Under the pieces are notes generated by a model that did not search any database, was not told the origin of the DNA, and saw nothing but the letters and a program-made list of their open reading frames with translations. The position numbers and the translations under genes were made by a program. DNA of 64,000 nucleotides from Verrucomicrobiota bacterium (GTDB lineage Bacteria > Verrucomicrobiota > Verrucomicrobiia > Palsa-1439). This document shows positions 1 to 64,000 of the stretch, in pieces (within the stretch, counting starts at the first letter, position 1; each line of letters opens with the position of its first letter). The DNA is taken from NCBI GenBank assembly GCA_016871575.1, contig VHCW01000013.1:1-64000 (forward strand), in the 5' to 3' direction.

Positions 1-198
1 TGTTGGTGTTGCAAGAGTACTGGCGGAATGGTCGGTGGGCGCAACTGTTTCCCCACATGGGTTGTGCCAATCCCTCCCTCAACTGATTTCACCTTATGTG
101 CCCCCCATTAAAAGTTGCCTTGCTCCCGATTGAGAATAGGGATTGAGAATGGGTTTGACCCGCAAGCGGCTCTCCTCTACAGTCGGCACCGCGAGTCC
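1..198. other. Left-edge region without a recognisable gene
   Basis: I see no convincing coding region before purD. The stretch holds two near-copies of a GATTGAGAAT core at 129-155. The 17-base string at 139-155 recurs in inverted orientation at 21946-21962. The longer frame open from 115 would add 28 residues to PurD, but these do not resemble the family N-terminus and are taken as upstream sequence. Confidence 0.5.
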
Positions 199-1482
199 AT
201 GAAAATCCTGGTGATCGGCAGCGGCGGGCGCGAACACGCGCTCGCGTGGAAATTAGCCCAAAGCAAACTGGCGACAAAGTTGTACTGTGCGCCGGGCAAT
301 CCCGGCATTGCACAGGTCGCCGAGTGCGTGCCCATCGCCGCCACCGACATCGCGAAGCTCGCTGACTTTGTCCAGCTCAAGTGCATCGGCCTCACCGTCG
401 TCGGCCCCGAAGCGCCGCTCTGCGCCGGCATCGCCGATTACTTCAAGGCGCGCCGGCTCCGCGTCTTCGGCCCGTCACAGGCCGGCGCGCAACTCGAAGG
501 CAGCAAGGTCTTCTCAAAACGATTCTTCCTCAAACACGGCGTCCCCACCGGCCGCGCCGAGATTTTCACCGACGCCAACTCCGCCCGCGCTTGCGTCCGC
601 AGTTGGGGCGCGCCCGTGGTCGTCAAGGCCGACGGTCTCGCCGCCGGTAAAGGCGTCATCGTCGCGAAATCGGTTGCTGAGGCGGAGGCGGCGATTGCGG
701 ACATCATGGAGAAGAAGGTTTTCGGTTCCGCCGGTGATCAGCTCATCGTCGAGGAATGTCTCGTCGGCGAGGAAGCGTCGGTCATGGCGCTGACCGACGG
801 CAAGTGCTACCGTATTCTCGCCGCGGCGCAGGACCACAAACGCATCGGCGACAATGACACGGGGCCGAACACGGGCGGGATGGGCGCGTATTCGCCGACC
901 CCGGCGCTCGACAAGGTGCCGGAGGAGCAGATTCGGAATATTTTCGACCGCACGCTCGCGGGGTTGCAGGCCGACGGGATTGATTTCCGGGGCGTGTTGT
1001 ATGCCGGGATCATGTTGACGAAGGACCGCGGGCCGATGTTGCTCGAGTACAATTGCCGGTTCGGCGACCCGGAGACGCAGGTGGTCTTGCCCCGGATGGA
1101 CTTCGATCTGGCGGAGGCGTGCCGCGCGACGGCGGACGGCACGCTCGGCGAGATGACGTTGAACTGGAAATCGGAAGCGGCGGTCTGCGTCGTGATGGCG
1201 TCGGGCGGGTATCCCGGCGAATACGCGAAAGGCAAATTGATCGAGGGACTCGACGACGCGGCGAAGTTGCCGGGCGTGACGGTGTTCCACGCGGGAACAA
1301 AAGCGGGCGCGAACGGCGGGATTGTGACCGACGGCGGCCGGGTGTTGGGCGTGACGGCGCTCGGCGACGGCATCGCGGGCGCGGTCAAGCGGGCGTACGA
1401 GGCGGTGGCGCGGATTCGCTTTGACGGAATGCAGTACCGGCGCGATATTGCCGCCCGCGCGCTCGCGCGAAATAAGAAATAG
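199..1482 (+). CDS. purD: Phosphoribosylamine-glycine ligase
   Basis: This ATP-grasp enzyme makes glycinamide ribonucleotide from phosphoribosylamine, glycine and ATP, the second step of purine synthesis in the cytoplasm. The protein has 427 residues, a normal family length. It opens with MKILVIGSGGREHALAWKL, the diagnostic N-terminal signature. Later it carries the ATP-grasp core GPNTGGMGAYSP and the magnesium-binding stretch LEYNCRFGDPETQ. The start at 199 was chosen because the signature begins there. The next gene starts only 2 bases after the stop, so the two are probably co-transcribed. Nothing unusual was seen. Confidence 0.97.
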   Translation: MKILVIGSGGREHALAWKLAQSKLATKLYCAPGNPGIAQVAECVPIAATDIAKLADFVQLKCIGLTVVGPEAPLCAGIADYFKARRLRVFGPSQAGAQLEGSKVFSKRFFLKHGVPTGRAEIFTDANSARACVRSWGAPVVVKADGLAAGKGVIVAKSVAEAEAAIADIMEKKVFGSAGDQLIVEECLVGEEASVMALTDGKCYRILAAAQDHKRIGDNDTGPNTGGMGAYSPTPALDKVPEEQIRNIFDRTLAGLQADGIDFRGVLYAGIMLTKDRGPMLLEYNCRFGDPETQVVLPRMDFDLAEACRATADGTLGEMTLNWKSEAAVCVVMASGGYPGEYAKGKLIEGLDDAAKLPGVTVFHAGTKAGANGGIVTDGGRVLGVTALGDGIAGAVKRAYEAVARIRFDGMQYRRDIAARALARNKK

Positions 1483-1484
1483 AC

Positions 1485-2548
1485 ATGAAGAAACTTATCC
1501 CGGGAATTCTCATCGGACTGGCAATTGCCGCCGGCATCGCCGCCGACAACAACGTCGAGTTGAAGCAGACGACCGAGATCATCGGCCTGCTGAAGTCGCA
1601 TTACGTGGACGCAAACCGTCTCGACCAGAAACGGCTCACCGACGCGACGGTCGCCGGCCTGTTGAAGGCGCTCGGTCCTGGCGCGCAACTGCTCAGCGCC
1701 GCCGAGGCGAAAGCGAAACCGGTCGCCGCGATTCAGTCGCGCGCATCCGCCGGCCAGCGATTGGCGCGCGCGGAGATCATTGACCCGAAGATCGGTTACA
1801 TCCGGCTGGCCGACGTCGAGCAGGCGGCGGTCGCTGAACTGGACGCGGAGCTGGCGAAGTTCGCCGCGGCCAACGTGACCGCTTACGTGCTCGACCTGCG
1901 ATTTGCCGACGGCACGAATTTCGCGGCTGCCGCGGTGTTGGCGGGACGGTTCCTGCGCAACAGCGAGGAGTTGTTTGCCATCAAGTCGGCGGACAAGCCG
2001 CCCGTGCCGTTCCGCTGCGAGGCGCGGGCTGACGCGAAGCTGACCGACGCGCCGCTGATGATTCTGGTGAACAACAACACGCGCGGCGCCGCCGAGGTGC
2101 TCGCGGGCGCGTTGCGCGGTCAGGACCGCGGCATCGTCATTGGCGCGGCGACCGCCGGCGGCGCGCTCGCCTGGCAGGATTTGTCGCTTAGCGACGGGCG
2201 CGTGTTGCGCGTGGCGACGGCCAAGATCGCGCTGCCAAAGGGTGACGTTTTCCCCGGCGGCGTTACCCCGGATGTGCCGGTCAAGATTGACGCGAAGATC
2301 GAGAAGGACGCCGTGATGAACTCCACAAACGTCACCCTCACGGCGAGTCTCACCGCCGAGCAGACCCACAAGATGATGACCGAAGCCGACCTCGTGAAAT
2401 ATCACCGGGGCGAAGCGGTTGATTTCCCAGGCTCGAAATCCGCCACCAACAAGACCACCGGCGCCAACGGGGAGAACGCCGTTCGCGACGTGGTCCTTCA
2501 ACGCGCCGTGGACATTCTCAAGGGCATACGGGTGTTGCTGTCGTGGCG

Positions 2549-2552
<4 letters not shown>
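1485..2552 (+). CDS. Secreted S41 (C-terminal processing) peptidase homologue lacking the catalytic dyad
   Basis: The protein has 355 residues with an N-terminal hydrophobic signal (about residues 1-20). It has the tail-specific protease fold from about residue 95 to 255, including [15 protein letters not shown] and the following [11 protein letters not shown] segment. In active S41 enzymes these positions read NxxSASASE and TFGKG. Here the nucleophile Ser is Gly201 and the general-base Lys, 25 residues later, is Gly226. No PDZ domain is evident between the N-terminal helices and the core. It is therefore probably a non-proteolytic, periplasmic binding or scaffold protein. It lies 2 bases after purD, and its stop overlaps the start of the next gene (ATGA), indicating one operon. 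The fold assignment is firm; loss of activity is inferred from the missing residues. Confidence 0.8.
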
Positions 2553-4742
<2,190 letters not shown>

Positions 4743-4744
<2 letters not shown>

Positions 4745-4803
4745 GCGACGCGACTCCGCTTCGCTGCGTCGCTCACTACAAACGTTCGTAGTCAGGCACG
4801 CAG
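4743..4803. repeat. REP-like inverted repeat downstream of glyA
   Basis: A 9-bp stem (GAGCGACGC at 4743-4751 with GCGTCGCTC at 4766-4774) begins on the glyA stop codon. It runs into two REP arms set tail to tail: 4757-4783 and 4784-4803 (GTTCGTAGTCAGGCACGCAG). Both arms recur at 51099-51118 and 51183-51209. There is no U-tract, so it is classed as an interspersed repeat that may also stabilise or end the transcript. Confidence 0.7.
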
Positions 4804-4864
4804 CGAATGCGGAGTGCTGTATTCTGTAAGCCGCTGAGCCTCTTATCCCGTTCTTTGTCAGAAT

Positions 4865-4904
4865 GTCATTCTATTTTGAAACATATGTTTCAAAATAGAA
4901 TGAC
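4865..4904. repeat. Perfect 40-bp palindrome, intergenic
   Basis: Bases 4865-4884 are the exact reverse complement of 4885-4904, with no spacer and no extension on either side. The centre is ACATATGT. A second perfect palindrome of exactly the same length and centre lies inside rsmB at 17604-17643. This copy is AT-rich and sits between the glyA fusion and the ACT-domain gene. The rest of 4805-5007 holds nothing recognisable. Confidence 0.9.
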
Positions 4905-5007
4905 TTTGTGATTGCCATCAATGGGCTGCATCTGATGTGTGGCGTCGAAATCCCATTGGTGTGTTGTGTTCGGCCCCTTCTTCCGCTAGGATGCCGACAC
5001 GTTTCCG

Positions 5008-5589
5008 ATGAACACACGTTTCCCAAACGCTTATGTCCTGAACGCGATGGCCGATGACCGGCCCGGCATCATCGCCGCGGTCAGCGGCGTCATCGTTGCG
5101 CTTGGCGGCAACATTGACGCCTGTTCGCAAACCGTCCTCGGCGGCTACTTCACACAGATTCTCGTTGTCAGTTTTCCGCAGGCCGTCGCGGCGGACGAAC
5201 TCGTGGCGCGCGTGCAGAAAGCCGCGCCACCGGGCGGCGCGTTGCAGGTTGCGGCACGTCCCTACGCGCCATTGGCGGTGCCCGGCGGACACGGGCCGGC
5301 GGAACGGTTTGTCATCACGGCGCTGGGCAAGGACAAGCCGGGCATCATCCACCGTTTCAGCCAGTACCTCGCCGGCAAGGATATCAATGTCGTGGACCTG
5401 TATTGGGATTGCGCGGGCGAGGACTTCGTGTTGACGGCGCAAGTCGAGATTCCCAAACGCTGGGAGATCGGGATGTTGCAAGCCGACCTCGACGAGATCG
5501 GACACGAGGACGGCTTCAACGTCCGCGTCCAGCACGAGAACATCTTCGTTGCCACCAATCAACTCCGCCTTTCCGGAGGAAACCGCTGA
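5008..5589 (+). CDS. Double ACT-domain regulatory protein (GcvR-like)
   Basis: The 193-residue cytoplasmic protein has two ACT domains, about residues 6-85 and 98-180. Each opens with the DRPGIIAAVS / DKPGIIHRFS type of ligand-loop motif. This is the architecture of the glycine cleavage repressor GcvR and related amino-acid sensors. Its position just after a glyA-containing gene supports a role in sensing glycine or serine, though this is inference. In other bacteria a single-ACT protein (UPF0237) is often paired with a DUF711/UPF0210 gene. Here a DUF711 gene lies 3.7 kb downstream, beyond an accessory patch. Confidence 0.8.
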   Translation: MNTRFPNAYVLNAMADDRPGIIAAVSGVIVALGGNIDACSQTVLGGYFTQILVVSFPQAVAADELVARVQKAAPPGGALQVAARPYAPLAVPGGHGPAERFVITALGKDKPGIIHRFSQYLAGKDINVVDLYWDCAGEDFVLTAQVEIPKRWEIGMLQADLDEIGHEDGFNVRVQHENIFVATNQLRLSGGNR

Positions 5590-5637
5590 TGCTTCGCACC
5601 GAACTGAAACTGAACTGAATTGAAAATCGGCTCGCGG

Positions 5638-6090
5638 TCAGGTTTGAGCGCGCTTCTGAATCGGGTTGACCACATGCAGGCCGGGGAACTGGAGAAAATC
5701 CACGTCGGATGTGTAGATTTCCCGAACACCATGCTCACGCATCAGGACAGCCGTGCGGATGTCAAAGAAAAGGTTGCCCGACGGGTGCGTCAGGCACGAG
5801 AGGAGTTCGCCGAGCAGCGACCAGTGTTGCTCGCCGGCAGTCAACACCCGAAAGCACGGGTTGCCCACCACCCGTCGGATGAACTCCATCGCTTCCTGCC
5901 ACGTCAATGGTTGCGAGAACACTTTTGGGTGGGTGGCCACCCGCAGAAACTCATAGAGGATCCCTTCTGTCAAATACCACTGCTCAGGCCCCGCGCCGGC
6001 GCGCAGCAGGAATTCGCGGGCTGCGATGTGCTCCGAGGCGTCGCGATTGGCGGCGTAGAGCAAGATGTTCGTATCAACGATACCCGCCAT
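5638..6090 (-). CDS. vapC: PIN-domain toxin, VapC family
   Basis: A 150-residue PIN-domain protein, expected to act as a Mg-dependent ribonuclease toxin. The N-terminus GIVDTNILLYAANRD holds the first catalytic Asp. An acidic residue in the middle region (LTEGILYEFLRV) and the C-terminal segment IYTSDVDFLQFPG complete the usual acidic set. The start at 6090 overlaps the stop of the upstream antitoxin by one base (TGATG), the typical coupled arrangement. The longer upstream extension of the frame only covers antitoxin sequence. Confidence in family is high; the RNA target is unknown. Confidence 0.88.
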   Translation of the reverse strand: MAGIVDTNILLYAANRDASEHIAAREFLLRAGAGPEQWYLTEGILYEFLRVATHPKVFSQPLTWQEAMEFIRRVVGNPCFRVLTAGEQHWSLLGELLSCLTHPSGNLFFDIRTAVLMREHGVREIYTSDVDFLQFPGLHVVNPIQKRAQT

Positions 6091-6320
6091 CAGGAGTCCA
6101 TCAACGCTTCCAGCGCGTTGCGGTCGCCAAGATTGACGCGGGGACGTCCCATGGAGAACACGGGCAGTTCGCACGGCGTGCTCAGGCGTGTTTTGTGACG
6201 ATGCAGTCCTTCCGTCAGCAAGTCGTTGACAACCTGCGAAAGCTGGCGGTTTTCCTTCCGCGCCAATTCACGGACTCCCCGCATGCAACTGTCTTGCAAG
6301 ACAAGCGTGGTTCGTTTCAT
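6090..6320 (-). CDS. vapB: VapB-type antitoxin
   Basis: A 76-residue protein beginning MKRTTLVLQDSCMRGVRELA, with a ribbon-helix-helix-like N-terminus followed by QLSQVVNDLLTEGL. Such antitoxins bind their own promoter as dimers and neutralise the VapC partner through the C-terminal tail. The start at ATG 6320 was chosen over upstream Mets because the RHH strand begins there. It precedes and overlaps the vapC gene. The upstream region contains repeated CGTCAT/ATGACG motifs that could be its operator. Confidence 0.8.
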   Translation of the reverse strand: MKRTTLVLQDSCMRGVRELARKENRQLSQVVNDLLTEGLHRHKTRLSTPCELPVFSMGRPRVNLGDRNALEALMDS

Positions 6321-6335
6321 ATGCACACACACATA

Positions 6336-6386
6336 CGTCATCGTCATACAGATGTCAACGCTGCACACACCGTCATACTGATGACG
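6336..6386 (-). promoter_or_regulatory. Candidate vapBC promoter and operator
   Basis: On the minus strand a TTGACA box and a TATGTG box with 17-base spacing lie just before the vapB start. CGTCAT occurs at 6336-6341, 6342-6347 and 6371-6376, the last forming an inverted repeat with ATGACG at 6381-6386 (4-base spacer). Autoregulation by VapB at these sites is an inference from how such systems usually work. Confidence 0.45.
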
Positions 6387-6449
6387 GGAAATTGCCCTTC
6401 CGAGGGACACTGCGTTTACAGTCACGGGATGATAGTTCTGGGAGAGGCG

Positions 6450-7343
6450 TTACGGCAACGGCAGCAAGGTGAGGGTGCCGGCCTTCATGTCGGGAATGAG
6501 GAGCAGCTTGGCCGACTCGTCAAGGTAGAAGTCGGCGGCCGACTGTAGTCCTTCGATGAGAAGGCGCGGCGCAGCGCCCCCGGCCTCAATGCGCCAGACC
6601 TTGCCCTGCGTCCAACTCGACACGTAAAGCGCACCGGTCTTGGCTTGCTCGATGCCGTCGGCACCCCGCAGGCCAGTGGCCAGACGTCGCAGCTTACCGT
6701 CGTCCTCCTTGACCAGAAGATGGCCGTGGAAGAACTCGGCAATGAGCAGGCGACCGTCAGTGCCGATGCCGACGCCGTTGGGACATGGCATGGCTGCCGT
6801 GGCGTCAACGACGATGCTGACTTTGCCGTCGAGGGTGACGCGGAAGATGCGGCCGACAGCGGGGAGGGCACGCGCTTGGGGACTGTCGAGGGGCCAGAGT
6901 CCGTCGGGACCGAACATGCGGTCAACCGTGCCGGTGTCGGAGACGAAGACGCTCTTGCCGTCGGGGGCGGCGCAGACGTCGTTGAGAAAGAGGACGGGGC
7001 AAGGGAAGTCCTTTTCATCGGCCAAGACTGTCTTGCGCCCCTTCGCATCAATCTTCCACACCCGTTTCTGGTCGCTGGTCACGAGATGGTTGCCGATGAA
7101 GGCGATGCCCTTCGGCTCGTCCAGGCCGCTGGCGAAGACCTCGAGACGGTCGCCCTTGAGCACCTTGACCACGGCATTGCTGGCGCCTTCGGGACCCATG
7201 ACCGTGATGTAGTAGTGACCGTTCCATCCCTTCGCGACGCTTTCGGGACGTTCGCCGACGGAGAGCGTTCGGCGTTCGGCGGCGTTTCCTGCCGTAGCGA
7301 ACGTGATGAGTACCGGGACCAGCAGACTGAGGATCAACTTCAT
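6450..7343 (-). CDS. Secreted SMP-30/NHL-type beta-propeller protein
   Basis: A 297-residue protein with a clear signal peptide (MKLILSLLVPVLITFATAGNAAERR). A six-bladed propeller follows, with repeating strand motifs such as GPDGLWPLDS, NGVGIGTDGRLLIAEF and ADGIEQAKTGALYVSS. It resembles the gluconolactonase/regucalcin (SMP-30) and NHL superfamily. Those proteins act as lactonases or as periplasmic binding modules. A metal-site Asn/Asp pair is suggested by FLNDVCAAPDGK and PNGVGIG. The substrate cannot be deduced. It stands alone on the minus strand, preceded by GAAAGGA as ribosome site. Confidence 0.75.
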   Translation of the reverse strand: MKLILSLLVPVLITFATAGNAAERRTLSVGERPESVAKGWNGHYYITVMGPEGASNAVVKVLKGDRLEVFASGLDEPKGIAFIGNHLVTSDQKRVWKIDAKGRKTVLADEKDFPCPVLFLNDVCAAPDGKSVFVSDTGTVDRMFGPDGLWPLDSPQARALPAVGRIFRVTLDGKVSIVVDATAAMPCPNGVGIGTDGRLLIAEFFHGHLLVKEDDGKLRRLATGLRGADGIEQAKTGALYVSSWTQGKVWRIEAGGAAPRLLIEGLQSAADFYLDESAKLLLIPDMKAGTLTLLPLP

Positions 7344-7435
7344 TGTGATGGATTTCCTTTCGGGAGCTTATCCTGTGTAAAATCGAATACGGAGTCAAGC
7401 CAATCGGTGGCTGAGGGTTCAACTGATGGGAAATC

Positions 7436-7454
7436 GCTTTTCAGAGGGGCTTCG
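7436..7454. repeat. Interspersed repeat, copy 1
   Basis: GCTTTTCAGAGGGGCTTCG. The same 19 bases occur at 7549-7567 and 9024-9042. This copy lacks the longer flanking identity shared by the other two. The stretch 7344-7747 has no gene; it holds this repeat, copy 2 and the 22-bp array. Confidence 0.7.
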
Positions 7455-7539
7455 TACCGGCGACAGCAGAGACCTGTCAATACTATGGACTGACCCCTTC
7501 ACGTCGGAAGCCGCTCGTTTTCAAAATGAAATGATAGAT

Positions 7540-7582
7540 GGCATGATTGCTTTTCAGAGGGGCTTCGCATGGGCGCCAGCAA
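7540..7582. repeat. Interspersed repeat, copy 2
   Basis: A 28-base stretch from 7540 to 7567 is identical to 9015-9042. The next 15 bases are also similar, including a GGCGCCAGCA block. The element contains no open frame of its own. Confidence 0.75.
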
Positions 7583-7662
7583 GGGGGGGGTAAATGTTCC
7601 GGGCTTTGTTCCGTCAGTCTCTATCTGGTCTTAATTTAACACCCTACCATCCATTCTGTCGC

Positions 7663-7750
7663 GTTGACAATGCGCGCCGCTCATATTGACAATGAGCACT
7701 TTCTGTGTTGACAATAGACTCGTAGTATGTTGACAATAGCAACATCGATG
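7663..7750 (+). promoter_or_regulatory. Four direct repeats at an exact 22-bp period (iteron-like operator)
   Basis: TTGACAAT occurs at 7664-7671, 7686-7693, 7708-7715 and 7730-7737, each exactly 22 bases after the last. The 13-14 bases between are not conserved, so only one face of the helix is marked every two turns. The last unit ends on the ATG at 7748. Although each core contains a perfect -35 hexamer, none is followed by a -10 box at 16-18 bases. The array is therefore more likely a cooperative protein-binding site, probably for the regulator encoded just downstream. Iterons of plasmid origins have a similar period, but no Rep gene is present. Confidence 0.85.
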
Positions 7751-8800
7751 AACAACGAACACACAAACCGAGGTGAGGAAATAATAGCGTTCCTTATCGA
7801 GAAGGTTCCTCACCATTCTGACGATTTAGTCCGAATTGTTTGCGACAAGTTCGGTATAACGCGCCAAGCGGTCAGTAGATACCTGCAAGAGTTGATCGAT
7901 AAGGGACAGATTGTAGCCACTGGGAATACAAATCAGCGGCGTTATGAACTCCCACTTCTACGAGAGGAATCATTCCAATTCCCCATCAAGAATTTGGAGG
8001 AAGACGTTGTGTGGCGTGACAAAATATCTCCCTTCATTGCACATCTACCGTCCAACGTTGTTAGCATATGGCAATACTGCGTGAGCGAAATGGTCAACAA
8101 TGCCATTGACCACTCCGATGGCACCATGATGACCGTGCGCGTGAAACAGAATGCTGCGGTGACAGAGATCGTCGTTTGGGATGATGGCATAGGTATTTTT
8201 CGGAAGATTAAACAAGCCTGCAATCTCGATGATGAAAGACATGCGGTGCTGGAACTCGCCAAGGGAAAACTAACTACGGACCCAGCACGACATACGGGCG
8301 AGGGGATCTTTTTCACGTCACGAATGCTTGACGATTTTGCGATTCTCTCTGGCGATGTATATTTCAGCCACAAGCATGAAGAAGAGGAAGACTGGATTTC
8401 CCAACGCGAAAGGCCTGATACTGGTACTGCAGTATTTATGATGTTGGCAAATAAGAGTGCTCGTACTACCAAAGAAGTGTTTGATTACTTCGCACTCGAA
8501 GAGCATGACTACGGCTTCACCAAGACTGTCGTCCCGGTGCGAATGGCTCAGCACGGTGCTGAACAATTGATCTCTCGTTCGCAAGCGAAGCGGCTTCTCG
8601 CTAGGGTTGATCGCTTTGCTATTGTGCTGTTTGACTTCGCTCGCGTGGATACGATCGGGCCAGCATTTGCCGACGAAATATTCAGAGTGTTTGAGCGCAC
8701 GCACCCCAATATTCGACTTGTCCCAATAAACACCGTGCCTGACGTAGAGCAGATGATTACGCGAGCGCGTTCGGTTCCACACACACAAACCGAAGTATAA
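7748..8800 (+). CDS. Winged-helix, GHKL ATPase and STAS-like (DUF4325) regulator
   Basis: The 350-residue protein has three parts. Residues about 10-70 form a winged helix (DKFGITRQAVSRYLQELIDKG). Residues about 95-230 form a GHKL ATPase with N-box SEMVNNAIDHSDG, G1 WDDGIGI and G2 GEGIFF. Residues about 260-340 form a STAS-like DUF4325 domain (LFDFARVDTIGPAFADEIF). It thus joins DNA binding, an RsbW-like ATPase and an antagonist-like domain in one chain. The start at 7748 was preferred to ATG 7727 because the fourth 22-bp repeat covers 7727-7747. Its base composition is visibly poorer in GC than its neighbours, suggesting transfer. Autoregulation through the upstream repeats is likely but inferred. 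Confidence 0.82.
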   Translation: MNNEHTNRGEEIIAFLIEKVPHHSDDLVRIVCDKFGITRQAVSRYLQELIDKGQIVATGNTNQRRYELPLLREESFQFPIKNLEEDVVWRDKISPFIAHLPSNVVSIWQYCVSEMVNNAIDHSDGTMMTVRVKQNAAVTEIVVWDDGIGIFRKIKQACNLDDERHAVLELAKGKLTTDPARHTGEGIFFTSRMLDDFAILSGDVYFSHKHEEEEDWISQRERPDTGTAVFMMLANKSARTTKEVFDYFALEEHDYGFTKTVVPVRMAQHGAEQLISRSQAKRLLARVDRFAIVLFDFARVDTIGPAFADEIFRVFERTHPNIRLVPINTVPDVEQMITRARSVPHTQTEV

Positions 8801-8871
8801 AGGCTGGGGACCCAACAAACGGTGTAGCGGTGGCTGACCTTAGCCATTAAGGCAACCAGCCAATCTCCACC

Positions 8872-9014
8872 TCACGGCTGCGTGACGATCAGCGAGAAGT
8901 TGTCGAGGTAGAAGGCGGGCTTAGTGGTGGCAGCACAGAAGCCGGTCACTTGAGGTAGCCGAGCGAGGTGAGGAACTCGTCCATCTTTTGAACGGTTTCC
9001 TTGTAGCCAGAACC
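8872..9014 (-). pseudogene. Remnants of two gene 3' ends
   Basis: Two short minus-strand tails end in stops here. One ends KPAFYLDNFSLIVTQP, typical of a beta-sandwich carbohydrate-binding C-terminus; the other ends VQKMDEFLTSLGYLK. Both lose any family resemblance within 20-30 codons upstream, where the repeat at 9015-9057 begins. I read them as debris of deleted genes. The remainder of 8801-9307 holds only repeats. Confidence 0.4.
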
Positions 9015-9057
9015 GGCATGATTGCTTTTCAGAGGGGCTTCGAATCGGCGCCAGCAG
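9015..9057. repeat. Interspersed repeat, copy 3
   Basis: Bases 9015-9042 are identical to 7540-7567. Similarity continues through GGCGCCAGCA to 9057. It abuts the gene remnants at 8872-9014. Confidence 0.75.
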
Positions 9058-9194
9058 GGGAGGTAAGGGGGGAGTCCCAAACCTTGACTGACGAGCCAAA
9101 GCATCGGCAACGCTTGCGAAATTTTCCTCTCGGTGCATTTCCTTTCCTTTCGGGGCGCATCTTGCCGAAAACCGGGTTCACAGTCAAGCTGGAC

Positions 9195-9220
9195 GGACGC
9201 GACAAAGCGCGTCCCTCCAA
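9195..9220. repeat. REP-like hairpin (GGACGC...GCGTCC CTCCAA family)
   Basis: A hairpin of GGACGC and GCGTCC arms followed by CTCCAA. Its reverse complement matches 31985-32010 at 24 of 26 positions. A diverged relative lies at 32024-32048. Confidence 0.7.
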
Positions 9221-9307
9221 ATGGCAAATAAAGACACTACCGGACGATGATGAAGGCCGATTTCGGTGCTTGTCTCGCACCGGCTTCATCCCTAGAATGT
9301 TGTCCTC

Positions 9308-10681
9308 ATGCTTCGCACTGATGAAATACTTTCGACGATCCAGATGCTGCACGCCGAGCACCTCGACGTGCGCACTGTCACGCTCGGCCTCAACGTCAAC
9401 GATTGCGCGGCGTCGAGCGTGGACAATGTTTGCCGCAAACTCCGCGAGAAAATCATCCGCCGGGCGGCGAACCTTGTCCGCACTTGTGACCGGATCGGCG
9501 GCAAATACGGCATCCCGGTCACGAACAAACGATTGGCCATTTCACCGGCGGCGCATTTGCTGGCGGGACATGGACTCGGCGCGGCGTTGCAAGTGGCGCG
9601 CACACTCGATGAGGCCGTCAAGGAATGTCAGATTGATCTGGTCGGCGGTTTCACGGCGCTCGTTCAGAAGGGGATCAGCGGCGGCGACGCCGTGGTGATG
9701 GAGAGCCTGCCGCAGGTGTTGTCGTCCACGCAGCGCGTCTGTGCTTCCGTCAACGTCGCCAGCCACCGCGCCGGCATCAACATGGACGCCGTCCGCCAGA
9801 TGGGCGAGATCGTGTTGAAAATTGCCGGGGCGACCGCGGCGCAACGCGGGTTCGGCTGCGCCAAGCTCGTCATCTTCTCGAACATTCCTGAGGACAACCC
9901 GTTCATGGCCGGCGCTTATCACGGCGACGGCGAAACGGAAGCGACCATCAACATCGGCGTGTCCGGCCCCGGCGTTGTCAGCAGCGCGTTGCGCCGGCGG
10001 ATCCAGCTTGGGGGGCCGTTGACGCTGGGCGACTTGTCCGAGGAAATCAAAATCACCAGTTTCCGCGTCACGCGCGTCGGCGAACTCATCGGGCGCGAAG
10101 TCGCTGCGGAGCTTGGCATCCCGTTCGGCATTGTGGATCTCTCGCTGGCGCCCACGCCGGCTATTGGCGACAGCGTTGGCGAGATTCTGCACACGCTCGG
10201 CATCGAGAAGGTCGGCGCGCCCGGCTCGACCGCTGCCGTGGCGATGTTGACCGACGCCGTGAAGAAAGGCGGCGCGTTCGCATCGAGTTCCGTCGGCGGC
10301 ATGAGCGGCGCGTTCATTCCGGTGAGTGAAGACGCCGCGCTGGCCGACGCTGCCACAAAAGGTTATCTGACGCTGGAAAAACTGGAGGCGATGACAAGTG
10401 TCTGTTCCGTCGGTCTCGATATGATCGCGATTCCCGGCGACACGCCGGCGGAGACGATTGCGGCGATCATCGCCGACGAGATGGCCATTGGCGTCGTCAA
10501 CAATAAGACGACCGGCGTGCGGCTGATTCCCGTGCCGGGCGCGAACGCGGGCGACTTCGTCGAGTTTGGCGGGTTGTTCGGTTCGGCGACGGTGATGGAC
10601 ATTCGGAACACGGGCGCGAGCGCTGCGTTTGTGCGGTTTGGCGGGCGGATTCCCGCGCCGATTCAATCGTTGCGGAATTGA
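9308..10681 (+). CDS. DUF711 / UPF0210 family protein (PFL fold)
   Basis: A 457-residue cytoplasmic protein matching the UPF0210/DUF711 family across its length. Recognisable stretches include RTVTLGLNVNDCA near the N-terminus, GAYHGDGETEATINIGVSGPG in the middle and GGRIPAPIQSL at the C-terminus. Members adopt a pyruvate-formate-lyase-like barrel, but no reaction is established. In many genomes the gene sits beside an ACT-domain protein. Here the ACT protein ends at 5589, and VapBC, a propeller, a foreign regulator and repeats lie between. Start at ATG 9308. Confidence 0.88.
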   Translation: MLRTDEILSTIQMLHAEHLDVRTVTLGLNVNDCAASSVDNVCRKLREKIIRRAANLVRTCDRIGGKYGIPVTNKRLAISPAAHLLAGHGLGAALQVARTLDEAVKECQIDLVGGFTALVQKGISGGDAVVMESLPQVLSSTQRVCASVNVASHRAGINMDAVRQMGEIVLKIAGATAAQRGFGCAKLVIFSNIPEDNPFMAGAYHGDGETEATINIGVSGPGVVSSALRRRIQLGGPLTLGDLSEEIKITSFRVTRVGELIGREVAAELGIPFGIVDLSLAPTPAIGDSVGEILHTLGIEKVGAPGSTAAVAMLTDAVKKGGAFASSSVGGMSGAFIPVSEDAALADAATKGYLTLEKLEAMTSVCSVGLDMIAIPGDTPAETIAAIIADEMAIGVVNNKTTGVRLIPVPGANAGDFVEFGGLFGSATVMDIRNTGASAAFVRFGGRIPAPIQSLRN

Positions 10682-10726
10682 TTCTCGTCGGGTAGGATGT
10701 GGGCCGACGCGGGCGAATGAGGCAAT

Positions 10727-11599
10727 ATGGAAACAGAAGTGTCTTGTCCCAGTTGCGGCAACCAATTCAACGTCGAACACGACGGCAGGAGTGGTGTGGC
10801 AGCGTGTCCGTATTGCGGCGCAGCGGTCAAGTTTGACAATCCGCGCAAGGAACGTGTCATTCCACACGGCGCGCCGCCCCGCCCCGGGACAGAAGAGATC
10901 CACCATCTTCCATCGCACGCCAACCTTCCCGTTTCGCATAAGCAAGTCCCAAAAGTAGAGGAGCCGAAACCGCGGGTCTCCATCATGGACATGGTGTTCT
11001 GGCTGCTCCTCATCGGAGCCGTCATTGGCCTTGCTTGGTGGTGGTTCCACCGGTCGCCGCCACCGGGGAAACAAGAAGCGCCTGCGCCGGCAACGACACA
11101 CGCTCCCGCACAACCAACGCCCGCGCCGCCGGTGCCTGTCGCGGCAAAAGAGTTTGTTGAGGTGACATTGGCGAATCCGGGGTTTGAGAAGGCCTTGGAA
11201 GGCTGGAGGATTGTGCAGGCGGCCGGGTTGGTCCGCGCGATGACCGATGCGGCGCGCTCCGGCAAGCGCGGCCTGCGCGCGGCGGATGATTCCGAGCAAC
11301 GCAACACCATTGTGAGTTGCGCCTTCCCATTTGTGCCGGGCGATGCCTACGAGTGCCGGTTCTGGGCGCGCATCGTGTCCGGCAAAGGCGCAACGGTGTC
11401 CCTGCAATTCATCAATGCAGAAGGGCTGGCCATCGAGAACAGCGTGGAGATTCCCGCCGGCGCGAAGCAGTGGAAGGAGTTCACCATAAAGGCCACTGCG
11501 CCAAGCCAGGCGGTCAAGGCCGAAATCACGATTGCCACGACCGGCGAAGGAACCGCACTGGCAGACTTTGACGACTTCCAGTTATTCCACGCCCGCTGA
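10727..11599 (+). CDS. Membrane-anchored zinc-ribbon protein with a carbohydrate-binding-like domain
   Basis: The 290-residue protein starts with a zinc ribbon (C7xxC10 and C27xxC30). A polar linker, one transmembrane helix at about residues 87-107 and a Pro/Ala-rich linker follow. The C-terminal region, residues about 150-285, looks like a CBM4/9-type jelly roll: EVTLANPGFEKALEGW, YECRFWARIV and ADFDDFQLF. The topology would place the ribbon in the cytoplasm and the jelly roll outside. Function is unknown. It is convergent with nrdJ, with 14 bases between the stops. Confidence 0.7.
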   Translation: METEVSCPSCGNQFNVEHDGRSGVAACPYCGAAVKFDNPRKERVIPHGAPPRPGTEEIHHLPSHANLPVSHKQVPKVEEPKPRVSIMDMVFWLLLIGAVIGLAWWWFHRSPPPGKQEAPAPATTHAPAQPTPAPPVPVAAKEFVEVTLANPGFEKALEGWRIVQAAGLVRAMTDAARSGKRGLRAADDSEQRNTIVSCAFPFVPGDAYECRFWARIVSGKGATVSLQFINAEGLAIENSVEIPAGAKQWKEFTIKATAPSQAVKAEITIATTGEGTALADFDDFQLFHAR

Positions 11600-11613
11600 C
11601 GCGGCGCCAACCG

Positions 11614-14600
11614 TCAGGAGCACCCCATCGAGGCGCCACAGTTCAGGCATTTGTAACAGGAGCCGTTGCGAACGGTGATCGCGCCGCAAATGTCACAAGG
11701 CGGCGCGTCCTGCATGAAATGCTGGACGGTCTGGTTGAGTTGACGGACCGCGGAGAGGCCGGCGTTGCGGCGTTGCGGCTCAGCGGGAGCCGCCACCGGC
11801 GTGTCGCCCGTCTGCTCGAGGTCTTGCACTGGTTTGTTGAGCACTTTCTTCTCGTGCTCGATGATTTCCGGCAGCGGCAACTCGGGCTGTTTTGCCTCGG
11901 AGTTCTCTTCGCGATAGCCGTGGATGAACTGGCAGGCCAGCCAACGGAACAGGTAGTCAATGATGGACTTGGCGTAATGAATTTCCGGGTTCTTGGTGAA
12001 CCCGCTCGGCTCAAACCGTTGGTGGGCGAACTTTTTCTCGAGCGTGTCGAGCGGAACGCCATACTGGAAGGCGAGGCTGACCAGCGTGCCGATGGTGTCC
12101 ATCAGTCCGCCGATGGTGGAGCCTTCCTTCGCCATGGTGATGAACAGTTCGCCGGGCGATCCGTCCTCGTACAGGCCAACCGTGATATAGCCTTCATGCT
12201 TGGCGATCTCGAACTTGTGGGTGATCGCGCGGCGCGTGTCGGGCAGGCGATGGCGCATCGGCGTTGCTTCGCGCAGGCGAAGTTCCTGGATTTCCTTTTC
12301 GAGTTCGAGGATGCGTTGGTTCAACTGTTCGATTTCATGCCGGGCCGCCTGTGCCTCGGCCTTGGCGTCGGACGCCTTGGCCTTGGAGGTGTTCAACGGC
12401 TGGCTGCGCTTGGAGCCATCGCGATAAATGGCAACGGCCTTGAGGCCGAGTTTCCACCCCTCGATGTACGTCTGCAGGATGTCTTCGACGGTGGATTCCT
12501 GCGGCATGTTGACCGTTTTGGAGATGGCGCCGCTGATGAACGGTTGCACCGCCGACATCATCCGCAGATGCGCCATGTAGTGGATGCTGCGTTTGCCCTT
12601 GGCAGGACGGAACGCGCAGTCGAACACCGCCAAGTGCTCGTCCTTGAGGCCGGGCGCGCCCTCGATGGTGTCGTGTTCCTCGATGAACTTGTCAATCGCC
12701 TCGATCTCGGCGTCGCTGTAGCCGAGTTTGCGCAACGCCATCGGTACGGTGCGGTTGAGAAGCTTGAGCATCCCGCCGCCGGCCAGGATTTTGTATTTGA
12801 CCAGCGCAATGTCAGGCTCGATGCCGAGCGTGTCGCAGTCCATCATGAACCCGATGGTGCCGGTGGGGGCGAGCACGGTGACTTGGGCGTTGCGGTAGCC
12901 GTAGCGCCGGCCCAGTTCGACGGCTTCGTCGCCGCAACGTTGCGCCGCAGCGCGCAACGCGTCCGGACAACTGACGTGGATGCGCTTGACGGCGTCGCGG
13001 TGCATTTCAATGACGTGAAGCATCGGCTCGCGGTTGGCGGCGAATCCATCAAAGGTGCCCATCTTCTCGGAAAGGCGCGCCGACTGTGTGTAGGCGTGCA
13101 GGTGCAGGATGGCGGTGAGCGCGCCGGCGATGGCGCGGCCCTCGTCGCTGTCGTACGGGAGGCCGAGCGCCATGAGAACCGAGCCAAGATTGGCATAGCC
13201 GAGGCCAAGCGGCCGGAACAGATGGCTGTTGAGCGCGATCTTCTCAGTGGGATAACTGGAATGATCCACGAGAATTTCCTGCGCCGTGATGAAAATCTCC
13301 ACCGCCGCCTTGAATCGCTCGATGTCGAACGAGCCGTCTTCGCGCAGGAACTTGATCAGGTTGATGGAGGCGAGGTTGCAGGCGGAGTCGTCGAGAAACA
13401 TGTACTCGCTGCAGGGGTTTGAACTGTTGATCGGCGCGGTGTTTTTGCAGGTGTGCCAGCGCTGGATCGTGTCCTCGTACTGGCAACCGGGATCGCCGCA
13501 CGTCCACGTGCCCTCGGCGATGCCCAGCATCAACTCGCGGGCTTGGTAGACCGGTCCCGCTTTCTTGGGGTTGGTCACCCAGCGGGTTGTCCAATCCCTG
13601 TCGTCAAGCAGCGCGCGCATGAAATCATCGCTCACGCGCACCGTGAGGTTCTCGTTTTGGAACGCGACGGACGCGTAGGCTTCACCGTTGAGGTCGGCGG
13701 CGTAACCCTGCTCGATCAACGACCACGCCTTGCGCTCCTCCTTCAACTTGGCCTCGATGAACTCCTTGATGTCCGGGTGCCAGCACTTCAACGTGTTCAT
13801 CTTCGCCGCGCGGCGCGTCTTGCCGCCGGATTTCACGACGCTGGCAATCGAGTCGTACACTTTCAGGAACGACATCGGGCCGCTGGGGCGGCCGCCGCCG
13901 GAAAGTTTTTCGCGCTTGCTGCGCAACGTCGAGAGATCGGTGCCGGTGCCGCTGCCGTACTTGAAGAGCATCGCCTCGCTGCGCGCGAGTTCCATGATGT
14001 CTTCCATCGTGTCGCCGACCGACTGGATGAAACAGGCGGAGCATTGCGGGAATTCATACTGGGTCGGCGCCTGTTTGATGCTCCTGGTCGCCCTGTCCCA
14101 ATGCAAATTGCCGGCGCCGCTGTTTTTGCCGATGCCGTAGATGTGATGCAGCCCGCAGTTGAACCAGACCGGCGAATTGAACGAGCCGTGCTGGTTCACG
14201 CACAGCCAGGTCAACTCGTGGTAAAACGTCTCCGCGTCCTTCTCGCTGGCGAAATAACCGTCAGCCTTGCCCCAGTCGGCGATGGTGCGCGTCACGCGAT
14301 GGATCAACTGCTTGATGCTCCGCTCGCGCTCCGCCGTTCCGTTCTCGCCGTAGAAGTACTTTGAGACAACGACCTTGGTGGCGAGCGCCGACCAATGGCG
14401 CGGCGCCTCGATGTTTTCCTGGCGGAAGATCGCCTTGCCCGTGTCGTCAGTGATTTCAGCGGTGCGGAGTTCCCATTCCAATTCATCGAACGGATGAACG
14501 CCTGACTGACTGAACACGCGCGGCACCGTCAGGCCGTTTTTCTTCGGCGCAGCCTGTGCGATGCGTTTATTCCGCTTCCCGTTGCCGGCGCCATTGGCGG

Positions 14601-14703
14601 CGGCAACGTCTCCTGCAAACTCCTTGCGTCCTTGTTTAGCCTTGTTCACGGAAAGGCTCCCCGTACTCTGCTTTGCTATAATCACGATTCCCTCCTCGCG
14701 CAC
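11614..14703 (-). CDS. nrdJ: Vitamin B12-dependent (class II) ribonucleoside-diphosphate reductase
   Basis: A 1029-residue adenosylcobalamin-dependent reductase that makes deoxyribonucleotides with or without oxygen. The active-site finger NPCSEY gives N429, C431 and E433. A second active-site cysteine lies in DSACNLASINL. A C-terminal cysteine-rich tail (CDICG...CYKCLNCGASMGCS) supplies the redox and zinc cysteines. The region HGSFNSPVWFNCGL is diagnostic of NrdJ. A cobalamin riboswitch would be a plausible regulator, but the 105 bases upstream show no recognisable one. The N-terminal 60 residues are low-complexity and basic, so the exact start is uncertain. Confidence 0.96.
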   Translation of the reverse strand: MREEGIVIIAKQSTGSLSVNKAKQGRKEFAGDVAAANGAGNGKRNKRIAQAAPKKNGLTVPRVFSQSGVHPFDELEWELRTAEITDDTGKAIFRQENIEAPRHWSALATKVVVSKYFYGENGTAERERSIKQLIHRVTRTIADWGKADGYFASEKDAETFYHELTWLCVNQHGSFNSPVWFNCGLHHIYGIGKNSGAGNLHWDRATRSIKQAPTQYEFPQCSACFIQSVGDTMEDIMELARSEAMLFKYGSGTGTDLSTLRSKREKLSGGGRPSGPMSFLKVYDSIASVVKSGGKTRRAAKMNTLKCWHPDIKEFIEAKLKEERKAWSLIEQGYAADLNGEAYASVAFQNENLTVRVSDDFMRALLDDRDWTTRWVTNPKKAGPVYQARELMLGIAEGTWTCGDPGCQYEDTIQRWHTCKNTAPINSSNPCSEYMFLDDSACNLASINLIKFLREDGSFDIERFKAAVEIFITAQEILVDHSSYPTEKIALNSHLFRPLGLGYANLGSVLMALGLPYDSDEGRAIAGALTAILHLHAYTQSARLSEKMGTFDGFAANREPMLHVIEMHRDAVKRIHVSCPDALRAAAQRCGDEAVELGRRYGYRNAQVTVLAPTGTIGFMMDCDTLGIEPDIALVKYKILAGGGMLKLLNRTVPMALRKLGYSDAEIEAIDKFIEEHDTIEGAPGLKDEHLAVFDCAFRPAKGKRSIHYMAHLRMMSAVQPFISGAISKTVNMPQESTVEDILQTYIEGWKLGLKAVAIYRDGSKRSQPLNTSKAKASDAKAEAQAARHEIEQLNQRILELEKEIQELRLREATPMRHRLPDTRRAITHKFEIAKHEGYITVGLYEDGSPGELFITMAKEGSTIGGLMDTIGTLVSLAFQYGVPLDTLEKKFAHQRFEPSGFTKNPEIHYAKSIIDYLFRWLACQFIHGYREENSEAKQPELPLPEIIEHEKKVLNKPVQDLEQTGDTPVAAPAEPQRRNAGLSAVRQLNQTVQHFMQDAPPCDICGAITVRNGSCYKCLNCGASMGCS

Positions 14704-14808
14704 ATGGCGCGCCGGTTAAAATGAAGTCAAAAGAGATGGCAAACGACGAGGTTCCCCACCCCACGTAATTGCGACGAGCGCGACCGTATAACACCATTAG
14801 TTGTGGTT

Positions 14809-16239
14809 TCAAGAAAAATCTTCTTCGGAACGCAACTTTTTTTCTCCCGACCCCGGGACAAACCGACGGCGGGCGCGCTGGCGCAGTTGAAAACGCACGG
14901 GACAGCCGTGAAAACCCAGCGCCTCCCGAATCCGATCCACCAGAAACCGCCTGTAATGCGGCGTCAAACATTGCTCGTCATTGACAAACAACGTGAACAT
15001 CGGCGGCGTTCCCGGCTTCTGGAATGCGTAATAGATCTTGAACCGCCGTCCGCCCACGATGGGCGGCGGGTAGGATTGCATCGCGCGCGACAACAGCCGG
15101 TTCAACTCCGGCGTCTCCACGCGACGGCCCATTTCCTTTTCGATGAGCGCGACCTGCCGGAACAGGTCCGCAACATTCTTGCCGGTCTTTGCCGACACAA
15201 ACAACACCGGCGCCCAGTCGAGGAAGAACAACTCCTTGCGCAATGCCTCTTCATATTCCTGGCGAAAACTTTTCGGCTTCTTCCCTCTTCCTTCTTCCCT
15301 CTTCCCTTTTTGTTCCTCCTCCGCGGCGAGGTCCCACTTGTTGACAAGGATCACGCACGCCCGGTTCGCCTCCGAAATCTGTCCGCCAATTTTCTTGTCC
15401 TGTTTCGTGACGCCGTCCATCGCGTCGAGCACGAGCACCGCCACATCGCACTCGCGAATGCTGCGCTCGGCGCGCATCAAGCCGAACTGGTCCACGGAGG
15501 ACGCAATCTTGCGCCGGTGGCGCAGGCCGGCGGTGTCCACGAGAATGTACGGCTTCTCGCCATGCGTGAACGGCGCATCCACGGAGTCGCGCGTGGTCCC
15601 GGCAATTTCGCTGACGATGGTGCGCTCGCTTTGGAGAATCGAATTGATGAGGGAGGACTTGCCGACATTGGGCCGGCCGACAATGGCGAGGCGGGTCGGC
15701 GGCGCGGATTCGCCGGCCATGGCTGCGGGGAAATCTTCGGTGGCGGCGGCCACGAGCGTTGCGACATTCAGGCCGTGGATGGCGGCGATGGGAAACAGCG
15801 GGTCGAAGCCGAGTTCCGCAAACTCGTCCACACCGCGCGCGCGGGCATCGTTGTCCACCTTGTTCACCGCGAGGAACACGGGCTTGCCGCTGGCGCGCAG
15901 TTTGCGGGCGATCTCGCGGTCCAGCGGCGTCACGCCGGCGGTGACGTCCACGACGAGGAGGACCGCGTTGGCCATTTCGATGGCGATCTCCGCCTGCTGC
16001 CGCGTGGCCGCCGCCAGGAGATCGCCGGTTTTTTCGTCGTCCATGAAGGCGATGCCGCCGGTGTCAATGACCTCGAAGGTCTTGTCGTGCCAGCGGGCCG
16101 TGGCGCTGATGCGGTCGCGCGTGACGCCGGCCTGCTCGTGCACGATGGCGATGCGGCACCCGGCAATGCAGTTGAAGAGCGCGCTCTTGCCGACGTTGGG
16201 CCGGCCGACGATGGCGAGAATGTTGGGGGCGGATGGCAT
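14809..16239 (-). CDS. der: Ribosome-assembly GTPase Der (EngA)
   Basis: An essential double-GTPase acting in 50S subunit maturation. The 476-residue protein has two G domains, each with GRPNVGKS (P-loop), a DTxG G3 motif and NKxD (NKVD, NKWD), followed by the KH-like domain (ENRLLSRAMQS to NDEQCLTPHYRRFLVDRIR). Start at ATG 16239 was preferred to 16257 because family proteins begin just before NILAIVGRP. An unusual Glu/Lys/Gly/Arg-rich insert follows NKWDLAAEEE in the second G domain; it is encoded by a 14-bp tandem repeat. Confidence 0.95.
   Translation of the reverse strand: MPSAPNILAIVGRPNVGKSALFNCIAGCRIAIVHEQAGVTRDRISATARWHDKTFEVIDTGGIAFMDDEKTGDLLAAATRQQAEIAIEMANAVLLVVDVTAGVTPLDREIARKLRASGKPVFLAVNKVDNDARARGVDEFAELGFDPLFPIAAIHGLNVATLVAAATEDFPAAMAGESAPPTRLAIVGRPNVGKSSLINSILQSERTIVSEIAGTTRDSVDAPFTHGEKPYILVDTAGLRHRRKIASSVDQFGLMRAERSIRECDVAVLVLDAMDGVTKQDKKIGGQISEANRACVILVNKWDLAAEEEQKGKREEGRGKKPKSFRQEYEEALRKELFFLDWAPVLFVSAKTGKNVADLFRQVALIEKEMGRRVETPELNRLLSRAMQSYPPPIVGGRRFKIYYAFQKPGTPPMFTLFVNDEQCLTPHYRRFLVDRIREALGFHGCPVRFQLRQRARRRFVPGSGEKKLRSEEDFS
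15278..15305. repeat. 14-bp tandem repeat inside der
   Basis: TTCTTCCCTCTTCC is present twice in direct contact (15278-15291 and 15292-15305) inside a pure pyrimidine tract on the plus strand. It encodes the charged insert in the second GTPase domain of Der. Because 14 is not a multiple of three, change in copy number would shift the frame. Confidence 0.85.
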
Positions 16240-16395
16240 AAGAATTTGCGTCCACACGTTAGACTATTCCGGCAAAAGATGCGAGAGTTTTGCTACGGGA
16301 AACTCCCGCGCAGCTTTGTTCTGTTTACTTTGGGCTTGTACGGGTTGCGACTTGGCACGTATCTTATTTCCGCAACCGGAACAGGAGTAGCCACG

Positions 16396-17226
16396 ATGAA
16401 ACATTATGCGATTGCCGTCATCATTGGAATTGTCGTACTGCTCACGAGCATTGGCGGGCGGGAGAGTTACGGCCAAGGATCGGGCCAGTTGCAGGATCAA
16501 CTGACTGTCAATCTCGGGGACGACGTGAAGATGGAGTTCGTGCTCATCCGTCCCGGTGATTTCACCATGGGGTCGAAGAAAGGTGAAACCGATGAGAAGC
16601 CAACGCATCAAGTGACAATCACCAAGCCGTTCTACATGGGCAAGCATGAGGTCACGCAGGAGCAGTGGGATGCTGTCATGACCCGCAATCCCAGGCTTTT
16701 CAGTTTTAGCGGGGCCACGCAATCAAAGTCTGCCAAACTGTTGGCAAAGAAACCGGTTGTTGCCGTGAGTTGGGAAGAGTGTCAGGTCTTCTTGCGCAAG
16801 GTGCAGGAGAAAGTGCCGGAGCATGTGTTTCGGTTGCCGAGGGAAGCGGAATGGGAATACGCCTGCCGCGCCGGGAGCGCCGCCGAGTATTGTTACGGTG
16901 ATGATGCCGGGGGGTTGGGCGAGTACGCCTGGTTCGACAGCAACTCCGATAGAAAGACGCATCCCGTGGGTGAGAAGAAGCCGAATGCGTGGGGGCTCTA
17001 TGACATGCACGGCAACGTCTGGGAATGGTGTGAGGATTGGTATGGAAGTTACGATTCGAAAGCGGCCACCGATCCGGTGGGGTTGTCCTCCGGGTCATTG
17101 CGCGTGTTGCGAGGCGGCTCGTGGGACCGCAGTGCCGCGAATTGCCGATCCTCCTTCCGCGTCAACCTCGAACCGTCGAATCGCCTCATTGACTCCGGGT
17201 TGCGGGTGGTTGTCGTTGCGCGCTGA
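16396..17226 (+). CDS. Secreted SUMF1/formylglycine-generating-enzyme-like protein without the catalytic Cys pair
   Basis: A 276-residue protein with an N-terminal signal or anchor (residues 1-25). The full FGE-sulfatase fold follows: DFTMGSKKGETDEKPTHQV, FYMGKHEVTQEQW, FRLPREAEWEYACRAG, HGNVWEWCEDWYG and RGGSW. True formylglycine-generating enzymes have two active-site cysteines after GGS. Here the segment is GGSWDRSAANC, so only the second has a counterpart. It is probably a binding or non-catalytic SUMF1 protein and is unlikely to activate the sulfatases encoded in this window. ATG 16396 is preceded by AGGAG. It is divergent from der. Confidence 0.85.
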   Translation: MKHYAIAVIIGIVVLLTSIGGRESYGQGSGQLQDQLTVNLGDDVKMEFVLIRPGDFTMGSKKGETDEKPTHQVTITKPFYMGKHEVTQEQWDAVMTRNPRLFSFSGATQSKSAKLLAKKPVVAVSWEECQVFLRKVQEKVPEHVFRLPREAEWEYACRAGSAAEYCYGDDAGGLGEYAWFDSNSDRKTHPVGEKKPNAWGLYDMHGNVWEWCEDWYGSYDSKAATDPVGLSSGSLRVLRGGSWDRSAANCRSSFRVNLEPSNRLIDSGLRVVVVAR

Positions 17227-17244
17227 ATTGTGTAACGTGCAGGC

Positions 17245-18471
17245 GTGAACGCACGCGAAGTCGCCTTGGAATTGCTGGAGCGCTGGCCGCACGCGCGCCG
17301 GCTGGCGGACGAGTTGCTCGACGAGCAGCTCGCCAAGGCGGCGTTGTCGGGACCGGACCGCGCGCTGGCGACGGAATTGTTTTACGGCTGTCTTCGGCAG
17401 AAGATGGCGCTGGAGTTTCTGGTGTCGAAGTTGGCTGCGAAAGCGCCGCGCACCGTTGTGGGCAATCTTCTCAAGCTCGGTCTTTACCAGCTTTTCTTTT
17501 TGAAGACGGCGCCGCACGCAGCGGTGAACGAGACGGTGGCGCTGGCAAAACAGCGGTCGAGCGCTGCGGAAGCGAAATTCGTCAATGCAATCCTCCGGAC
17601 GGCTGACCGTAATAATGCTACATATGTAGCATTATTACGGTCAACGAGGGAGACGGAGCCGTGGGTGTTTTGGTCGCATCCGCAGTGGCTCTGGGAACGA
17701 TGGGCAGCGCGATGGGGACAGGAAATGACGGAGAAGTTGTGCGCGTGGAACAATCAGCCTCCGCCGGTTTATGTGCGCGGCAGCCAACCGTGGCCGGATG
17801 TGCTGGAACCGACAACGCTTCATCCATTGTGCTACCGGGTTATTGACGCGCCGAAGTTTTTTGCGAATCCCGGCCGGTATTACGTGCAAGACCCATCCAC
17901 CTTGGTCGCGGTGGACTTGCTGGATCCGCAGCCAGGGGAGTCAGTGCTGGATTTGTGCGCGGCGCCGGGCGGGAAGACAACTTACGCAGCGCAACGAATG
18001 GAGAACCGGGGCCGGATCGTGGCGATGGATGTGTCGGCGTCACGGCTCGGGCGGGTCGGCGAGAATTGCCGGAGACTTGGGGTGACGATTGTGGCGACGC
18101 TGGCGTGTTCCGGAACAAAACCGGAACAATGTTTGCGCGGGGAGATGTTTGATCGGGTGCTGGTGGACGCGCCGTGCTCGAACACGGGGGTGATGAGGCG
18201 GCGGCCGGATTTGCGGTGGCGGTTGACGGAGGCGGAGATTGGACGGCTGGCGTTTGTACAGGAGAAGTTGCTGGCGTCGGGGGCGCGGTTGACGCGGCGG
18301 GGCGGGGTGTTGGTCTATGGCACGTGCAGTCTGGAGATGGAGGAAAACGAACGCGTCGCGGAGCGGTTCCGGGATTCTCACCCGGAGTTTGCGCTCGACG
18401 CGACGCGCTCTACGTTTCCACCACGCGACGGTCAGGATGCAACGTTTGTCGCGCGGTTTAGACGACTGTAG
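17245..18471 (+). CDS. rsmB: 16S rRNA m5C967 methyltransferase
   Basis: The 408-residue protein has an N-terminal NusB-like RNA-binding domain (residues 1-115) and a SAM-dependent methyltransferase domain. The latter contains VLDLCAAPGGKT, the motif IV cysteine in DAPCSNTG and the nucleophile cysteine in VYGTCS. The start codon is GTG at 17245. Residues 120-133, in the linker between the domains, are encoded by a perfect 40-bp palindrome and read DRNNATYVALLRS. This linker is variable in the family, so the enzyme is probably still active. It follows the SUMF1-like gene by 18 bases. Confidence 0.95.
   Translation: MNAREVALELLERWPHARRLADELLDEQLAKAALSGPDRALATELFYGCLRQKMALEFLVSKLAAKAPRTVVGNLLKLGLYQLFFLKTAPHAAVNETVALAKQRSSAAEAKFVNAILRTADRNNATYVALLRSTRETEPWVFWSHPQWLWERWAARWGQEMTEKLCAWNNQPPPVYVRGSQPWPDVLEPTTLHPLCYRVIDAPKFFANPGRYYVQDPSTLVAVDLLDPQPGESVLDLCAAPGGKTTYAAQRMENRGRIVAMDVSASRLGRVGENCRRLGVTIVATLACSGTKPEQCLRGEMFDRVLVDAPCSNTGVMRRRPDLRWRLTEAEIGRLAFVQEKLLASGARLTRRGGVLVYGTCSLEMEENERVAERFRDSHPEFALDATRSTFPPRDGQDATFVARFRRL
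17604..17643. repeat. Perfect 40-bp palindrome inside rsmB
   Basis: Bases 17604-17623 are the exact reverse complement of 17624-17643, with no spacer and no further extension. The centre is ACATATGT, as in the palindrome at 4865-4904. Both strands encode the same peptide in the relevant frames. It is locally AT-rich within a GC-rich gene, which suggests insertion. Confidence 0.9.
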
Positions 18472-18476
18472 GGTTA

Positions 18477-18785
18477 CTATTTCTTCTTGCCGCCCTTGCC
18501 TTTGCCGGCACCGGCTTTCTGCATCTCAGCTTTCTGTTCGGGGGTAAGAAGAGCCCTGGCTTCTTTCTTGAGTTCGTTCATCTTGGCTTCGTCGCCCTTG
18601 GCGCCCTTGGCTTTCTCGCAGAGGGCTTCATACTTGGTCTTCTGTTCCGCCGAGAGTTTCTCGACGATCGGCGGTGGCAACAGGCCGCCGGCGCCTTTGG
18701 CTTTGCCTTCGCCCTTCGCGGCGAATGCGCTGACGCTGGCGATCAACGCCACTGCGATTGCGGTAACGATAATACGGCACTTCAT
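18477..18785 (-). CDS. Small secreted LTXXQ/Spy-like protein
   Basis: A 102-residue protein with a signal peptide (MKCRIIVTAIAVALIASVSAFA). A helical, charged mature part follows, with KLSAEQKTKYEAL and ALLTPEQKAEM, the LTxxQ-type motif of Spy/CpxP-like periplasmic proteins, and a Lys/Gly-rich tail. It is last in a minus-strand unit headed by an ECF sigma factor, and its ATG overlaps the preceding stop. A periplasmic chaperone or stress-sensing role fits the family but is inferred. Confidence 0.72.
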   Translation of the reverse strand: MKCRIIVTAIAVALIASVSAFAAKGEGKAKGAGGLLPPPIVEKLSAEQKTKYEALCEKAKGAKGDEAKMNELKKEARALLTPEQKAEMQKAGAGKGKGGKKK

Positions 18786-19273
18786 GGTCTTGACTCCTTT
18801 TGGGGTTGTTTGTTGTTTTTTGGCACTGCGCTTTCCGAACTGTTGTTCGTGGGCGCAGCCAAATTGCGTTTGGACTTGTGAAATGGGAAGGGCGGCGGCT
18901 CTTCGCCGGGGTGTTCCTGTCGCCATTTCGCTTCAAATTCCTTGCGGCGCTGCTCATATTGCTCGCGCGCCTGCTGGCGTTCCGTGGGCGGCATTTTTTT
19001 CCAGCGCTCGTTGTTTTCCTTCAGCTTGCGGCGTTCGTCGGCCGGCATCTGCATGAACCGCTCGATGCGGTCGTTGATGAATTTGCGTTCTTCGGCCGGC
19101 ATCTGGCGGAATGTCTGGTGGAAGCGCAATGCGGACGCCTTGTCGCGCGCCGAGAGTGCGTCCCATTTCTGATTCAATTGTGCCTCATCGGGCGCAGGAC
19201 GTTCCGCCAAGACGTAACCGGCTGATGGCAGGAGCGCGGCGAGCATGATAGTGAACGTCTTCAGTTTCCTCAT
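18782..19273 (-). CDS. Secreted DUF3106-like protein
   Basis: The 163-residue protein begins MRKLKTFTIMLAALLPSAGYVLA, a signal peptide. It continues with repeated MPAEERKFINDRIERFMQMP and ERRKLKENNERWKKMP units, the Met-Pro-x-Glu-Arg pattern typical of DUF3106. It starts at 19273, overlapping the anti-sigma stop, and ends overlapping the next start. Function is unknown; membership of the sigma-factor unit suggests an envelope stress target or sensor. Confidence 0.72.
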   Translation of the reverse strand: MRKLKTFTIMLAALLPSAGYVLAERPAPDEAQLNQKWDALSARDKASALRFHQTFRQMPAEERKFINDRIERFMQMPADERRKLKENNERWKKMPPTERQQAREQYEQRRKEFEAKWRQEHPGEEPPPFPFHKSKRNLAAPTNNSSESAVPKNNKQPQKESRP

Positions 19274-19710
19274 GGGCTGTCTCCACTCAACAAATGGAGC
19301 GCGGCCACGACATCGAAATCTTCCAATCGGTCCTGTTGCGCCATGGCATAGGTTTCCGCTTGGACCTCGGCTTGGCGCGTGTCTTGGACTCGCCAGCCAA
19401 ACCAGCCGCCGGCGGTCATTGCTATCGCCAAAGTTCCTGCCATCGCCCAGCGCCACACCGGCGCCAACCAGAAACGGGATTGTGTCGGCATCGTTTCATC
19501 CAGCCGCCGCAACGTGCGCTCGGCAAAACCGACCGACGGTTTCGGGGCGACTTGTTGTCCAACAAACGTCCATGCGCCGGAGTACGCACGCCATTCGGCG
19601 GCGCAGCCGGGGCAGCCGTTCACGTGCGTGTCGAATGCCACGCGACTCGACGGATCGAGCTGATTGTCGAGCCGCTCGTCGAAATTCGCTTTTGTCTGCT
19701 GGCAGTTCAT
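19270..19710 (-). CDS. Zinc-finger anti-sigma factor
   Basis: The 146-residue protein has a ZAS-type zinc finger (H29xxxC33xxC36) in its cytoplasmic N-terminus. One transmembrane helix follows at about residues 85-105 (WAMAGTLAIAMTAGGWFGW), then a short periplasmic tail. Such proteins sequester the cognate ECF sigma factor, here the gene immediately upstream. ATG 19710 was chosen over an upstream GTG because the zinc-finger domain begins there. Stop and next start overlap as ATGA. Confidence 0.85.
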   Translation of the reverse strand: MNCQQTKANFDERLDNQLDPSSRVAFDTHVNGCPGCAAEWRAYSGAWTFVGQQVAPKPSVGFAERTLRRLDETMPTQSRFWLAPVWRWAMAGTLAIAMTAGGWFGWRVQDTRQAEVQAETYAMAQQDRLEDFDVVAALHLLSGDSP

Positions 19711-19755
19711 TGTGGTCTCGCTTTCATTCAACACCGGTTTGGGGAAAAGGTTTCG

Positions 19756-20343
19756 TCAATAACAGCCTTTCAACTGTTCCTTGAGAGTCTCCCGCGCCCG
19801 GTGCAACAGCGATTTCACCGCCGGCACCGAGCAGCGGAGCACCTTGGCGATTTCCTCGTAGGAAAAGCCCTCGAACCGGCAGAGCACGACGGCGGTGCGC
19901 TGGTTGTCGGGCAGGCGGCGGATCGCCGCGCTGATGCGCGCCTGCAACTCACGTTCGGCGGCGGCGCGCGCGGGGTCGGGCGAGGCCGCGTCGGCAAACT
20001 GTGTGCCGAACGTCTCGGTGTCCTCGTCCGGTTGTGCGAGCGCGTCGAGGGATTCCGCGTTGCGTCGGGCGCGCCGGCGGCGTTCGTTGAAGATGACGTT
20101 GTGGACGATGGTGAACAGCCACGTTGTGAATTTTGCCGTCGGCTCGTAGCGCGATGCCGAGCGCCAGACCTGCACGAACACGCGCTGCGCGAGGTCCTCG
20201 GCCTCCCACGAGTCGCCGATGGCGCGGTAGATGGTCTGGATGACGCCGCGCTGGTGGCGCTCGACCAGGTCGCGGAACGCGGCCCGGTCGCCGCGCCGCA
20301 CGCGCAACATCAACTCCGCATCAGCATCGGGGGGATTTACCAC
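19756..20343 (-). CDS. ECF RNA polymerase sigma factor
   Basis: A 195-residue sigma-70 family protein with region 2 (FRDLVERHQRGVIQTIYRAIGDSWEAEDLAQRVF, written here only by its span) at about residues 22-90. Region 4 is at about 135-190 (LPDNQRTAVVLCRFEGFSYE then EIAKVLRCSVPAVKSLLHRA). It starts with GTG at 20343, overlapping the end of the upstream exonuclease gene by 7 bases. It heads a sigma, anti-sigma, DUF3106, LTXXQ unit. A second, differently built ECF unit lies at 22900-24361. Confidence 0.92.
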   Translation of the reverse strand: MVNPPDADAELMLRVRRGDRAAFRDLVERHQRGVIQTIYRAIGDSWEAEDLAQRVFVQVWRSASRYEPTAKFTTWLFTIVHNVIFNERRRRARRNAESLDALAQPDEDTETFGTQFADAASPDPARAAAERELQARISAAIRRLPDNQRTAVVLCRFEGFSYEEIAKVLRCSVPAVKSLLHRARETLKEQLKGCY

Positions 20344-20870
20344 TTGACCTTGACGGACTTTTTCTGGCCGAGCCGGTCAACGTAGAACACTTCGCCCTTG
20401 GCCCGGCCATACTCGTGGACGTCCTTCGTGATCTTCACGTCGAAACAGCAGTACTCGGCAATCTCCAGCAGCTTGCCCTCTTTCCACCAGCGCAACGCCT
20501 GCATCCCGTCGGCGATCTTCGGCGCGTTGAGCGTCGCCTTCGCCACCGCGTCGAGCGACAGCCGGTGGCCGAGTTTCGCTTCGAGGTCTGCCATCAGATC
20601 GAGTGTCGGCGTCTGCGCGATGTCCAACGGGGAATAGCCGCTGAGCACCGTGTAGTCGAAGTTCAGGATGTTGAACCCGACGACGAGATCGGCGCGCATC
20701 AACTGCTTGATGAGGTCCTGCACGTGCGCCTCGTCGTAAATCTTATACTCGCCCGATGCGGTGCTGAAGGTCACGCCGACCGACATTTTCATGTCGGCCT
20801 TGCGGTTCCAGCCGCCAACTTCCGCGGCGCTCTTCTGCGTCTCCAGATCAAAATAGACAATGTTTGGCAT
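20337..20870 (-). CDS. DnaQ-like / RNase H-fold 3'-5' exonuclease
   Basis: The 177-residue protein opens MPNIVYFDLETQ with the DxE metal motif. It then has VVGFNILNFDYTVL (motif II Asp) and YCCFDVKITKDVHEY (motif III Asp), the DEDD set of proofreading-type exonucleases. It resembles the stand-alone predicted exonucleases related to the PolB proofreading domain. No polymerase or helicase domain is attached. The start at 20870 was set by the first strand of the fold. It overlaps the sigma-factor start and follows a REP hairpin. Confidence 0.75.
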   Translation of the reverse strand: MPNIVYFDLETQKSAAEVGGWNRKADMKMSVGVTFSTASGEYKIYDEAHVQDLIKQLMRADLVVGFNILNFDYTVLSGYSPLDIAQTPTLDLMADLEAKLGHRLSLDAVAKATLNAPKIADGMQALRWWKEGKLLEIAEYCCFDVKITKDVHEYGRAKGEVFYVDRLGQKKSVKVKW

Positions 20871-20877
20871 GATTGAC

Positions 20878-20896
20878 GCCGACTCACAGAGTCGGC
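20878..20896. repeat. REP-like hairpin (GCCGACTC...GAGTCGGC)
   Basis: An 8-bp perfect stem with a 3-base loop lies between two minus-strand genes, directly after the stop of the reductase-like gene. Related hairpins occur at 51271-51289 and 51308-51326. Confidence 0.75.
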
Positions 20897-21892
20897 CTAC
20901 AGAATGGCGCGCGGCAGCCCGATCGTCAACATCGTGTGCAGTCCCGGTTTGGCCTCCATCACGCGCGGCAGGCAATTCACCAAAATCGCCGGCGTCGCCT
21001 CATCGCCGGGGGTGCCGCCTTCCACCACGACACGCATCGGCGGAATACCGTTCACCGTGACCTCGTCGCGCGGTTTTGTTGCGCCGACGTACATGTGCAG
21101 TTCCAACTCCAACACCTTCCGCCCGTCACGCCAGCCGGTTGCCACCTGCCGGACGCCGGCAGCCTGGCCTTTGGTTACGGTCAGGTGCTTTGTCCGTATT
21201 GTTTTTTCCGACAAGACCGGCGCAATCGTTTCGTCCACCTTCGTCAAGTCCCAATCCAACGCTTCCGCGATGAACACAAGCGACTCGCCCAACCCGACGT
21301 GCCGGATCTGCCGCGTCTTGGCGCGCTTCCGAAACTCTTTCTCCGACAACCCCGCGCCGACCTTGCGCTGCAACGCTTCGCGCCGGGTGCCCGCGTCCAC
21401 CACGCGCAACACGCGCACCGCGTCCACGCGCCGGCAGACGGCCGTGGCAATGGTCGCGAGCGTGTCCATCACGAATCCCGGATTGACACCCGTGCCGAGG
21501 ACGCTGACGCCGTGGCGCGCGCACAGCCGGTTCAGTTGCGCCGCCCGTTTCGGCTCGCGGTAAAAGGGGAACATCGCCTCCTCGCAGGACGAGACGCAAT
21601 GCAGACCCGCGCGGATGATTTCCGCGAACTGCCCGTGCACGCCGGCGAAGGTCGAACCGGTGCAATGCAGCACCGCATCGGCCTTCGTCGTTGCCAACAC
21701 GGCGGACAACTTGTCGCTGACGCGGATCCCAAGTGCGCGGTCCAGTTCGAGCACGCGGCCGAGGTCGCGTCCGTCGAAACGCGGGTCCACCGCGCCGGCC
21801 AGTCGCAGCGACGATTTCTCCAACACCAATCGCGCCGCGCGGCGCCCGATGTCGCCCAGACCACACTGAATCACACGAATCGGTTTGCTCAT
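20897..21892 (-). CDS. Dihydrodipicolinate-reductase-like NAD(P)-binding oxidoreductase
   Basis: A 331-residue protein with an N-terminal Rossmann fold (IRVIQCGLGDIGRRAARL) and a C-terminal alpha/beta domain. The segment VLHCTGSTF is typical of DapB-fold enzymes. The closest known relatives by pattern are the 2,4-diaminopentanoate dehydrogenase (Ord) type. The Gly-Thr-Gly-Val-Asn-Pro-Gly segment (GTGVNPGFVMDTLA) is characteristic of that group. The substrate is unknown. Start at 21892 was chosen so that the Rossmann strand begins near residue 5. Confidence 0.72.
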   Translation of the reverse strand: MSKPIRVIQCGLGDIGRRAARLVLEKSSLRLAGAVDPRFDGRDLGRVLELDRALGIRVSDKLSAVLATTKADAVLHCTGSTFAGVHGQFAEIIRAGLHCVSSCEEAMFPFYREPKRAAQLNRLCARHGVSVLGTGVNPGFVMDTLATIATAVCRRVDAVRVLRVVDAGTRREALQRKVGAGLSEKEFRKRAKTRQIRHVGLGESLVFIAEALDWDLTKVDETIAPVLSEKTIRTKHLTVTKGQAAGVRQVATGWRDGRKVLELELHMYVGATKPRDEVTVNGIPPMRVVVEGGTPGDEATPAILVNCLPRVMEAKPGLHTMLTIGLPRAIL

Positions 21893-21945
21893 GGCATCCA
21901 AGATACTCGAACCTCTCCCCCCAACGCAACACTTCGCGTCGCGAC

Positions 21946-21962
21946 AACCCATTCTCAATCCC
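21946..21962. repeat. 17-base repeat, inverted copy
   Basis: The reverse complement of 139-155 (GGGATTGAGAATGGGTT). It lies between the divergent reductase-like gene and parA. Confidence 0.6.
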
Positions 21963-22028
21963 AATCACAAAACTCAGGGGCGGATTTGACATTGCGGACG
22001 GCGGAGCGATTCGCTATAAGCGGCGGGA

Positions 22029-22838
22029 ATGAACACGCGGACGATTGCGTTTGCCAACCAAAAAGGCGGTGTCGGGAAAACCACCACGGCGGTCAGCGTT
22101 GCCGCGTGCCTGGCCGAACTCGGGAAACGCACGTTGCTCGTGGACCTCGATCCGCAGGCCAACGCCACCAGCGCGCTCGGTCTCCAGAAACTCGAGGGCG
22201 GCAGCGTCTATCAGGCGTTGCTCGGCGGCGCGGAACTGGCGGCGTCCATCCAGCCGACCGGCATCGAAAACCTCAGCATGATCCCCAGCGAGGTTGACCT
22301 CGCCGTGGCCGAGGTGGACGTGGCACGCGCGGAAAATTATCTGCACCGGTTCCGGCTCGCGCTCCAACCCATTCACGACTCCGGCCAGTTCGACATCATC
22401 GTGGTGGATTGTCCTCCGTCGCTCGGCATCCTGACGATGAACGCGCTGGCTGCCGCCGACCGGGTCGTGGTGCCGATTCAGTGCGAGTACTTCGCGCTGG
22501 AAGGCCTTGCGGTCATCATGCGCGTCATCCAACAGATTCACGATAGCGGCGCGAATCCGGGGCTGGAGTTGAGCGGCATCGTGATGACGATGTTCGACGG
22601 GCGCACCAACCTCGCGCAGCAGGTGTTGGAAGAAGTCAAGAAACACTTCGGGCCGAAGCTGTACAAGATGTCCATCCCGCGCACGGTGCGTCTGGCCGAG
22701 GCGCCGAGCTTCGGCAAGCCGATCACGAAATACGATCCCAGTTCCTACGCCGCGTGGGCGTATCGCCAGTTGACCGAGGAAATTCTGGAGCGCGAAGCGC
22801 CGAGACCAGCCGAGCCGATTGTACCTGCGTCTGCGTGA
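22029..22838 (+). CDS. parA: ParA/Soj chromosome-partitioning ATPase
   Basis: A 269-residue Walker-type ATPase with the deviant P-loop FANQKGGVGKTTTA, the Walker A' Asp in LLVDLDPQANAT and Walker B DIIVVDCPPSLG. The length and absence of an N-terminal helix-turn-helix fit the chromosomal Soj type. No parB is adjacent in this window; downstream comes an ECF sigma factor after 61 bases. It is assigned to chromosome segregation by family, though related ATPases also position other cargo. Confidence 0.88.
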   Translation: MNTRTIAFANQKGGVGKTTTAVSVAACLAELGKRTLLVDLDPQANATSALGLQKLEGGSVYQALLGGAELAASIQPTGIENLSMIPSEVDLAVAEVDVARAENYLHRFRLALQPIHDSGQFDIIVVDCPPSLGILTMNALAAADRVVVPIQCEYFALEGLAVIMRVIQQIHDSGANPGLELSGIVMTMFDGRTNLAQQVLEEVKKHFGPKLYKMSIPRTVRLAEAPSFGKPITKYDPSSYAAWAYRQLTEEILEREAPRPAEPIVPASA

Positions 22839-22899
22839 CGCTGTCATATACTTCGCTGCGGAAGACGACGAAGGGTTGAACCAAACAGCCAGAGTGGCC

Positions 22900-23460
22900 A
22901 TGGACGACAACACCACGCGATCACAACTCGCCGAGCTTCACCCCGCCGGGTACGGCTGGGCGCTGGCGTGTTGCGGACGCGATCCGGCGGCGGCGGAAGA
23001 TGTCTTGCAGACCGCCTGCTTGAAGGTGTTGCAAGGCCGCGCCCGCTTCGACGGTCGTTCGTCGTTCAAGACGTGGTGGTTCGCCGTGATCCGGCACACC
23101 GCCGCCGATGAACGCCGGCGACATTGGCTGCGGCGGCTCAGGCTCGCCGCGTTTGGCGCGCTGCAATCCGACCGCGTCCACGAGGAAGCGTTCGGCGACG
23201 CGCTTGACTGCGAACAGCGACAAGCCGCCTTCGCCAAGGCGCTGGCCGTGTTGCCGGAGAGGCAGCGCGAGGTGTTGCACCTGGTGTTCTACCAGGAACT
23301 CAGCATCGAGGCGGCCGCCGAAGTCCTCGGCGTGTCCGCCGGCACGGCCCGCACCCACTACACGCGCGGCAAACAACGCCTGCGCGCATGGCTCCAACAA
23401 GCGGAGGTCTCCCATGAACCCGCACGATCCCGACAATCCGATCCAGCACTTGTTCTCTGA
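22900..23460 (+). CDS. ECF RNA polymerase sigma factor
   Basis: A 186-residue protein with sigma region 2 (WALACCGRDPAAAEDVLQTA to FKTWWFAVIRHTAADERRR) and region 4 (LPERQREVLHLVFYQELSIE, AAAEVLGVSAGTARTHYTRG). The start at ATG 22900 removes 27 upstream residues that overlap the parA tail region. It heads a sigma, short membrane protein, LTXXQ protein unit. The following gene overlaps it by 47 bases. Confidence 0.88.
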   Translation: MDDNTTRSQLAELHPAGYGWALACCGRDPAAAEDVLQTACLKVLQGRARFDGRSSFKTWWFAVIRHTAADERRRHWLRRLRLAAFGALQSDRVHEEAFGDALDCEQRQAAFAKALAVLPERQREVLHLVFYQELSIEAAAEVLGVSAGTARTHYTRGKQRLRAWLQQAEVSHEPARSRQSDPALVL

Positions 23461-23746
23461 ACAACGCGCCGCCGACCAGCAGCGCGCGCCCTCGTTCCAG
23501 CGAACGTGGCAGGCCGCCATGACGCGCGCGGAACAGCCAGCGCGAATGCCGTGGCTGCTGCCCATCGCCGCCGGTGCCTGCGCGGCGTTGATCGCTGCGG
23601 CGGGCGTGTTCTGGTGGCCGCACGCGGAGAAACCGCAGCCAATGCTTCCGTCAACCGCTGTTGCTTTCCTCAGTGAGTGGACGGCACCGACGGATTTCTT
23701 GTTGGAACCGCTCACTTCGTCCATGTCCTCTGGCACACAACCCTAA
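23414..23746 (+). CDS. Short single-pass membrane protein, candidate anti-sigma
   Basis: A 110-residue protein with a polar N-terminus and one strong transmembrane helix at about residues 46-68 (PWLLPIAAGACAALIAAAGV), then a periplasmic tail. It begins inside the end of the ECF sigma gene (47-base overlap), implying coupled translation. No zinc finger is visible. A role as cognate anti-sigma is inferred only from position and topology. Confidence 0.65.
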   Translation: MNPHDPDNPIQHLFSEQRAADQQRAPSFQRTWQAAMTRAEQPARMPWLLPIAAGACAALIAAAGVFWWPHAEKPQPMLPSTAVAFLSEWTAPTDFLLEPLTSSMSSGTQP

Positions 23747-23764
23747 CCAAAAAAAGGAGTCGTC

Positions 23765-24361
23765 ATGAAACTACTCACCATCATCCTGGGCGCGCTGGTA
23801 TTGAGCAACGCGCTCGTCACCGCCCAACAACGCGAGCGGCGCGACGGAGATCGTCCTCGACCGCCCGAACAGATGCGCGACGGGGAACGTCCGCGTCCGT
23901 TCCTGCGGGGGCCGGATCGCATGATGCAGGACCTGTTTCCGCCGCCATTGATCTTTCAGGCCGGCGAGGAGCTTGGCCTGACAGAGGAGCAACGAAACGC
24001 CATTCGCGAGGAACTGGACAAATCGCGCGAGCGGTTTGAGCCGGTGCAAGACAAGTTGCGCGAGCAGATGGAGAGCCTGAGCAAATTATTGCGAGAACCG
24101 CGCGTGAGTGAAGCAATGGCCCTCGCCCAGCTCGACAAAGTGCTGGCCACCGAGAACGAAATCAAGAAGGCGCAACTGACATCGCTCATCCGCGTCAACA
24201 ACGTGCTCACGCCGGAGCAAAAGGAGAAGCTGCAGAACTTCATAAAAGCTCATCGCCCCCCCGGTCCGCCGGAAGGCGAACCCGGCGCGCGGCCCCCGTT
24301 CGGCCGCGAGCGAGACGGCGAACGCAAACGCCCGCCACAAGAACCGCCGCCGAACCGATAA
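23765..24361 (+). CDS. Secreted LTXXQ/Spy-like protein
   Basis: The 198-residue protein has a signal peptide (MKLLTIILGALVLSNALVTA), an Arg/Pro-rich segment, and two Spy-type motifs, ELGLTEEQRNAIREEL and VLTPEQKEKLQNF. A helical stretch of about 80 residues lies between them, and a Pro/Arg/Glu-rich tail follows. It is the periplasmic output or sensor protein of the ECF unit, paralogous in kind to the gene at 18477-18785. AAAAAGGAG precedes the start. A terminator follows. Confidence 0.75.
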   Translation: MKLLTIILGALVLSNALVTAQQRERRDGDRPRPPEQMRDGERPRPFLRGPDRMMQDLFPPPLIFQAGEELGLTEEQRNAIREELDKSRERFEPVQDKLREQMESLSKLLREPRVSEAMALAQLDKVLATENEIKKAQLTSLIRVNNVLTPEQKEKLQNFIKAHRPPGPPEGEPGARPPFGRERDGERKRPPQEPPPNR

Positions 24362-24384
24362 CCAAACACGCAAACCACCCGCTC

Positions 24385-24415
24385 AAGCGGGACGGGCCTC
24401 CGGCTCGTCCCGCTT
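24385..24415 (+). terminator. Rho-independent terminator
   Basis: A 14-bp stem (one G-U pair) with a 3-base loop is formed by AAGCGGGACGGGCC and GGCTCGTCCCGCTT. A T-rich tail with GTTTTCTTTTT follows. It ends the ECF/LTXXQ unit. Confidence 0.85.
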
Positions 24416-24474
24416 GTTATTGCAGTTTTCTTTTTGCTGGAATGCTGGCGGCTTTGCGATAAGTTCCGCCCACT

Positions 24475-25749
24475 GTGGAAACACACCTCCTTCAACTCGA
24501 ACACCAACTTGACAGCTTCAACCCGGCGGCGCGCCGGGAAGCGTTGCTGGAATTGCTCGGCCTTGCGCGCGGCGGCCAGATCACGCTGCCGGCCTTGACC
24601 GACCGGCACAACGTCCACTGCCACACGTTCTTTTCCTACAACGCCTACGGTTACTCGCCGACGAAATTCGCCTGGCTCGCCCGCAAGGACGGACTCGGTT
24701 TCGCCGGCATCGTGGACTTCGACGTGCTTGATGCCGTCGAGGAGTTTCTCGAAGCCTGCCGGCTTGTTGGCGTCAAGGGAATCGCTTCGCTCGAATCGCG
24801 CGTGTTCGTCCCCGAATTCAAGACGCGCGTCATCAATTCGCCCGGCGAACCGGGCATCACCTATCACATGGGCGCCGGGTTCACCGGGGCCGTCCCGCAT
24901 CCGTTTCTTGCCCGGATGCGCGCCGCCGCGGCGCAGCGCACGCGCGAGATGCTGGGCCGGGTCAACGCCGCCATGAGACCGCTCCAACTCGACTGGGAAC
25001 GCGACGTGTTGCCGCTGACGCCGAAAGGCAACGCCACCGAGCGTCACTTGTGCGAGGCATTCGAGCGCAGGGCGCGCGAGATGTTTCCCAACCCGGCCAC
25101 GCGCGCCGCGTTCTGGCGGGAAAAACTCGGCGACGCGCCAGCGGAAGGCGCAAAGCTGCAGAACCTGATCCGCGCCCGGATGATGAAGAAGGGCGGCGTC
25201 GGCTACGTCCAGCCGGACGAGAAATCGTTTCCGCTGATGGCCGACATGAACCGGTGCATGTTGGACTGCGGCGCGATTCCGATGGTGACGTGGCTGGACG
25301 GCACCTCCGAGGGCGAGCAATCCATGGAGGAACTGCTCGCCATTGCCACAAACACCGGCGCGGCGGCGCTCAACATCATCCCCGACCGCAACTACACGCC
25401 GGGCGTGAAGGACCACAAGCTCCAGAACCTCTACGAGGTCGCCGCGCTCGCCGAAAAACAGCACCTGCCCGTCATCGCCGGCACCGAGATGAACAGCCCG
25501 GGCAACAAGTTCGTGGACAACTTCGACACCGCCGAACTCAAGCCGCTGTTGCCGCTGTTCCTGAAGGGCGCGCGCATCGTCTCTGCGCACACGCTGTTCC
25601 AGAAATGCGCCGGCAGCGGTTATCTCAGCGATTGGGCGGCGAAGAAATTTACCACCACCGCCGCGAAGAACGATTTCTTCGAGGCCGCCGGGCGCGACCT
25701 GCCGGCGGAGGCCACACCCCAACAGGTCATTGAAAGGATGCAACGATGA
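24475..25749 (+). CDS. PHP-domain-like metal-dependent hydrolase
   Basis: A 424-residue protein starting with GTG at 24475. After about 45 residues it has the PHP-type metal motif NVHCHTFFSYNAYGYSP. Further candidate ligands are GIVDFD, the Glu in LESRVFVPE and the late segments IPDRNYTP and GTEMNSPG. PHP domains hydrolyse phosphoesters such as histidinol phosphate or sit on polymerases. No polymerase domain is present and the substrate is unknown. The stop overlaps the start of the dehydrogenase gene (ATGA), so the pair probably form one pathway. Confidence 0.65.
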   Translation: METHLLQLEHQLDSFNPAARREALLELLGLARGGQITLPALTDRHNVHCHTFFSYNAYGYSPTKFAWLARKDGLGFAGIVDFDVLDAVEEFLEACRLVGVKGIASLESRVFVPEFKTRVINSPGEPGITYHMGAGFTGAVPHPFLARMRAAAAQRTREMLGRVNAAMRPLQLDWERDVLPLTPKGNATERHLCEAFERRAREMFPNPATRAAFWREKLGDAPAEGAKLQNLIRARMMKKGGVGYVQPDEKSFPLMADMNRCMLDCGAIPMVTWLDGTSEGEQSMEELLAIATNTGAAALNIIPDRNYTPGVKDHKLQNLYEVAALAEKQHLPVIAGTEMNSPGNKFVDNFDTAELKPLLPLFLKGARIVSAHTLFQKCAGSGYLSDWAAKKFTTTAAKNDFFEAAGRDLPAEATPQQVIERMQR

Positions 25750-27242
25750 TTCCGAAAACCCAACGAGCCGTGCAATTGATCGGCCCCGACCAGCTTGCGC
25801 TGAACGAATCGAAACCCGTGCCCGCGCCGGGACCGTATCAGGTGTTGTGCGAAGTGGAAGTGGTCGGGCTTTGTTTCTCCGACCTCAAGCTGCTCAAGCA
25901 GTTCACCGGCCACCTCCGCAAGAACGAGATCAGCGCCGGCCTCGATAAAAACGTGCTCGCCGAGATCCCCAGCTATTGCCCCGGCACCAAACCGACCGTG
26001 CCCGGCCACGAAACCGTCGTGCGGGTCGTCGCCGCCGGCGACAAGGTCAAACAGGCCAAGATCGGCGGACGATATCTCGTGCAGACCGATTACCGCTGGC
26101 TGCCGACGCCCGGATCGTGCGCGGCGTTCGGCTACAATTTCGAGGGGGCGCTTCAAGAGTACGTGTTGATGGACGAGCGGGCGATCACGTCGCCGGAAGG
26201 CGAGTCCATGTTGTTGCCGGTGCCGGAGGACATCTCGGCGTCGGCCATCGCGCTGGTCGAGCCGTGGGCGTGCGTCGAGAACTCGTACGCCCAAGTCCAA
26301 CGGCGCGAACTCAAGCCCGGCGGCAAACGACTCGTGGTCCGCAAGCCGGACGATATTACGGCGGGACAATTCGATGACGTGATTTACTACGGCAGCGACC
26401 CGGGGGTGGTGGAGAAACTGTTTGCCAGCGTTGCCGTCAACGGACTGCTGGTGCTCTGCCAGTGCGGCGGCACATTTGGGCGGCCCGTGACGACGCAGGT
26501 GGGACGCGTTCATTACGGCAACATCCGCATCGTCGGCACCACCGGCAATGACGTTGACGCGGCGCTCGCGGCGATTCCCGCCACCTCCGAGGTGCGGCCC
26601 GGCGACACGGTCAATATCGTCGGCGCAGCGGGACCAATGGGCATGATGCACGTGATCCGCGTGTTGTCGCTCGGTTTGCCGGGCGTGACGGTGTTTGCGG
26701 GCGACCTCAACGACGAGCGGCTGGCGGTGCTCAAACGGATTTGCGAGCCGGTGGCGAAACAAAATGGTGTGACACTCCACCCGTACAACCCCCAAAAGGG
26801 ACCACTCGCAGAACCGTGCCGTTACATCGTCATCATGGCCCCCGTGCCGGCCTTGGTGACGCAGGCGGTGCAAAACGCCGCGCCGGGCGCCATCATCAAC
26901 ATCTTCGCCGGCATCCCCGCGGACAAAACGGCGGCCATTGATCTTGATGCGTACATCGCCAAGCAAATGTACTTTATCGGCACCAGCGGGTCGGTGTTGG
27001 AGGACATGAAAGCGGTGCTCGCGAAAGTGGTGTCGCGACGGCTCGACACCAACCTGTCGGTCGCAGCGATTAGTGGTTTGGACGCAGCGGTGGAAGGTAT
27101 TCGTGCCGTCGAAAAGAACCTGTTGCCGGGAAAGATTCTTGTTTATCCATCGTGCAAAGGCTTGGGGTTGACGTCCTTGGGAGATGCGGTATGGGACAAA
27201 CAGGCAGAAGAAGCGTTGCTGGCGCGGTTCAAGAAAGTATAA
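25746..27242 (+). CDS. Medium-chain zinc-type dehydrogenase, enlarged
   Basis: The 498-residue protein has the alcohol-dehydrogenase catalytic-domain pattern: GLCFSDLKL (zinc Cys), VPGHETVVRVV (zinc His-Glu) and a Rossmann motif VGAAGPMGMMHVIRV. It lacks the four-cysteine structural zinc lobe. It is about 120-150 residues longer than usual MDR enzymes. The extra length lies between the GHE segment and the Rossmann fold and includes a second nucleotide-fold-like part (FDDVIYYGSDPG). The closest pattern is the polyol or sugar-phosphate dehydrogenase group such as sorbose-1-phosphate reductase. It is coupled to the PHP-like gene. Confidence 0.75.
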   Translation: MIPKTQRAVQLIGPDQLALNESKPVPAPGPYQVLCEVEVVGLCFSDLKLLKQFTGHLRKNEISAGLDKNVLAEIPSYCPGTKPTVPGHETVVRVVAAGDKVKQAKIGGRYLVQTDYRWLPTPGSCAAFGYNFEGALQEYVLMDERAITSPEGESMLLPVPEDISASAIALVEPWACVENSYAQVQRRELKPGGKRLVVRKPDDITAGQFDDVIYYGSDPGVVEKLFASVAVNGLLVLCQCGGTFGRPVTTQVGRVHYGNIRIVGTTGNDVDAALAAIPATSEVRPGDTVNIVGAAGPMGMMHVIRVLSLGLPGVTVFAGDLNDERLAVLKRICEPVAKQNGVTLHPYNPQKGPLAEPCRYIVIMAPVPALVTQAVQNAAPGAIINIFAGIPADKTAAIDLDAYIAKQMYFIGTSGSVLEDMKAVLAKVVSRRLDTNLSVAAISGLDAAVEGIRAVEKNLLPGKILVYPSCKGLGLTSLGDAVWDKQAEEALLARFKKV

Positions 27243-27312
27243 CGGCGCGCTTGACAGACACGGGGGAGCGGAGTACATACAGCCCGCAAGACAACCCAGA
27301 AAGGATTATTCA

Positions 27313-27723
27313 ATGAAGCATGGTATGACAGTACTTAGTGGTAGCCTTCTCGCAGCGTTGGTGTTGGGCACCGTGGCGGTGATTTCGTGCGCGCAAGCGC
27401 CGCAAACTCCTCCGCCGGCAGGAGCACCCGTGCCGACCTCGGCCACTGACAACGGACGGTTTCAAGTCGTTGTAAAGACGGAACCGGCAGACAACTCGAT
27501 TCTGTTCCTCGTGGACACCCGCACGGGTGACACATGGATTTACCGTCCGCCCCAACCGCCTACCTTCAACGGCTACTGGAGCGACATTCCGCGGATGACC
27601 TATCCGCCGCAAGTCTGGCAGCAGGCCTTCCAGATTCTGTTCACCCCGCAGACCAACGCCCCGGCTCCCGATGCAGCAGGCGCAGCACCCGCAGCACCCG
27701 CCGGAAAAGCTGGCAAGCGGTAA
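27313..27723 (+). CDS. Small secreted protein, probable lipoprotein
   Basis: A 136-residue protein with an N-terminal signal ending VAVISC, a plausible lipobox. A Pro-rich linker, a short folded core (FQVVVKTEPADNSILFLVDT then WIYRPPQPP) and an Ala/Pro-rich tail follow. I do not recognise the family. AGAAAGGA precedes ATG 27313. It is followed closely by a strong terminator. Confidence 0.65.
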   Translation: MKHGMTVLSGSLLAALVLGTVAVISCAQAPQTPPPAGAPVPTSATDNGRFQVVVKTEPADNSILFLVDTRTGDTWIYRPPQPPTFNGYWSDIPRMTYPPQVWQQAFQILFTPQTNAPAPDAAGAAPAAPAGKAGKR

Positions 27724-27752
27724 TCCCACCTCTTACAAAACGACATTAACCA

Positions 27753-27791
27753 AGCCCCGATCCTTCGGATACGAAGGATCGGGGCTTTCCT
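27753..27791 (+). terminator. Rho-independent terminator
   Basis: AGCCCCGATCCTTC and GAAGGATCGGGGCT form a 14-bp perfect stem with a short loop, followed by TTCCTTT. It lies 30 bases after the lipoprotein stop. Confidence 0.92.
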
Positions 27792-27811
27792 TTGCAGCCA
27801 TTCCCCAAAAC

Positions 27812-27849
27812 GCATCGTAGTGGCGAGGCACGCCCCGCCACTACGATGC
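27812..27849 (-). terminator. Hairpin, probable terminator of the small basic gene
   Basis: GCATCGTAGTGGCG (27812-27825) and CGCCACTACGATGC (27836-27849) form a 14-bp perfect stem with a 10-base loop. On the minus strand GTTTTGG follows. It lies 15 bases beyond the stop of the gene at 27865-27978 and may act in both directions. Confidence 0.7.
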
Positions 27850-27864
27850 CAATCGTTGACCGTT

Positions 27865-27978
27865 TTAATTTGCGGGAGCAACCGGCGCGGCTTGCGGCTT
27901 GCGTTGGCGTTGCTTGCGACGCTCCAAATAACGGCGACGACGTTTGCGTTTGATTCCTTTGTTGTATTGTTGGCTCAT
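27865..27978 (-). CDS. Very small, highly basic conserved-looking protein
   Basis: A 37-residue frame starting MSQQYNKGIKRKRRRRYLER and ending in an Ala/Pro tail. About 15 of its residues are Lys or Arg. The pattern QYNK, KRKRR, YLxRRK matches small basic proteins I recall from Verrucomicrobiota and related phyla. That recollection needs a search to confirm. The composition suggests RNA or ribosome binding. There is no good ribosome site upstream, but a strong hairpin follows the stop. Confidence 0.6.
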   Translation of the reverse strand: MSQQYNKGIKRKRRRRYLERRKQRQRKPQAAPVAPAN

Positions 27979-28006
27979 GGGAGGTGTTTCTACAGCAAAC
28001 ACGATT

Positions 28007-29371
28007 TCATTTCAACCCCGATGCTGATGGTGAAGGCACGATGGCGCCGTGCTCGGCCAGCGTGCGACGAATCTCCGTCAACGACACTTTCGACGGCGTG
28101 GTGGATTGCCGGACCGCGAGCGTCGCTGTCACGCCGGCGGCCTGGCCCATCGCCATGCACGGGGCTTGGACGCGCAACGCGGAATTGGCAAGGCGGTCGC
28201 TGCTCAGGCAACGCCCCGCCACCATCAGGTTGCAGCTTCCTTTCGGAATCAATGCGCCAAACGGAATGGTCGGGACAATCCCTTCCTTCAACGGTTCCGG
28301 GCGGACACCGTGCTCGTCGTGCAGATCAATCGGATAGAACGCGTAGCAAATGGCATCGGGATACACGCGGCCAGCGACGTAGTCGTCCAGAGTGATCATG
28401 GCTTCGCCAACGATGCGGTAAGTCTCGCGAATGCCGGTTTCGGCCATGAGACGTTCGATGCGGAGTTTCTCGAAGCCGGGCTGCGACTTGAAGAAACGGA
28501 TGATGCGCAACACCGCCTGCCGGCCACGGATATTGGCGTCGGTGTGAAGCGCCGAGGTCGAAGAATCGGCGCCCATAACGTGCATGTTGTTATGGCCGCC
28601 GCTGCCGAGAAACCCGCGCACGCCGCCGTTCATGTCAGTCCGTAACAGCGCGCCGGTTTTGATGGCTTCTTTCGCCTTCGCTTCGAGCGCCGATACGTCC
28701 ACGCGCTCCCGGTCGTAACCGGTGAGACGGTATATCAACGTGCCGGGCTGTATGACCGCCTCGCGCCGGCGTGGCAGGCCGATCATGCCGACAACCGCCG
28801 CGTTGCCGGTGCAATCCACAAGTTGTTTCGCGACGACTTCGATCTGCGTGCCTTTGCCGGCGAGCCGGACTTTCCAGCCGTCGGCGACTGCTTCGATGCC
28901 GGTCGGAAATTCGTAGTAGCGAAGTTGAACGCCGGCCTTGAGGCAGGCTTCTTCGGCGAGCGCGGCGTATAACGGACCGCAGACGCGGACTTGATGACGC
29001 GAATGTTGCTTCGCGGTTTGCTGGCTGAAGTCGGGAAGTTTGTCGCCGTTCAACTCGACGGTCTTGGTCACCAGTTCCCAACCGATGCCTGCGATGACTT
29101 GTTTCGTCCACGCATGAAACAGCCCGGGATAATCCACGCCCGCGGTGGTCGTGGTGCCGCCAAGCTGGCTGCCGGACTCGACGAGTATCGTGCGGGCACC
29201 GAGACGCCCGGCTTGAATCGCCGTGATTGTCCCCGCCGTGCCACCGCCGATGATGAGCACGTCGGCGCTGAGTTGTTGAAGCGACGGCGTTGTTTTCGCA
29301 GCAAGCACCGCCGGGGCGGCGGACAACGCGCCGAGGCTGACGAGAAATTGGCGTCGCGACTTGGATGCCAT
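28007..29371 (-). CDS. Tat-exported FAD-dependent oxidoreductase
   Basis: A 454-residue flavoprotein of the FAD_oxidored type. It has a twin-arginine signal (KSRRQFLVSLGA), the dinucleotide-binding motif LIIGGGTAGTITAIQAGRLG and VESGSQLGGTTTT. Near the C-terminus are LMVAGRCLSSD and APCMAMGQAAGVTA, which close the FAD site. Substrate is unknown; related genes occur in polysaccharide and sugar-acid loci. Its start overlaps the stop of the isomerase-like gene upstream, so both are translated together. Two further proteins with this domain are encoded at 31847-33532 and in the fusion at 39274-42315. Confidence 0.88.
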   Translation of the reverse strand: MASKSRRQFLVSLGALSAAPAVLAAKTTPSLQQLSADVLIIGGGTAGTITAIQAGRLGARTILVESGSQLGGTTTTAGVDYPGLFHAWTKQVIAGIGWELVTKTVELNGDKLPDFSQQTAKQHSRHQVRVCGPLYAALAEEACLKAGVQLRYYEFPTGIEAVADGWKVRLAGKGTQIEVVAKQLVDCTGNAAVVGMIGLPRRREAVIQPGTLIYRLTGYDRERVDVSALEAKAKEAIKTGALLRTDMNGGVRGFLGSGGHNNMHVMGADSSTSALHTDANIRGRQAVLRIIRFFKSQPGFEKLRIERLMAETGIRETYRIVGEAMITLDDYVAGRVYPDAICYAFYPIDLHDEHGVRPEPLKEGIVPTIPFGALIPKGSCNLMVAGRCLSSDRLANSALRVQAPCMAMGQAAGVTATLAVRQSTTPSKVSLTEIRRTLAEHGAIVPSPSASGLK

Positions 29372-30258
29372 CAGACTTCGCAGATCTTCATCATCTTTTC
29401 GAGCGTTTCGAGCGGGTCCTTGCCCTTGCTGGGCGTGTATTCGTGCGAGATGATGCCCTTGTAGCCAAGGTCGGCGATGGCTTTGCAGATGCCGACGTAG
29501 TTTAGCTCTTGCGTCTCGTCGAACTCGTTGCGGCCGGGATTGCCGGCGGTATGGAAGTGGTCAATGTACTGGAAGTTCTGCTGGATGGTGCGGATGATAT
29601 CGCCCTCCATGATCTGCATGTGATAGATGTCGTAGAGCAGCTTGAAACGCGGGGAGTTCACTCGTTTGCACAGCTCGACGCCCCACGCGGTCTTGTCGCA
29701 CATGTAGCCGGGGTGGTTGACCTTGCTGTTGAGCAACTCCATGCTGAGCGTGACGCCCTTGTCCTCGGCGAGTTTCTTGATGTTGTTGAGGAAGAGGACG
29801 CAGTTGTCCATGCCCTGCTCGTCGGTGAGGCCCTGCCGGTCGCCGGCAAGGACGATGACGTTGGGCGCGCCCGCTGCTGCTGCGGCGTTGATGGCCTCGC
29901 GCATCTTCGCGTCAATCTCGGCGTGATTCTTTTTGTCGTTGATGCCGGCCTTGATGCCGCTGCCGCCGCGGACCTCGGTCGGGATCAGCCCGTATTTCTT
30001 CATGATGGGGAACTTGTCGGGGTCCTGGAGGTCAATGGCGACCGCGCCGAGCCGGGCGGCCTCGCGGCATTGGCCCTCGAAATCGAGTTTGATTCCCCGG
30101 AACACGCCGAGGCAGACGCCTTGGCGGAGGCGTCCTTTGCGCGGTGCGGCGCTGGCAGGCTGCGGAAGCGATCCGCCAACGAGTGCTGCGGCGCCGATGC
30201 CGCCAAGTGTGCCGAGAAATGACCTGCGTCCGATGGAGGGAGAAGATGGGTTGTTCAT
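29371..30258 (-). CDS. Tat-exported sugar phosphate isomerase/epimerase-like TIM barrel
   Basis: The 295-residue protein has a twin-arginine signal (SIGRRSFLGTLGG). A xylose-isomerase-like TIM barrel follows, with VIVLAGDRQG, LSMELLNSKVNHPG, KLLYDIYHMQIMEGD, HTAGNPGR and GIISHEY. The Glu, Asp-His and His positions match the metal-binding set of hydroxypyruvate-isomerase-type enzymes. Start at 30258 places the RR motif near residue 10. It is translationally coupled to the FAD oxidoreductase. Reaction and sugar are not identifiable. Confidence 0.85.
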   Translation of the reverse strand: MNNPSSPSIGRRSFLGTLGGIGAAALVGGSLPQPASAAPRKGRLRQGVCLGVFRGIKLDFEGQCREAARLGAVAIDLQDPDKFPIMKKYGLIPTEVRGGSGIKAGINDKKNHAEIDAKMREAINAAAAAGAPNVIVLAGDRQGLTDEQGMDNCVLFLNNIKKLAEDKGVTLSMELLNSKVNHPGYMCDKTAWGVELCKRVNSPRFKLLYDIYHMQIMEGDIIRTIQQNFQYIDHFHTAGNPGRNEFDETQELNYVGICKAIADLGYKGIISHEYTPSKGKDPLETLEKMMKICEV

Positions 30259-30378
30259 GCGCGGAGAATAACGCAACGCGGAATGATTGCAAGCCGGTCA
30301 TTGCACCGGATTTGAGCATTTCGTAGTTGGCATCCCAGCTTGACTCCGGCTATTTTGTTGATCGAACGGAAGGACACC

Positions 30379-31842
30379 ATGAAAAACATCGTTGTGTTGT
30401 TGCTTGCATCCCTGTGCGTGTTCACTGCCTACGGGGCAGACAAACCGAACATCGTGCTCGTTCTCTGCGACGACCTCGGCTATGGCGACCTCGCTTGTTT
30501 TGGCGACAAGACGCTGCACACGCCGAACCTCGACAAGTTCGCGGCCGAAGGACTGAAACTGACCAGTTGCTACGCGGCGCATGGGAATTGTTCGCCGTCG
30601 CGCACGGCGTTGATGACGGGCCGCACGCCGACGCGCGTCGGTGTCCGCAACTGGATCGCGCAGGACTCGCCTGTTCACGTCCGCCGCAGCGAACTCACCA
30701 TCGCCACGCTGCTGAAGCGCGCCGGGTACGCGACCTGCCACAGCGGCAAGTGGCACATGAACGGCGAGTTCAACAAACCCACACAGCCGCAACCGGGCGA
30801 CCACGGCTTCGATCACTGGTTCTCAACACAGAACAACGCGTTGCCGAACCACCGCAATCCCGACAACTTTGTCCGCAACAGCCAAGAGGTCGGCAAGCTC
30901 GAAGGTTACTCGGCGCACCTCGTCGTGGACGAGGCCATCCGCTGGCTCGGCGCGCGCGACCAAGCGAAGCCGTTCTTCCTCTACGTCTGTTTCCACGAAC
31001 CGCACGAGCCGATTGCCACCGACTCGAAATACACCAAGCTCTATCCGTCCGACGATCCGAGCTACAGCGCCCACCACGGCAACATCACGCAGATGGACGA
31101 CGCGTTCGGCCGGTTGATGCGGGCGCTCGACGAGCGGAAGCTGCGCGACAACACGTTCGTGCTCTTCACCAGCGACAACGGCCCCGCCATCACCTCACAA
31201 CATCCGCACGGCTCCGCCGGGCCGTTGCGCGACAAGAAAGGCTCGCTCTATGAAGGCGGCATCCGCGTCCCCGGCATCGTCCGCTGGCCGGGAAAGACGA
31301 AGCCCGGTAGTGTCAGCGACGAGCCGGTCTGCGGCGTGGATTTCCTGCCGACGGCCTGCGCCATCGCCGGCATCAAGCCGCCGGGCGACCGCAAGCTCGA
31401 CGGTGCGAGCTTCCTGCCGGCGCTGAATGGCAAGACGGTCGCGCGCTCGACGCCGTTGTATTGGCACTTCAATCGCGCGTCGAGCGAGCCGAAGGTGGTG
31501 ATGCGCGTCGGCGACTGGAAGATTCTCGCCACGCTCGACAAGAATCCGAAGCTGCGCACGAACGACATCACGGACGAGGACGAGCGACTGTTCAAGGAAG
31601 CCGAGTTGGCAACGTTCTCGCTCTACAATCTTCGCAACGACATCGCGGAGAAGACTGACCTCGCAGCGTCGGAACCGGCGAAACTGGCGGAGTTGAAGAA
31701 GCTGTTGCTGGCGAAGTATCACGAAGTGCGCGCCGAGTCGCCGACGTGGCCCGCGTGGCAGTTCACCGGCGCGGAAGGCAAGCGCATCGAGTGGCCTGAC
31801 TACGTAAAAAAGAAACAAACAACGAAAGCCAAGAAGAAGTGA
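30379..31842 (+). CDS. Secreted Cys-type sulfatase
   Basis: A 487-residue arylsulfatase-family enzyme with a signal peptide (MKNIVVLLLASLCVFTAYGA). Metal ligands lie in DDLGYGDLACFG (D31, D32), and the formylglycine site is C71 in CSPSRTALMTGR. Also present are HSGKWHMNG and FTSDNGPA (second Asp-Asn metal pair). It requires a formylglycine-generating enzyme; the only SUMF1 protein in the window lacks the catalytic pair. It is followed after 4 bases by a FAD oxidoreductase. The same two domains are fused in one gene at 39274-42315. Confidence 0.95.
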   Translation: MKNIVVLLLASLCVFTAYGADKPNIVLVLCDDLGYGDLACFGDKTLHTPNLDKFAAEGLKLTSCYAAHGNCSPSRTALMTGRTPTRVGVRNWIAQDSPVHVRRSELTIATLLKRAGYATCHSGKWHMNGEFNKPTQPQPGDHGFDHWFSTQNNALPNHRNPDNFVRNSQEVGKLEGYSAHLVVDEAIRWLGARDQAKPFFLYVCFHEPHEPIATDSKYTKLYPSDDPSYSAHHGNITQMDDAFGRLMRALDERKLRDNTFVLFTSDNGPAITSQHPHGSAGPLRDKKGSLYEGGIRVPGIVRWPGKTKPGSVSDEPVCGVDFLPTACAIAGIKPPGDRKLDGASFLPALNGKTVARSTPLYWHFNRASSEPKVVMRVGDWKILATLDKNPKLRTNDITDEDERLFKEAELATFSLYNLRNDIAEKTDLAASEPAKLAELKKLLLAKYHEVRAESPTWPAWQFTGAEGKRIEWPDYVKKKQTTKAKKK

Positions 31843-31846
31843 TCAA

Positions 31847-33532
31847 ATGAAATTGCTCCGAACTGTTCTTTTAAGGCGACAAAGCCGCAATGGTAGGGGC
31901 GAGCCGCCGGCTCGCCCGCATCACGCCCCACTGACGGACGAGCCGGCGGCTCGTCCCTACCACGCACCAATCAGTGTGCAAATCTTGGAGGGACGCGCTC
32001 CGTCGCGTCCGTTTGCCCAAGGCGGCCACGACGGAGCGTGGCCCTCCATCTTTTTGCGTGCCATTTTGATTGTGGCTCTTACCAGTAGTGTGTTGGCTGG
32101 TGAATACGATTGTGACGTGGCGGTGATCGGCGGCGGGAGCGGCGGGTTCGGCGCGGCGCTGGCAGCGGCGCGGCTCGGTCTCGACGTGGTGCTGGTGGAG
32201 AAAGGTGATTGTCTCGGCGGCACGTCAACGCGCGGCGGTGTGAACTGCTGGGAGATGGGCGCCGGCGGCACGGGGATTCCGTTCGACCTCTACAAGGAGT
32301 TGAAGAAGATTCCGAAAGCCATCGCGATCTACACGCCCGGACGTCACATGAGCACGTTCGATCCGAAGCGGGAGATGTTGCGTTTTCCCGGTGGTGAAAA
32401 CGTGATTGACCCCAGCCGCCGCTACTACGACACCCTTTGGCGCCACATTCCGCGTGGCCAGACAAACACGGCGGCCTACCGGCGCGAACGCTGGCACGGG
32501 TTGCCATTCGAGCCGGAGGCGATGGCAAAAACGATGCGCGCCATGCTCGACGCGACCGGCCATTGTCGCGTCCTGCTCAACACTGCGTTTGTCTCCGCCG
32601 ACGCGGGCGAGGGCCGCGTCCGGTCGGTTCAATTGTCCAACGGCAACAAGCTGCGCGCCCGGTATTTCATTGACGGCACCGGCGACGGATTGCTCTGTGT
32701 GGCCGCCGGTTGTCAGGTGATGACCGGGCAGGAACCGCGCGACCGGTTCAACGAACCGACAGCGCCAACCAACGCCACGGCGCGCGTCAACGGCGTCACC
32801 TTGATTTATCGCGTCACGCCGGTGAAAGAGCACCGAGCCGAAGGCGCTGCCGTGCCGTGTTGGTGGCGCAAGAGTTTCCCCGTCGCGTGCGTCAACCACT
32901 ATCCGAACGGCGACCTCAGCCTTAACATGCTGCCGACAATGGAGGGCGAGGAGTTCATGCGGCTCGGGTACGACGCCGCGCTGGCTGAGTGCCAGAAGCG
33001 TGTGCGCGCCCACTGGCATCATTTCCAGAACTACGCCGAGGAGTTTCGCCGGTTCCGTTTGACGTGGGTCGCGCCGGCGCTCGGCGTGCGCGAGACGCGG
33101 CGCATCGTCGGCGAATACGTGCTCACCGAAAACGACCTGTACGCGGGATTGAGCGGCCAGAAACATTCCGACATCGTTTGTCTGGCCGATCACATGATGG
33201 ACACCCACGGCGGCCACTCGAAACACCGCGGCGAGCTGACTGAACCTTATGGCGTGCCGTATCGCTGCCTGGTTCCGAAAGGCTTCCGCAACCTGCTGGT
33301 GGCCTCCCGCGCGTCGAGTTTCAGTTCGCTCGCGGCGTCGAGCTGCCGGCTGTCGCGGACGATGATGCAGTTGGGGCAGGCCGCCGGCACCGCGGCGGCG
33401 TTGGCGAAGGAGTTGAATGTGGATTTGACGGCCGTTCCCGCCGACCGATTACGCGACGCGCTCCGCCGGCAAAACGTCCAGCTTGAACACCCGATGCCCG
33501 CCGCGTTGCGCTCGCATTTGGAGAAGGAGTAG
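31847..33532 (+). CDS. FAD-dependent oxidoreductase with repeat DNA read through its signal peptide
   Basis: The 561-residue frame encodes a FAD_oxidored-type enzyme: DVAVIGGGSGGFGAALAAARLG, VEKGDCLGGTSTRGG, VGEYVLTENDLYAG, LLVASRASSFSS and QLGQAAGTAAAL. The N-terminus is odd. MKLLRTVLL is followed by about 60 residues encoded by four REP-like hairpins (31892-32048). Only then comes a hydrophobic stretch (RAILIVALTSSVLAGEYDCD) like the rest of a signal peptide. Either export is impaired or translation begins downstream at a non-ATG codon. It is coupled to the sulfatase upstream. Confidence 0.85.
   Translation: MKLLRTVLLRRQSRNGRGEPPARPHHAPLTDEPAARPYHAPISVQILEGRAPSRPFAQGGHDGAWPSIFLRAILIVALTSSVLAGEYDCDVAVIGGGSGGFGAALAAARLGLDVVLVEKGDCLGGTSTRGGVNCWEMGAGGTGIPFDLYKELKKIPKAIAIYTPGRHMSTFDPKREMLRFPGGENVIDPSRRYYDTLWRHIPRGQTNTAAYRRERWHGLPFEPEAMAKTMRAMLDATGHCRVLLNTAFVSADAGEGRVRSVQLSNGNKLRARYFIDGTGDGLLCVAAGCQVMTGQEPRDRFNEPTAPTNATARVNGVTLIYRVTPVKEHRAEGAAVPCWWRKSFPVACVNHYPNGDLSLNMLPTMEGEEFMRLGYDAALAECQKRVRAHWHHFQNYAEEFRRFRLTWVAPALGVRETRRIVGEYVLTENDLYAGLSGQKHSDIVCLADHMMDTHGGHSKHRGELTEPYGVPYRCLVPKGFRNLLVASRASSFSSLAASSCRLSRTMMQLGQAAGTAAALAKELNVDLTAVPADRLRDALRRQNVQLEHPMPAALRSHLEKE
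31892..32048. repeat. Cluster of REP-like hairpins inside a coding frame
   Basis: Four hairpin modules lie here: 31892-31917, its inverted relative 31936-31961 (24 of 26 matches after reverse complement), 31985-32010 (related to 9195-9220), and a diverged version at 32024-32048. All are kept in frame with the flanking FAD-oxidoreductase gene. Confidence 0.8.
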
Positions 33533-33595
33533 CGCGCGTGATTGAGGCGATGCTTTGTCTTGCGTTCTGCATGGTGAGGTGTGATAAGAACTTTC

Positions 33596-35029
33596 ATGCC
33601 CTTGGAAACCCCAGCAGAAGTGGACGCGCTTCTCGACAATGCCACGCGCGCGGCGGCGGTGTTCAGCGAGTTTGACCAGCAGCAGGTGGACCGGATCGTC
33701 CACGCCGTTTACGAGGCGGGTTTCAATAACCGAATCAGACTCGCCAAGCTTGCCCACGAGGAAACCGGCATCGGTCGCTGGCAGGACAAGGTCCTCAAGA
33801 ACGTCGTGGCCACCCAATTTGTGTATGAGGACATGAAAGGCCTCAAGACCGTCGGGGTCATCGCCGAGGACTCCGACAAGGGGATCGTCGAGATCGCCCA
33901 GCCGATGGGTCCGATACTGGCCATCATTCCGGTGACCAATCCGACCTCGACGACGATGTTCAAAATCCTCATCGCCCTCAAGACGCGCAATCCCATCATC
34001 ATTTGTCCTCCCAAAAAAGCGATACGCTGTTGCGTCGAGGCGGCGCGCCGCTGTTATGAGGCCGCCCTCCAGGAGGACGCGCCCGAGGATTGCATCCAAT
34101 GGCTCACGGAGGTTTCGCGCGAACAAACCCACGCCTTGATGAGCCACCAGAAACTGGCGCTCATCCTTGCCACGGGCGGCAGCAGCCTCGTCCAGAGCGC
34201 CTACAGTTCCGGCACGCCCACGCTCGGCGTCGGCGCCGGCAATGTGCCGGTCTTCATCGAGGCGAGCGCGGACGTTCCGTTCGCCGTCGGGCAAATCCTG
34301 CTTTCCAAGTTGTTTGACAACGGGACGATCTGCGCCAGTGAACAGGCGGTCGTGGTCGAGCAACGCGTCGCTCCGCAGGTCATCGCGCAGTTCCAGAAAG
34401 GCGGCGCTTGCTTTCTTGACGACGCCGAGATCAGGAAACTGGAGGCTGTCGCCTACAACAGCGAAAAGGGACTGATGAACCCGGACATCGTTGGGAAATC
34501 CGCCATTGAGATCGCGGAGAAAGCCGGGCTGACGGTGCCGCCCGAAACGCGGCTGCTGATCGCGCCGTTGAAGGGCGTGGGGCGGGAGTACCCGCTTTCC
34601 TCGGAGATTCTCGCGCCGATCCTGGCTTTCTACGTGGTGGAGGACTTCGACCGCGCGGTCAACCGCTGCATTGACCTGAATTTCTACGGCGGCATCGGGC
34701 ACACGGTCAGCATCTTTTCCAACGACGAACAGAAAATCAAGGAGTTCGCGTTGTTGATGAACGCCGGGCGCATCGTCGTCAACACGCCTTCCTCGCAGGG
34801 CGCCGTGGGCGGCATCTTCAACAAGATCAACCCCTCCTTCACGCTCGGCTGCGGCACCGGCGGCAAAAACATCACCACCGAAAACGTGACCGCCCGCAGC
34901 CTGCTCAACATCCAGCGCATCGCCCGGCGGCGCGAGAACCAGCGGCTGACGCATTTCGACCAGAACCTGTATCTTGACGAGTCGCTCGATGCGCGGGCGA
35001 TCGAGACGGCGTTCAACCGCAATTACTGA
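33596..35029 (+). CDS. Acylating aldehyde dehydrogenase (AdhE N-terminal type)
   Basis: A 477-residue enzyme of the CoA-dependent acetaldehyde dehydrogenase group. It has QPMGPILAIIPVTNPTSTT, GTPTLGVGAGNVPVFI and the catalytic Cys in DNGTICASEQ. It corresponds to the aldehyde half of AdhE without the iron alcohol dehydrogenase half. It interconverts an aldehyde and acyl-CoA with NAD. No microcompartment targeting peptide or shell genes are seen nearby. The start at ATG 33596 was chosen; an in-frame ATG at 33581 is less likely. A STAS gene follows after 9 bases. Confidence 0.88.
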   Translation: MPLETPAEVDALLDNATRAAAVFSEFDQQQVDRIVHAVYEAGFNNRIRLAKLAHEETGIGRWQDKVLKNVVATQFVYEDMKGLKTVGVIAEDSDKGIVEIAQPMGPILAIIPVTNPTSTTMFKILIALKTRNPIIICPPKKAIRCCVEAARRCYEAALQEDAPEDCIQWLTEVSREQTHALMSHQKLALILATGGSSLVQSAYSSGTPTLGVGAGNVPVFIEASADVPFAVGQILLSKLFDNGTICASEQAVVVEQRVAPQVIAQFQKGGACFLDDAEIRKLEAVAYNSEKGLMNPDIVGKSAIEIAEKAGLTVPPETRLLIAPLKGVGREYPLSSEILAPILAFYVVEDFDRAVNRCIDLNFYGGIGHTVSIFSNDEQKIKEFALLMNAGRIVVNTPSSQGAVGGIFNKINPSFTLGCGTGGKNITTENVTARSLLNIQRIARRRENQRLTHFDQNLYLDESLDARAIETAFNRNY

Positions 35030-35038
35030 GAGGCAATC

Positions 35039-35350
35039 ATGATCCAGTTCCAGGAGCAAGACGGCAGGCTGATTTGTTCGTTCACCGGCCCGCTCGACAC
35101 GGCCGTCTGTCAGCGCATGGAAGCGGAGTTGATGGCCAAGGTGGACGCCGCCAGGCTGCCCGTGGTGTTCGACCTGAACGGGGTGGACTTTATCGGGTCC
35201 ATGTTTCTGCGGCTTTGCCTGATGGTCATCAAGAACGTGCAGGCGAACAATTTCCGGCTCATGAACATGAAACCGCCGGTCAAGAAAGTGTTCAAGATTG
35301 CCGGGTTTGACCAGTGCCTTGACCCCGGTAGCGCAGGGCCAGCAACGTGA
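35039..35350 (+). CDS. STAS-domain anti-sigma factor antagonist
   Basis: A 103-residue STAS protein with PVVFDLNGVDFIGSMFLRLC. The Ser in FIGSM lies where SpoIIAA/RsbV proteins are phosphorylated. Such proteins bind and release RsbW-type kinases. The last 59 bases overlap the end of the convergent PP2C phosphatase gene. Together with the genes at 35292-38182 it forms a partner-switch set. Confidence 0.85.
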   Translation: MIQFQEQDGRLICSFTGPLDTAVCQRMEAELMAKVDAARLPVVFDLNGVDFIGSMFLRLCLMVIKNVQANNFRLMNMKPPVKKVFKIAGFDQCLDPGSAGPAT

Positions 35351-37319
35351 TGTCGTCGCTTTGGGCGGTGGGCTCCGCCAACATCGAAATCGTCGGGTCG
35401 TTGGGCGAGACAACGACGCTGCTGAATTGTTGGACAGCCTCGGTGATGGTCGCGATCAGCTCTTTCGGGGCCGCGCCGGTGTGTTGCGTGGCGAGGGCGC
35501 GAAGGCGGTCTTCGCCATAGAATTCGTCGCGCATGTTCATCGCCTCGGTCACGCCGTCGGTGTAGAGCAGGAGCGTGTCGCCGGGCTGGAGGGTGAGCGT
35601 GCGCGTTTCGTACCGGGAGTCGGGTTCGACGCCGAGAAGCAGGCCGCGCGGCAGTTCGATCCACGCGGCCTCCCGGCCGGGCCGCAGCCACAGCGGCGGG
35701 AGGTGGCCGGCGTTGGTGTAGCGGACGCGGCCGGTGGAGAGTTCGAGCACGCCGCAGCAGACGGTGACGAACATGAGTTCGTCGTTTTCCTGCGCCAGTT
35801 CGCAGTTGGCCTTTTCCAGCACCTGCGAGGGCGACAGGTTCTGCTCGGCCACGCCTTTGATCAGCGTTTTGCTGACGGCCATGAACAACGCCGCGGGAAC
35901 GCCTTTGCCGGCGACGTCGCCGATGGAAAAGAACAGATGGTCGTCGTCGAGCAGGAAGAAATCGTAGAGGTCGCCGCCGACTTCGCGGGCGGCTTCGAGG
36001 TGGGCGTACAGGTCGAACTGGAGCTTGTCCGGGAACGGCGGGAACCGTTTGGGGAGGAAATTGCGCTGGATGGTGTGGGCGATTTTCAGTTCGCTCTCGA
36101 TGCGTTCCTTGGCGGCGCTGGTGTGGGCGAGGTTGGCGATGTATTCCTTGAGCGCGACGCGCATGTTCTCGAAGGATTGCGTCAGGTCGCCGACTTCGTC
36201 GCGGCTGTTCACTCTGGGGATTTGCAGGTCGAGGTTGCCCTTGGCGATCTCGCGGGTTTGTTGCGCCAACTGGCGAATCGGCTCGATGACGCGGGCGGCG
36301 ACGAACACCACGGCGGCAAACAACAGCCCGAAGCCGATGGCGCCAATGACCAGCACGGTGCGGTTCATCACGCGCAGGTCCGCGAGCACTTCGTCCTCGG
36401 CAAACTGGATGCCGACCGACCAGCCGCTCGACGGCACCGGGGCGAAGTACAGCCACGACATCCGTCCGAGATGGCGGGAACTGACACGGACGACGCCTTC
36501 CTCGCCGCGGATCATCCGCTGGCCGATCTCTTGATGTTGTTGGCTGCCGGTTTTCTCGGCGCGGCTGAAGATGGACTCGCGGAACATGACCTCGCGTTGC
36601 GGATAGGAGATGTACTGGCCGCGCCGGGAAATCAGAAAGGCATAACCGGAACCGTAGAGTTTGATGTCGGAAACAATCCCGGAAAGATGATCCAGTTGCA
36701 CGTCGGCGGTGACGACGCCGGCAAACTCGCGCCGCCCGTTGCGCTCGCGGTGGAACGGCACGCTGTAGGTGACCATCCACGTCTCGCCGCCGCCGGCGTC
36801 GAAGTACGGTTCCGACCACGTGGGACGGCCTCGTTCTTTTGCCGCGGTGTACCAGTCCCGCGCCGGGTAGTTGTAGTGTTCCGCCGCCAAGTCGCTGAAC
36901 GCCAAACGGCCTTCCTTGCGGTAGAAATAGGGCGCGCACTTTTCGGCCTCGAACGCCGCCGTCCCGCCGTAGATGGTCGGATTGGCCTGCAACATCGCCC
37001 GCAACAGCCGTTCGAGTTCCGCCCGCTCCAGCGGTCCTTCCGCGAGGCGGTTGGCCAGCAATCCAGGAAGCGGCTGGACGCTTTGCAAAATGGAATCAAC
37101 GTGGCGCACCGCCTGGCGGGCCCTGTGGCGCGTGTTCTCCCGCGCCTCGTGCAACAACAGGTCCCGCGCCACGCGGTCGGTGTACCACGATGCCACCGCA
37201 AAAATCATTCCCGTGCTGGCCAGCACCAGCAGCGCCAGCCGCCACGTCAACGGCGATTGCGTCCATGCCAGGAAGCGGTGCCGCAAGATTTTCTGTTGTG
37301 CCGTGCGCCCGTTGCTCAT
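35292..37319 (-). CDS. Membrane PP2C (SpoIIE/RsbU-type) phosphatase with CACHE sensor and HAMP
   Basis: The 675-residue protein has a transmembrane helix at about 26-46 and a periplasmic CACHE-type sensor (about 50-320, with NYPARDWYTAAKERG and GYAFLISRRGQYISYP). A second transmembrane helix lies at about 327-347, then HAMP (RVIEPIRQLAQQTREIAKGN). The C-terminal PP2C domain has EVGGDLYDFF, DVAGKGVPAALFM and LYTDGVTEAMN. It should dephosphorylate STAS antagonists in response to an extracellular ligand. It is divergent from the RsbW-like gene with only 20 bases between starts. Confidence 0.92.
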   Translation of the reverse strand: MSNGRTAQQKILRHRFLAWTQSPLTWRLALLVLASTGMIFAVASWYTDRVARDLLLHEARENTRHRARQAVRHVDSILQSVQPLPGLLANRLAEGPLERAELERLLRAMLQANPTIYGGTAAFEAEKCAPYFYRKEGRLAFSDLAAEHYNYPARDWYTAAKERGRPTWSEPYFDAGGGETWMVTYSVPFHRERNGRREFAGVVTADVQLDHLSGIVSDIKLYGSGYAFLISRRGQYISYPQREVMFRESIFSRAEKTGSQQHQEIGQRMIRGEEGVVRVSSRHLGRMSWLYFAPVPSSGWSVGIQFAEDEVLADLRVMNRTVLVIGAIGFGLLFAAVVFVAARVIEPIRQLAQQTREIAKGNLDLQIPRVNSRDEVGDLTQSFENMRVALKEYIANLAHTSAAKERIESELKIAHTIQRNFLPKRFPPFPDKLQFDLYAHLEAAREVGGDLYDFFLLDDDHLFFSIGDVAGKGVPAALFMAVSKTLIKGVAEQNLSPSQVLEKANCELAQENDELMFVTVCCGVLELSTGRVRYTNAGHLPPLWLRPGREAAWIELPRGLLLGVEPDSRYETRTLTLQPGDTLLLYTDGVTEAMNMRDEFYGEDRLRALATQHTGAAPKELIATITEAVQQFSSVVVSPNDPTISMLAEPTAQSDDITLLALRYRGQGTGQTRQS

Positions 37320-37339
37320 ACAGTGGATGCGGCATTGTG

Positions 37340-37771
37340 ATGAACCCGACCGGAGATTGCAAGGAACAAACCCTCGTGTGGCAGCGCGACGTGCCCAACC
37401 GCATCGAGGACGCCACCGCTGCCGCCGCCGCCGCCGGCCACCATCTGCGACGGCAGGGCGTCGCCGGGACCGCCGCGCACGCCGCGCATTTCGCCATCGA
37501 GGAAATGCTCACCAACACCATCAAATACGGGCACCCGGCGCATCCCAGCCGGCTTTCGGTCGAGATTGTTCCTGACAGCGTCGTTGTCCGCATCGAGGAT
37601 GACGGGCAGGAGTTCGATCCATCGAAGTCGCCCGCGCCGCCTCTCCCGGCGAACCCCGACGAACGCGCCCCCGGCGGCCTCGGCATCCACATCGTCCGCC
37701 AGATGATCTCCTCCATCGCCTACACGCGACGCGACGGGCGCAACCATCTCGTCCTCACCATCGCCCGGTGA
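37340..37771 (+). CDS. RsbW-like anti-sigma / serine kinase (GHKL)
   Basis: A 143-residue GHKL ATPase with N-box IEEMLTNTIKYGH, G1 EDDGQEFDP and G2 GGLGIHIVRQM, the standard layout of SpoIIAB/RsbW proteins. It would phosphorylate the STAS proteins at 35039-35350 and 37826-38182 and be opposed by the PP2C enzyme. ATG 37340 starts 20 bases from the divergent phosphatase start, so the promoters must lie within the opposite coding regions. Confidence 0.85.
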   Translation: MNPTGDCKEQTLVWQRDVPNRIEDATAAAAAAGHHLRRQGVAGTAAHAAHFAIEEMLTNTIKYGHPAHPSRLSVEIVPDSVVVRIEDDGQEFDPSKSPAPPLPANPDERAPGGLGIHIVRQMISSIAYTRRDGRNHLVLTIAR

Positions 37772-37825
37772 CCCACTGAGAATATGGCTTGATTCCTGTT
37801 CAACTGTTTTTATCCTGAGACCCGC

Positions 37826-38182
37826 ATGTTGGAAATCACCCACAAACCCGAATCACCCGGCATCACGATCATCCTGAAAGGCCACCTCGATGCCGTCACC
37901 GCCCCGCAACTGGAGAAACAACTCGACGATCTGTTTCGCGCGGAGCACGCCCACATCGTCGTGGACCTTGGCTGCGTGGCGTTCGTCGCCAGCGCCGGGC
38001 TGCGCGTCTTTCTGGCCTGCGCCAAGAAAGCCCGGCGCGCCCAGCGCGGCCTCGCCCTCTGCCGGCTCCAGCCGCAGGTCCAACAGGTTTTCGAACTGGC
38101 CGGCATGACGCCGTTGTTCCTGATTCACCTCGCCCCCGAGAACGCCCACGCCGCGTTGCGTCAGCGGAGCGCCGCCGCATGA
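37826..38182 (+). CDS. STAS-domain anti-sigma factor antagonist
   Basis: A 118-residue STAS protein: GHLDAVTAPQLEKQL, then HIVVDLGCVAFVASAGLRVF with the conserved Ser of the ASAGLR motif. This is the closest match to a classic RsbV/SpoIIAA protein in the window. It follows the RsbW-like gene by 54 bases and overlaps the next gene (ATGA). Confidence 0.9.
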   Translation: MLEITHKPESPGITIILKGHLDAVTAPQLEKQLDDLFRAEHAHIVVDLGCVAFVASAGLRVFLACAKKARRAQRGLALCRLQPQVQQVFELAGMTPLFLIHLAPENAHAALRQRSAAA

Positions 38183-39084
38183 GTCACCTGCCCGCCGGCG
38201 CCGGTCAGGACAAGGAAGCGGCCGCGCGGGCCGGGGCGATTGCCGGGCTGGTGGACGTTCTCATCTGCGTGGCCGCCGCCTGCGCATCGAACTCGGCGGT
38301 GCTGCTGGCTGACGCGCTGAAGACGTTTCTCGAATTTGTCGCCGTGTTGCTGGCGTGGCTGGCCATCCGCCGCATCAACCGCGGCGCCCACCACAACTTC
38401 GACTACGGCATCGGCAAACTGGAGAATCTCTCCGGCCTGTTCGTCGGCATCCTGATGATGCTGTGCCTGCTGGTCATCCTCGGCAACGCCATCCGCAATT
38501 TCCTTTCCCCCTCGCACGTCAGCGGCCTCGGCCTCTGGATCGGCATCGGCGACCAGATCATCTATCTCGGCATCAACTCATACCTCTGCTACCGCAGCCG
38601 CCAAGTCGCCGCGAAAGACAACTCGCCCGCCGTGGCCGCGCAAGGCCGGCTGTTGTTCACGCGCGCCGTCGCCAACGCCTTCATTCTCATCGCGCTTGTC
38701 CTCAGCATCAGCCTCTCCCGGTTCCATTGGGCGATGTACATTGACCCGTGCGCGTCCCTGCTGATCGGCGGCTCGATCCTGCTGGCCGCGTTCGGCATCT
38801 TCTCCAGCTCGGTCTATGATCTCCTCGACCGGACGTTGGAGGAGAAACATCAACTCCTCATCCTCCGCGAACTGGCCGGGCACTTCGACGATTACGAAGC
38901 CCTGCACGGCATCCGTTCCCGCCACGCCGGCGGCCAGGTGTATGTGGAAATCTTCCTCGAGTTTGATCCGCAGAAATCCGTCGCCGACGTCCAGCGCGCC
39001 ATCAACCAGATCACCGAAAGCCTTCAATCGAAGATCCCCAACAGCCACGTCAGCATCGCGCTGGCTGACCATCCGATTGCTTGA
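38179..39084 (+). CDS. Cation diffusion facilitator-like transporter with an atypical metal site
   Basis: A 301-residue membrane protein with about six transmembrane helices and a C-terminal cytoplasmic domain (residues about 215-301). The TM2 motif SNSAVLLADALKTFLEF matches CDF proteins up to LLADA. The usual HxxxD metal pair is replaced by K48 and E52. The helix around TRAVANAFILI lacks the second His-Asp pair. It may carry another substrate, use proton coupling differently, or be a regulator. It is translationally coupled to the STAS gene, an unusual partner. Canonical transport is not assured. Confidence 0.8.
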   Translation: MSHLPAGAGQDKEAAARAGAIAGLVDVLICVAAACASNSAVLLADALKTFLEFVAVLLAWLAIRRINRGAHHNFDYGIGKLENLSGLFVGILMMLCLLVILGNAIRNFLSPSHVSGLGLWIGIGDQIIYLGINSYLCYRSRQVAAKDNSPAVAAQGRLLFTRAVANAFILIALVLSISLSRFHWAMYIDPCASLLIGGSILLAAFGIFSSSVYDLLDRTLEEKHQLLILRELAGHFDDYEALHGIRSRHAGGQVYVEIFLEFDPQKSVADVQRAINQITESLQSKIPNSHVSIALADHPIA

Positions 39085-39273
39085 TGCCTGCCTCCAAACC
39101 AAAGTGTGTCAACCCGCGCGATGCGACACGGATTTGCACTCAGTCGAAAGGAAACCGTCAAAGCGCAAACAGACAAAACCGTAACCATCGCGACGCCTCC
39201 CGTAATTCTTGCGACACTTCGATAGACACTCATACGTCTGAAGGGACGCTATGGCACAACAGGAGAAACGAGC

Positions 39274-42200
39274 ATGAAACATGACTTGGGTCGCATCATC
39301 GCTGTGCTGATGTCCGTTGCCGGAATAACGACAGCGTGTCAGGCGCAACAGTCCGCGACCGCGGACAAACCCAACATCCTGCTCCTCTACGTGGACAATG
39401 CGGGTTACGGAGATTTGGGTTGTTACGGCAACCGGGTGGTCAAGACACCGCGCATTGACCGGCTGGCAAGCGAAGGCGCGCGCTGTGCCGATTTCTACGT
39501 GTCTGCGTCGAGCTGCACGCCGTCGCGCGGGGCGATTCTCACGGGACGCCATCCCTTGCGGAACGGTCTCGCGCATCAACTCGCGAGAACAGAGAACTGG
39601 ATCGGCATCGGCCTGCCACACCGCGAACGCATCATCCCTCACTATCTCAAACAAGCCGGCTACGCGACCGCTTGTTTCGGCAAATGGAACATCGGTTTCG
39701 CACCGGGAAGTCGTCCGACGGAGCGCGGTTTCGACGAGTTCTTCGGCTTCCGCTCCGGCAACATCAATTACTACACGCACATCTATAACGGCGAATACGA
39801 CATGTTTCGCGGCACGGAGCGGCACAAGGTCGAGGGCTACAGCACCGACCTGTTTGCCGATGCGGCCTGCGACTTCATCCGGCGACAGGACAAGAAGCCG
39901 TGGTTTGTCTATCTGCCGTTCAACGCGGCGCATTACGTCAGCGGCGTGAACATGGCGCCCGGCGAGAAGCCGGAATGGCAGGTGCCGGGCAAGTATCTCG
40001 AACGTTACGGCTGGCCGGCGAACGACCCCGACGAGAAACATCGTTACCTCGCAGTGCTCACCGCGCTCGACGACGCCATCGGCCGGGTGCTCGACACGTT
40101 GGACGGCTTGAAGCTGCGCGAGCGGACGCTGGTGATTCTGATTTCGGACAATGGCGCGTTCATGCTTCCCAAATGTGGGTTGGAAGTGGCGTCGAACGCG
40201 CCGTTGCGCGACGGCGGCACGACTTGTTACGAGGGCGGCGTGCGAGTGCCGGCCATGTTCCGGTGGCCCGGCAAGATCAAGCCGGGCACAGTTTGTCGGG
40301 AGATGTTGAGTCATCTCGATGTGTTGCCGCTCTGTCTCACCGCCGCCGGTCTGCCGCTGCCGAAGGACCGGGTGCTCGATGGACGCAATCCGTTGCCCGC
40401 GCTCACCGGCAAAGCGAAGTCGCCACACTCAAGCTTGGCATTCGCGTACGGAACTGGCTCAGGTCTGCGTCAGGGCAATCTGAAACTTATTCGGCCCAAA
40501 CCGAACGCCCCATGGGAACTTTACGACCTCGCGGCCGACCCCGGCGAACGCGAGAACCTTGCCGAGAAGCGCCCCGCCGACCTCACCCGCCTCACCTCTG
40601 AATTCGAGAAATGGCTGACTGAGGTCAAGACAGACGCCAGCGAACCAGCGCCTAGACCCGCGACGGAAAAGTCTGCAAAGAAAGTCGTGATGTTGGGCGC
40701 GACGCCCGCAGCCTCCTACTACCGGCCGGTGAAAGCGCAGAAGCGCGCGGTTCGCGAGTGCGAGGTGGCCGTTTACGGGGGCACTCCGGCGGGGGTCGCC
40801 GCGGCCATCCAAGCCGCACGCACGGGACGGAAAACCCTGCTGCTCTCTTTTAACCAGCACGTGGGCGGGATGACCTCGGGCGGTCTTACCGCCACCGATA
40901 TCGGAAAGAAGGAATCTGTTGGTGGTCTCGCGCTGGACTTCTATACGCGGATCGGACGCATTGTGGGTTTCAGTCCGTCCGCGGCAGAGTCGCTCTACCT
41001 CACGATGCTCCAAGAGGCGGGAGTGACGGTGCTCCTCGGACGCTGTCTGGAATCGGTCGAGATGCGGGACAACCGTCTCGTGTCCATTGCCATGGAGACG
41101 GGCGAGACGATCAAGGCCGCCATGTTCATTGATGCGACCTACGAGGGCGACCTGATGGCCGCGGCCGGGGTATCTTACCGTGTGGGCCGCGAGCCAAGGA
41201 GCGCCTTCAACGAGTCGCTGGCCGGCCAGTGGCAACAAATTTCGTGGAAGGACGTCTATCAGTTCTGCCGGCTTCCCATCAGTCCATATCTGGTCGCGGG
41301 CGATCCGGCATCCGGGTTGTTGCCGGAAATCTCCCCGGAAAAACCGGGCGCGCCGGGACAAGGCGACTATCGGGTGCAGGCTTACAACTTTCGGATGTAC
41401 CTCTCGAACCAAGCGGGCCGCATTCCGTTCCCGAAACCTGAAGGTTATCATCCCGCCCGTTATGGCTTGTTGGCCCGCTTCTTGAATGCCGACCCGGGTA
41501 TCCAATGGACACTCCACTACACCGTGCGCCCGATGACGGACGGCCCGGTACAGATGAGACACGGGGACTCGAACAACGCGGGGAGTTTCTCCTCGGATTA
41601 TGTCGGCGGCTGCCACCGCTGGCCGGACGGGACCTACGAGGCGGTCTCGTTCTCCGAACTGCCGGCCCCGCGGCGCGGGTTGACCATGCCGTTTCGCAAA
41701 CTCTACGAACTGCGGGAGCGCATTTTTCAGGACCACGTCAGCTACCAGCAGGGGCTGCTGTATTTCCTCGCCAACGACCCGCAGGTTCCGCAGGAGCTGC
41801 AGGAACGGGTGCGGAAATTCGGCTTGGATCCCGACGAATTCAAGGAGACGGGGCATTGGCCGCATCAGCTTTATGTTCGCGAAGGCCGCCGCATGGTCTC
41901 GGGTTACGTGATGACGCAGGAGAACTGCGAGTCGAAGCGGACGGTGGATGATCCCGTCGGCCTCGCATCCTATGCGATGGATTCCCACTTCTGCCAGCGT
42001 GTGGTGGTGGAGGAGAACGGCAAGACCACCGTCCGCAACGAGGGCGGTTTTGGGCTGGGCTTTCGCAAGCCCTACCCGGTAGCCTATCGCGCCATCGTTC
42101 CCAAGAAGGACGAATGCGCCAATCTGCTGGTGCCGGTCTGCCTTTCGGCATCGCACGTCGCCTACGGTTCCATTCGCATGGAGCCTGTGTTTATGATCCT

Positions 42201-42315
42201 CGGCCAGAGTGCTGGAACCGCTGCCAGTCTCGCGATTGAAGATGGGGTATCCGTCCAAGACGTGGACTACGGCAAACTGAAACACCGTCTGCTTGCTGGC
42301 AAACAGCGCTTGTAA
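39274..42315 (+). CDS. Fusion of a Cys-type sulfatase and a FAD-dependent oxidoreductase
   Basis: One 1013-residue secreted protein. Residues 1-25 are a signal peptide with a possible lipobox cysteine (C22). Residues about 33-450 are a sulfatase with C81 in CTPSRGAILTGR and the metal motif LISDNGA. The first metal pair reads DN (D41, N42) instead of DD. A linker of about 40 residues leads to a FAD_oxidored domain (495-1013) with VAVYGGTPAGVAAAIQAART, the HVGGMTSGG loop, a GYVMTQENCESK segment and LGQSAGTAASLA. No stop codon or frame change was seen in the joint. Adjacent separate genes with these domains exist at 30379-33532. Confidence 0.93.
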   Translation: MKHDLGRIIAVLMSVAGITTACQAQQSATADKPNILLLYVDNAGYGDLGCYGNRVVKTPRIDRLASEGARCADFYVSASSCTPSRGAILTGRHPLRNGLAHQLARTENWIGIGLPHRERIIPHYLKQAGYATACFGKWNIGFAPGSRPTERGFDEFFGFRSGNINYYTHIYNGEYDMFRGTERHKVEGYSTDLFADAACDFIRRQDKKPWFVYLPFNAAHYVSGVNMAPGEKPEWQVPGKYLERYGWPANDPDEKHRYLAVLTALDDAIGRVLDTLDGLKLRERTLVILISDNGAFMLPKCGLEVASNAPLRDGGTTCYEGGVRVPAMFRWPGKIKPGTVCREMLSHLDVLPLCLTAAGLPLPKDRVLDGRNPLPALTGKAKSPHSSLAFAYGTGSGLRQGNLKLIRPKPNAPWELYDLAADPGERENLAEKRPADLTRLTSEFEKWLTEVKTDASEPAPRPATEKSAKKVVMLGATPAASYYRPVKAQKRAVRECEVAVYGGTPAGVAAAIQAARTGRKTLLLSFNQHVGGMTSGGLTATDIGKKESVGGLALDFYTRIGRIVGFSPSAAESLYLTMLQEAGVTVLLGRCLESVEMRDNRLVSIAMETGETIKAAMFIDATYEGDLMAAAGVSYRVGREPRSAFNESLAGQWQQISWKDVYQFCRLPISPYLVAGDPASGLLPEISPEKPGAPGQGDYRVQAYNFRMYLSNQAGRIPFPKPEGYHPARYGLLARFLNADPGIQWTLHYTVRPMTDGPVQMRHGDSNNAGSFSSDYVGGCHRWPDGTYEAVSFSELPAPRRGLTMPFRKLYELRERIFQDHVSYQQGLLYFLANDPQVPQELQERVRKFGLDPDEFKETGHWPHQLYVREGRRMVSGYVMTQENCESKRTVDDPVGLASYAMDSHFCQRVVVEENGKTTVRNEGGFGLGFRKPYPVAYRAIVPKKDECANLLVPVCLSASHVAYGSIRMEPVFMILGQSAGTAASLAIEDGVSVQDVDYGKLKHRLLAGKQRL

Positions 42316-42332
42316 CACAAGAAGGAATCGCC

Positions 42333-43751
42333 ATGACCGAAACCAAACAAATGACATCGCCCCTCATTCTGACCCTATGCCTCGCCGCAGCAATCGGTGT
42401 TCATGCTGCGGACAAGGTTGACGGCTACCGGGGTATCTGGTGGACGATCGGGGAAATAGTCGGCCCATACGGGGACAAGAACTCCGGCGGCACGGCCTTT
42501 GTTTCCAGCCACACGGTCAGTCCCATGGCCGTCTATGCCCCGAAGGTCGAGAAGACATTCTTCGTTTACGGGGGAACCACCGGCCCGGAAGACCGCTACC
42601 TTCTGGCCATGGCCTCGTACTACGACCACAAACGACATCGTGTTCCCCGTCCGACGATCGTTCGCGATCAGCGCGGAATTGATGACCCGCACGACAACCC
42701 CAGCTTGACCATTGACGAGGCCGGGTATGTGTGGGTCTTCATCGCCGGCCGCGGGCGTCACCGGCCAGGGCAGATCTTCCGCAGCAAGCAGCCCTACTCC
42801 GTTGACTCCTTCCAGGAAGTCATCTCCCGCGAGCAAACCTACTCGCAGATCTGGTACGTTCCCGGAAAGGGGTTCTTTCATCTATTGACGCTCTACACGG
42901 GCGGCCGCGAATTGTATTGGGAGACCAGCCGCGATGGAAAGGATTGGACCGCCCAGCCGGCGAAGGACCTCAAGAAACTCGCCGGCTTCGCTGGGCACTA
43001 CCAAGTGAGCCGCTGCGACGGGCATAAAATTGGGACCGCCTTCAACTACCATCCCGGCGGCAAACCCGACCGCCGCACGAACATCTACTACGCCGAGACG
43101 GCCGACTTCGGCCGCACGTGGACCACCGTCAACGGCCGCCCGCTGACCATCCCTCTGGACAATCCCAAGAATCCCGCGCTCGTCGTTGACTACGAGGCGC
43201 AGCGGCGACTCTTCTACATCAACAAGCTCCTCTTCGATGCCGACGGCCACCCGGTGATCCTCGGCGTCTCCAGCGGCGGCCACGCGCCGGGGCCGGCTAA
43301 CGACCCGCGCCTTTGGGAGATCACGCGATGGACTGGCGAGCGTTGGCTCACGACGACAGTCACCCAATCCGATCACAACTACGACGCGGGCAGCCTCTAT
43401 ATCAACGGCGAGCGCTGGACAGTGATTGGTCCCGCGCTCACGGGACCGCAGGCTTATTTCACAGGCGGTGAAGTCGGCCTCTGGGTCTCCACGAATCGTG
43501 GCGCGAACTGGAGTCTGGAGCGGCGTGTCACGCAGAACAGCTCCATGAACCACAGTTACGTGCGCCGGCCTCACAACCCGGTTGATCCCTTCTTCGCCGT
43601 CTGGGCCGATGGCGATTCGAGCCGCCTTTCTCCCTCGCGGATCTTTTTCTGCAACTCCACGGGAGACCGACTCTACATGCTTCCCTACCGGATGGATGCC
43701 GATTATGCGGAACCGGTGCTGCTGGCTCCCCCGATCCCTCCGCCACGCTGA
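42333..43751 (+). CDS. Secreted BNR-4 family protein, candidate polysaccharide lyase or binding propeller
   Basis: A 472-residue protein with a signal peptide (PLILTLCLAAAIGVHAADK). A seven-bladed-propeller-type BNR-4 domain follows, with DDPHDNPSLTIDEAGYVWVF, SQIWYVPGKGFFHLLTLY and ADFGRTWTTVNGRPLT. BNR-4 includes the ulvan lyases of families PL24/PL25, which use His/Tyr/Arg sites. The His in DPHDNPS and the nearby Arg-rich AGRGRHRPGQ are consistent, but the sequence alone does not prove lyase activity. It lies in the polysaccharide island. Its translation-start region is 25/30 identical to that of the GH16 gene. Confidence 0.75.
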   Translation: MTETKQMTSPLILTLCLAAAIGVHAADKVDGYRGIWWTIGEIVGPYGDKNSGGTAFVSSHTVSPMAVYAPKVEKTFFVYGGTTGPEDRYLLAMASYYDHKRHRVPRPTIVRDQRGIDDPHDNPSLTIDEAGYVWVFIAGRGRHRPGQIFRSKQPYSVDSFQEVISREQTYSQIWYVPGKGFFHLLTLYTGGRELYWETSRDGKDWTAQPAKDLKKLAGFAGHYQVSRCDGHKIGTAFNYHPGGKPDRRTNIYYAETADFGRTWTTVNGRPLTIPLDNPKNPALVVDYEAQRRLFYINKLLFDADGHPVILGVSSGGHAPGPANDPRLWEITRWTGERWLTTTVTQSDHNYDAGSLYINGERWTVIGPALTGPQAYFTGGEVGLWVSTNRGANWSLERRVTQNSSMNHSYVRRPHNPVDPFFAVWADGDSSRLSPSRIFFCNSTGDRLYMLPYRMDADYAEPVLLAPPIPPPR

Positions 43752-44282
43752 CTCCATCCGCCGTCATCGCCCTTGGCGTCTCGTCGGATTCGGCTTGTTC
43801 CTTGTTCGGCGCAGGTCTCCGAATCGGGGCAGACCTTCGCACAACAGAAGCACCGTTCACCGCATTCGCTGCCGCGCGCGGGATTATTCTGCTTGCCTCG
43901 ACCGGACGGACAGCGAGAATGCCGGCGATGAGCGCGTCAACCAGTAGCACTTTCTTGCCGGCACTTCTGCTGGCATTGGCAGCGGCGCAAGGCCAGACCA
44001 ATCCCTCGCTCAACATGCAGGACCTTGGCGCGTCGGGCTCCAAGTTCGAGACGACCGCGGCGACCACCGTCAGAGCAAAGGTGAGCACCAAGGGGCAACT
44101 CCTGACTTTGAACAAATGCGACTCAACCAGTTCCACAACGCAGTCCACTATGAACAAATTGTGCGGTTGAAGTTGCGACCGCTGCGAGCCGTCTGAAAAG
44201 GAAATTGAAAACCAACAGAAGCAAGAAAAAGAGATAAAATCAAAGAGTCAGGACAATGAAACCAACCACCGAAGGAGTCACA
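43752..44282. other. Gap without an intact gene
   Basis: No coding region here has a believable family match. Frames on both strands are biased by composition. The only recognisable trace is an AbrB-like antitoxin fragment near 44056-44105. The last 40 bases carry the GH16 leader with its GAAGGAG ribosome site. Confidence 0.5.
44056..44170 (+). pseudogene. Possible remnant of an AbrB/MazE-type antitoxin
   Basis: The frame reads TTVRAKVSTKGQLLTL, close to the N-terminal swapped-hairpin signature (AKVSTKGQ) of SpoVT/AbrB antitoxins. After that the conserved IPKxxR continuation is lost and the frame ends at 44170. No toxin gene follows. This is a short match and could be chance. Confidence 0.35.
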
Positions 44283-45593
44283 ATGACTGAAACCAACCAA
44301 AAAACCGAATCACAACCCTCAACAAAGTTCCGAAAGATAGTTACCGGAGGTTCCCTCATTGCGTTCACCGTCCTGCTGTTGGCGCCGCTTTCCGCAAACG
44401 CGCAGGTCACCAAGGCCGCGGCTCGACACGGTCCCCCGCCACACAAGAAATGGAAAATGGTGTGGCACGATGAGTTCGAGGGGACTGCGGTGGACACGCA
44501 GCGATGGCAGATCAAGGAAGGAGGCAAGAAGTGGGAGTGGCCCGGCTTTGAAACGCGGTATGCCGCCGACAATTGCGCCTTGGATGGCAAAGGAAATCTG
44601 GTCCTGCGCCTGACACAGGATTCTGATGGGACGATCCGGTTTCATCAGGGGCTTGATTCGCTGACCTTCCAGCAGGCCTACGGTTACTTCGAGACGCGCG
44701 TCCAATTCTCCCGCCAGCCGGGGTGGTGGACCGCGGTATGGTTGTCAGGAGTGCCTTACAACGAGGGCAGCGACACCTTTGTGAGTCCCCAAGAGTTCGA
44801 CATCTTCGAGGACTTTTACAAACCGAAAACGAAGAACGATATCAGTCATTGTTACCATGCCACCTCCGGATTGACGACGGTGACAGACCAAGGCGACGGC
44901 AAAGGCATCGGCGGCGCCAGCATGCTCGCCCGCAGAGAGGTGGGCCGGGTCTCCAAGGGGAAGGTGGTCACGCTGGAGGAGTATGGCGGCTGGCACACCG
45001 TTGGCTTCGAGTGGACGCCGCTGGAACATGTCTTCTACGTGGACGGCCAGGAAACACTGCGGCAATCGTATCGGGAAGTTCCGGTGACCACCGTGCCTCA
45101 GCGCGTGCGGATCAGCGCGTGCCTGCGGACCCCAAAACAACTGAAGAAGGATGGCGGCAAGAAACCGTTCTACGGCTGGCTGGAAGATGCGAAATTTCCC
45201 GATCAACTCGTGGTGGACTATGTCCGGGTCTATCAGGAAGACACCGGCGACAAGACCGCCCCGACCGTCACCCTCACACGGGAGGACAAGCCGGAAGAAT
45301 TGACCAAAGGCCAGCCGTTGACCTTTCGTATCCGCGCCACAGACAAGGATGGACGCATCCAGTCAGTCCACCTTTTCGCCAAGGGCTATCTTCGCGCCGA
45401 AAGCAATGCGGATCGCGCGCTGATTGATCAGGTCTTTACGGTGAGCAACCTTTTCGATGGTAACAACACGATCATCGCGATGGCCAGAGACAATGATGGC
45501 TTGATTGGACTTTCCGCGCCGCTCAGTGTGACGCTGCCCAAGAACATCAACCCGGTGCCGGAGAAGAAGTCCGCACCGAAAGTGACCCCGTGA
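44283..45593 (+). CDS. Secreted GH16-family glycoside hydrolase with C-terminal Ig-like domain
   Basis: A 436-residue protein with a signal peptide, then a GH16 jelly roll (residues about 55-320). It contains WHDEFEG, YGYFETRVQF, GWWTAVWLSG and the catalytic EFDIFE motif (E171, D173, E176), with DYVRVYQ at the end. GH16 members cleave beta-1,3 or beta-1,4 glucans and galactans, including agar, porphyran and carrageenan. Neighbouring sulfatases favour a sulfated galactan, but this is inferred. Residues about 330-415 form a beta-sandwich. ATG 44283 with GAAGGAG was preferred to 44256. The stop overlaps the next start. Confidence 0.92.
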   Translation: MTETNQKTESQPSTKFRKIVTGGSLIAFTVLLLAPLSANAQVTKAAARHGPPPHKKWKMVWHDEFEGTAVDTQRWQIKEGGKKWEWPGFETRYAADNCALDGKGNLVLRLTQDSDGTIRFHQGLDSLTFQQAYGYFETRVQFSRQPGWWTAVWLSGVPYNEGSDTFVSPQEFDIFEDFYKPKTKNDISHCYHATSGLTTVTDQGDGKGIGGASMLARREVGRVSKGKVVTLEEYGGWHTVGFEWTPLEHVFYVDGQETLRQSYREVPVTTVPQRVRISACLRTPKQLKKDGGKKPFYGWLEDAKFPDQLVVDYVRVYQEDTGDKTAPTVTLTREDKPEELTKGQPLTFRIRATDKDGRIQSVHLFAKGYLRAESNADRALIDQVFTVSNLFDGNNTIIAMARDNDGLIGLSAPLSVTLPKNINPVPEKKSAPKVTP

Positions 45594-47005
45594 AAATAAA
45601 AACCGTTTCAACCATCTTCGGTACACTGTTGCTCGTCACCGCGCTCACCGGCAATGCAGCGCCCGCCGCCCGTCCGAACATCATTTTCATCCTCGCCGAT
45701 GACCTCGGCTATGCCGACCTCTCCTGTTTCGGGAGCAAGGCGGTCCAGACGCCGCACTTGGATGCCTTGGCGGCCGGCGGCGTCAAGCTGACGCAATTCT
45801 ATGCGGCGTCCGCCGTCTGCACCCCGACGCGCGCCTCCATCCTCACCGGACGTTACCCGCTGCGGTTCGACATCCGGCAGCATTTCAGCGACGATGAATC
45901 GCACCTGCCGCGCGGCGTCAACACACTGCCGAAGCTGCTCAAACAAGCTGGCTACGCCACCGCACACGTCGGCAAATGGCACCTCGGCGGCCTGCACCAG
46001 AAGCATTTCGGCAATCGGGCCGCGACGATTCCCGGACCGCACGAACACGGATTCGATCAATACCTCTGCCAGATTGAGGAACAACCGTTGCGGGGAGAAC
46101 TCGGCCGCAAACGCCGGCTCTACCGCGACGGAGGCACCTGTCTGGTGCGCGACGAGAAGCTCGTCACTGAAAGCGATCCTTACTATCGCGCCCACCTCAC
46201 CGACATCATCGGGGATGAAGCCGTTCGTCTGGTCGAGGAGTTTCACAAACAGCGCCGCCCGTTCTTCCTGAACATCTGGCATCTCGTGCCGCATACACCC
46301 TACGAACCGGCGCCCGAACCTTATTGGAGCCGCTCTGCCGCTGCCGGCATCTCGGAGGATCAGCGTTGCTTCCGCTCGATGGTCGCGCACATGGACGCCA
46401 AGATCGGCCAGCTTCTCGCCAAGCTCGATCAGTTGGGTCTTCGGGACAATACGCTGATCGTCTTCACCTCTGACAACGGCGGCGCCTACGAGTCCGACAT
46501 TGGCCCGCTCAAGGGCGGCAAGACCGACCTGCACGAGGGCGGCATCCGCGTGCCGATGATCGCTTCCTGGCCGAAGAAGATTCCCGCCGGTGAAAGCAAC
46601 ACCACCACCGTTGGAAACACCGTGGACCTGCTGCCGACGTTCTGCGCGGCAGCGGGTGTGCGCCCGCCAGTGGCCGCGCCACTGGACGGCATCAATCTTC
46701 TTCCGTGCCTGACCGGGAGCGGCGTCACAACCGCGCGCGAATCGTTGTTCTGGCAACTCGATTTGTATCGCGGGTTGCAGCGGCATTATCCGAAACCAAA
46801 GCCTTACGCCACCGAAGCCGTGCGCTGGAAGAAATGGAAGCTGCTGGCGAAGGATGGCGACCCCCTGGAGTTGTTCGACCTCGATGCCGACATCCGCGAA
46901 ACCAACAACCTGCTGGACCAACACCCAGAAGTCGTCAGCGAAATGAACGGTTCGCTCCGTCGTTTCCTCAACGATCCCCGCGACCGATCCGGTGCTGTCA
47001 AATAA
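45590..47005 (+). CDS. Secreted Cys-type sulfatase
   Basis: A 471-residue arylsulfatase-family enzyme starting with GTG at 45590, overlapping the GH16 stop. It has a signal peptide, the metal motif ADDLGYADLSCFG, the formylglycine site C77 in CTPTRASILTGR, HVGKWHLGG and FTSDNGGA. It should remove sulfate esters from a carbohydrate in the periplasm or outside. The translational overlap ties desulfation directly to GH16 cleavage. Confidence 0.95.
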   Translation: MKIKTVSTIFGTLLLVTALTGNAAPAARPNIIFILADDLGYADLSCFGSKAVQTPHLDALAAGGVKLTQFYAASAVCTPTRASILTGRYPLRFDIRQHFSDDESHLPRGVNTLPKLLKQAGYATAHVGKWHLGGLHQKHFGNRAATIPGPHEHGFDQYLCQIEEQPLRGELGRKRRLYRDGGTCLVRDEKLVTESDPYYRAHLTDIIGDEAVRLVEEFHKQRRPFFLNIWHLVPHTPYEPAPEPYWSRSAAAGISEDQRCFRSMVAHMDAKIGQLLAKLDQLGLRDNTLIVFTSDNGGAYESDIGPLKGGKTDLHEGGIRVPMIASWPKKIPAGESNTTTVGNTVDLLPTFCAAAGVRPPVAAPLDGINLLPCLTGSGVTTARESLFWQLDLYRGLQRHYPKPKPYATEAVRWKKWKLLAKDGDPLELFDLDADIRETNNLLDQHPEVVSEMNGSLRRFLNDPRDRSGAVK

Positions 47006-47094
47006 GGTCCCCGATCAAAACGACAACTCCGTTCTGGTTCACGTTCGTTGCGCTCGCATTTGGCGAGGGAGTAGTGGTATAAAATGCCATCATG

Positions 47095-48366
47095 ATGAAC
47101 AGACGTGAGTTTCTTAAACACGCTGGTCGCGCTGTCGCCGCGGCGCCACTAATTCTACGTGCACCCCAAGCGGGCGCAGTGTCGCCCAACGAACGCATCA
47201 CGATGGCCTGCATCGGTGTCGGCAACCAGGGCGGCGGCAACACGCGACAGTTCCTCAACGATCCGCGCGTCCAGATCGTGGCGTCGTGCGACGCGGATTT
47301 GACGCGCGCCAAAAACATGGCCGCCATCATCGAGGACCGCTACGGTCAAAAAGGCTGTGCCGTCACGCAAGACTTCCGTGAGCTGATCGCGCGCAAGGAC
47401 ATTGACACGGTGATGATCGGCACGCCCGACCACACACACGCGGTCATCACAATCGCCGCGGCGCGCGTGGGCAAGGACATTTACTGCGAGAAACCGCTCG
47501 CGTTCACGGTCGCGGAAGGCCGCGCCGTGGTCGAGGCGGTCAAACGATACGAACGAGTGTTGCAGACTGGGACACAACGGCGATCCAACGCACGGTTCCA
47601 GTTCGGCTGCGAACTGATTCGCAACGGTCGGATTGGCAAGCTCCACACGGTGCGCTGTGTTCCGGGGCGGGGATTTGGCATCCGCGGCGATTTCACCGGC
47701 CAGGAAGCGCCGCAACCGGTCCCGCCGGAGTTGAATTATGATTTGTGGCTCGGCCCGGCGCCGTGGGTGCCTTACACGGCGGCGCGATGCCACTTCAACT
47801 TCCGTTGGATCCTCGATTACGGCGAAGGCTACATCAGCGACAACGGCGTTCATGCCGTTGACCTCGCCACGTGGGCGATGGGCGTGGACTACACCGGGCC
47901 GGAACTCATTGACGGGAAGGCGACCTTCCCGACGAGCGGCATTTACGATGCGCCGACGGAGTTTGAGATCAACTATCGTTACGCAAACGGCATGAAGATG
48001 GTGCTCGCCAGCGGCGACGGATTCGGTGTGCGTTTCGAGGGGAGCGAAGGCTGGATTCACATGAGCGGCGGCGATGTCACGGCCAGTTCGGACAAAATCC
48101 TGAAATCCACCATTGGTTTGAACGAGTTTCACACGCACCCCAGCCCCGGCCATCACGCCAATTTCATTGATTGCGTCCTGAACCGCGGCGTGCCGGTGAC
48201 GCACGCTGAGCTTGGCCAGCGCGCCGCGACGGTGTGTCATCTCGGTTTCATCTCGTGTCAACTCGGTCGTCCGCTGAAATGGGACCCAGCGCGCGAAGTT
48301 TTCCTCGACGACGCGGCGGCGAACCGTTACCTGTCGCGCGCGATGCGCGAGCCGTGGGGTCTTTAG
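47095..48366 (+). CDS. Tat-exported Gfo/Idh/MocA-family oxidoreductase
   Basis: A 423-residue protein with a twin-arginine signal (MNRREFLKHAGRAVAAAP). A Rossmann domain follows (IGVGNQGGGNTRQF, CDADLTRAKNMA), then the family motif DIYCEKPLAFTVAEG and a C-terminal substrate domain with ISDNGVHAVDLATWAMG. Exported members bind their NAD(P) before Tat transport. Sugar oxidation or glycoside cleavage by a redox route is the usual activity, but the substrate is not identifiable. Start at the second of two adjacent ATGs. Confidence 0.9.
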   Translation: MNRREFLKHAGRAVAAAPLILRAPQAGAVSPNERITMACIGVGNQGGGNTRQFLNDPRVQIVASCDADLTRAKNMAAIIEDRYGQKGCAVTQDFRELIARKDIDTVMIGTPDHTHAVITIAAARVGKDIYCEKPLAFTVAEGRAVVEAVKRYERVLQTGTQRRSNARFQFGCELIRNGRIGKLHTVRCVPGRGFGIRGDFTGQEAPQPVPPELNYDLWLGPAPWVPYTAARCHFNFRWILDYGEGYISDNGVHAVDLATWAMGVDYTGPELIDGKATFPTSGIYDAPTEFEINYRYANGMKMVLASGDGFGVRFEGSEGWIHMSGGDVTASSDKILKSTIGLNEFHTHPSPGHHANFIDCVLNRGVPVTHAELGQRAATVCHLGFISCQLGRPLKWDPAREVFLDDAAANRYLSRAMREPWGL

Positions 48367-48372
48367 CACGGC

Positions 48373-49461
48373 ATGAAAGTCTGGACGGTCATTCTCTCCG
48401 CAGCACTGCTGTTGGGAACCGCCGCTGACACGCCGAGGTCGTTCCTGATGGCGCTGACGCCGACGAACTTCGACGAGACGACACAAGGCTCACAGCAAAT
48501 GAAGGCGTTGATGGCCAAGCACGCCGAGGTCGTGGCGGTCTATCTCGATTACGGCGTGCCGTGGCCGGAGGTGGCGGACGGCATGCCGTTCCACAAGAAC
48601 GTCCAGAAAGAGATCACGACTCTCAAGCAGCGTATCAGTCCGCGTCACAAGGTCTTCCTCGCGCTCAACGCCGGCGCGTTCAATCGGCGGGACATGGCCG
48701 GTTACTGGGGCGAGAAGACGATGATGCCGCGCCCCGGCAAATGGGCCGACAAAACGCTCGATGACTTGGAGATCATCGAGACGTACATCAAATACTGCGA
48801 ACGAATGATTGCGGAGTTTCGCCCGTCGTTCCTCGCGTATGCCATCGAGATCAACATGATGGCCGGCGCGGAGCCGAAACGGTTCGAGCAGTTCATGGCG
48901 CTCGCCGAGCGCGTCTATCCGCGGCTGAAGGCGAAGCACAAGGAGATGCTCATCTTCCCGACGTTTCAGATTGATTTTGGCGGCGCGCCGATCATCCGCC
49001 GCCTGATGCCGCACAGCGACGCCATCGCCATCAGCACCTACCCGCACATCCGCGGCCTTACGCCGGCGACGTTGCCGGCGGGCTGGCTCGCCGACGTGCG
49101 GAAGATTGCACCGGACAAGCCGTTCATCGTCGCCGAGACGGGTTTCCCAGCGGCGCCGTTCGCGGGCAAGTGGCTGTTTGACACGAAGGTCCGCGTGGAC
49201 GCAACGCCGCAGATGCAGGCGGAGTATTTGCGCTGGATGCTTGCCGAAGCCCAGCGGCTCGACGCGCGGCTGTTCACGTGGTTCTTCCCGCACGACATCA
49301 ACGCTTATCTGGAAGAGCAGAAGAAGTTGCACGGCGTGGCCAACGAAATGGTTGGCATTGCCGACATGGCGATGAACCTCGGCTTGATGGACGGCACCCG
49401 CCGGCCGCGCCCCGCCCTTGACGAATGGGCGAAATGGCTGCAAAAGAAGCGGAAGCCATGA
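48373..49461 (+). CDS. Secreted TIM-barrel glycosidase-like protein (clan GH-A pattern)
   Basis: The 362-residue protein has a signal peptide (MKVWTVILSAALLLGTAADT). The barrel holds two glutamates at clan-A positions: E159 in LAYAIEINMM and E255 in FIVAETGFP, the latter like the nucleophile motif of GH53/GH17-type enzymes. HSDAIAISTYP is also consistent with that fold. No specific family can be named. It starts 6 bases after the Gfo/Idh/MocA stop. The truncated frame at 49458 overlaps its end. Confidence 0.68.
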   Translation: MKVWTVILSAALLLGTAADTPRSFLMALTPTNFDETTQGSQQMKALMAKHAEVVAVYLDYGVPWPEVADGMPFHKNVQKEITTLKQRISPRHKVFLALNAGAFNRRDMAGYWGEKTMMPRPGKWADKTLDDLEIIETYIKYCERMIAEFRPSFLAYAIEINMMAGAEPKRFEQFMALAERVYPRLKAKHKEMLIFPTFQIDFGGAPIIRRLMPHSDAIAISTYPHIRGLTPATLPAGWLADVRKIAPDKPFIVAETGFPAAPFAGKWLFDTKVRVDATPQMQAEYLRWMLAEAQRLDARLFTWFFPHDINAYLEEQKKLHGVANEMVGIADMAMNLGLMDGTRRPRPALDEWAKWLQKKRKP

Positions 49462-49526
49462 GACGACTTTTCTTTTTGTTGTTGTTCCTGTGCGCGGCGT
49501 GGACAGTTCAGTCCAGCGACGAATAA
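49458..49526 (+). pseudogene. Signal-peptide-only remnant
   Basis: A 22-residue frame starts at an ATGA overlap with the glycosidase-like gene. It encodes MRRLFFLLLFLCAAWTVQSS and stops at 49524-49526. It looks like the signal peptide of a secreted protein whose body has been lost. Downstream to 49653 nothing coding is seen. Confidence 0.45.
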
Positions 49527-49653
49527 GCCAGGCACCGGTGTGAGTGTAGTGGCCGCCGTCCCAGCGGTTCTTAGCCAAATGCACCTCCGGATAAAATTAA
49601 AAATGGCTTGGATCGTTGACCTTCCTTTTTGACCGTGCTACGCAGTGGCGCTG

Positions 49654-51030
49654 ATGAAACATTTTCTCTTGGTTTGGTTGGTGATTCCGCTCGGCTTGCA
49701 CGGCGCGGAATTCGATGTCCGGAAATTCGGAGCCAAAGGCGACCGGGAAACGCTCGATCAACCGGCCATCCAAGCCGCCTTGGACGCCTGCGCCAAGGCC
49801 GGCGGCGGCACGGTGAAACTGCCGCCAGGCGATTATCTGTCCGGCACGCTCCGGTTCGCCAGCGGCGTCACTCTCGAACTCGCCCGCGGCGCGACGCTCT
49901 GGGCCAGCACCAACCGCGCTCACTACATCGGCACGGGGAAAACCAGCGGCCATCTGCTGGTGGCAAGCAACGTCAGCCAAATTGCCGTTGTCGGCCAGGG
50001 CACCATCAACGGCCAGGGTGCCGCCGATTATGGCGACCGTTGGGGTGTGCCGAAAAAACCGGAGTTCCGCGTCGGCATTCTGTTGTTCACCGCCTGCACC
50101 AACATCACCGTGCGCAATGTGACCGTCCGCAACAGCGATGCGTGGACGTTGCACTTCAAGCGTTGCGAACATATCACCGTGGACGGCGTGACCATTCGCA
50201 ACAATTACCGGCGGCTCAATTCCGACGGCATTGACCCGAACTCCTGCCGGCACGTCCGGATCACCCGCTGCCACATCATCGCCGGCGACGACTGCATTGT
50301 CCTGAAATCCACCGAGCCGCATCCGTGCGAGGACGTCGTGGTCAGCGATTGCCAACTGGAGTCCGCCGCCTCGGCGCTGAAGCTCGGCACCGAGTCGCAC
50401 GGCGATTTCCGCAACATCCGCTTCGAGCGATGCGTCATCCGCAATTCGCCGACCGGCATCGGCCTCTACCTGAAAGACGGCGCCGCGATGGAGAACATCG
50501 CGTTCACCGACATCGAACTCACCAGTAGCACCGCCACGAACCGGGTCATTACCCCGATCTTCATGGACATCGAGAAACGGCATCCCCATTCCAAGATCGG
50601 CACAATGCGCAACATCACCTTCGAGAACATCAGCATGCACAGCGGTTCCAGCGTGTTGATTCAAGGAATGCCTGAAAGCCCCATCGAGAACCTCACCCTC
50701 CGCAACCTGAAATTACAGGTGACCCGGCCAGATGACTTTGCGAAACGAAAGAAACCCGTCGGCGGCCGGCGCACGACCCGCGAGGAGCGCGACGCGCTCT
50801 ACGCGCAACTGCCCACGTACTTCGCCTTGGCGCACATCCGCAACCTGACGCTCGAAGATGTCACTGTGAACATCGCCCCGGAAGCCTTCGCCCGTTTTGA
50901 GCGCTCCGCCGTGAGTGGCCGCGACATTGTCGGCGGCACGATCCGAAACGTTCGACGGATCCCCGGCGCCACACCCGGTCGCCTCCCCGTCATTGACCTG
51001 CAAGACTGCCGCGACGTTACGTTGCCGTAG
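49654..51030 (+). CDS. Secreted GH28-family polygalacturonase-like enzyme
   Basis: A 458-residue right-handed beta-helix protein with a signal peptide (MKHFLLVWLVIPLGLHGA). The N-terminal FDVRKFGAKGDRETLDQPAI pattern is typical of GH28. Catalytic aspartates lie in NSDGID (D191) and AGDDCI (D212, D213). The LGTESHGD segment supplies the His (H249), and IGLYLKDG the Lys. GH28 enzymes hydrolyse galacturonic-acid-containing chains. It closes the polysaccharide island. ATG 49654 was preferred to 49645 because the signal peptide then starts MKHF. Confidence 0.92.
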   Translation: MKHFLLVWLVIPLGLHGAEFDVRKFGAKGDRETLDQPAIQAALDACAKAGGGTVKLPPGDYLSGTLRFASGVTLELARGATLWASTNRAHYIGTGKTSGHLLVASNVSQIAVVGQGTINGQGAADYGDRWGVPKKPEFRVGILLFTACTNITVRNVTVRNSDAWTLHFKRCEHITVDGVTIRNNYRRLNSDGIDPNSCRHVRITRCHIIAGDDCIVLKSTEPHPCEDVVVSDCQLESAASALKLGTESHGDFRNIRFERCVIRNSPTGIGLYLKDGAAMENIAFTDIELTSSTATNRVITPIFMDIEKRHPHSKIGTMRNITFENISMHSGSSVLIQGMPESPIENLTLRNLKLQVTRPDDFAKRKKPVGGRRTTREERDALYAQLPTYFALAHIRNLTLEDVTVNIAPEAFARFERSAVSGRDIVGGTIRNVRRIPGATPGRLPVIDLQDCRDVTLP

Positions 51031-51098
51031 CTTCTCCGTTTGCACAACGCCACCGGACCAAGAGCCTATTACTCCGTCAAATTGGAATGGAAGGGTAC

Positions 51099-51209
51099 GT
51101 TTGTAGTAACGCACGCAGTCCCGCGTTGTTTTGGGACGAAGTGCGGGACATTGGGAGGCAACGACCTCCTGCAACGCCACTTCGCTTCGCTGCGTGGCTC
51201 ACTACGAAC
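51099..51209. mobile_element. MITE/BIME-like element with imperfect terminal inverted repeats
   Basis: Bases 51099-51118 (GTTTGTAGTAACGCACGCAG) are an imperfect inverted match of the right end 51190-51209. The right end with its flank (51183-51209) matches 4757-4783 at 25 of 27 positions. The interior holds two more short inverted repeats (CCCGC/GCGGG and GGAGG/CCTCC) and no open frame. It falls in the 51031-51326 gap after GH28. Confidence 0.65.
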
Positions 51210-51270
51210 AGCCCTTTGAATGTGGGTTGGACACCTTTGGTAACTGCATTTTCGATTGGCAAGATTGTAG

Positions 51271-51289
51271 GCCGCCTCTGCGAGGCGGC
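51271..51289. repeat. REP-like hairpin (GCCGCCTC...GAGGCGGC)
   Basis: An 8-bp stem with a 3-base loop, related to the hairpins at 51308-51326 and 20878-20896. With the next one it forms an inverted pair separated by 18 bases. Confidence 0.75.
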
Positions 51290-51307
51290 GGTTTTGTTGG
51301 GGATTTC

Positions 51308-51326
51308 GCCGACTCGCAGAGTCGGC
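51308..51326. repeat. REP-like hairpin (GCCGACTC...GAGTCGGC)
   Basis: The same stem arms as 20878-20896, differing only in the loop. It marks the point where the HEPN reading frame stops resembling its family. Confidence 0.8.
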
Positions 51327-51441
51327 CTGCTACAGCAAAGTCCCAGTCAAGCACACGGTTCTTCCGCCGCCGCATGATCTGCGTCGCCACAAGGAAATCG
51401 CCCTCGGCTTTCTCAACCCAATCGCGCGTCAGTGGCTTCAT
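51327..51441 (-). pseudogene. Truncated HEPN-domain toxin gene
   Basis: The frame starts MKPLTRDWVEKAEGDFLVAT, the recognisable N-terminus of HEPN proteins paired with MNT nucleotidyltransferases. After RVLDWDFA it runs into REP hairpins, and the translated continuation is repeat-derived. The normal length is about 120-130 residues, so the helices carrying the RxxxxxH ribonuclease motif are missing. It overlaps the 3' end of the MNT gene by 29 bases, as in intact pairs. Probably inactive. Confidence 0.7.
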
Positions 51442-51742
51442 AAAGGACTTTTCCCTTGGACAGCACTTCACGAATGAAACAGTCGCCCCATGCCAACCGC
51501 TGGGAGATGAACTCCGGTGTGCGCACAATCAGGTCGAGCGGAAAACCGGCAGGAATACGACGCCGAATCTCCAGCGACTTGCGTCCTTTCCTCCGGTCAA
51601 ACGGCATCACGACGAGCAAGTCAACGTCTGAATCTTCCGTCGGCTTCCCGTAGGCGTAGGAACCGAACAAGACAATCCGGTGCGGACGGAACTCACGCGC
51701 CACCGCCCGGCAAAAGTCTTGAATTTGCCTGCGTTCTACCAT
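51413..51742 (-). CDS. MNT-type minimal nucleotidyltransferase (antitoxin)
   Basis: The 109-residue protein has the nucleotidyltransferase motif GSYAYGKPTEDSDVDLLVV, with the GSxxxG and DxD metal residues. A third acidic residue is likely in FPLDLIV. In MntA-HepT systems such proteins adenylylate the HEPN toxin to silence it. Here the partner is truncated, so the gene may be a relic or act in trans on another HEPN protein. Confidence 0.85.
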   Translation of the reverse strand: MVERRQIQDFCRAVAREFRPHRIVLFGSYAYGKPTEDSDVDLLVVMPFDRRKGRKSLEIRRRIPAGFPLDLIVRTPEFISQRLAWGDCFIREVLSKGKVLYEATDARLG

Positions 51743-51781
51743 GACGTTCTTTTAGAAGAACCTCGCCTCGAATGCAGGCCG

Positions 51782-53116
<1,335 letters not shown>

Positions 53117-53170
53117 TCCCAACGTCCGGTCGTTCCCAAACAAAAACCAAACCCTCTTTCAGGAGGAATT

Positions 53171-54559
53171 ATGAAATATATCCGTATTGTCGTACTGGCG
53201 GCGGCTTTGCTCGCCGTCAGGAGCGCACGCGCTGATGAAACGCTCGGCGCGCTCAAACAGCAGTTGCAGTTGCTCCAGCAACAAATCCAGCAGTTGCAGC
53301 AGAAAGTCGCGGAACTGGAGTCCGCGCAGACGGTATCAACACCTGCCGCCGGGACGGCGGCCACTACACCGGCAAAAGCGTGGTCGCCGTCGGATCCCAT
53401 CACGGTCGGGAAAGCCGGTGCCGCTTACATGAATGTCAGCCTTGTGGCTGACACCGTGTTTGGCTGGTCCACCACACCGGACGTGCAGCGCATCCAAGGC
53501 GCGCACCACGATCCGAGCCAGCGCGGGTTCACATTGCAGGGCGTGGAACTCGCGCTCGATGGCGCGGTTGACCCGTACTTCAAGGGCTTGGCGACAGTCG
53601 CCCTCGTCCTCGAACCCGGCGGCACAACCGCGACTGAGTTGGAAGAAGCTTGGCTCCAGACGACCTCGCTGCCGTGGAACCTGCAAGTGAAGGCTGGCCA
53701 GATGTACGCCAACTTCGGCCGGCACAACCTGCTCCACAATCACTCGTGGAACTTCGTGGATCAGCCGATTGTCATCACCCGGCTGCTCGGTGGCGACGGC
53801 CTCCGCAATCCCGGCGCACAGTTTTCGTGGCTTGCGCCGCTGCCGTTCTTCACCGAACTGAGTCTCGGCGTGTTCAACAGTGACCAGTCCAGTTTCTTGG
53901 GCGGACACGAACACGCGCATGGTCACGAGGAAGAGGAACATCACCACTCCGACCTGCACGGCGGCGAGCCGGTGGGCCGGACGTTGCGCGGCCCGCAGGA
54001 TTTGCTGTTCGTGCCGCGGCTGGCAATGTCGTTCGACCTCAGCGACACGCAGACCATCTTGCTCGGCGCATCGGCGGCCGTCGGCCCGAACAACTCCGGC
54101 CCGAACGCCGGCACGCAAATCATTGGCGCTGATTTCTACTGGAAATGGCGGCCGGTGAACGCGCAGAAAGGTTTTCCGTTTGTCTCGTGGCAGACGGAAT
54201 TTCTGTTCCGCCGGTATGAGGCGGCGGAGCGCGTCCATCCTCACGACGACGAGGAGCACATCCTCCCGTCGGAGACGCTCCAAGACTGGGGCCTGTATTC
54301 GCAGTTGCTCTGGGGATTCAAACGCGGCTGGGTGGCCGGGTTGCGCGGCGAATATGTGACCGGCAACGACGCGACGTTCGAGTCGGATTTGCGGATCGAC
54401 CGCACGCGCGTCTCGCCGAACCTGACGTTCTATCCGACGGAGTTCTCGAAGATTCGTCTTCAATACAACTATGACCACATCCAGCAATGGGGTGACGAGC
54501 ACTCCGTCTGGTTGCAATTCGAGTTCCTGCTCGGCGCGCACGCCGCGCACAAATTCTAA
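53171..54559 (+). CDS. Outer-membrane porin-like protein with a His-rich loop
   Basis: A 462-residue protein with a signal peptide and a Gln-rich coiled coil (about residues 25-53). A beta-barrel of alternating amphipathic strands follows, ending in HSVWLQFEFLLGAHAAHKF with a C-terminal aromatic. A loop near residues 245-265 (HEHAHGHEEEEHHHSDLHGG) is rich in His and Glu. Together with ZnuABC 10 bases downstream this indicates an outer-membrane route for zinc. AGGAGG precedes ATG 53171. Specificity is inferred from context. Confidence 0.8.
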   Translation: MKYIRIVVLAAALLAVRSARADETLGALKQQLQLLQQQIQQLQQKVAELESAQTVSTPAAGTAATTPAKAWSPSDPITVGKAGAAYMNVSLVADTVFGWSTTPDVQRIQGAHHDPSQRGFTLQGVELALDGAVDPYFKGLATVALVLEPGGTTATELEEAWLQTTSLPWNLQVKAGQMYANFGRHNLLHNHSWNFVDQPIVITRLLGGDGLRNPGAQFSWLAPLPFFTELSLGVFNSDQSSFLGGHEHAHGHEEEEHHHSDLHGGEPVGRTLRGPQDLLFVPRLAMSFDLSDTQTILLGASAAVGPNNSGPNAGTQIIGADFYWKWRPVNAQKGFPFVSWQTEFLFRRYEAAERVHPHDDEEHILPSETLQDWGLYSQLLWGFKRGWVAGLRGEYVTGNDATFESDLRIDRTRVSPNLTFYPTEFSKIRLQYNYDHIQQWGDEHSVWLQFEFLLGAHAAHKF

Positions 54560-54569
54560 AGGAGAAATC

Positions 54570-55472
54570 ATGAAACGTTTACTGATTGTAGTAGCCGCCG
54601 TCCTCGGCGGCATTCTGTCCGCTCACGCAAAACTCAACGTCGTCGCCACGCTGCCGGACCTCGCGGCGATGGCGCGCGACATCGGCGGCGACAAGGTGAT
54701 CGTCACCTGTCTCGGCAAACCGTCCGAAGACCCGCATTACATCCAGCCGAAACCGAGCTACATCGTCGCGCTGAACAAGGCCGACGTGTTGATTGATAAC
54801 GGGCTGGACTTTGAGATCGGCTGGTTGCCGGCCTTGCTGGACCAGACCCGCAACGGCAGGATTCGACTCGGCGCGCCGGGCCGGGTTGTGGCCAGCGCCG
54901 GCGTGCCGGTGTTGGATGTGCCGACCGCGCCGGTGGACCGCTCGCAGGGTGACGTGCACCCGGATGGCAACCCGCATTATCTGTTGGATCCGGAACGCGG
55001 CAAGATCGTTGCCCGGAACATCACGGCGGCTTTGAAACGAGTCGCGCCCGGCGATGCGACCGCGTTCGACGACGGGCTGGCGAAGTTGCTGGCCCGGATT
55101 GACGTGGCGCAATCCGAAGCCGGCAAGCTGCTCGCGCCGTTCCGCGGCGCGAAGATCGTCACCTACCACAAGAGCTTTCCGTATTTTGCGGAACGCTACG
55201 GGTTGAACGTGGTCGGCACGGTCGAGCCGAAGCCCGGTATCCCGCCATCGCCGTCGCATTTGGCGGCGTTGGGCGAGCGGATGAAGGCCGAGGGCGTCAA
55301 AGTCATCGTGCAGGAACAATGGCATGAGACACGCACACCGGCGTTGGCCGCGAAAAAGTCCGGCGCAAAAGTGGTGGTGTTGCCGACACAGACCGGCGGC
55401 GACCCGGCCGCGACCGATTACCCGGCCACCATCAAACTCCTCGCCGAGAAAGTGGCAGCGGCATTGAAATGA
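54570..55472 (+). CDS. znuA: Zinc/metal ABC transporter substrate-binding protein
   Basis: The 300-residue periplasmic protein has a signal peptide (MKRLLIVVAAVLGGILSAHA) and the metal-binding histidines of cluster A-I proteins: H56 in EDPHYIQP, H136 in GNPHYLLDP and H200 in TYHKSFPYF, with a late Asp in TGGDPAA. Unlike E. coli ZnuA it lacks a His-rich loop; that role may be filled by the neighbouring porin and small protein. AAAGGAG precedes the ATG. The stop overlaps znuC. Confidence 0.9.
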   Translation: MKRLLIVVAAVLGGILSAHAKLNVVATLPDLAAMARDIGGDKVIVTCLGKPSEDPHYIQPKPSYIVALNKADVLIDNGLDFEIGWLPALLDQTRNGRIRLGAPGRVVASAGVPVLDVPTAPVDRSQGDVHPDGNPHYLLDPERGKIVARNITAALKRVAPGDATAFDDGLAKLLARIDVAQSEAGKLLAPFRGAKIVTYHKSFPYFAERYGLNVVGTVEPKPGIPPSPSHLAALGERMKAEGVKVIVQEQWHETRTPALAAKKSGAKVVVLPTQTGGDPAATDYPATIKLLAEKVAAALK

Positions 55473-56269
55473 ATGACTTGATTCGATTCGATCATGTGAC
55501 GCTGGGATACCGGCGGCGGGCGGTTTTGCGCGAGTTGCGTTTTGCCATCGGCGCCGGGGAGTTCTTCGGCATCGTCGGCGCCAACGGCTCCGGCAAGACG
55601 ACGATTCTGCGGGCGTTGCTCGGCATTTTGCGTCCGCTGAGCGGCAACGTGCTGGCGCGGGTCGAGCCGGGTGAGAGCGAATCGCTGCCGGACGGCGGCT
55701 GGTTTGATTTGTGCGCCTCGCCGGGCGCGTTGCGGTTTGGCTACGTGCCGCAACGCGGGTTTCTCGATGACATTTATCCGTTGCGCGTCTTCGACATCAC
55801 GATGATGGGCCGCTACGGCGCGCTCGGTTTTTTGGCGCGACCGGGGGCGCGGGACCGCCAGTTGGTCGAACAATCGTTGGCGCATGTGGGACTGGCAGAA
55901 CTGGCCGGGCGGCGGTACGCCGATTTGTCTGGCGGCCAGAAACAGCGGGTGCTGATTGCGCGCGCGTTGGCGAGCGAGGCGCGCGTGCTCGTGCTCGATG
56001 AGCCGACGGATGGGATGGATATCGAGGGGCGATGCGGCATTCTGGATTTGATCTGCCGGTTGCGGACAGAACTGGGTGTGACAGTTGTCTTTGTGACACA
56101 CCACCTCAACGAACTCAGCAACGCCGCACAGCGATTGCTGCTGTTGCACGAGGGGACGATGCAGATCGGCACGGCTGATGAGATTCTGACCAGCGCGGTG
56201 CTGGAGCGCGTTTATGGGGTGCCGGTGCGCGTCGAGCAGTTCGACGGGAAACGGGTGGTGCTGACATGA
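55469..56269 (+). CDS. znuC: Zinc/metal ABC transporter ATPase
   Basis: A 266-residue ABC ATPase with Walker A GANGSGKTT, signature LSGGQKQRVLIARAL, Walker B VLVLDEPTDGMD and the switch His in VFVTHHLNEL. Gene order (binding protein, ATPase, permease) with ATGA overlaps on both sides fits a ZnuABC-type importer. Confidence 0.93.
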   Translation: MNDLIRFDHVTLGYRRRAVLRELRFAIGAGEFFGIVGANGSGKTTILRALLGILRPLSGNVLARVEPGESESLPDGGWFDLCASPGALRFGYVPQRGFLDDIYPLRVFDITMMGRYGALGFLARPGARDRQLVEQSLAHVGLAELAGRRYADLSGGQKQRVLIARALASEARVLVLDEPTDGMDIEGRCGILDLICRLRTELGVTVVFVTHHLNELSNAAQRLLLLHEGTMQIGTADEILTSAVLERVYGVPVRVEQFDGKRVVLT

Positions 56270-57108
56270 ACAAGCTCCTTGAAATGTTGCAGCAGGATTT
56301 CATGCTGCGGACGCTGGCCGGGACGGGCATTGTGGCGCTGTTGTGCTCGTATCTCGGCGTGTTCATCGTGCTGCGGCGGGCGGTGTTTGTTGGCGCGGCG
56401 TTGTCGCAGGTCAGTTCATTCGGCGTGGCGCTGGCGTTGTTTTTGTGCGGTTGTTGGGGCGGAGCGGCGCACGGCGAGTTGCCGTGGCTGGCGCACCCGA
56501 TGGCGTTGATTCTGACGGTGGGCGCAGCGTTGCTGTTTGCCGCGCAACCACGGGAACGACGGTTGCCCCGCGAGACAATCATCGGCGTCGCTTACGCGGC
56601 GGCCGGGGCGCTGACGATTTTGGTGGTCGCGGTCAGCGCGGGCGCGGAGGCGCAGGTGGTCAATCTGTTGTTCGGCAACGTGCTGACCATCAGCGACACC
56701 GGCATTGTGGGACTGGGCGTGTTGGCCTTGCTGATCGGCGGAACGCACGCGGCGTTCTTCAAGGAGTTCCTGTTCGTCTCGTTCGATCCCGACATGGCGC
56801 AGGCGCTCGGCCTGCGGGCGCGCTGGTGGAATGCGCTGTTGTTTCTGACCATCGGCCTGACCGTGGCGTTCACCATCCGCGTGGCCGGCGCGCTGGTGGT
56901 GTTCAGTTTTCTCGTGCTGCCGGCGGCGACGGCGTTGTTGCTGAGGGGGACGATGCGGATGACTTGCGTTGTGGCGATGCTGGTTGGCGTGCTCAGCAGC
57001 GCCGGGGGGATTGCGGTTTCTTACGTCGCCGATCTGCCGAGTGGCCCGGCGATTGTGTGCGTGAACGCCGGGCTGTTGGCGTTGGCCGGTTTGTGGCGCG
57101 CGCGTTGA
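56266..57108 (+). CDS. znuB: Zinc/metal ABC transporter permease
   Basis: A 280-residue integral membrane protein with about eight hydrophobic helices. It has the ABC-3 family pattern: ALLCSYLGVFIVLRRAVFVG near the N-terminus, FKEFLFVSFDPDMAQALGLR as the ATPase-coupling segment, and SFLVLPAATALLL. It overlaps znuC by 4 bases. Confidence 0.93.
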   Translation: MNKLLEMLQQDFMLRTLAGTGIVALLCSYLGVFIVLRRAVFVGAALSQVSSFGVALALFLCGCWGGAAHGELPWLAHPMALILTVGAALLFAAQPRERRLPRETIIGVAYAAAGALTILVVAVSAGAEAQVVNLLFGNVLTISDTGIVGLGVLALLIGGTHAAFFKEFLFVSFDPDMAQALGLRARWWNALLFLTIGLTVAFTIRVAGALVVFSFLVLPAATALLLRGTMRMTCVVAMLVGVLSSAGGIAVSYVADLPSGPAIVCVNAGLLALAGLWRAR

Positions 57109-57142
57109 CGGAAGGCGGGATGGTGTGGTAGTTTCGCGTTCA

Positions 57143-57760
57143 ATGAAGGATGTGTTGAACGAGAGCGTGTTGGTGTTGAACCGCCTCTGGCAGGCGGTCA
57201 ATGTCTGCACGGTGGAACGCGCTTTTGGGCTGCTGTACATGGGGCACGCCCAAGTGGTGACGGAGAACAGCGGCGTGTTCCGGACGTTTGATTTCAACGA
57301 GTGGCGCGACTTCACCGGCGGCCAAGGCGGCGATGACGTGGTGCACACGGTGTCGTTCACGATCCGCATCCCGCGGGTGATCCTGCTGCTGTTCTTCGAC
57401 CGGCTGCCGCACAAGGAAGTGAAGTTCACCCGGCACAACATTTTCGAGCGCGACGGCAACACCTGCCAGTATTGCGGCCGGCGGTTTGACCGGCATGACC
57501 TGAATCTGGATCACGTGATTCCCCGCGACCAAGGCGGGACGACGACGTGGGAGAACATCGTCTGCGCGTGCATCCGCTGCAACACGCGCAAGGCGAACTG
57601 CACGCCGCTGGAGGCGGGAATGCGGTTGATCAAGAAGCCGAAGCGCCCGAAGTGGCGCCCGTTCGTCAATGTCACCATCAGCACCGTGGCGCACGACAGT
57701 TGGAAACATTTCCTTGACCTGGCTTATTGGAACGTCGAGCTGGGTGAGGGCGGCTCGTGA
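57143..57760 (+). CDS. HNH endonuclease family protein
   Basis: A 205-residue protein with the zinc-bracketed HNH motif: CQYCGRRF, then LNLDHVIPRDQGGTTTWENI and CIRCNTRKA. The N-terminal half (VLVLNRLWQAVNVCTVERAF) is shared with many solitary bacterial HNH proteins of unknown role, often in housekeeping contexts. No restriction or phage genes are nearby. Start at ATG 57143 was preferred to GTG 57125. Its stop overlaps larE. Confidence 0.85.
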   Translation: MKDVLNESVLVLNRLWQAVNVCTVERAFGLLYMGHAQVVTENSGVFRTFDFNEWRDFTGGQGGDDVVHTVSFTIRIPRVILLLFFDRLPHKEVKFTRHNIFERDGNTCQYCGRRFDRHDLNLDHVIPRDQGGTTTWENIVCACIRCNTRKANCTPLEAGMRLIKKPKRPKWRPFVNVTISTVAHDSWKHFLDLAYWNVELGEGGS

Positions 57761-58584
57761 TTGTGCCGGAAAAGCTTGAACAGTTGCGCGCGCTGTTGCG
57801 TCAGTGTGGTAGAACGCTGGTGGCCTATTCCGGCGGCGTGGACAGCGTGTTGCTCGCCAAGCTCGCCCATGACATGCTGGGGACCGATGCGTTGGCGGTG
57901 ATTGCCGACACGCCGAGCCTGCCGCGACGGGAACTGGAGGAGGCGCTGGCGTTGGCGAAACAGTTCGGGCTTGCCGTGCGCGTGATTCGGACCGAGGAAA
58001 TGAACGACGCGCGATACGCGAGCAATCCGCCGGACCGGTGTTATTTTTGCAAGTCGAAGTTGTTTGAGAAGATGGCCGCGTTGGCGAAGGCTGAAGGATG
58101 GGAGACCATTGTCTATGGCGAGAACGCCGATGACACCGGCGATTTCCGTCCCGGCCACCAGGCGGCGGCGGAATTTCGCATTCGCGCCCCGCTGAAGGAG
58201 GCCGGGCTGACAAAGAAAGAGATTCGCATCTTGTCGGCGCAGTTGGGACTCCCAACGGCGGACAAACCCTCGATGGCGTGTTTGTCGTCGCGGATTCCGT
58301 ACGGCGACCCGGTGACGACGGAGGCGCTGGCGATGGTGGAAGCGGCTGAGAATGTGTTGCGAGACCGCGGCTTTCGGGATGTGCGGGTCCGTCACCACCG
58401 GAACCTGGCACGGATCGAGGTTGGCGCTTCGGAAATGGCGCGGTGGTGGGAGCCGTCATTGCGGACGGCAGTGTGTGAAGAATTGAAACGAATCGGCTAC
58501 ACCTATGTGACGCTGGACTTGCAGGGCTACCGGCAGGGCAGCGTCAACGAAGTGTTGGCCACAATGAACAAGGTGGGATCATGA
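57757..58584 (+). CDS. larE: ATP-dependent sacrificial sulfur transferase LarE
   Basis: A 275-residue PP-loop enzyme with SGGVDS (residues 25-30), CYFCK (C95, C98) and KPSMACLSSRIPYG, where C175 matches the sacrificial cysteine. It donates sulfur to pyridinium dicarboxylate to build the nickel-pincer cofactor of LarA-type racemases. LarB, LarC and LarA are not in the window. It starts with GTG overlapping the HNH stop and its own stop overlaps the next gene. Confidence 0.92.
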   Translation: MIVPEKLEQLRALLRQCGRTLVAYSGGVDSVLLAKLAHDMLGTDALAVIADTPSLPRRELEEALALAKQFGLAVRVIRTEEMNDARYASNPPDRCYFCKSKLFEKMAALAKAEGWETIVYGENADDTGDFRPGHQAAAEFRIRAPLKEAGLTKKEIRILSAQLGLPTADKPSMACLSSRIPYGDPVTTEALAMVEAAENVLRDRGFRDVRVRHHRNLARIEVGASEMARWWEPSLRTAVCEELKRIGYTYVTLDLQGYRQGSVNEVLATMNKVGS

Positions 58585-59306
58585 AGAATTTGGTTATTGT
58601 CATCATGGCGGTCGCATTGGCGCTGCTGGCTGTGTTGCACATCCAGGGACTGCGCTCGACGCAGGCCGTTCGTCAGGAACAACTGACGGTCAGCAATGAT
58701 TTGGTGCGAACCACGACCCGGTTGATCACCATTACCAATGAATTGACGGTGACACAGACGGAGATGGCGGCGGTCAAATCACAGTTGGCGGCGCGCGCGA
58801 CGGAGTTGGATCAACGAACAGCAGAGAAGACAAGCACCGAACAGCAGTTGGCACAGTCGCGCCAGCAAACCGAGGCCGTCCGCAAGGAACTGCTGACAAC
58901 GCAACAGGCGGCGAAACAACAGATTGCGGAGAAGACCAGCACCATCGAGGCGCTCCAGACGGATCGAGAACGATTGAGCCAGTCGCTCACGACAACCTCC
59001 AACGAGTTGGGAACCGTTACCAAGAAACTGACAGACTTGGAGAAGACGCACACGGAAACACTCGCCTTGGTGGAACGATTGCGCCAGCAGGTCATGCGGT
59101 TGGAGATGGAAAATGCGTCGTTGCAACGGCGCCTGAACGACTTGGAGGCATTGCGGGAGCAGTTCCGGATCGTCAAACAACGGCTGTGGGACATGAAACT
59201 GGCCGAGATGAAACGGCAGAACGAAGAAGGCATGGCCAAGGGCAATCGTGGCTTCATCATGCAGGATGGCCGTTGGAAAACAACAGCCCCGCAAATTCCG
59301 AAATGA
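58581..59306 (+). CDS. Membrane-anchored long coiled-coil protein
   Basis: The 241-residue protein has one N-terminal transmembrane helix ([19 protein letters not shown]), then a continuous coiled coil from about residue 25 to 200 rich in Thr, Gln and Glu. A short C-terminal segment ([18 protein letters not shown]) follows. No known domain is recognised. It lies between larE and thiG with 4-base overlaps at both ends. Confidence 0.75.
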
Positions 59307-60085
59307 GCAACCTGTGCATTGCTGGCCGCGAATTCCAGTCGCGGCTGATCATGGGCACAGGCAAATTCGCTTCCGGTGAACTCATGGCCACAGCCTTGGC
59401 CGCAAGCGGCTGCGAAATGGTCACGGTAGCGTTGCGCCGGGCTGATCTCAGCGGCAAACAGGACCGGTTTGCCACTATTTTGAACTTCGTGGATCCGTCC
59501 AAGTACCTGTTGCTGCCCAACACCAGCGGCGCACGCACCGCCGAGGAAGCCTGCCGGCTGGCCCGGCTGGGACGCGAGGCGACACAGTCGTCCTGGCTGA
59601 AATTGGAGATTCACCCGGACCCGCGTTATTTGCTGCCCGACGCGGTCGAGACGTTGAAAGCCGCCGAGACATTGCTGAAGGAAGGATTTACGGTATTGCC
59701 GTATATTCACGCCGACCCGGTGATGGCGAAACGCTTGGAGGATGCTGGTTGCGCAACAGTCATGCCGCTCGGCTCGCCCATCGGCAGCGCCCGCGGCATC
59801 GAGACACGGGCCAGCATCGAGATCATCATCGAACAGGCGACGGTTCCCGTGGTCGTGGATGCGGGTCTCGGCGCGCCGTCACATGCCGCCGAGGCGATGG
59901 AGATGGGCGCCGATGCGGTCCTTGTAAACACTGCGGTTGCGGTGGCTGCTGATCCGGTCCGGATGGCGGCGGCGTTCAAAGCGGCAGTTGACGCCGGGCG
60001 CGCGGCCTACGAAATTGGCCTGGCCCCGAAACGGCGGGAGGCGGAAGCCACCAGCCCGTTGACGGGGTTCTTGAACGAGAAATGA
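59303..60085 (+). CDS. thiG: Thiazole synthase
   Basis: The 260-residue TIM-barrel enzyme forms the thiazole phosphate of thiamine from deoxyxylulose phosphate, dehydroglycine and ThiS thiocarboxylate. It has [12 protein letters not shown], the Schiff-base lysine in [29 protein letters not shown] and [23 protein letters not shown] 59303 overlaps the upstream stop; the longer frame is coiled-coil sequence read out of frame. No TPP riboswitch is seen at the head of this transcript. Confidence 0.96.
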
Positions 60086-61215
60086 GTTACGCCGCAGAAA
60101 TGACGAGTTGTCCGGTAGCGTTGGCCAAAGGAGCGACCGTCGCAGAAGTCGGGGCTTCCCTTGGGCGAAAACGCAGGTCGTTGGAAGACTTCGCTGCCCT
60201 CATCTCCCCGGCCGCGGCGTCGCCGTGGTGCCTGGAAGAGATGGCGCGTCAAGCGCACGAACTGACGTTGAAACATTTTGGGCGGGTGATTCGGCTTTTC
60301 GCGCCGTTGTACCTGAGCAATGAGTGTGTCAATGTCTGCCGGTACTGCGGGTTTTCCCGAGACAACCCGATCCAACGCGTGACTTTGAGTTTGGATCAGG
60401 TGTTGGCGGAAACGCGCTACCTTCGGTCAGAGGGGTTTCGCCATATTCTGTTGGTGGCAGGTGAACATCCTCGGTTCATTTCACCGGAGTACCTGCGGGA
60501 GTGTGTTGCGCGCCTGCATCCTGACTGGCCGAGCATCTCGCTGGAGGTCGGACCATTGGAAACGGCGGAGTATGAGGGAATCGTCCGCGCCGGCGCCGAG
60601 GGGTTGGTGATTTATCAGGAAACGTATGACCGGGAGATTTACGCCTCAATGCATTCAAGGGGGCCCAAGAAGGACTTCGATTGGCGCCTGGAGACGGTCG
60701 AGCGCGCTTACGCCGCCGGGTTGAAACGGCTGGGAATCGGTGCGCTCCTTGGGTTGGCGCCTTGGCGAATGGAGGCGGTCGCCTTGGCGGGGCATGTCGG
60801 ATATCTGTTGCGGCATTGCTGGAAGGCGCAGATCACTGTCAGCATACCCCGTCTGCGTCCGTCAGCCGGCCAATTCGAGCCGCCGGTCAAGGTCGGCGAG
60901 CGGGATTTGACACAGTTGATCTGCGCCCTGCGTCTGACATTTCCGGAAGTGGGTATTGTGTTGAGTACCCGTGAACGGGCCGGATTGCGTGACGGTTTGT
61001 TGCGCTTGGGGATTACCATGATGAGCGCCGGCAGCCACACGGAACCGGGAGGATACACGGGACAGGGCGCAACAGTGATTGGTTCGGAGGGGGAACATGC
61101 GACAGAGCAGTTTGAAATTGCGGATGCGCGTTCATCTTCCGAAGTGGCAACGGTCCTGGCAGGAATGGGGTATGAACCGGTTTGGAAAGACTGGGATGGA
61201 GTTCTGAATGACTGA
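60082..61215 (+). CDS. thiH: 2-iminoacetate synthase (radical SAM)
   Basis: The 377-residue enzyme cleaves tyrosine to dehydroglycine for the anaerobic-type thiazole pathway. The radical-SAM cluster motif is C82xxxC86xxC89 in [33 protein letters not shown] is characteristic of ThiH. It indicates the tyrosine route rather than the ThiO glycine oxidase route. Overlaps thiG and thiS. Confidence 0.96.
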
Positions 61216-61423
61216 GGCACCCGCTACCATCATGTTGAACGGCAAATCGAGGAAGATCAAACAACCCTGTTCGGCGACTGAACTGTTGTCCGAGCTGGGT
61301 TGGAAACCGACACAAGTTGTCATTGAACATAATGGCCAAGTGATACCCCGTTCTGAAACGGGTGCGATCATGTTACGAGAAGGCGACCAAGTGGAAATCA
61401 TCTTGCCAGTGGCCGGTGGATGA
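61208..61423 (+). CDS. thiS: Sulfur-carrier protein ThiS
   Basis: A 71-residue ubiquitin-fold protein ending in VAGG, the Gly-Gly tail that is adenylylated and thiocarboxylated. IMLNGK and REGDQVEIILP match the family. The activating enzyme ThiF is not in the window. The order G-H-S places the carrier last. Confidence 0.93.
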   Translation: MTEAPATIMLNGKSRKIKQPCSATELLSELGWKPTQVVIEHNGQVIPRSETGAIMLREGDQVEIILPVAGG

Positions 61424-61451
61424 GTTAGAAACCGCCAACTAGGAGGTAGTT

Positions 61452-61865
61452 ATGAAGATAAAGAATGTAGTGCTATCCTGTGCATTACTAGCTGTTTGCC
61501 TGTTCCCTCAAGGATGCGCCTTGTTGTTGGTGGGTGCCGCTGCGGCAGGCGGTGCCGTGGGAGCGGTTTCCTACTATGGCAATGAATTGCAAACGATCCA
61601 AGAAATCACTTTGGACAAGGCTTGGACAGCGGCCCAAGCGACAGCGAATGCGTTGCAGTTCAAGACCGAGGCTGACCGTTCCCGCAAAGATGGCATCAAG
61701 GGGATCTTGTACTGCCGAAATGCCGACAGTCAACCGGTGCTGATTCGGGTGATTCGACAATCGGACAAGCTGACGGAGGTTCGGATTCGTGTCGGCACCT
61801 TCGATACCGCATCCAACCGGCACGCCGCACAGACGGTCTTTGAAAAAATGCGGTCACGAATGTAA
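61452..61865 (+). CDS. DUF3568-like lipoprotein
   Basis: A 137-residue protein with a lipoprotein signal (ALLAVCLFPQGC; Cys at about residue 22). A Gly/Ala-rich hydrophobic stretch and a small domain follow (TLDKAWTAAQATANALQF, IRVIRQSDKLTEVRIRVG). This is the DUF3568 pattern; function unknown. AGGAGG precedes ATG 61452. It lies 28 bases after thiS. Confidence 0.75.
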   Translation: MKIKNVVLSCALLAVCLFPQGCALLLVGAAAAGGAVGAVSYYGNELQTIQEITLDKAWTAAQATANALQFKTEADRSRKDGIKGILYCRNADSQPVLIRVIRQSDKLTEVRIRVGTFDTASNRHAAQTVFEKMRSRM

Positions 61866-62017
61866 TCGTCTATGGTAGAGAGGATTGCGATTTCATTGAT
61901 TTCATTTTTTTCAGTCTGTGGCTACGAGCTGTTTTTGTGAAGCTGCACTGTGATATGGAACCGTTAAATTTTTTGTTGCAAAAAATGGACACACAGATTA
62001 CGGTATGCCTCACATAG

Positions 62018-62094
62018 TGATTCAGGAGTTTGCACGTTCTTCAGAGGGGTTCCCCACCCCCACCTCCTTGGCGTGCGGCTCCTGAATCTTTTTT
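62018..62094 (+). ncRNA. Structured leader with intrinsic terminator before fabD
   Basis: GATTCAGGAG (62018-62027) pairs with CTCCTGAATC (62078-62087), directly followed by seven T. A nested GCACG (62031-62035) pairs with CGTGC (62071-62075). Between them lies a GC-rich part with GGGG/CCCC pairing. The U-tract makes this a good terminator or attenuator 20 bases ahead of fabD. It does not match a riboswitch class I know. The rest of 61866-62114 shows nothing else. Confidence 0.6.
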
Positions 62095-62114
62095 TAGAAA
62101 GATTGCAACGAGTT

Positions 62115-63044
62115 ATGAAGAAAACTGCACTGCTGTTCGCCGGCCAAGGCAGCCAAACCGTTGGCATGGGGCGCGACCTTTGTGAGCGGTTTGTGTCCTG
62201 CCGAAATATGTTTGCACTAGCCAATGAAGTCTTGGGTTACGATCTTCAGGGTATTTGTTTTGAAGGGCCGGATGATTTGTTGACCCAGACAGACAATTCC
62301 CAACCCGGTATCTTGTTGACCAGCCTTGTTTGTTTGGAGGCATTGCGCCGTCAGGCCCCAGCGTTGACCTTTGACGCCGTGGCCGGCTTGTCTCTGGGGG
62401 AGTTTACCGCCTTGACGGTGGCCGGGTCGCTCCGTTTTGAAGACGGGCTGCGCTTGGTTCGGCAACGGGGGCGATTCATGCAGGACGCCTGTAATGCGAC
62501 CACCGGCAGCATGGCATCCATCATCAATATGGACGCCGGTGCTTTGGCCGAGGTTTGCCGTGAAGCTGACGTTGACATCGCCAATCTCAATTGCCCCGGC
62601 CAAACTGTCATCTCTGGCCAGAAGGACAAGATTGCCAAAGCCATCGAACTGGCCAAGGCGCGAGGCGCCAAACGGGCCATCCCGCTTCAGGTCGCCGGTG
62701 CCTACCATTCCCGCCTGATGCAAGCCGCCCAAGACCGTCTGGCCGGCCTCTTGGAAGGCATTGCCTTGCAAGAACCCGCCGTGACGCTGGTCCACAACGT
62801 CACAGCCTGTCCTGCTTCGGGCGTGGAGGAGATCAAGAAATTGCTCATTCAACAAGTTACCTCCTCTGTCCGCTGGGCTGATTCGATGGAATGGCTGATC
62901 AGGGAGGGTTATACCCGCTTCATCGAATTCGGCCCCGGCAACGTTCTCAGCGGCCTGATGAAACGCATCAACAAGGACGTTGAGATGCTCAATGTCGCCG
63001 ACACTGCGACCTTGGATTCCACGGTTGCCAAATTGAATCCGTGA
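62115..63044 (+). CDS. fabD: Malonyl-CoA acyl-carrier-protein transacylase
   Basis: The 309-residue enzyme loads malonyl groups on ACP for fatty acid synthesis. It has LLFAGQGSQ, the nucleophile S93 in GLSLGEFTAL and H198 in AGAYHSRLM, and ends with FIEFGPGNVLSGLMKRI. ATG 62115 was chosen; an upstream in-frame ATG at 62073 would fall inside the leader hairpin. Other fab genes are not adjacent in this window. Confidence 0.96.
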   Translation: MKKTALLFAGQGSQTVGMGRDLCERFVSCRNMFALANEVLGYDLQGICFEGPDDLLTQTDNSQPGILLTSLVCLEALRRQAPALTFDAVAGLSLGEFTALTVAGSLRFEDGLRLVRQRGRFMQDACNATTGSMASIINMDAGALAEVCREADVDIANLNCPGQTVISGQKDKIAKAIELAKARGAKRAIPLQVAGAYHSRLMQAAQDRLAGLLEGIALQEPAVTLVHNVTACPASGVEEIKKLLIQQVTSSVRWADSMEWLIREGYTRFIEFGPGNVLSGLMKRINKDVEMLNVADTATLDSTVAKLNP

Positions 63045-63049
63045 TGTCA

Positions 63050-63066
63050 GAGACCATCGTGGTCTC
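63050..63066 (+). terminator. Hairpin after fabD
   Basis: GAGACCA and TGGTCTC form a 7-bp stem with a 3-base loop, 5 bases after the fabD stop. There is no U-tract, so termination is uncertain. Confidence 0.4.
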
Positions 63067-63182
63067 CGCATGATACCCCCTCAGGGTGGAGGGCGATAGT
63101 CACGGATGCCGGGCAACCGGGAGAAGTCGCATCTGCGCCGCTCCGGAACCGTCGCTCGCGCGAAATTCAATTGTGACAGCAG

Positions 63183-64000
63183 TTAGCTTTTCTTTGGCAG
63201 CGGAACGATGGCGCTTTGCAGTCCCATCTTCGCGCAAAGGAAGTACACCACCGCGCCAATCACAAACGCAAGCACCGGCGCGGCCGGCACATTGACGCCG
63301 AGGTTGGGCAGGATGCCGACGACGAAGCCAAGCGCCCATGCAATCCAGCCGGCGGGGTTAAACCCGGCGCGCGGCCCGGTCCATTGGCCCTTGCTGAGGA
63401 TGTAATCCACCAACATCGCGCCGCAGATGGGGCCGAAGCTGGCGCCGATGATGACGAACACGCTGATCGCCTTGGCCACAACACCGGTCACAGCGAGCGC
63501 AATGCTGACCGCAGCGCCGATGCCGACGGAGATGAACGGGTTGACCTTCGGCAGCGTTGTCTTGAAGCTGTTGGCGGCAATGAACGATGAGAAACACGCC
63601 GGCGGGAAGGAGGCAACAGCCAGAAGGAACATGACCCATTTCGTGGTGTCTTGGCCGAGGATGGCCGGGATCAATTCAAACGAACTGAGGCTGCTCACGA
63701 CCCCCTTCGATCCGCCCGCCATACCAGCGACAATCACAAGGCTGAGACCAGCGGTCAGGAAGATGGCCAGCGCAATTCCGATAAGGCCGCCCATCTTGAC
63801 ATCTTTTTCATCGCGGCTGTTCGTTCCGAAATCCACGCCCGCCGCACCGGCGGTCGCGAAGAAGCCGACCACGTAGGTCAACATGGCGGCAAGCACGCCG
63901 AAGTAGCTCAAGGCAGCGGGAGGAGATATCATGCCCGGCTGGAGTGTCGTCGCCTGCTGTGCGGTCACCAGCGCAGCAGGATCGAACTGTCCGATGTTGC
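63183..64000 (-). CDS. NCS1-type purine/cytosine permease, 5' end beyond the window
   Basis: At least 272 C-terminal residues of a membrane transporter are present, and the frame runs off the right edge. Segments VDFGTNSRDEKDVKMGG, ASFGPICGAMLVDYIL and GFNPAGWIAWALGFVVG match the nucleobase:cation symporter-1 (CodB-like) family, with about eight hydrophobic helices visible. The substrate, probably a purine, cytosine or related compound, cannot be fixed from this part. The apparent start at 63968 is internal. Confidence 0.82.
   Translation of the reverse strand, partial: NIGQFDPAALVTAQQATTLQPGMISPPAALSYFGVLAAMLTYVVGFFATAGAAGVDFGTNSRDEKDVKMGGLIGIALAIFLTAGLSLVIVAGMAGGSKGVVSSLSSFELIPAILGQDTTKWVMFLLAVASFPPACFSSFIAANSFKTTLPKVNPFISVGIGAAVSIALAVTGVVAKAISVFVIIGASFGPICGAMLVDYILSKGQWTGPRAGFNPAGWIAWALGFVVGILPNLGVNVPAAPVLAFVIGAVVYFLCAKMGLQSAIVPLPKKS

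Follow-up and report, generated by a model that had tools for sequence, protein, structure and literature searches.

A helically phased repeat array as candidate autorepressor operator of wHTH-GHKL-DUF4325 regulator genes

What is the role of four identical short repeats that stand, evenly spaced, directly ahead of a single regulator gene? In the window, i.e. the whole 64-kb stretch of DNA under analysis, TTGACAAT was found four times on the plus strand, each time as an exact match and at a constant period of 22 bp, as the preliminary description of this DNA had it. That description also held that the bases between the cores are not conserved, which is correct except for the 3-4 bases 5' of each core; these read (A)ARG across the family. 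The extended unit consensus is (A)ARG-TTGACAAT, with (A)ARG-TTKACAAT as the family form. The last unit reaches the start codon, as described, with the ATG at 7748 falling inside the fourth 22-bp unit. The features of the locus are as follows.

7664..7671, plus strand: repeat unit 1, exact TTGACAAT
7686..7693, plus strand: repeat unit 2, exact TTGACAAT; TTGACA at 7686-7691 is the likeliest (putative) -35 element
7708..7715, plus strand: repeat unit 3, exact TTGACAAT; GACAAT at 7710-7715 is the likeliest (putative) -10 element
7730..7737, plus strand: repeat unit 4, exact TTGACAAT; 18 bp from its first T to the start codon
7748..8800, plus strand: wHTH-GHKL-DUF4325 regulator gene, 350 aa plus stop; ATG at 7748, coding 7748-8797
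7766..7948, plus strand: winged helix-turn-helix, residues 7-67; recognition helix about residues 39-51, TRQAVSRYLQELI
8000..8449, plus strand: GHKL ATPase/kinase-like domain, residues 85-234; E114/N118, DDGIG, HTGEGIFF
8573..8773, plus strand: DUF4325 STAS-like domain, residues 276-342; invariant SRSxAxR, G304-F307-D309

The array and its regulator gene in the window

Only one further exact copy of TTGACAAT occurs in the 64 kb, at position 10833. Three or more identical, equally spaced 8-mers were found in none of 1265 other 300-bp stretches of the window and in none of 20000 shuffles of the array region. In the organism's own genome (5.19 Mb) the array is present once, and a regulon search there gave no second convincing array. 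The second-best site in that genome, ATTGACAAT..N14..GTTTACATT with two mismatches (C199:817-847, in L004), lies where a transposase/recombinase-like operon begins and is probably a chance match.

The gene looks foreign, as had been noted, because its GC content is 48.2% in a window of 61.1% GC. Its product was read earlier as a winged-helix/GHKL/STAS-like protein, and the profile matches and the AF2 model (mean pLDDT 91) agree. The model has the winged helix as H-H-H-wing at residues 7-67 with high pLDDT; the Pfam MarR_2 match of this part is weak (E 1.6e-4, under the gathering cut-off), and its profile matches ArsR/MarR-type chains in the PDB. Pfam HATPase_c_2 matches with 33.5 bits (cut-off 27.4), and the GHKL part has a fold match to SpoIIAB (1til_E, Foldseek E 7.6e-6, TM 0.71 on the target). 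Among 75 aligned family members, the GHKL box residues N118, D145, G147, G149, G184 and G186 are invariant, and E114 is kept in 74. The C-terminal part matches Pfam DUF4325 (PF14213) over residues 279-333 with 49.3 bits (curated cut-off 23, E 3.9e-13), and S276, R277 and S278 are invariant in the same alignment. The phospho-acceptor Ser/Thr of anti-anti-sigma factors at the start of helix 2 is absent from nearly all of the 75 members, mostly with Q or P in its place: position 305, equated with SpoIIAA Ser58 from sequence and predicted secondary structure, is Q in 67, P in five and S in one.

A repeat of another kind, AAATTGCTTTTCAGAGGGGCTTCGCAACGGCGCCAGCAGGGGGGTTAA, brackets the gene in the window (7436-7454, 7549-7567 and 9024-9042) and occurs 32 times genome-wide (contigs C105, C129, C143, C148, C170, C180 and others). 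Since the copies elsewhere sit between ordinary metabolic genes, it looks like a REP/MITE-type element and not a cassette array.

Recurrence of the array across the protein family

The preliminary description had proposed looking for phased repeats 5' of homologues. Among 289 genomes from the phylum of the window, a search turned up three more full-length homologues, with identities of 63, 37 and 37% in the matched region. Words of the TTGACAAT type lie just 5' of the gene in L006 (at 1367 and 1389) and in L008 (at 1401, 1424 and 1435), and L007 has a TTTACAAT-rich version in the same place. With a profile built from the four proteins, species-representative genomes yielded at least 549 relatives. 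The 80 most similar of these were fetched together with seven viral loci; smaller unselected samples agree with the similarity-picked set. Isolates with a homologue include Paraburkholderia tropica PSP659 (L031) and Synechococcus sp. 8F6 (L073).

Within 220 nt upstream, at least one exact TTKACAAT on the coding strand was found at 79 of the 87 loci (21 of 3735 control windows), and at least two at 52 (one of 3735). On the opposite strand the count is one. Consecutive copies are separated by 21 bp (48 cases) or 22 bp (79 cases), and rarely by 11, 12 or 42-44 bp; all of these spacings, the rare ones included, keep helical phase. A motif-free test gave the same offsets: exact 7-mer repeats occurred at offset 21 in 46% and at offset 22 in 64% of 89 loci, compared to 3% and 2% in the control, with other offsets near background. 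The suggestion of one helix face every two turns is thereby well supported family-wide. The most common array has three units, 21 and then 22 bp apart (31 loci), and the last unit mostly ends up 10-40 bp from the start codon, although units overlap the start codon in some loci, e.g. L008.

Where the words have drifted the spacing is kept, as for GTTGTCGA in L081 (21, 22), GTTGACGA in L031 and TTTACAT in L095/L096 (22). No array was found upstream in L066 and L093. Distant members on viral contigs (L180, L181, L182, L184-L186) have other phased words upstream, AGTTAA-like as judged by eye, which suggests operator turnover with kept spacing in these.

Array and gene occur together in Lentisphaerae, Planctomycetota, Cyanobacteria, Chloroflexi, Proteobacteria and other genomes. 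Repeats at 21/22 bp 5' of homologues from so many phyla support the earlier operator reading well and go against the outcome that the preliminary description had named as its refutation, namely homologues lacking phased repeats. Dozens of unrelated bacteria have nearly the same array ahead of the gene, and the array is thus very probably the on/off switch by which the regulator controls itself. Double arrays in 47 gene-bearing genomes are nearly all at the wHTH-GHKL-DUF4325 gene; those away from it number 12, which does not exceed expectation given the 10 of a reversed control pattern, as read from the table, and one of the 12, L107, encodes no relative. The exact triple array occurs once in the 289 genomes of the window's phylum, at this gene, and not at all in 399 Pseudomonadota genomes; the few gene-bearing Pseudomonadota genomes have more degenerate arrays.

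No conserved neighbor gene was found among 91 loci, and the gene is therefore the only constant partner of the array; it looks monocistronic. There was no link to defense islands; PADLOC matched only HTH-type families with weak scores, and close relatives of the regulator were not found in the plasmid and phage collections. These observations bear on two other explanations. Plasmid iterons are direct repeats, and the 22-bp-period array resembles them, so that the units could belong to a mobile element, as iterons for its replication or partition. That alternative, raised in the preliminary description, found no support, in that the gene is a chromosomal solo gene with neither a rep/par gene nor a conserved neighbor, and the arrays have only 2-4 units with a core of 8-12 bp; we consider it extremely unlikely. 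Alternatively, the gene might be controlled by a different regulator, encoded by host or phage and transmitted separately, whose binding sites the units would be. The roughly 20 unrelated viral contigs with the array but no gene (see below) are in favor of a recognizer in trans, but the array tracks the gene across many phyla with no other shared gene nearby, and the gene itself encodes a wHTH. We therefore hold a separate regulator to be improbable, less so than iterons.

Relatives without the winged helix serve as natural controls. In the Pseudomonadota samples, repeats were found at five of the seven wHTH-bearing members (L134, L135, L136, L137 and L203, that of L137 being degenerate), while the divergent wHTH members L138 and L139 have no clear array. 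Among seven GHKL/DUF4325 relatives with no recognizable wHTH, two-gene or fused, none has an array. The difference (about p = 0.01, one-sided) comes from a small sample in which several comparators lacking the wHTH begin immediately after a preceding gene, where a promoter may be absent. Four Pseudomonadota loci (L199, L205, L213 and L215) carry a GHKL gene of ~300-350 aa beside a DUF4325 gene of ~110 aa, with neither wHTH nor array.

Probable promoter overlap and a candidate autorepressor circuit

The -35 consensus of sigma70 promoters is TTGACA, and their spacer optimum is 17 bp. In the arrays of the (21,22) type, base 3 of unit 1 is G in all 36, giving TTGACA, and base 8 of unit 2 is T in 34 of 36, compared to 23 of 36 in unit 1 (p 0.003) and 15 of 36 in unit 3 (p 2e-6). 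The 21-bp step sets the TTGACA of unit 1 and the KACAAT of unit 2 apart by a 17-bp spacer. No other conserved promoter element was found in the ~45 bp 5' of unit 1, nor downstream to the start. From this we infer that the array overlaps the core promoter, with unit 1 as -35 and unit 2 as -10 in the three-unit form. In the window the 22-bp step makes the spacer 18 bp, not 17, and the promoter roles of units 2 and 3 are assigned by analogy with the three-unit arrays, including that of L010, a 79%-identical homologue with three units. Unit 4 is then probably within the 5' untranslated region of the regulator gene.

The array could be nothing more than a strong tandem sigma70 promoter that no dedicated protein binds. 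The match to the -35 consensus, the likeness of KACAAT to a -10 element and the 17-18 bp spacers between consecutive units would all fit, but sigma70 needs neither the third unit, nor the ARG ahead of the cores, nor a 21/22 step from unit 2 to unit 3. Moreover, the same genomes are otherwise without tandem -35 boxes at such spacing, and divergent words such as GTTGTCGA keep it. A promoter alone is thus very unlikely to account for the array.

The reading we prefer, at a probability of about 0.83, is that the array is a candidate autorepressor operator of the gene behind it, to which the regulator itself would bind. It builds on computed features (the array, its conservation, the spacing rule and its uniqueness to the gene) and on predicted domain folds, and the binding by the regulator, repression, cooperativity and gating it contains are inferred from these. 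The winged helix of one protomer would bind each TTGACAAT unit, and with units two helical turns apart the protomers would line up on one face of the DNA, where they could touch and bind cooperatively. In the three-unit form, unit 1 would be the -35, unit 2 the -10, and unit 3 would lie in the leader. Since the units would cover promoter elements, bound protein would block RNA polymerase and so repress the gene. The SpoIIAB/RsbW-like GHKL domain and the STAS-like DUF4325 domain probably gate assembly or DNA binding, with nucleotide and some signal as input. Base 3 of the motif (G/T) associates with recognition-helix residues 42-45 in an unweighted comparison; on the tree this is unsupported (three supported independent pairs, no power).

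The opposite sign of control was also considered, i.e. that the site serves autoactivation or on/off switching, the protein recruiting RNA polymerase in one GHKL-STAS state. Since every unit contains a -35-like TTGACA and the array lies upstream, polymerase contact would be permitted as well, but units that span the putative -35 and -10, the leader and, as in L008, the start codon have the geometry of a repressor site. We find activation unlikely, though less so than a separate regulator.

The closest known system is CapK/CapS, which pairs an HTH-STAS-GHKL kinase with a STAS-wHTH repressor (EMBO J 2026, PMC13373217). CapS regulates its own promoter through sites that overlap promoter elements, and the pair illustrates how an autorepressor circuit that responds to damage can be built from GHKL kinase, STAS domain and wHTH (PMC13373217). 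Activation by single-stranded DNA is a further feature of CapK/CapS. The three domain types (HTH, GHKL, STAS) are shared with the window regulator. In contrast to the two adjacent genes of CapK/CapS, the window family has a single gene of the order wHTH-GHKL-STAS with no partner; its repeats are not TTAA palindromes but direct TTKACAAT units with a 21/22-bp step, there is no conserved neighbor where CapK/CapS has a downstream immune operon, and, unlike in CapK/CapS, the canonical STAS phospho-site carries no serine. The family could be a one-protein functional relative of CapK/CapS, although the features that define CapK/CapS, as far as tested, were not found in it.

SpoIIAB/RsbW share the GHKL fold with the family, which conserves the N-box E-x3-N spacing and the DxGxG and GxG boxes. 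Unlike in these proteins with their SpoIIAA/RsbV antagonists, the GHKL domain is fused to a DNA-binding domain, and the STAS-like domain has Gln/Pro where SpoIIAA/RsbV have the phospho-serine. The C-terminal domain belongs with DUF4325 by its score above the curated cut-off of PF14213, but many DUF4325 proteins have only ~110 aa, and some are encoded next to a separate GHKL gene, with neither wHTH nor array (compare Fhv_0047 of a Francisella prophage). Phased direct-repeat operators and plasmid iterons likewise place tandem units on one helix face; units of the window family differ in that they appear to double as core promoter elements, and no replication genes accompany them. The open-access literature, with most subscription journals outside this search, contained nothing relevant on the motif or DUF4325 beyond CapK/CapS and no operator of such a form, in line with the preliminary description. 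Judged from sequence comparison, this putative operator architecture is real and family-wide, and it is apparently undescribed, in a protein family of unknown function.

Arrays without the gene in viral contigs, and what the array means

When IMG/VR was scanned for the triple array, 112 stretches matched. Filtering out redundant entries, those with near-identical spacers and those located inside ORFs left 20. The controls gave none (24/25-bp spacing) and one (letter-swapped). TAAGG, which was not part of the search pattern, is conserved 5' of each core in the 20 arrays. The gene stands directly behind the array in only one array-bearing viral contig. A profile search found no family member in 27 array-bearing contigs, which have a single array site each and are possibly fragments, and the family HTH profile had no match near the gene-less arrays in the fetched loci. 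Since viral contigs have the array without the gene, the two are separable. Final T in unit 2 occurs in 12 of the 20, i.e. without preference, and the promoter-overlap signature is therefore not seen there. Cultured relatives of the array-bearing phages were found only at <60% identity, and the bacterial sample for triple arrays was much smaller (688 genomes), which limits the comparison of phage-specificity accordingly.

Single TAAGG-TTGACAAW triple arrays at 21/22 bp with no wHTH-GHKL-DUF4325 gene are found in L254, L233, L310/L326, L299, L256, L272, L278, L244, L260, L290/L323, L320, L327 and others. The array precedes a P22-type coat gene in L254 and a P22-type portal gene in L233, while in L310 and L256 it is followed by a small NrdR-type zinc-ribbon gene and then terminase; in other array-bearing viral contigs the neighboring genes point the opposite way. 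The zinc-ribbon proteins (L310:3383-3541, and the ORF of 51 aa in L256, 50 nt behind the array start) are free-standing NrdR N-terminal zinc ribbons of 51-53 aa with no ATP-cone, in environmental phages.

A speculative reading, which we regard as unlikely, is that of a portable stress switch, by which uncultured phages would have put the operator of a host regulator before capsid, portal or terminase genes, leaving late expression to a wHTH-GHKL-STAS protein of the host. If true, either the phages sense the host, or the host silences the phage. Where phages have only the operator, the question arises as to which protein reads it.

Lastly, a widespread family of unknown function, wHTH-GHKL-DUF4325, gains in many phyla a cis element with a consensus and a spacing rule. 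The circuit would be one of a single gene and a single operator, the units of which appear to serve as -35 and -10 too, and the cis element makes the family directly testable.
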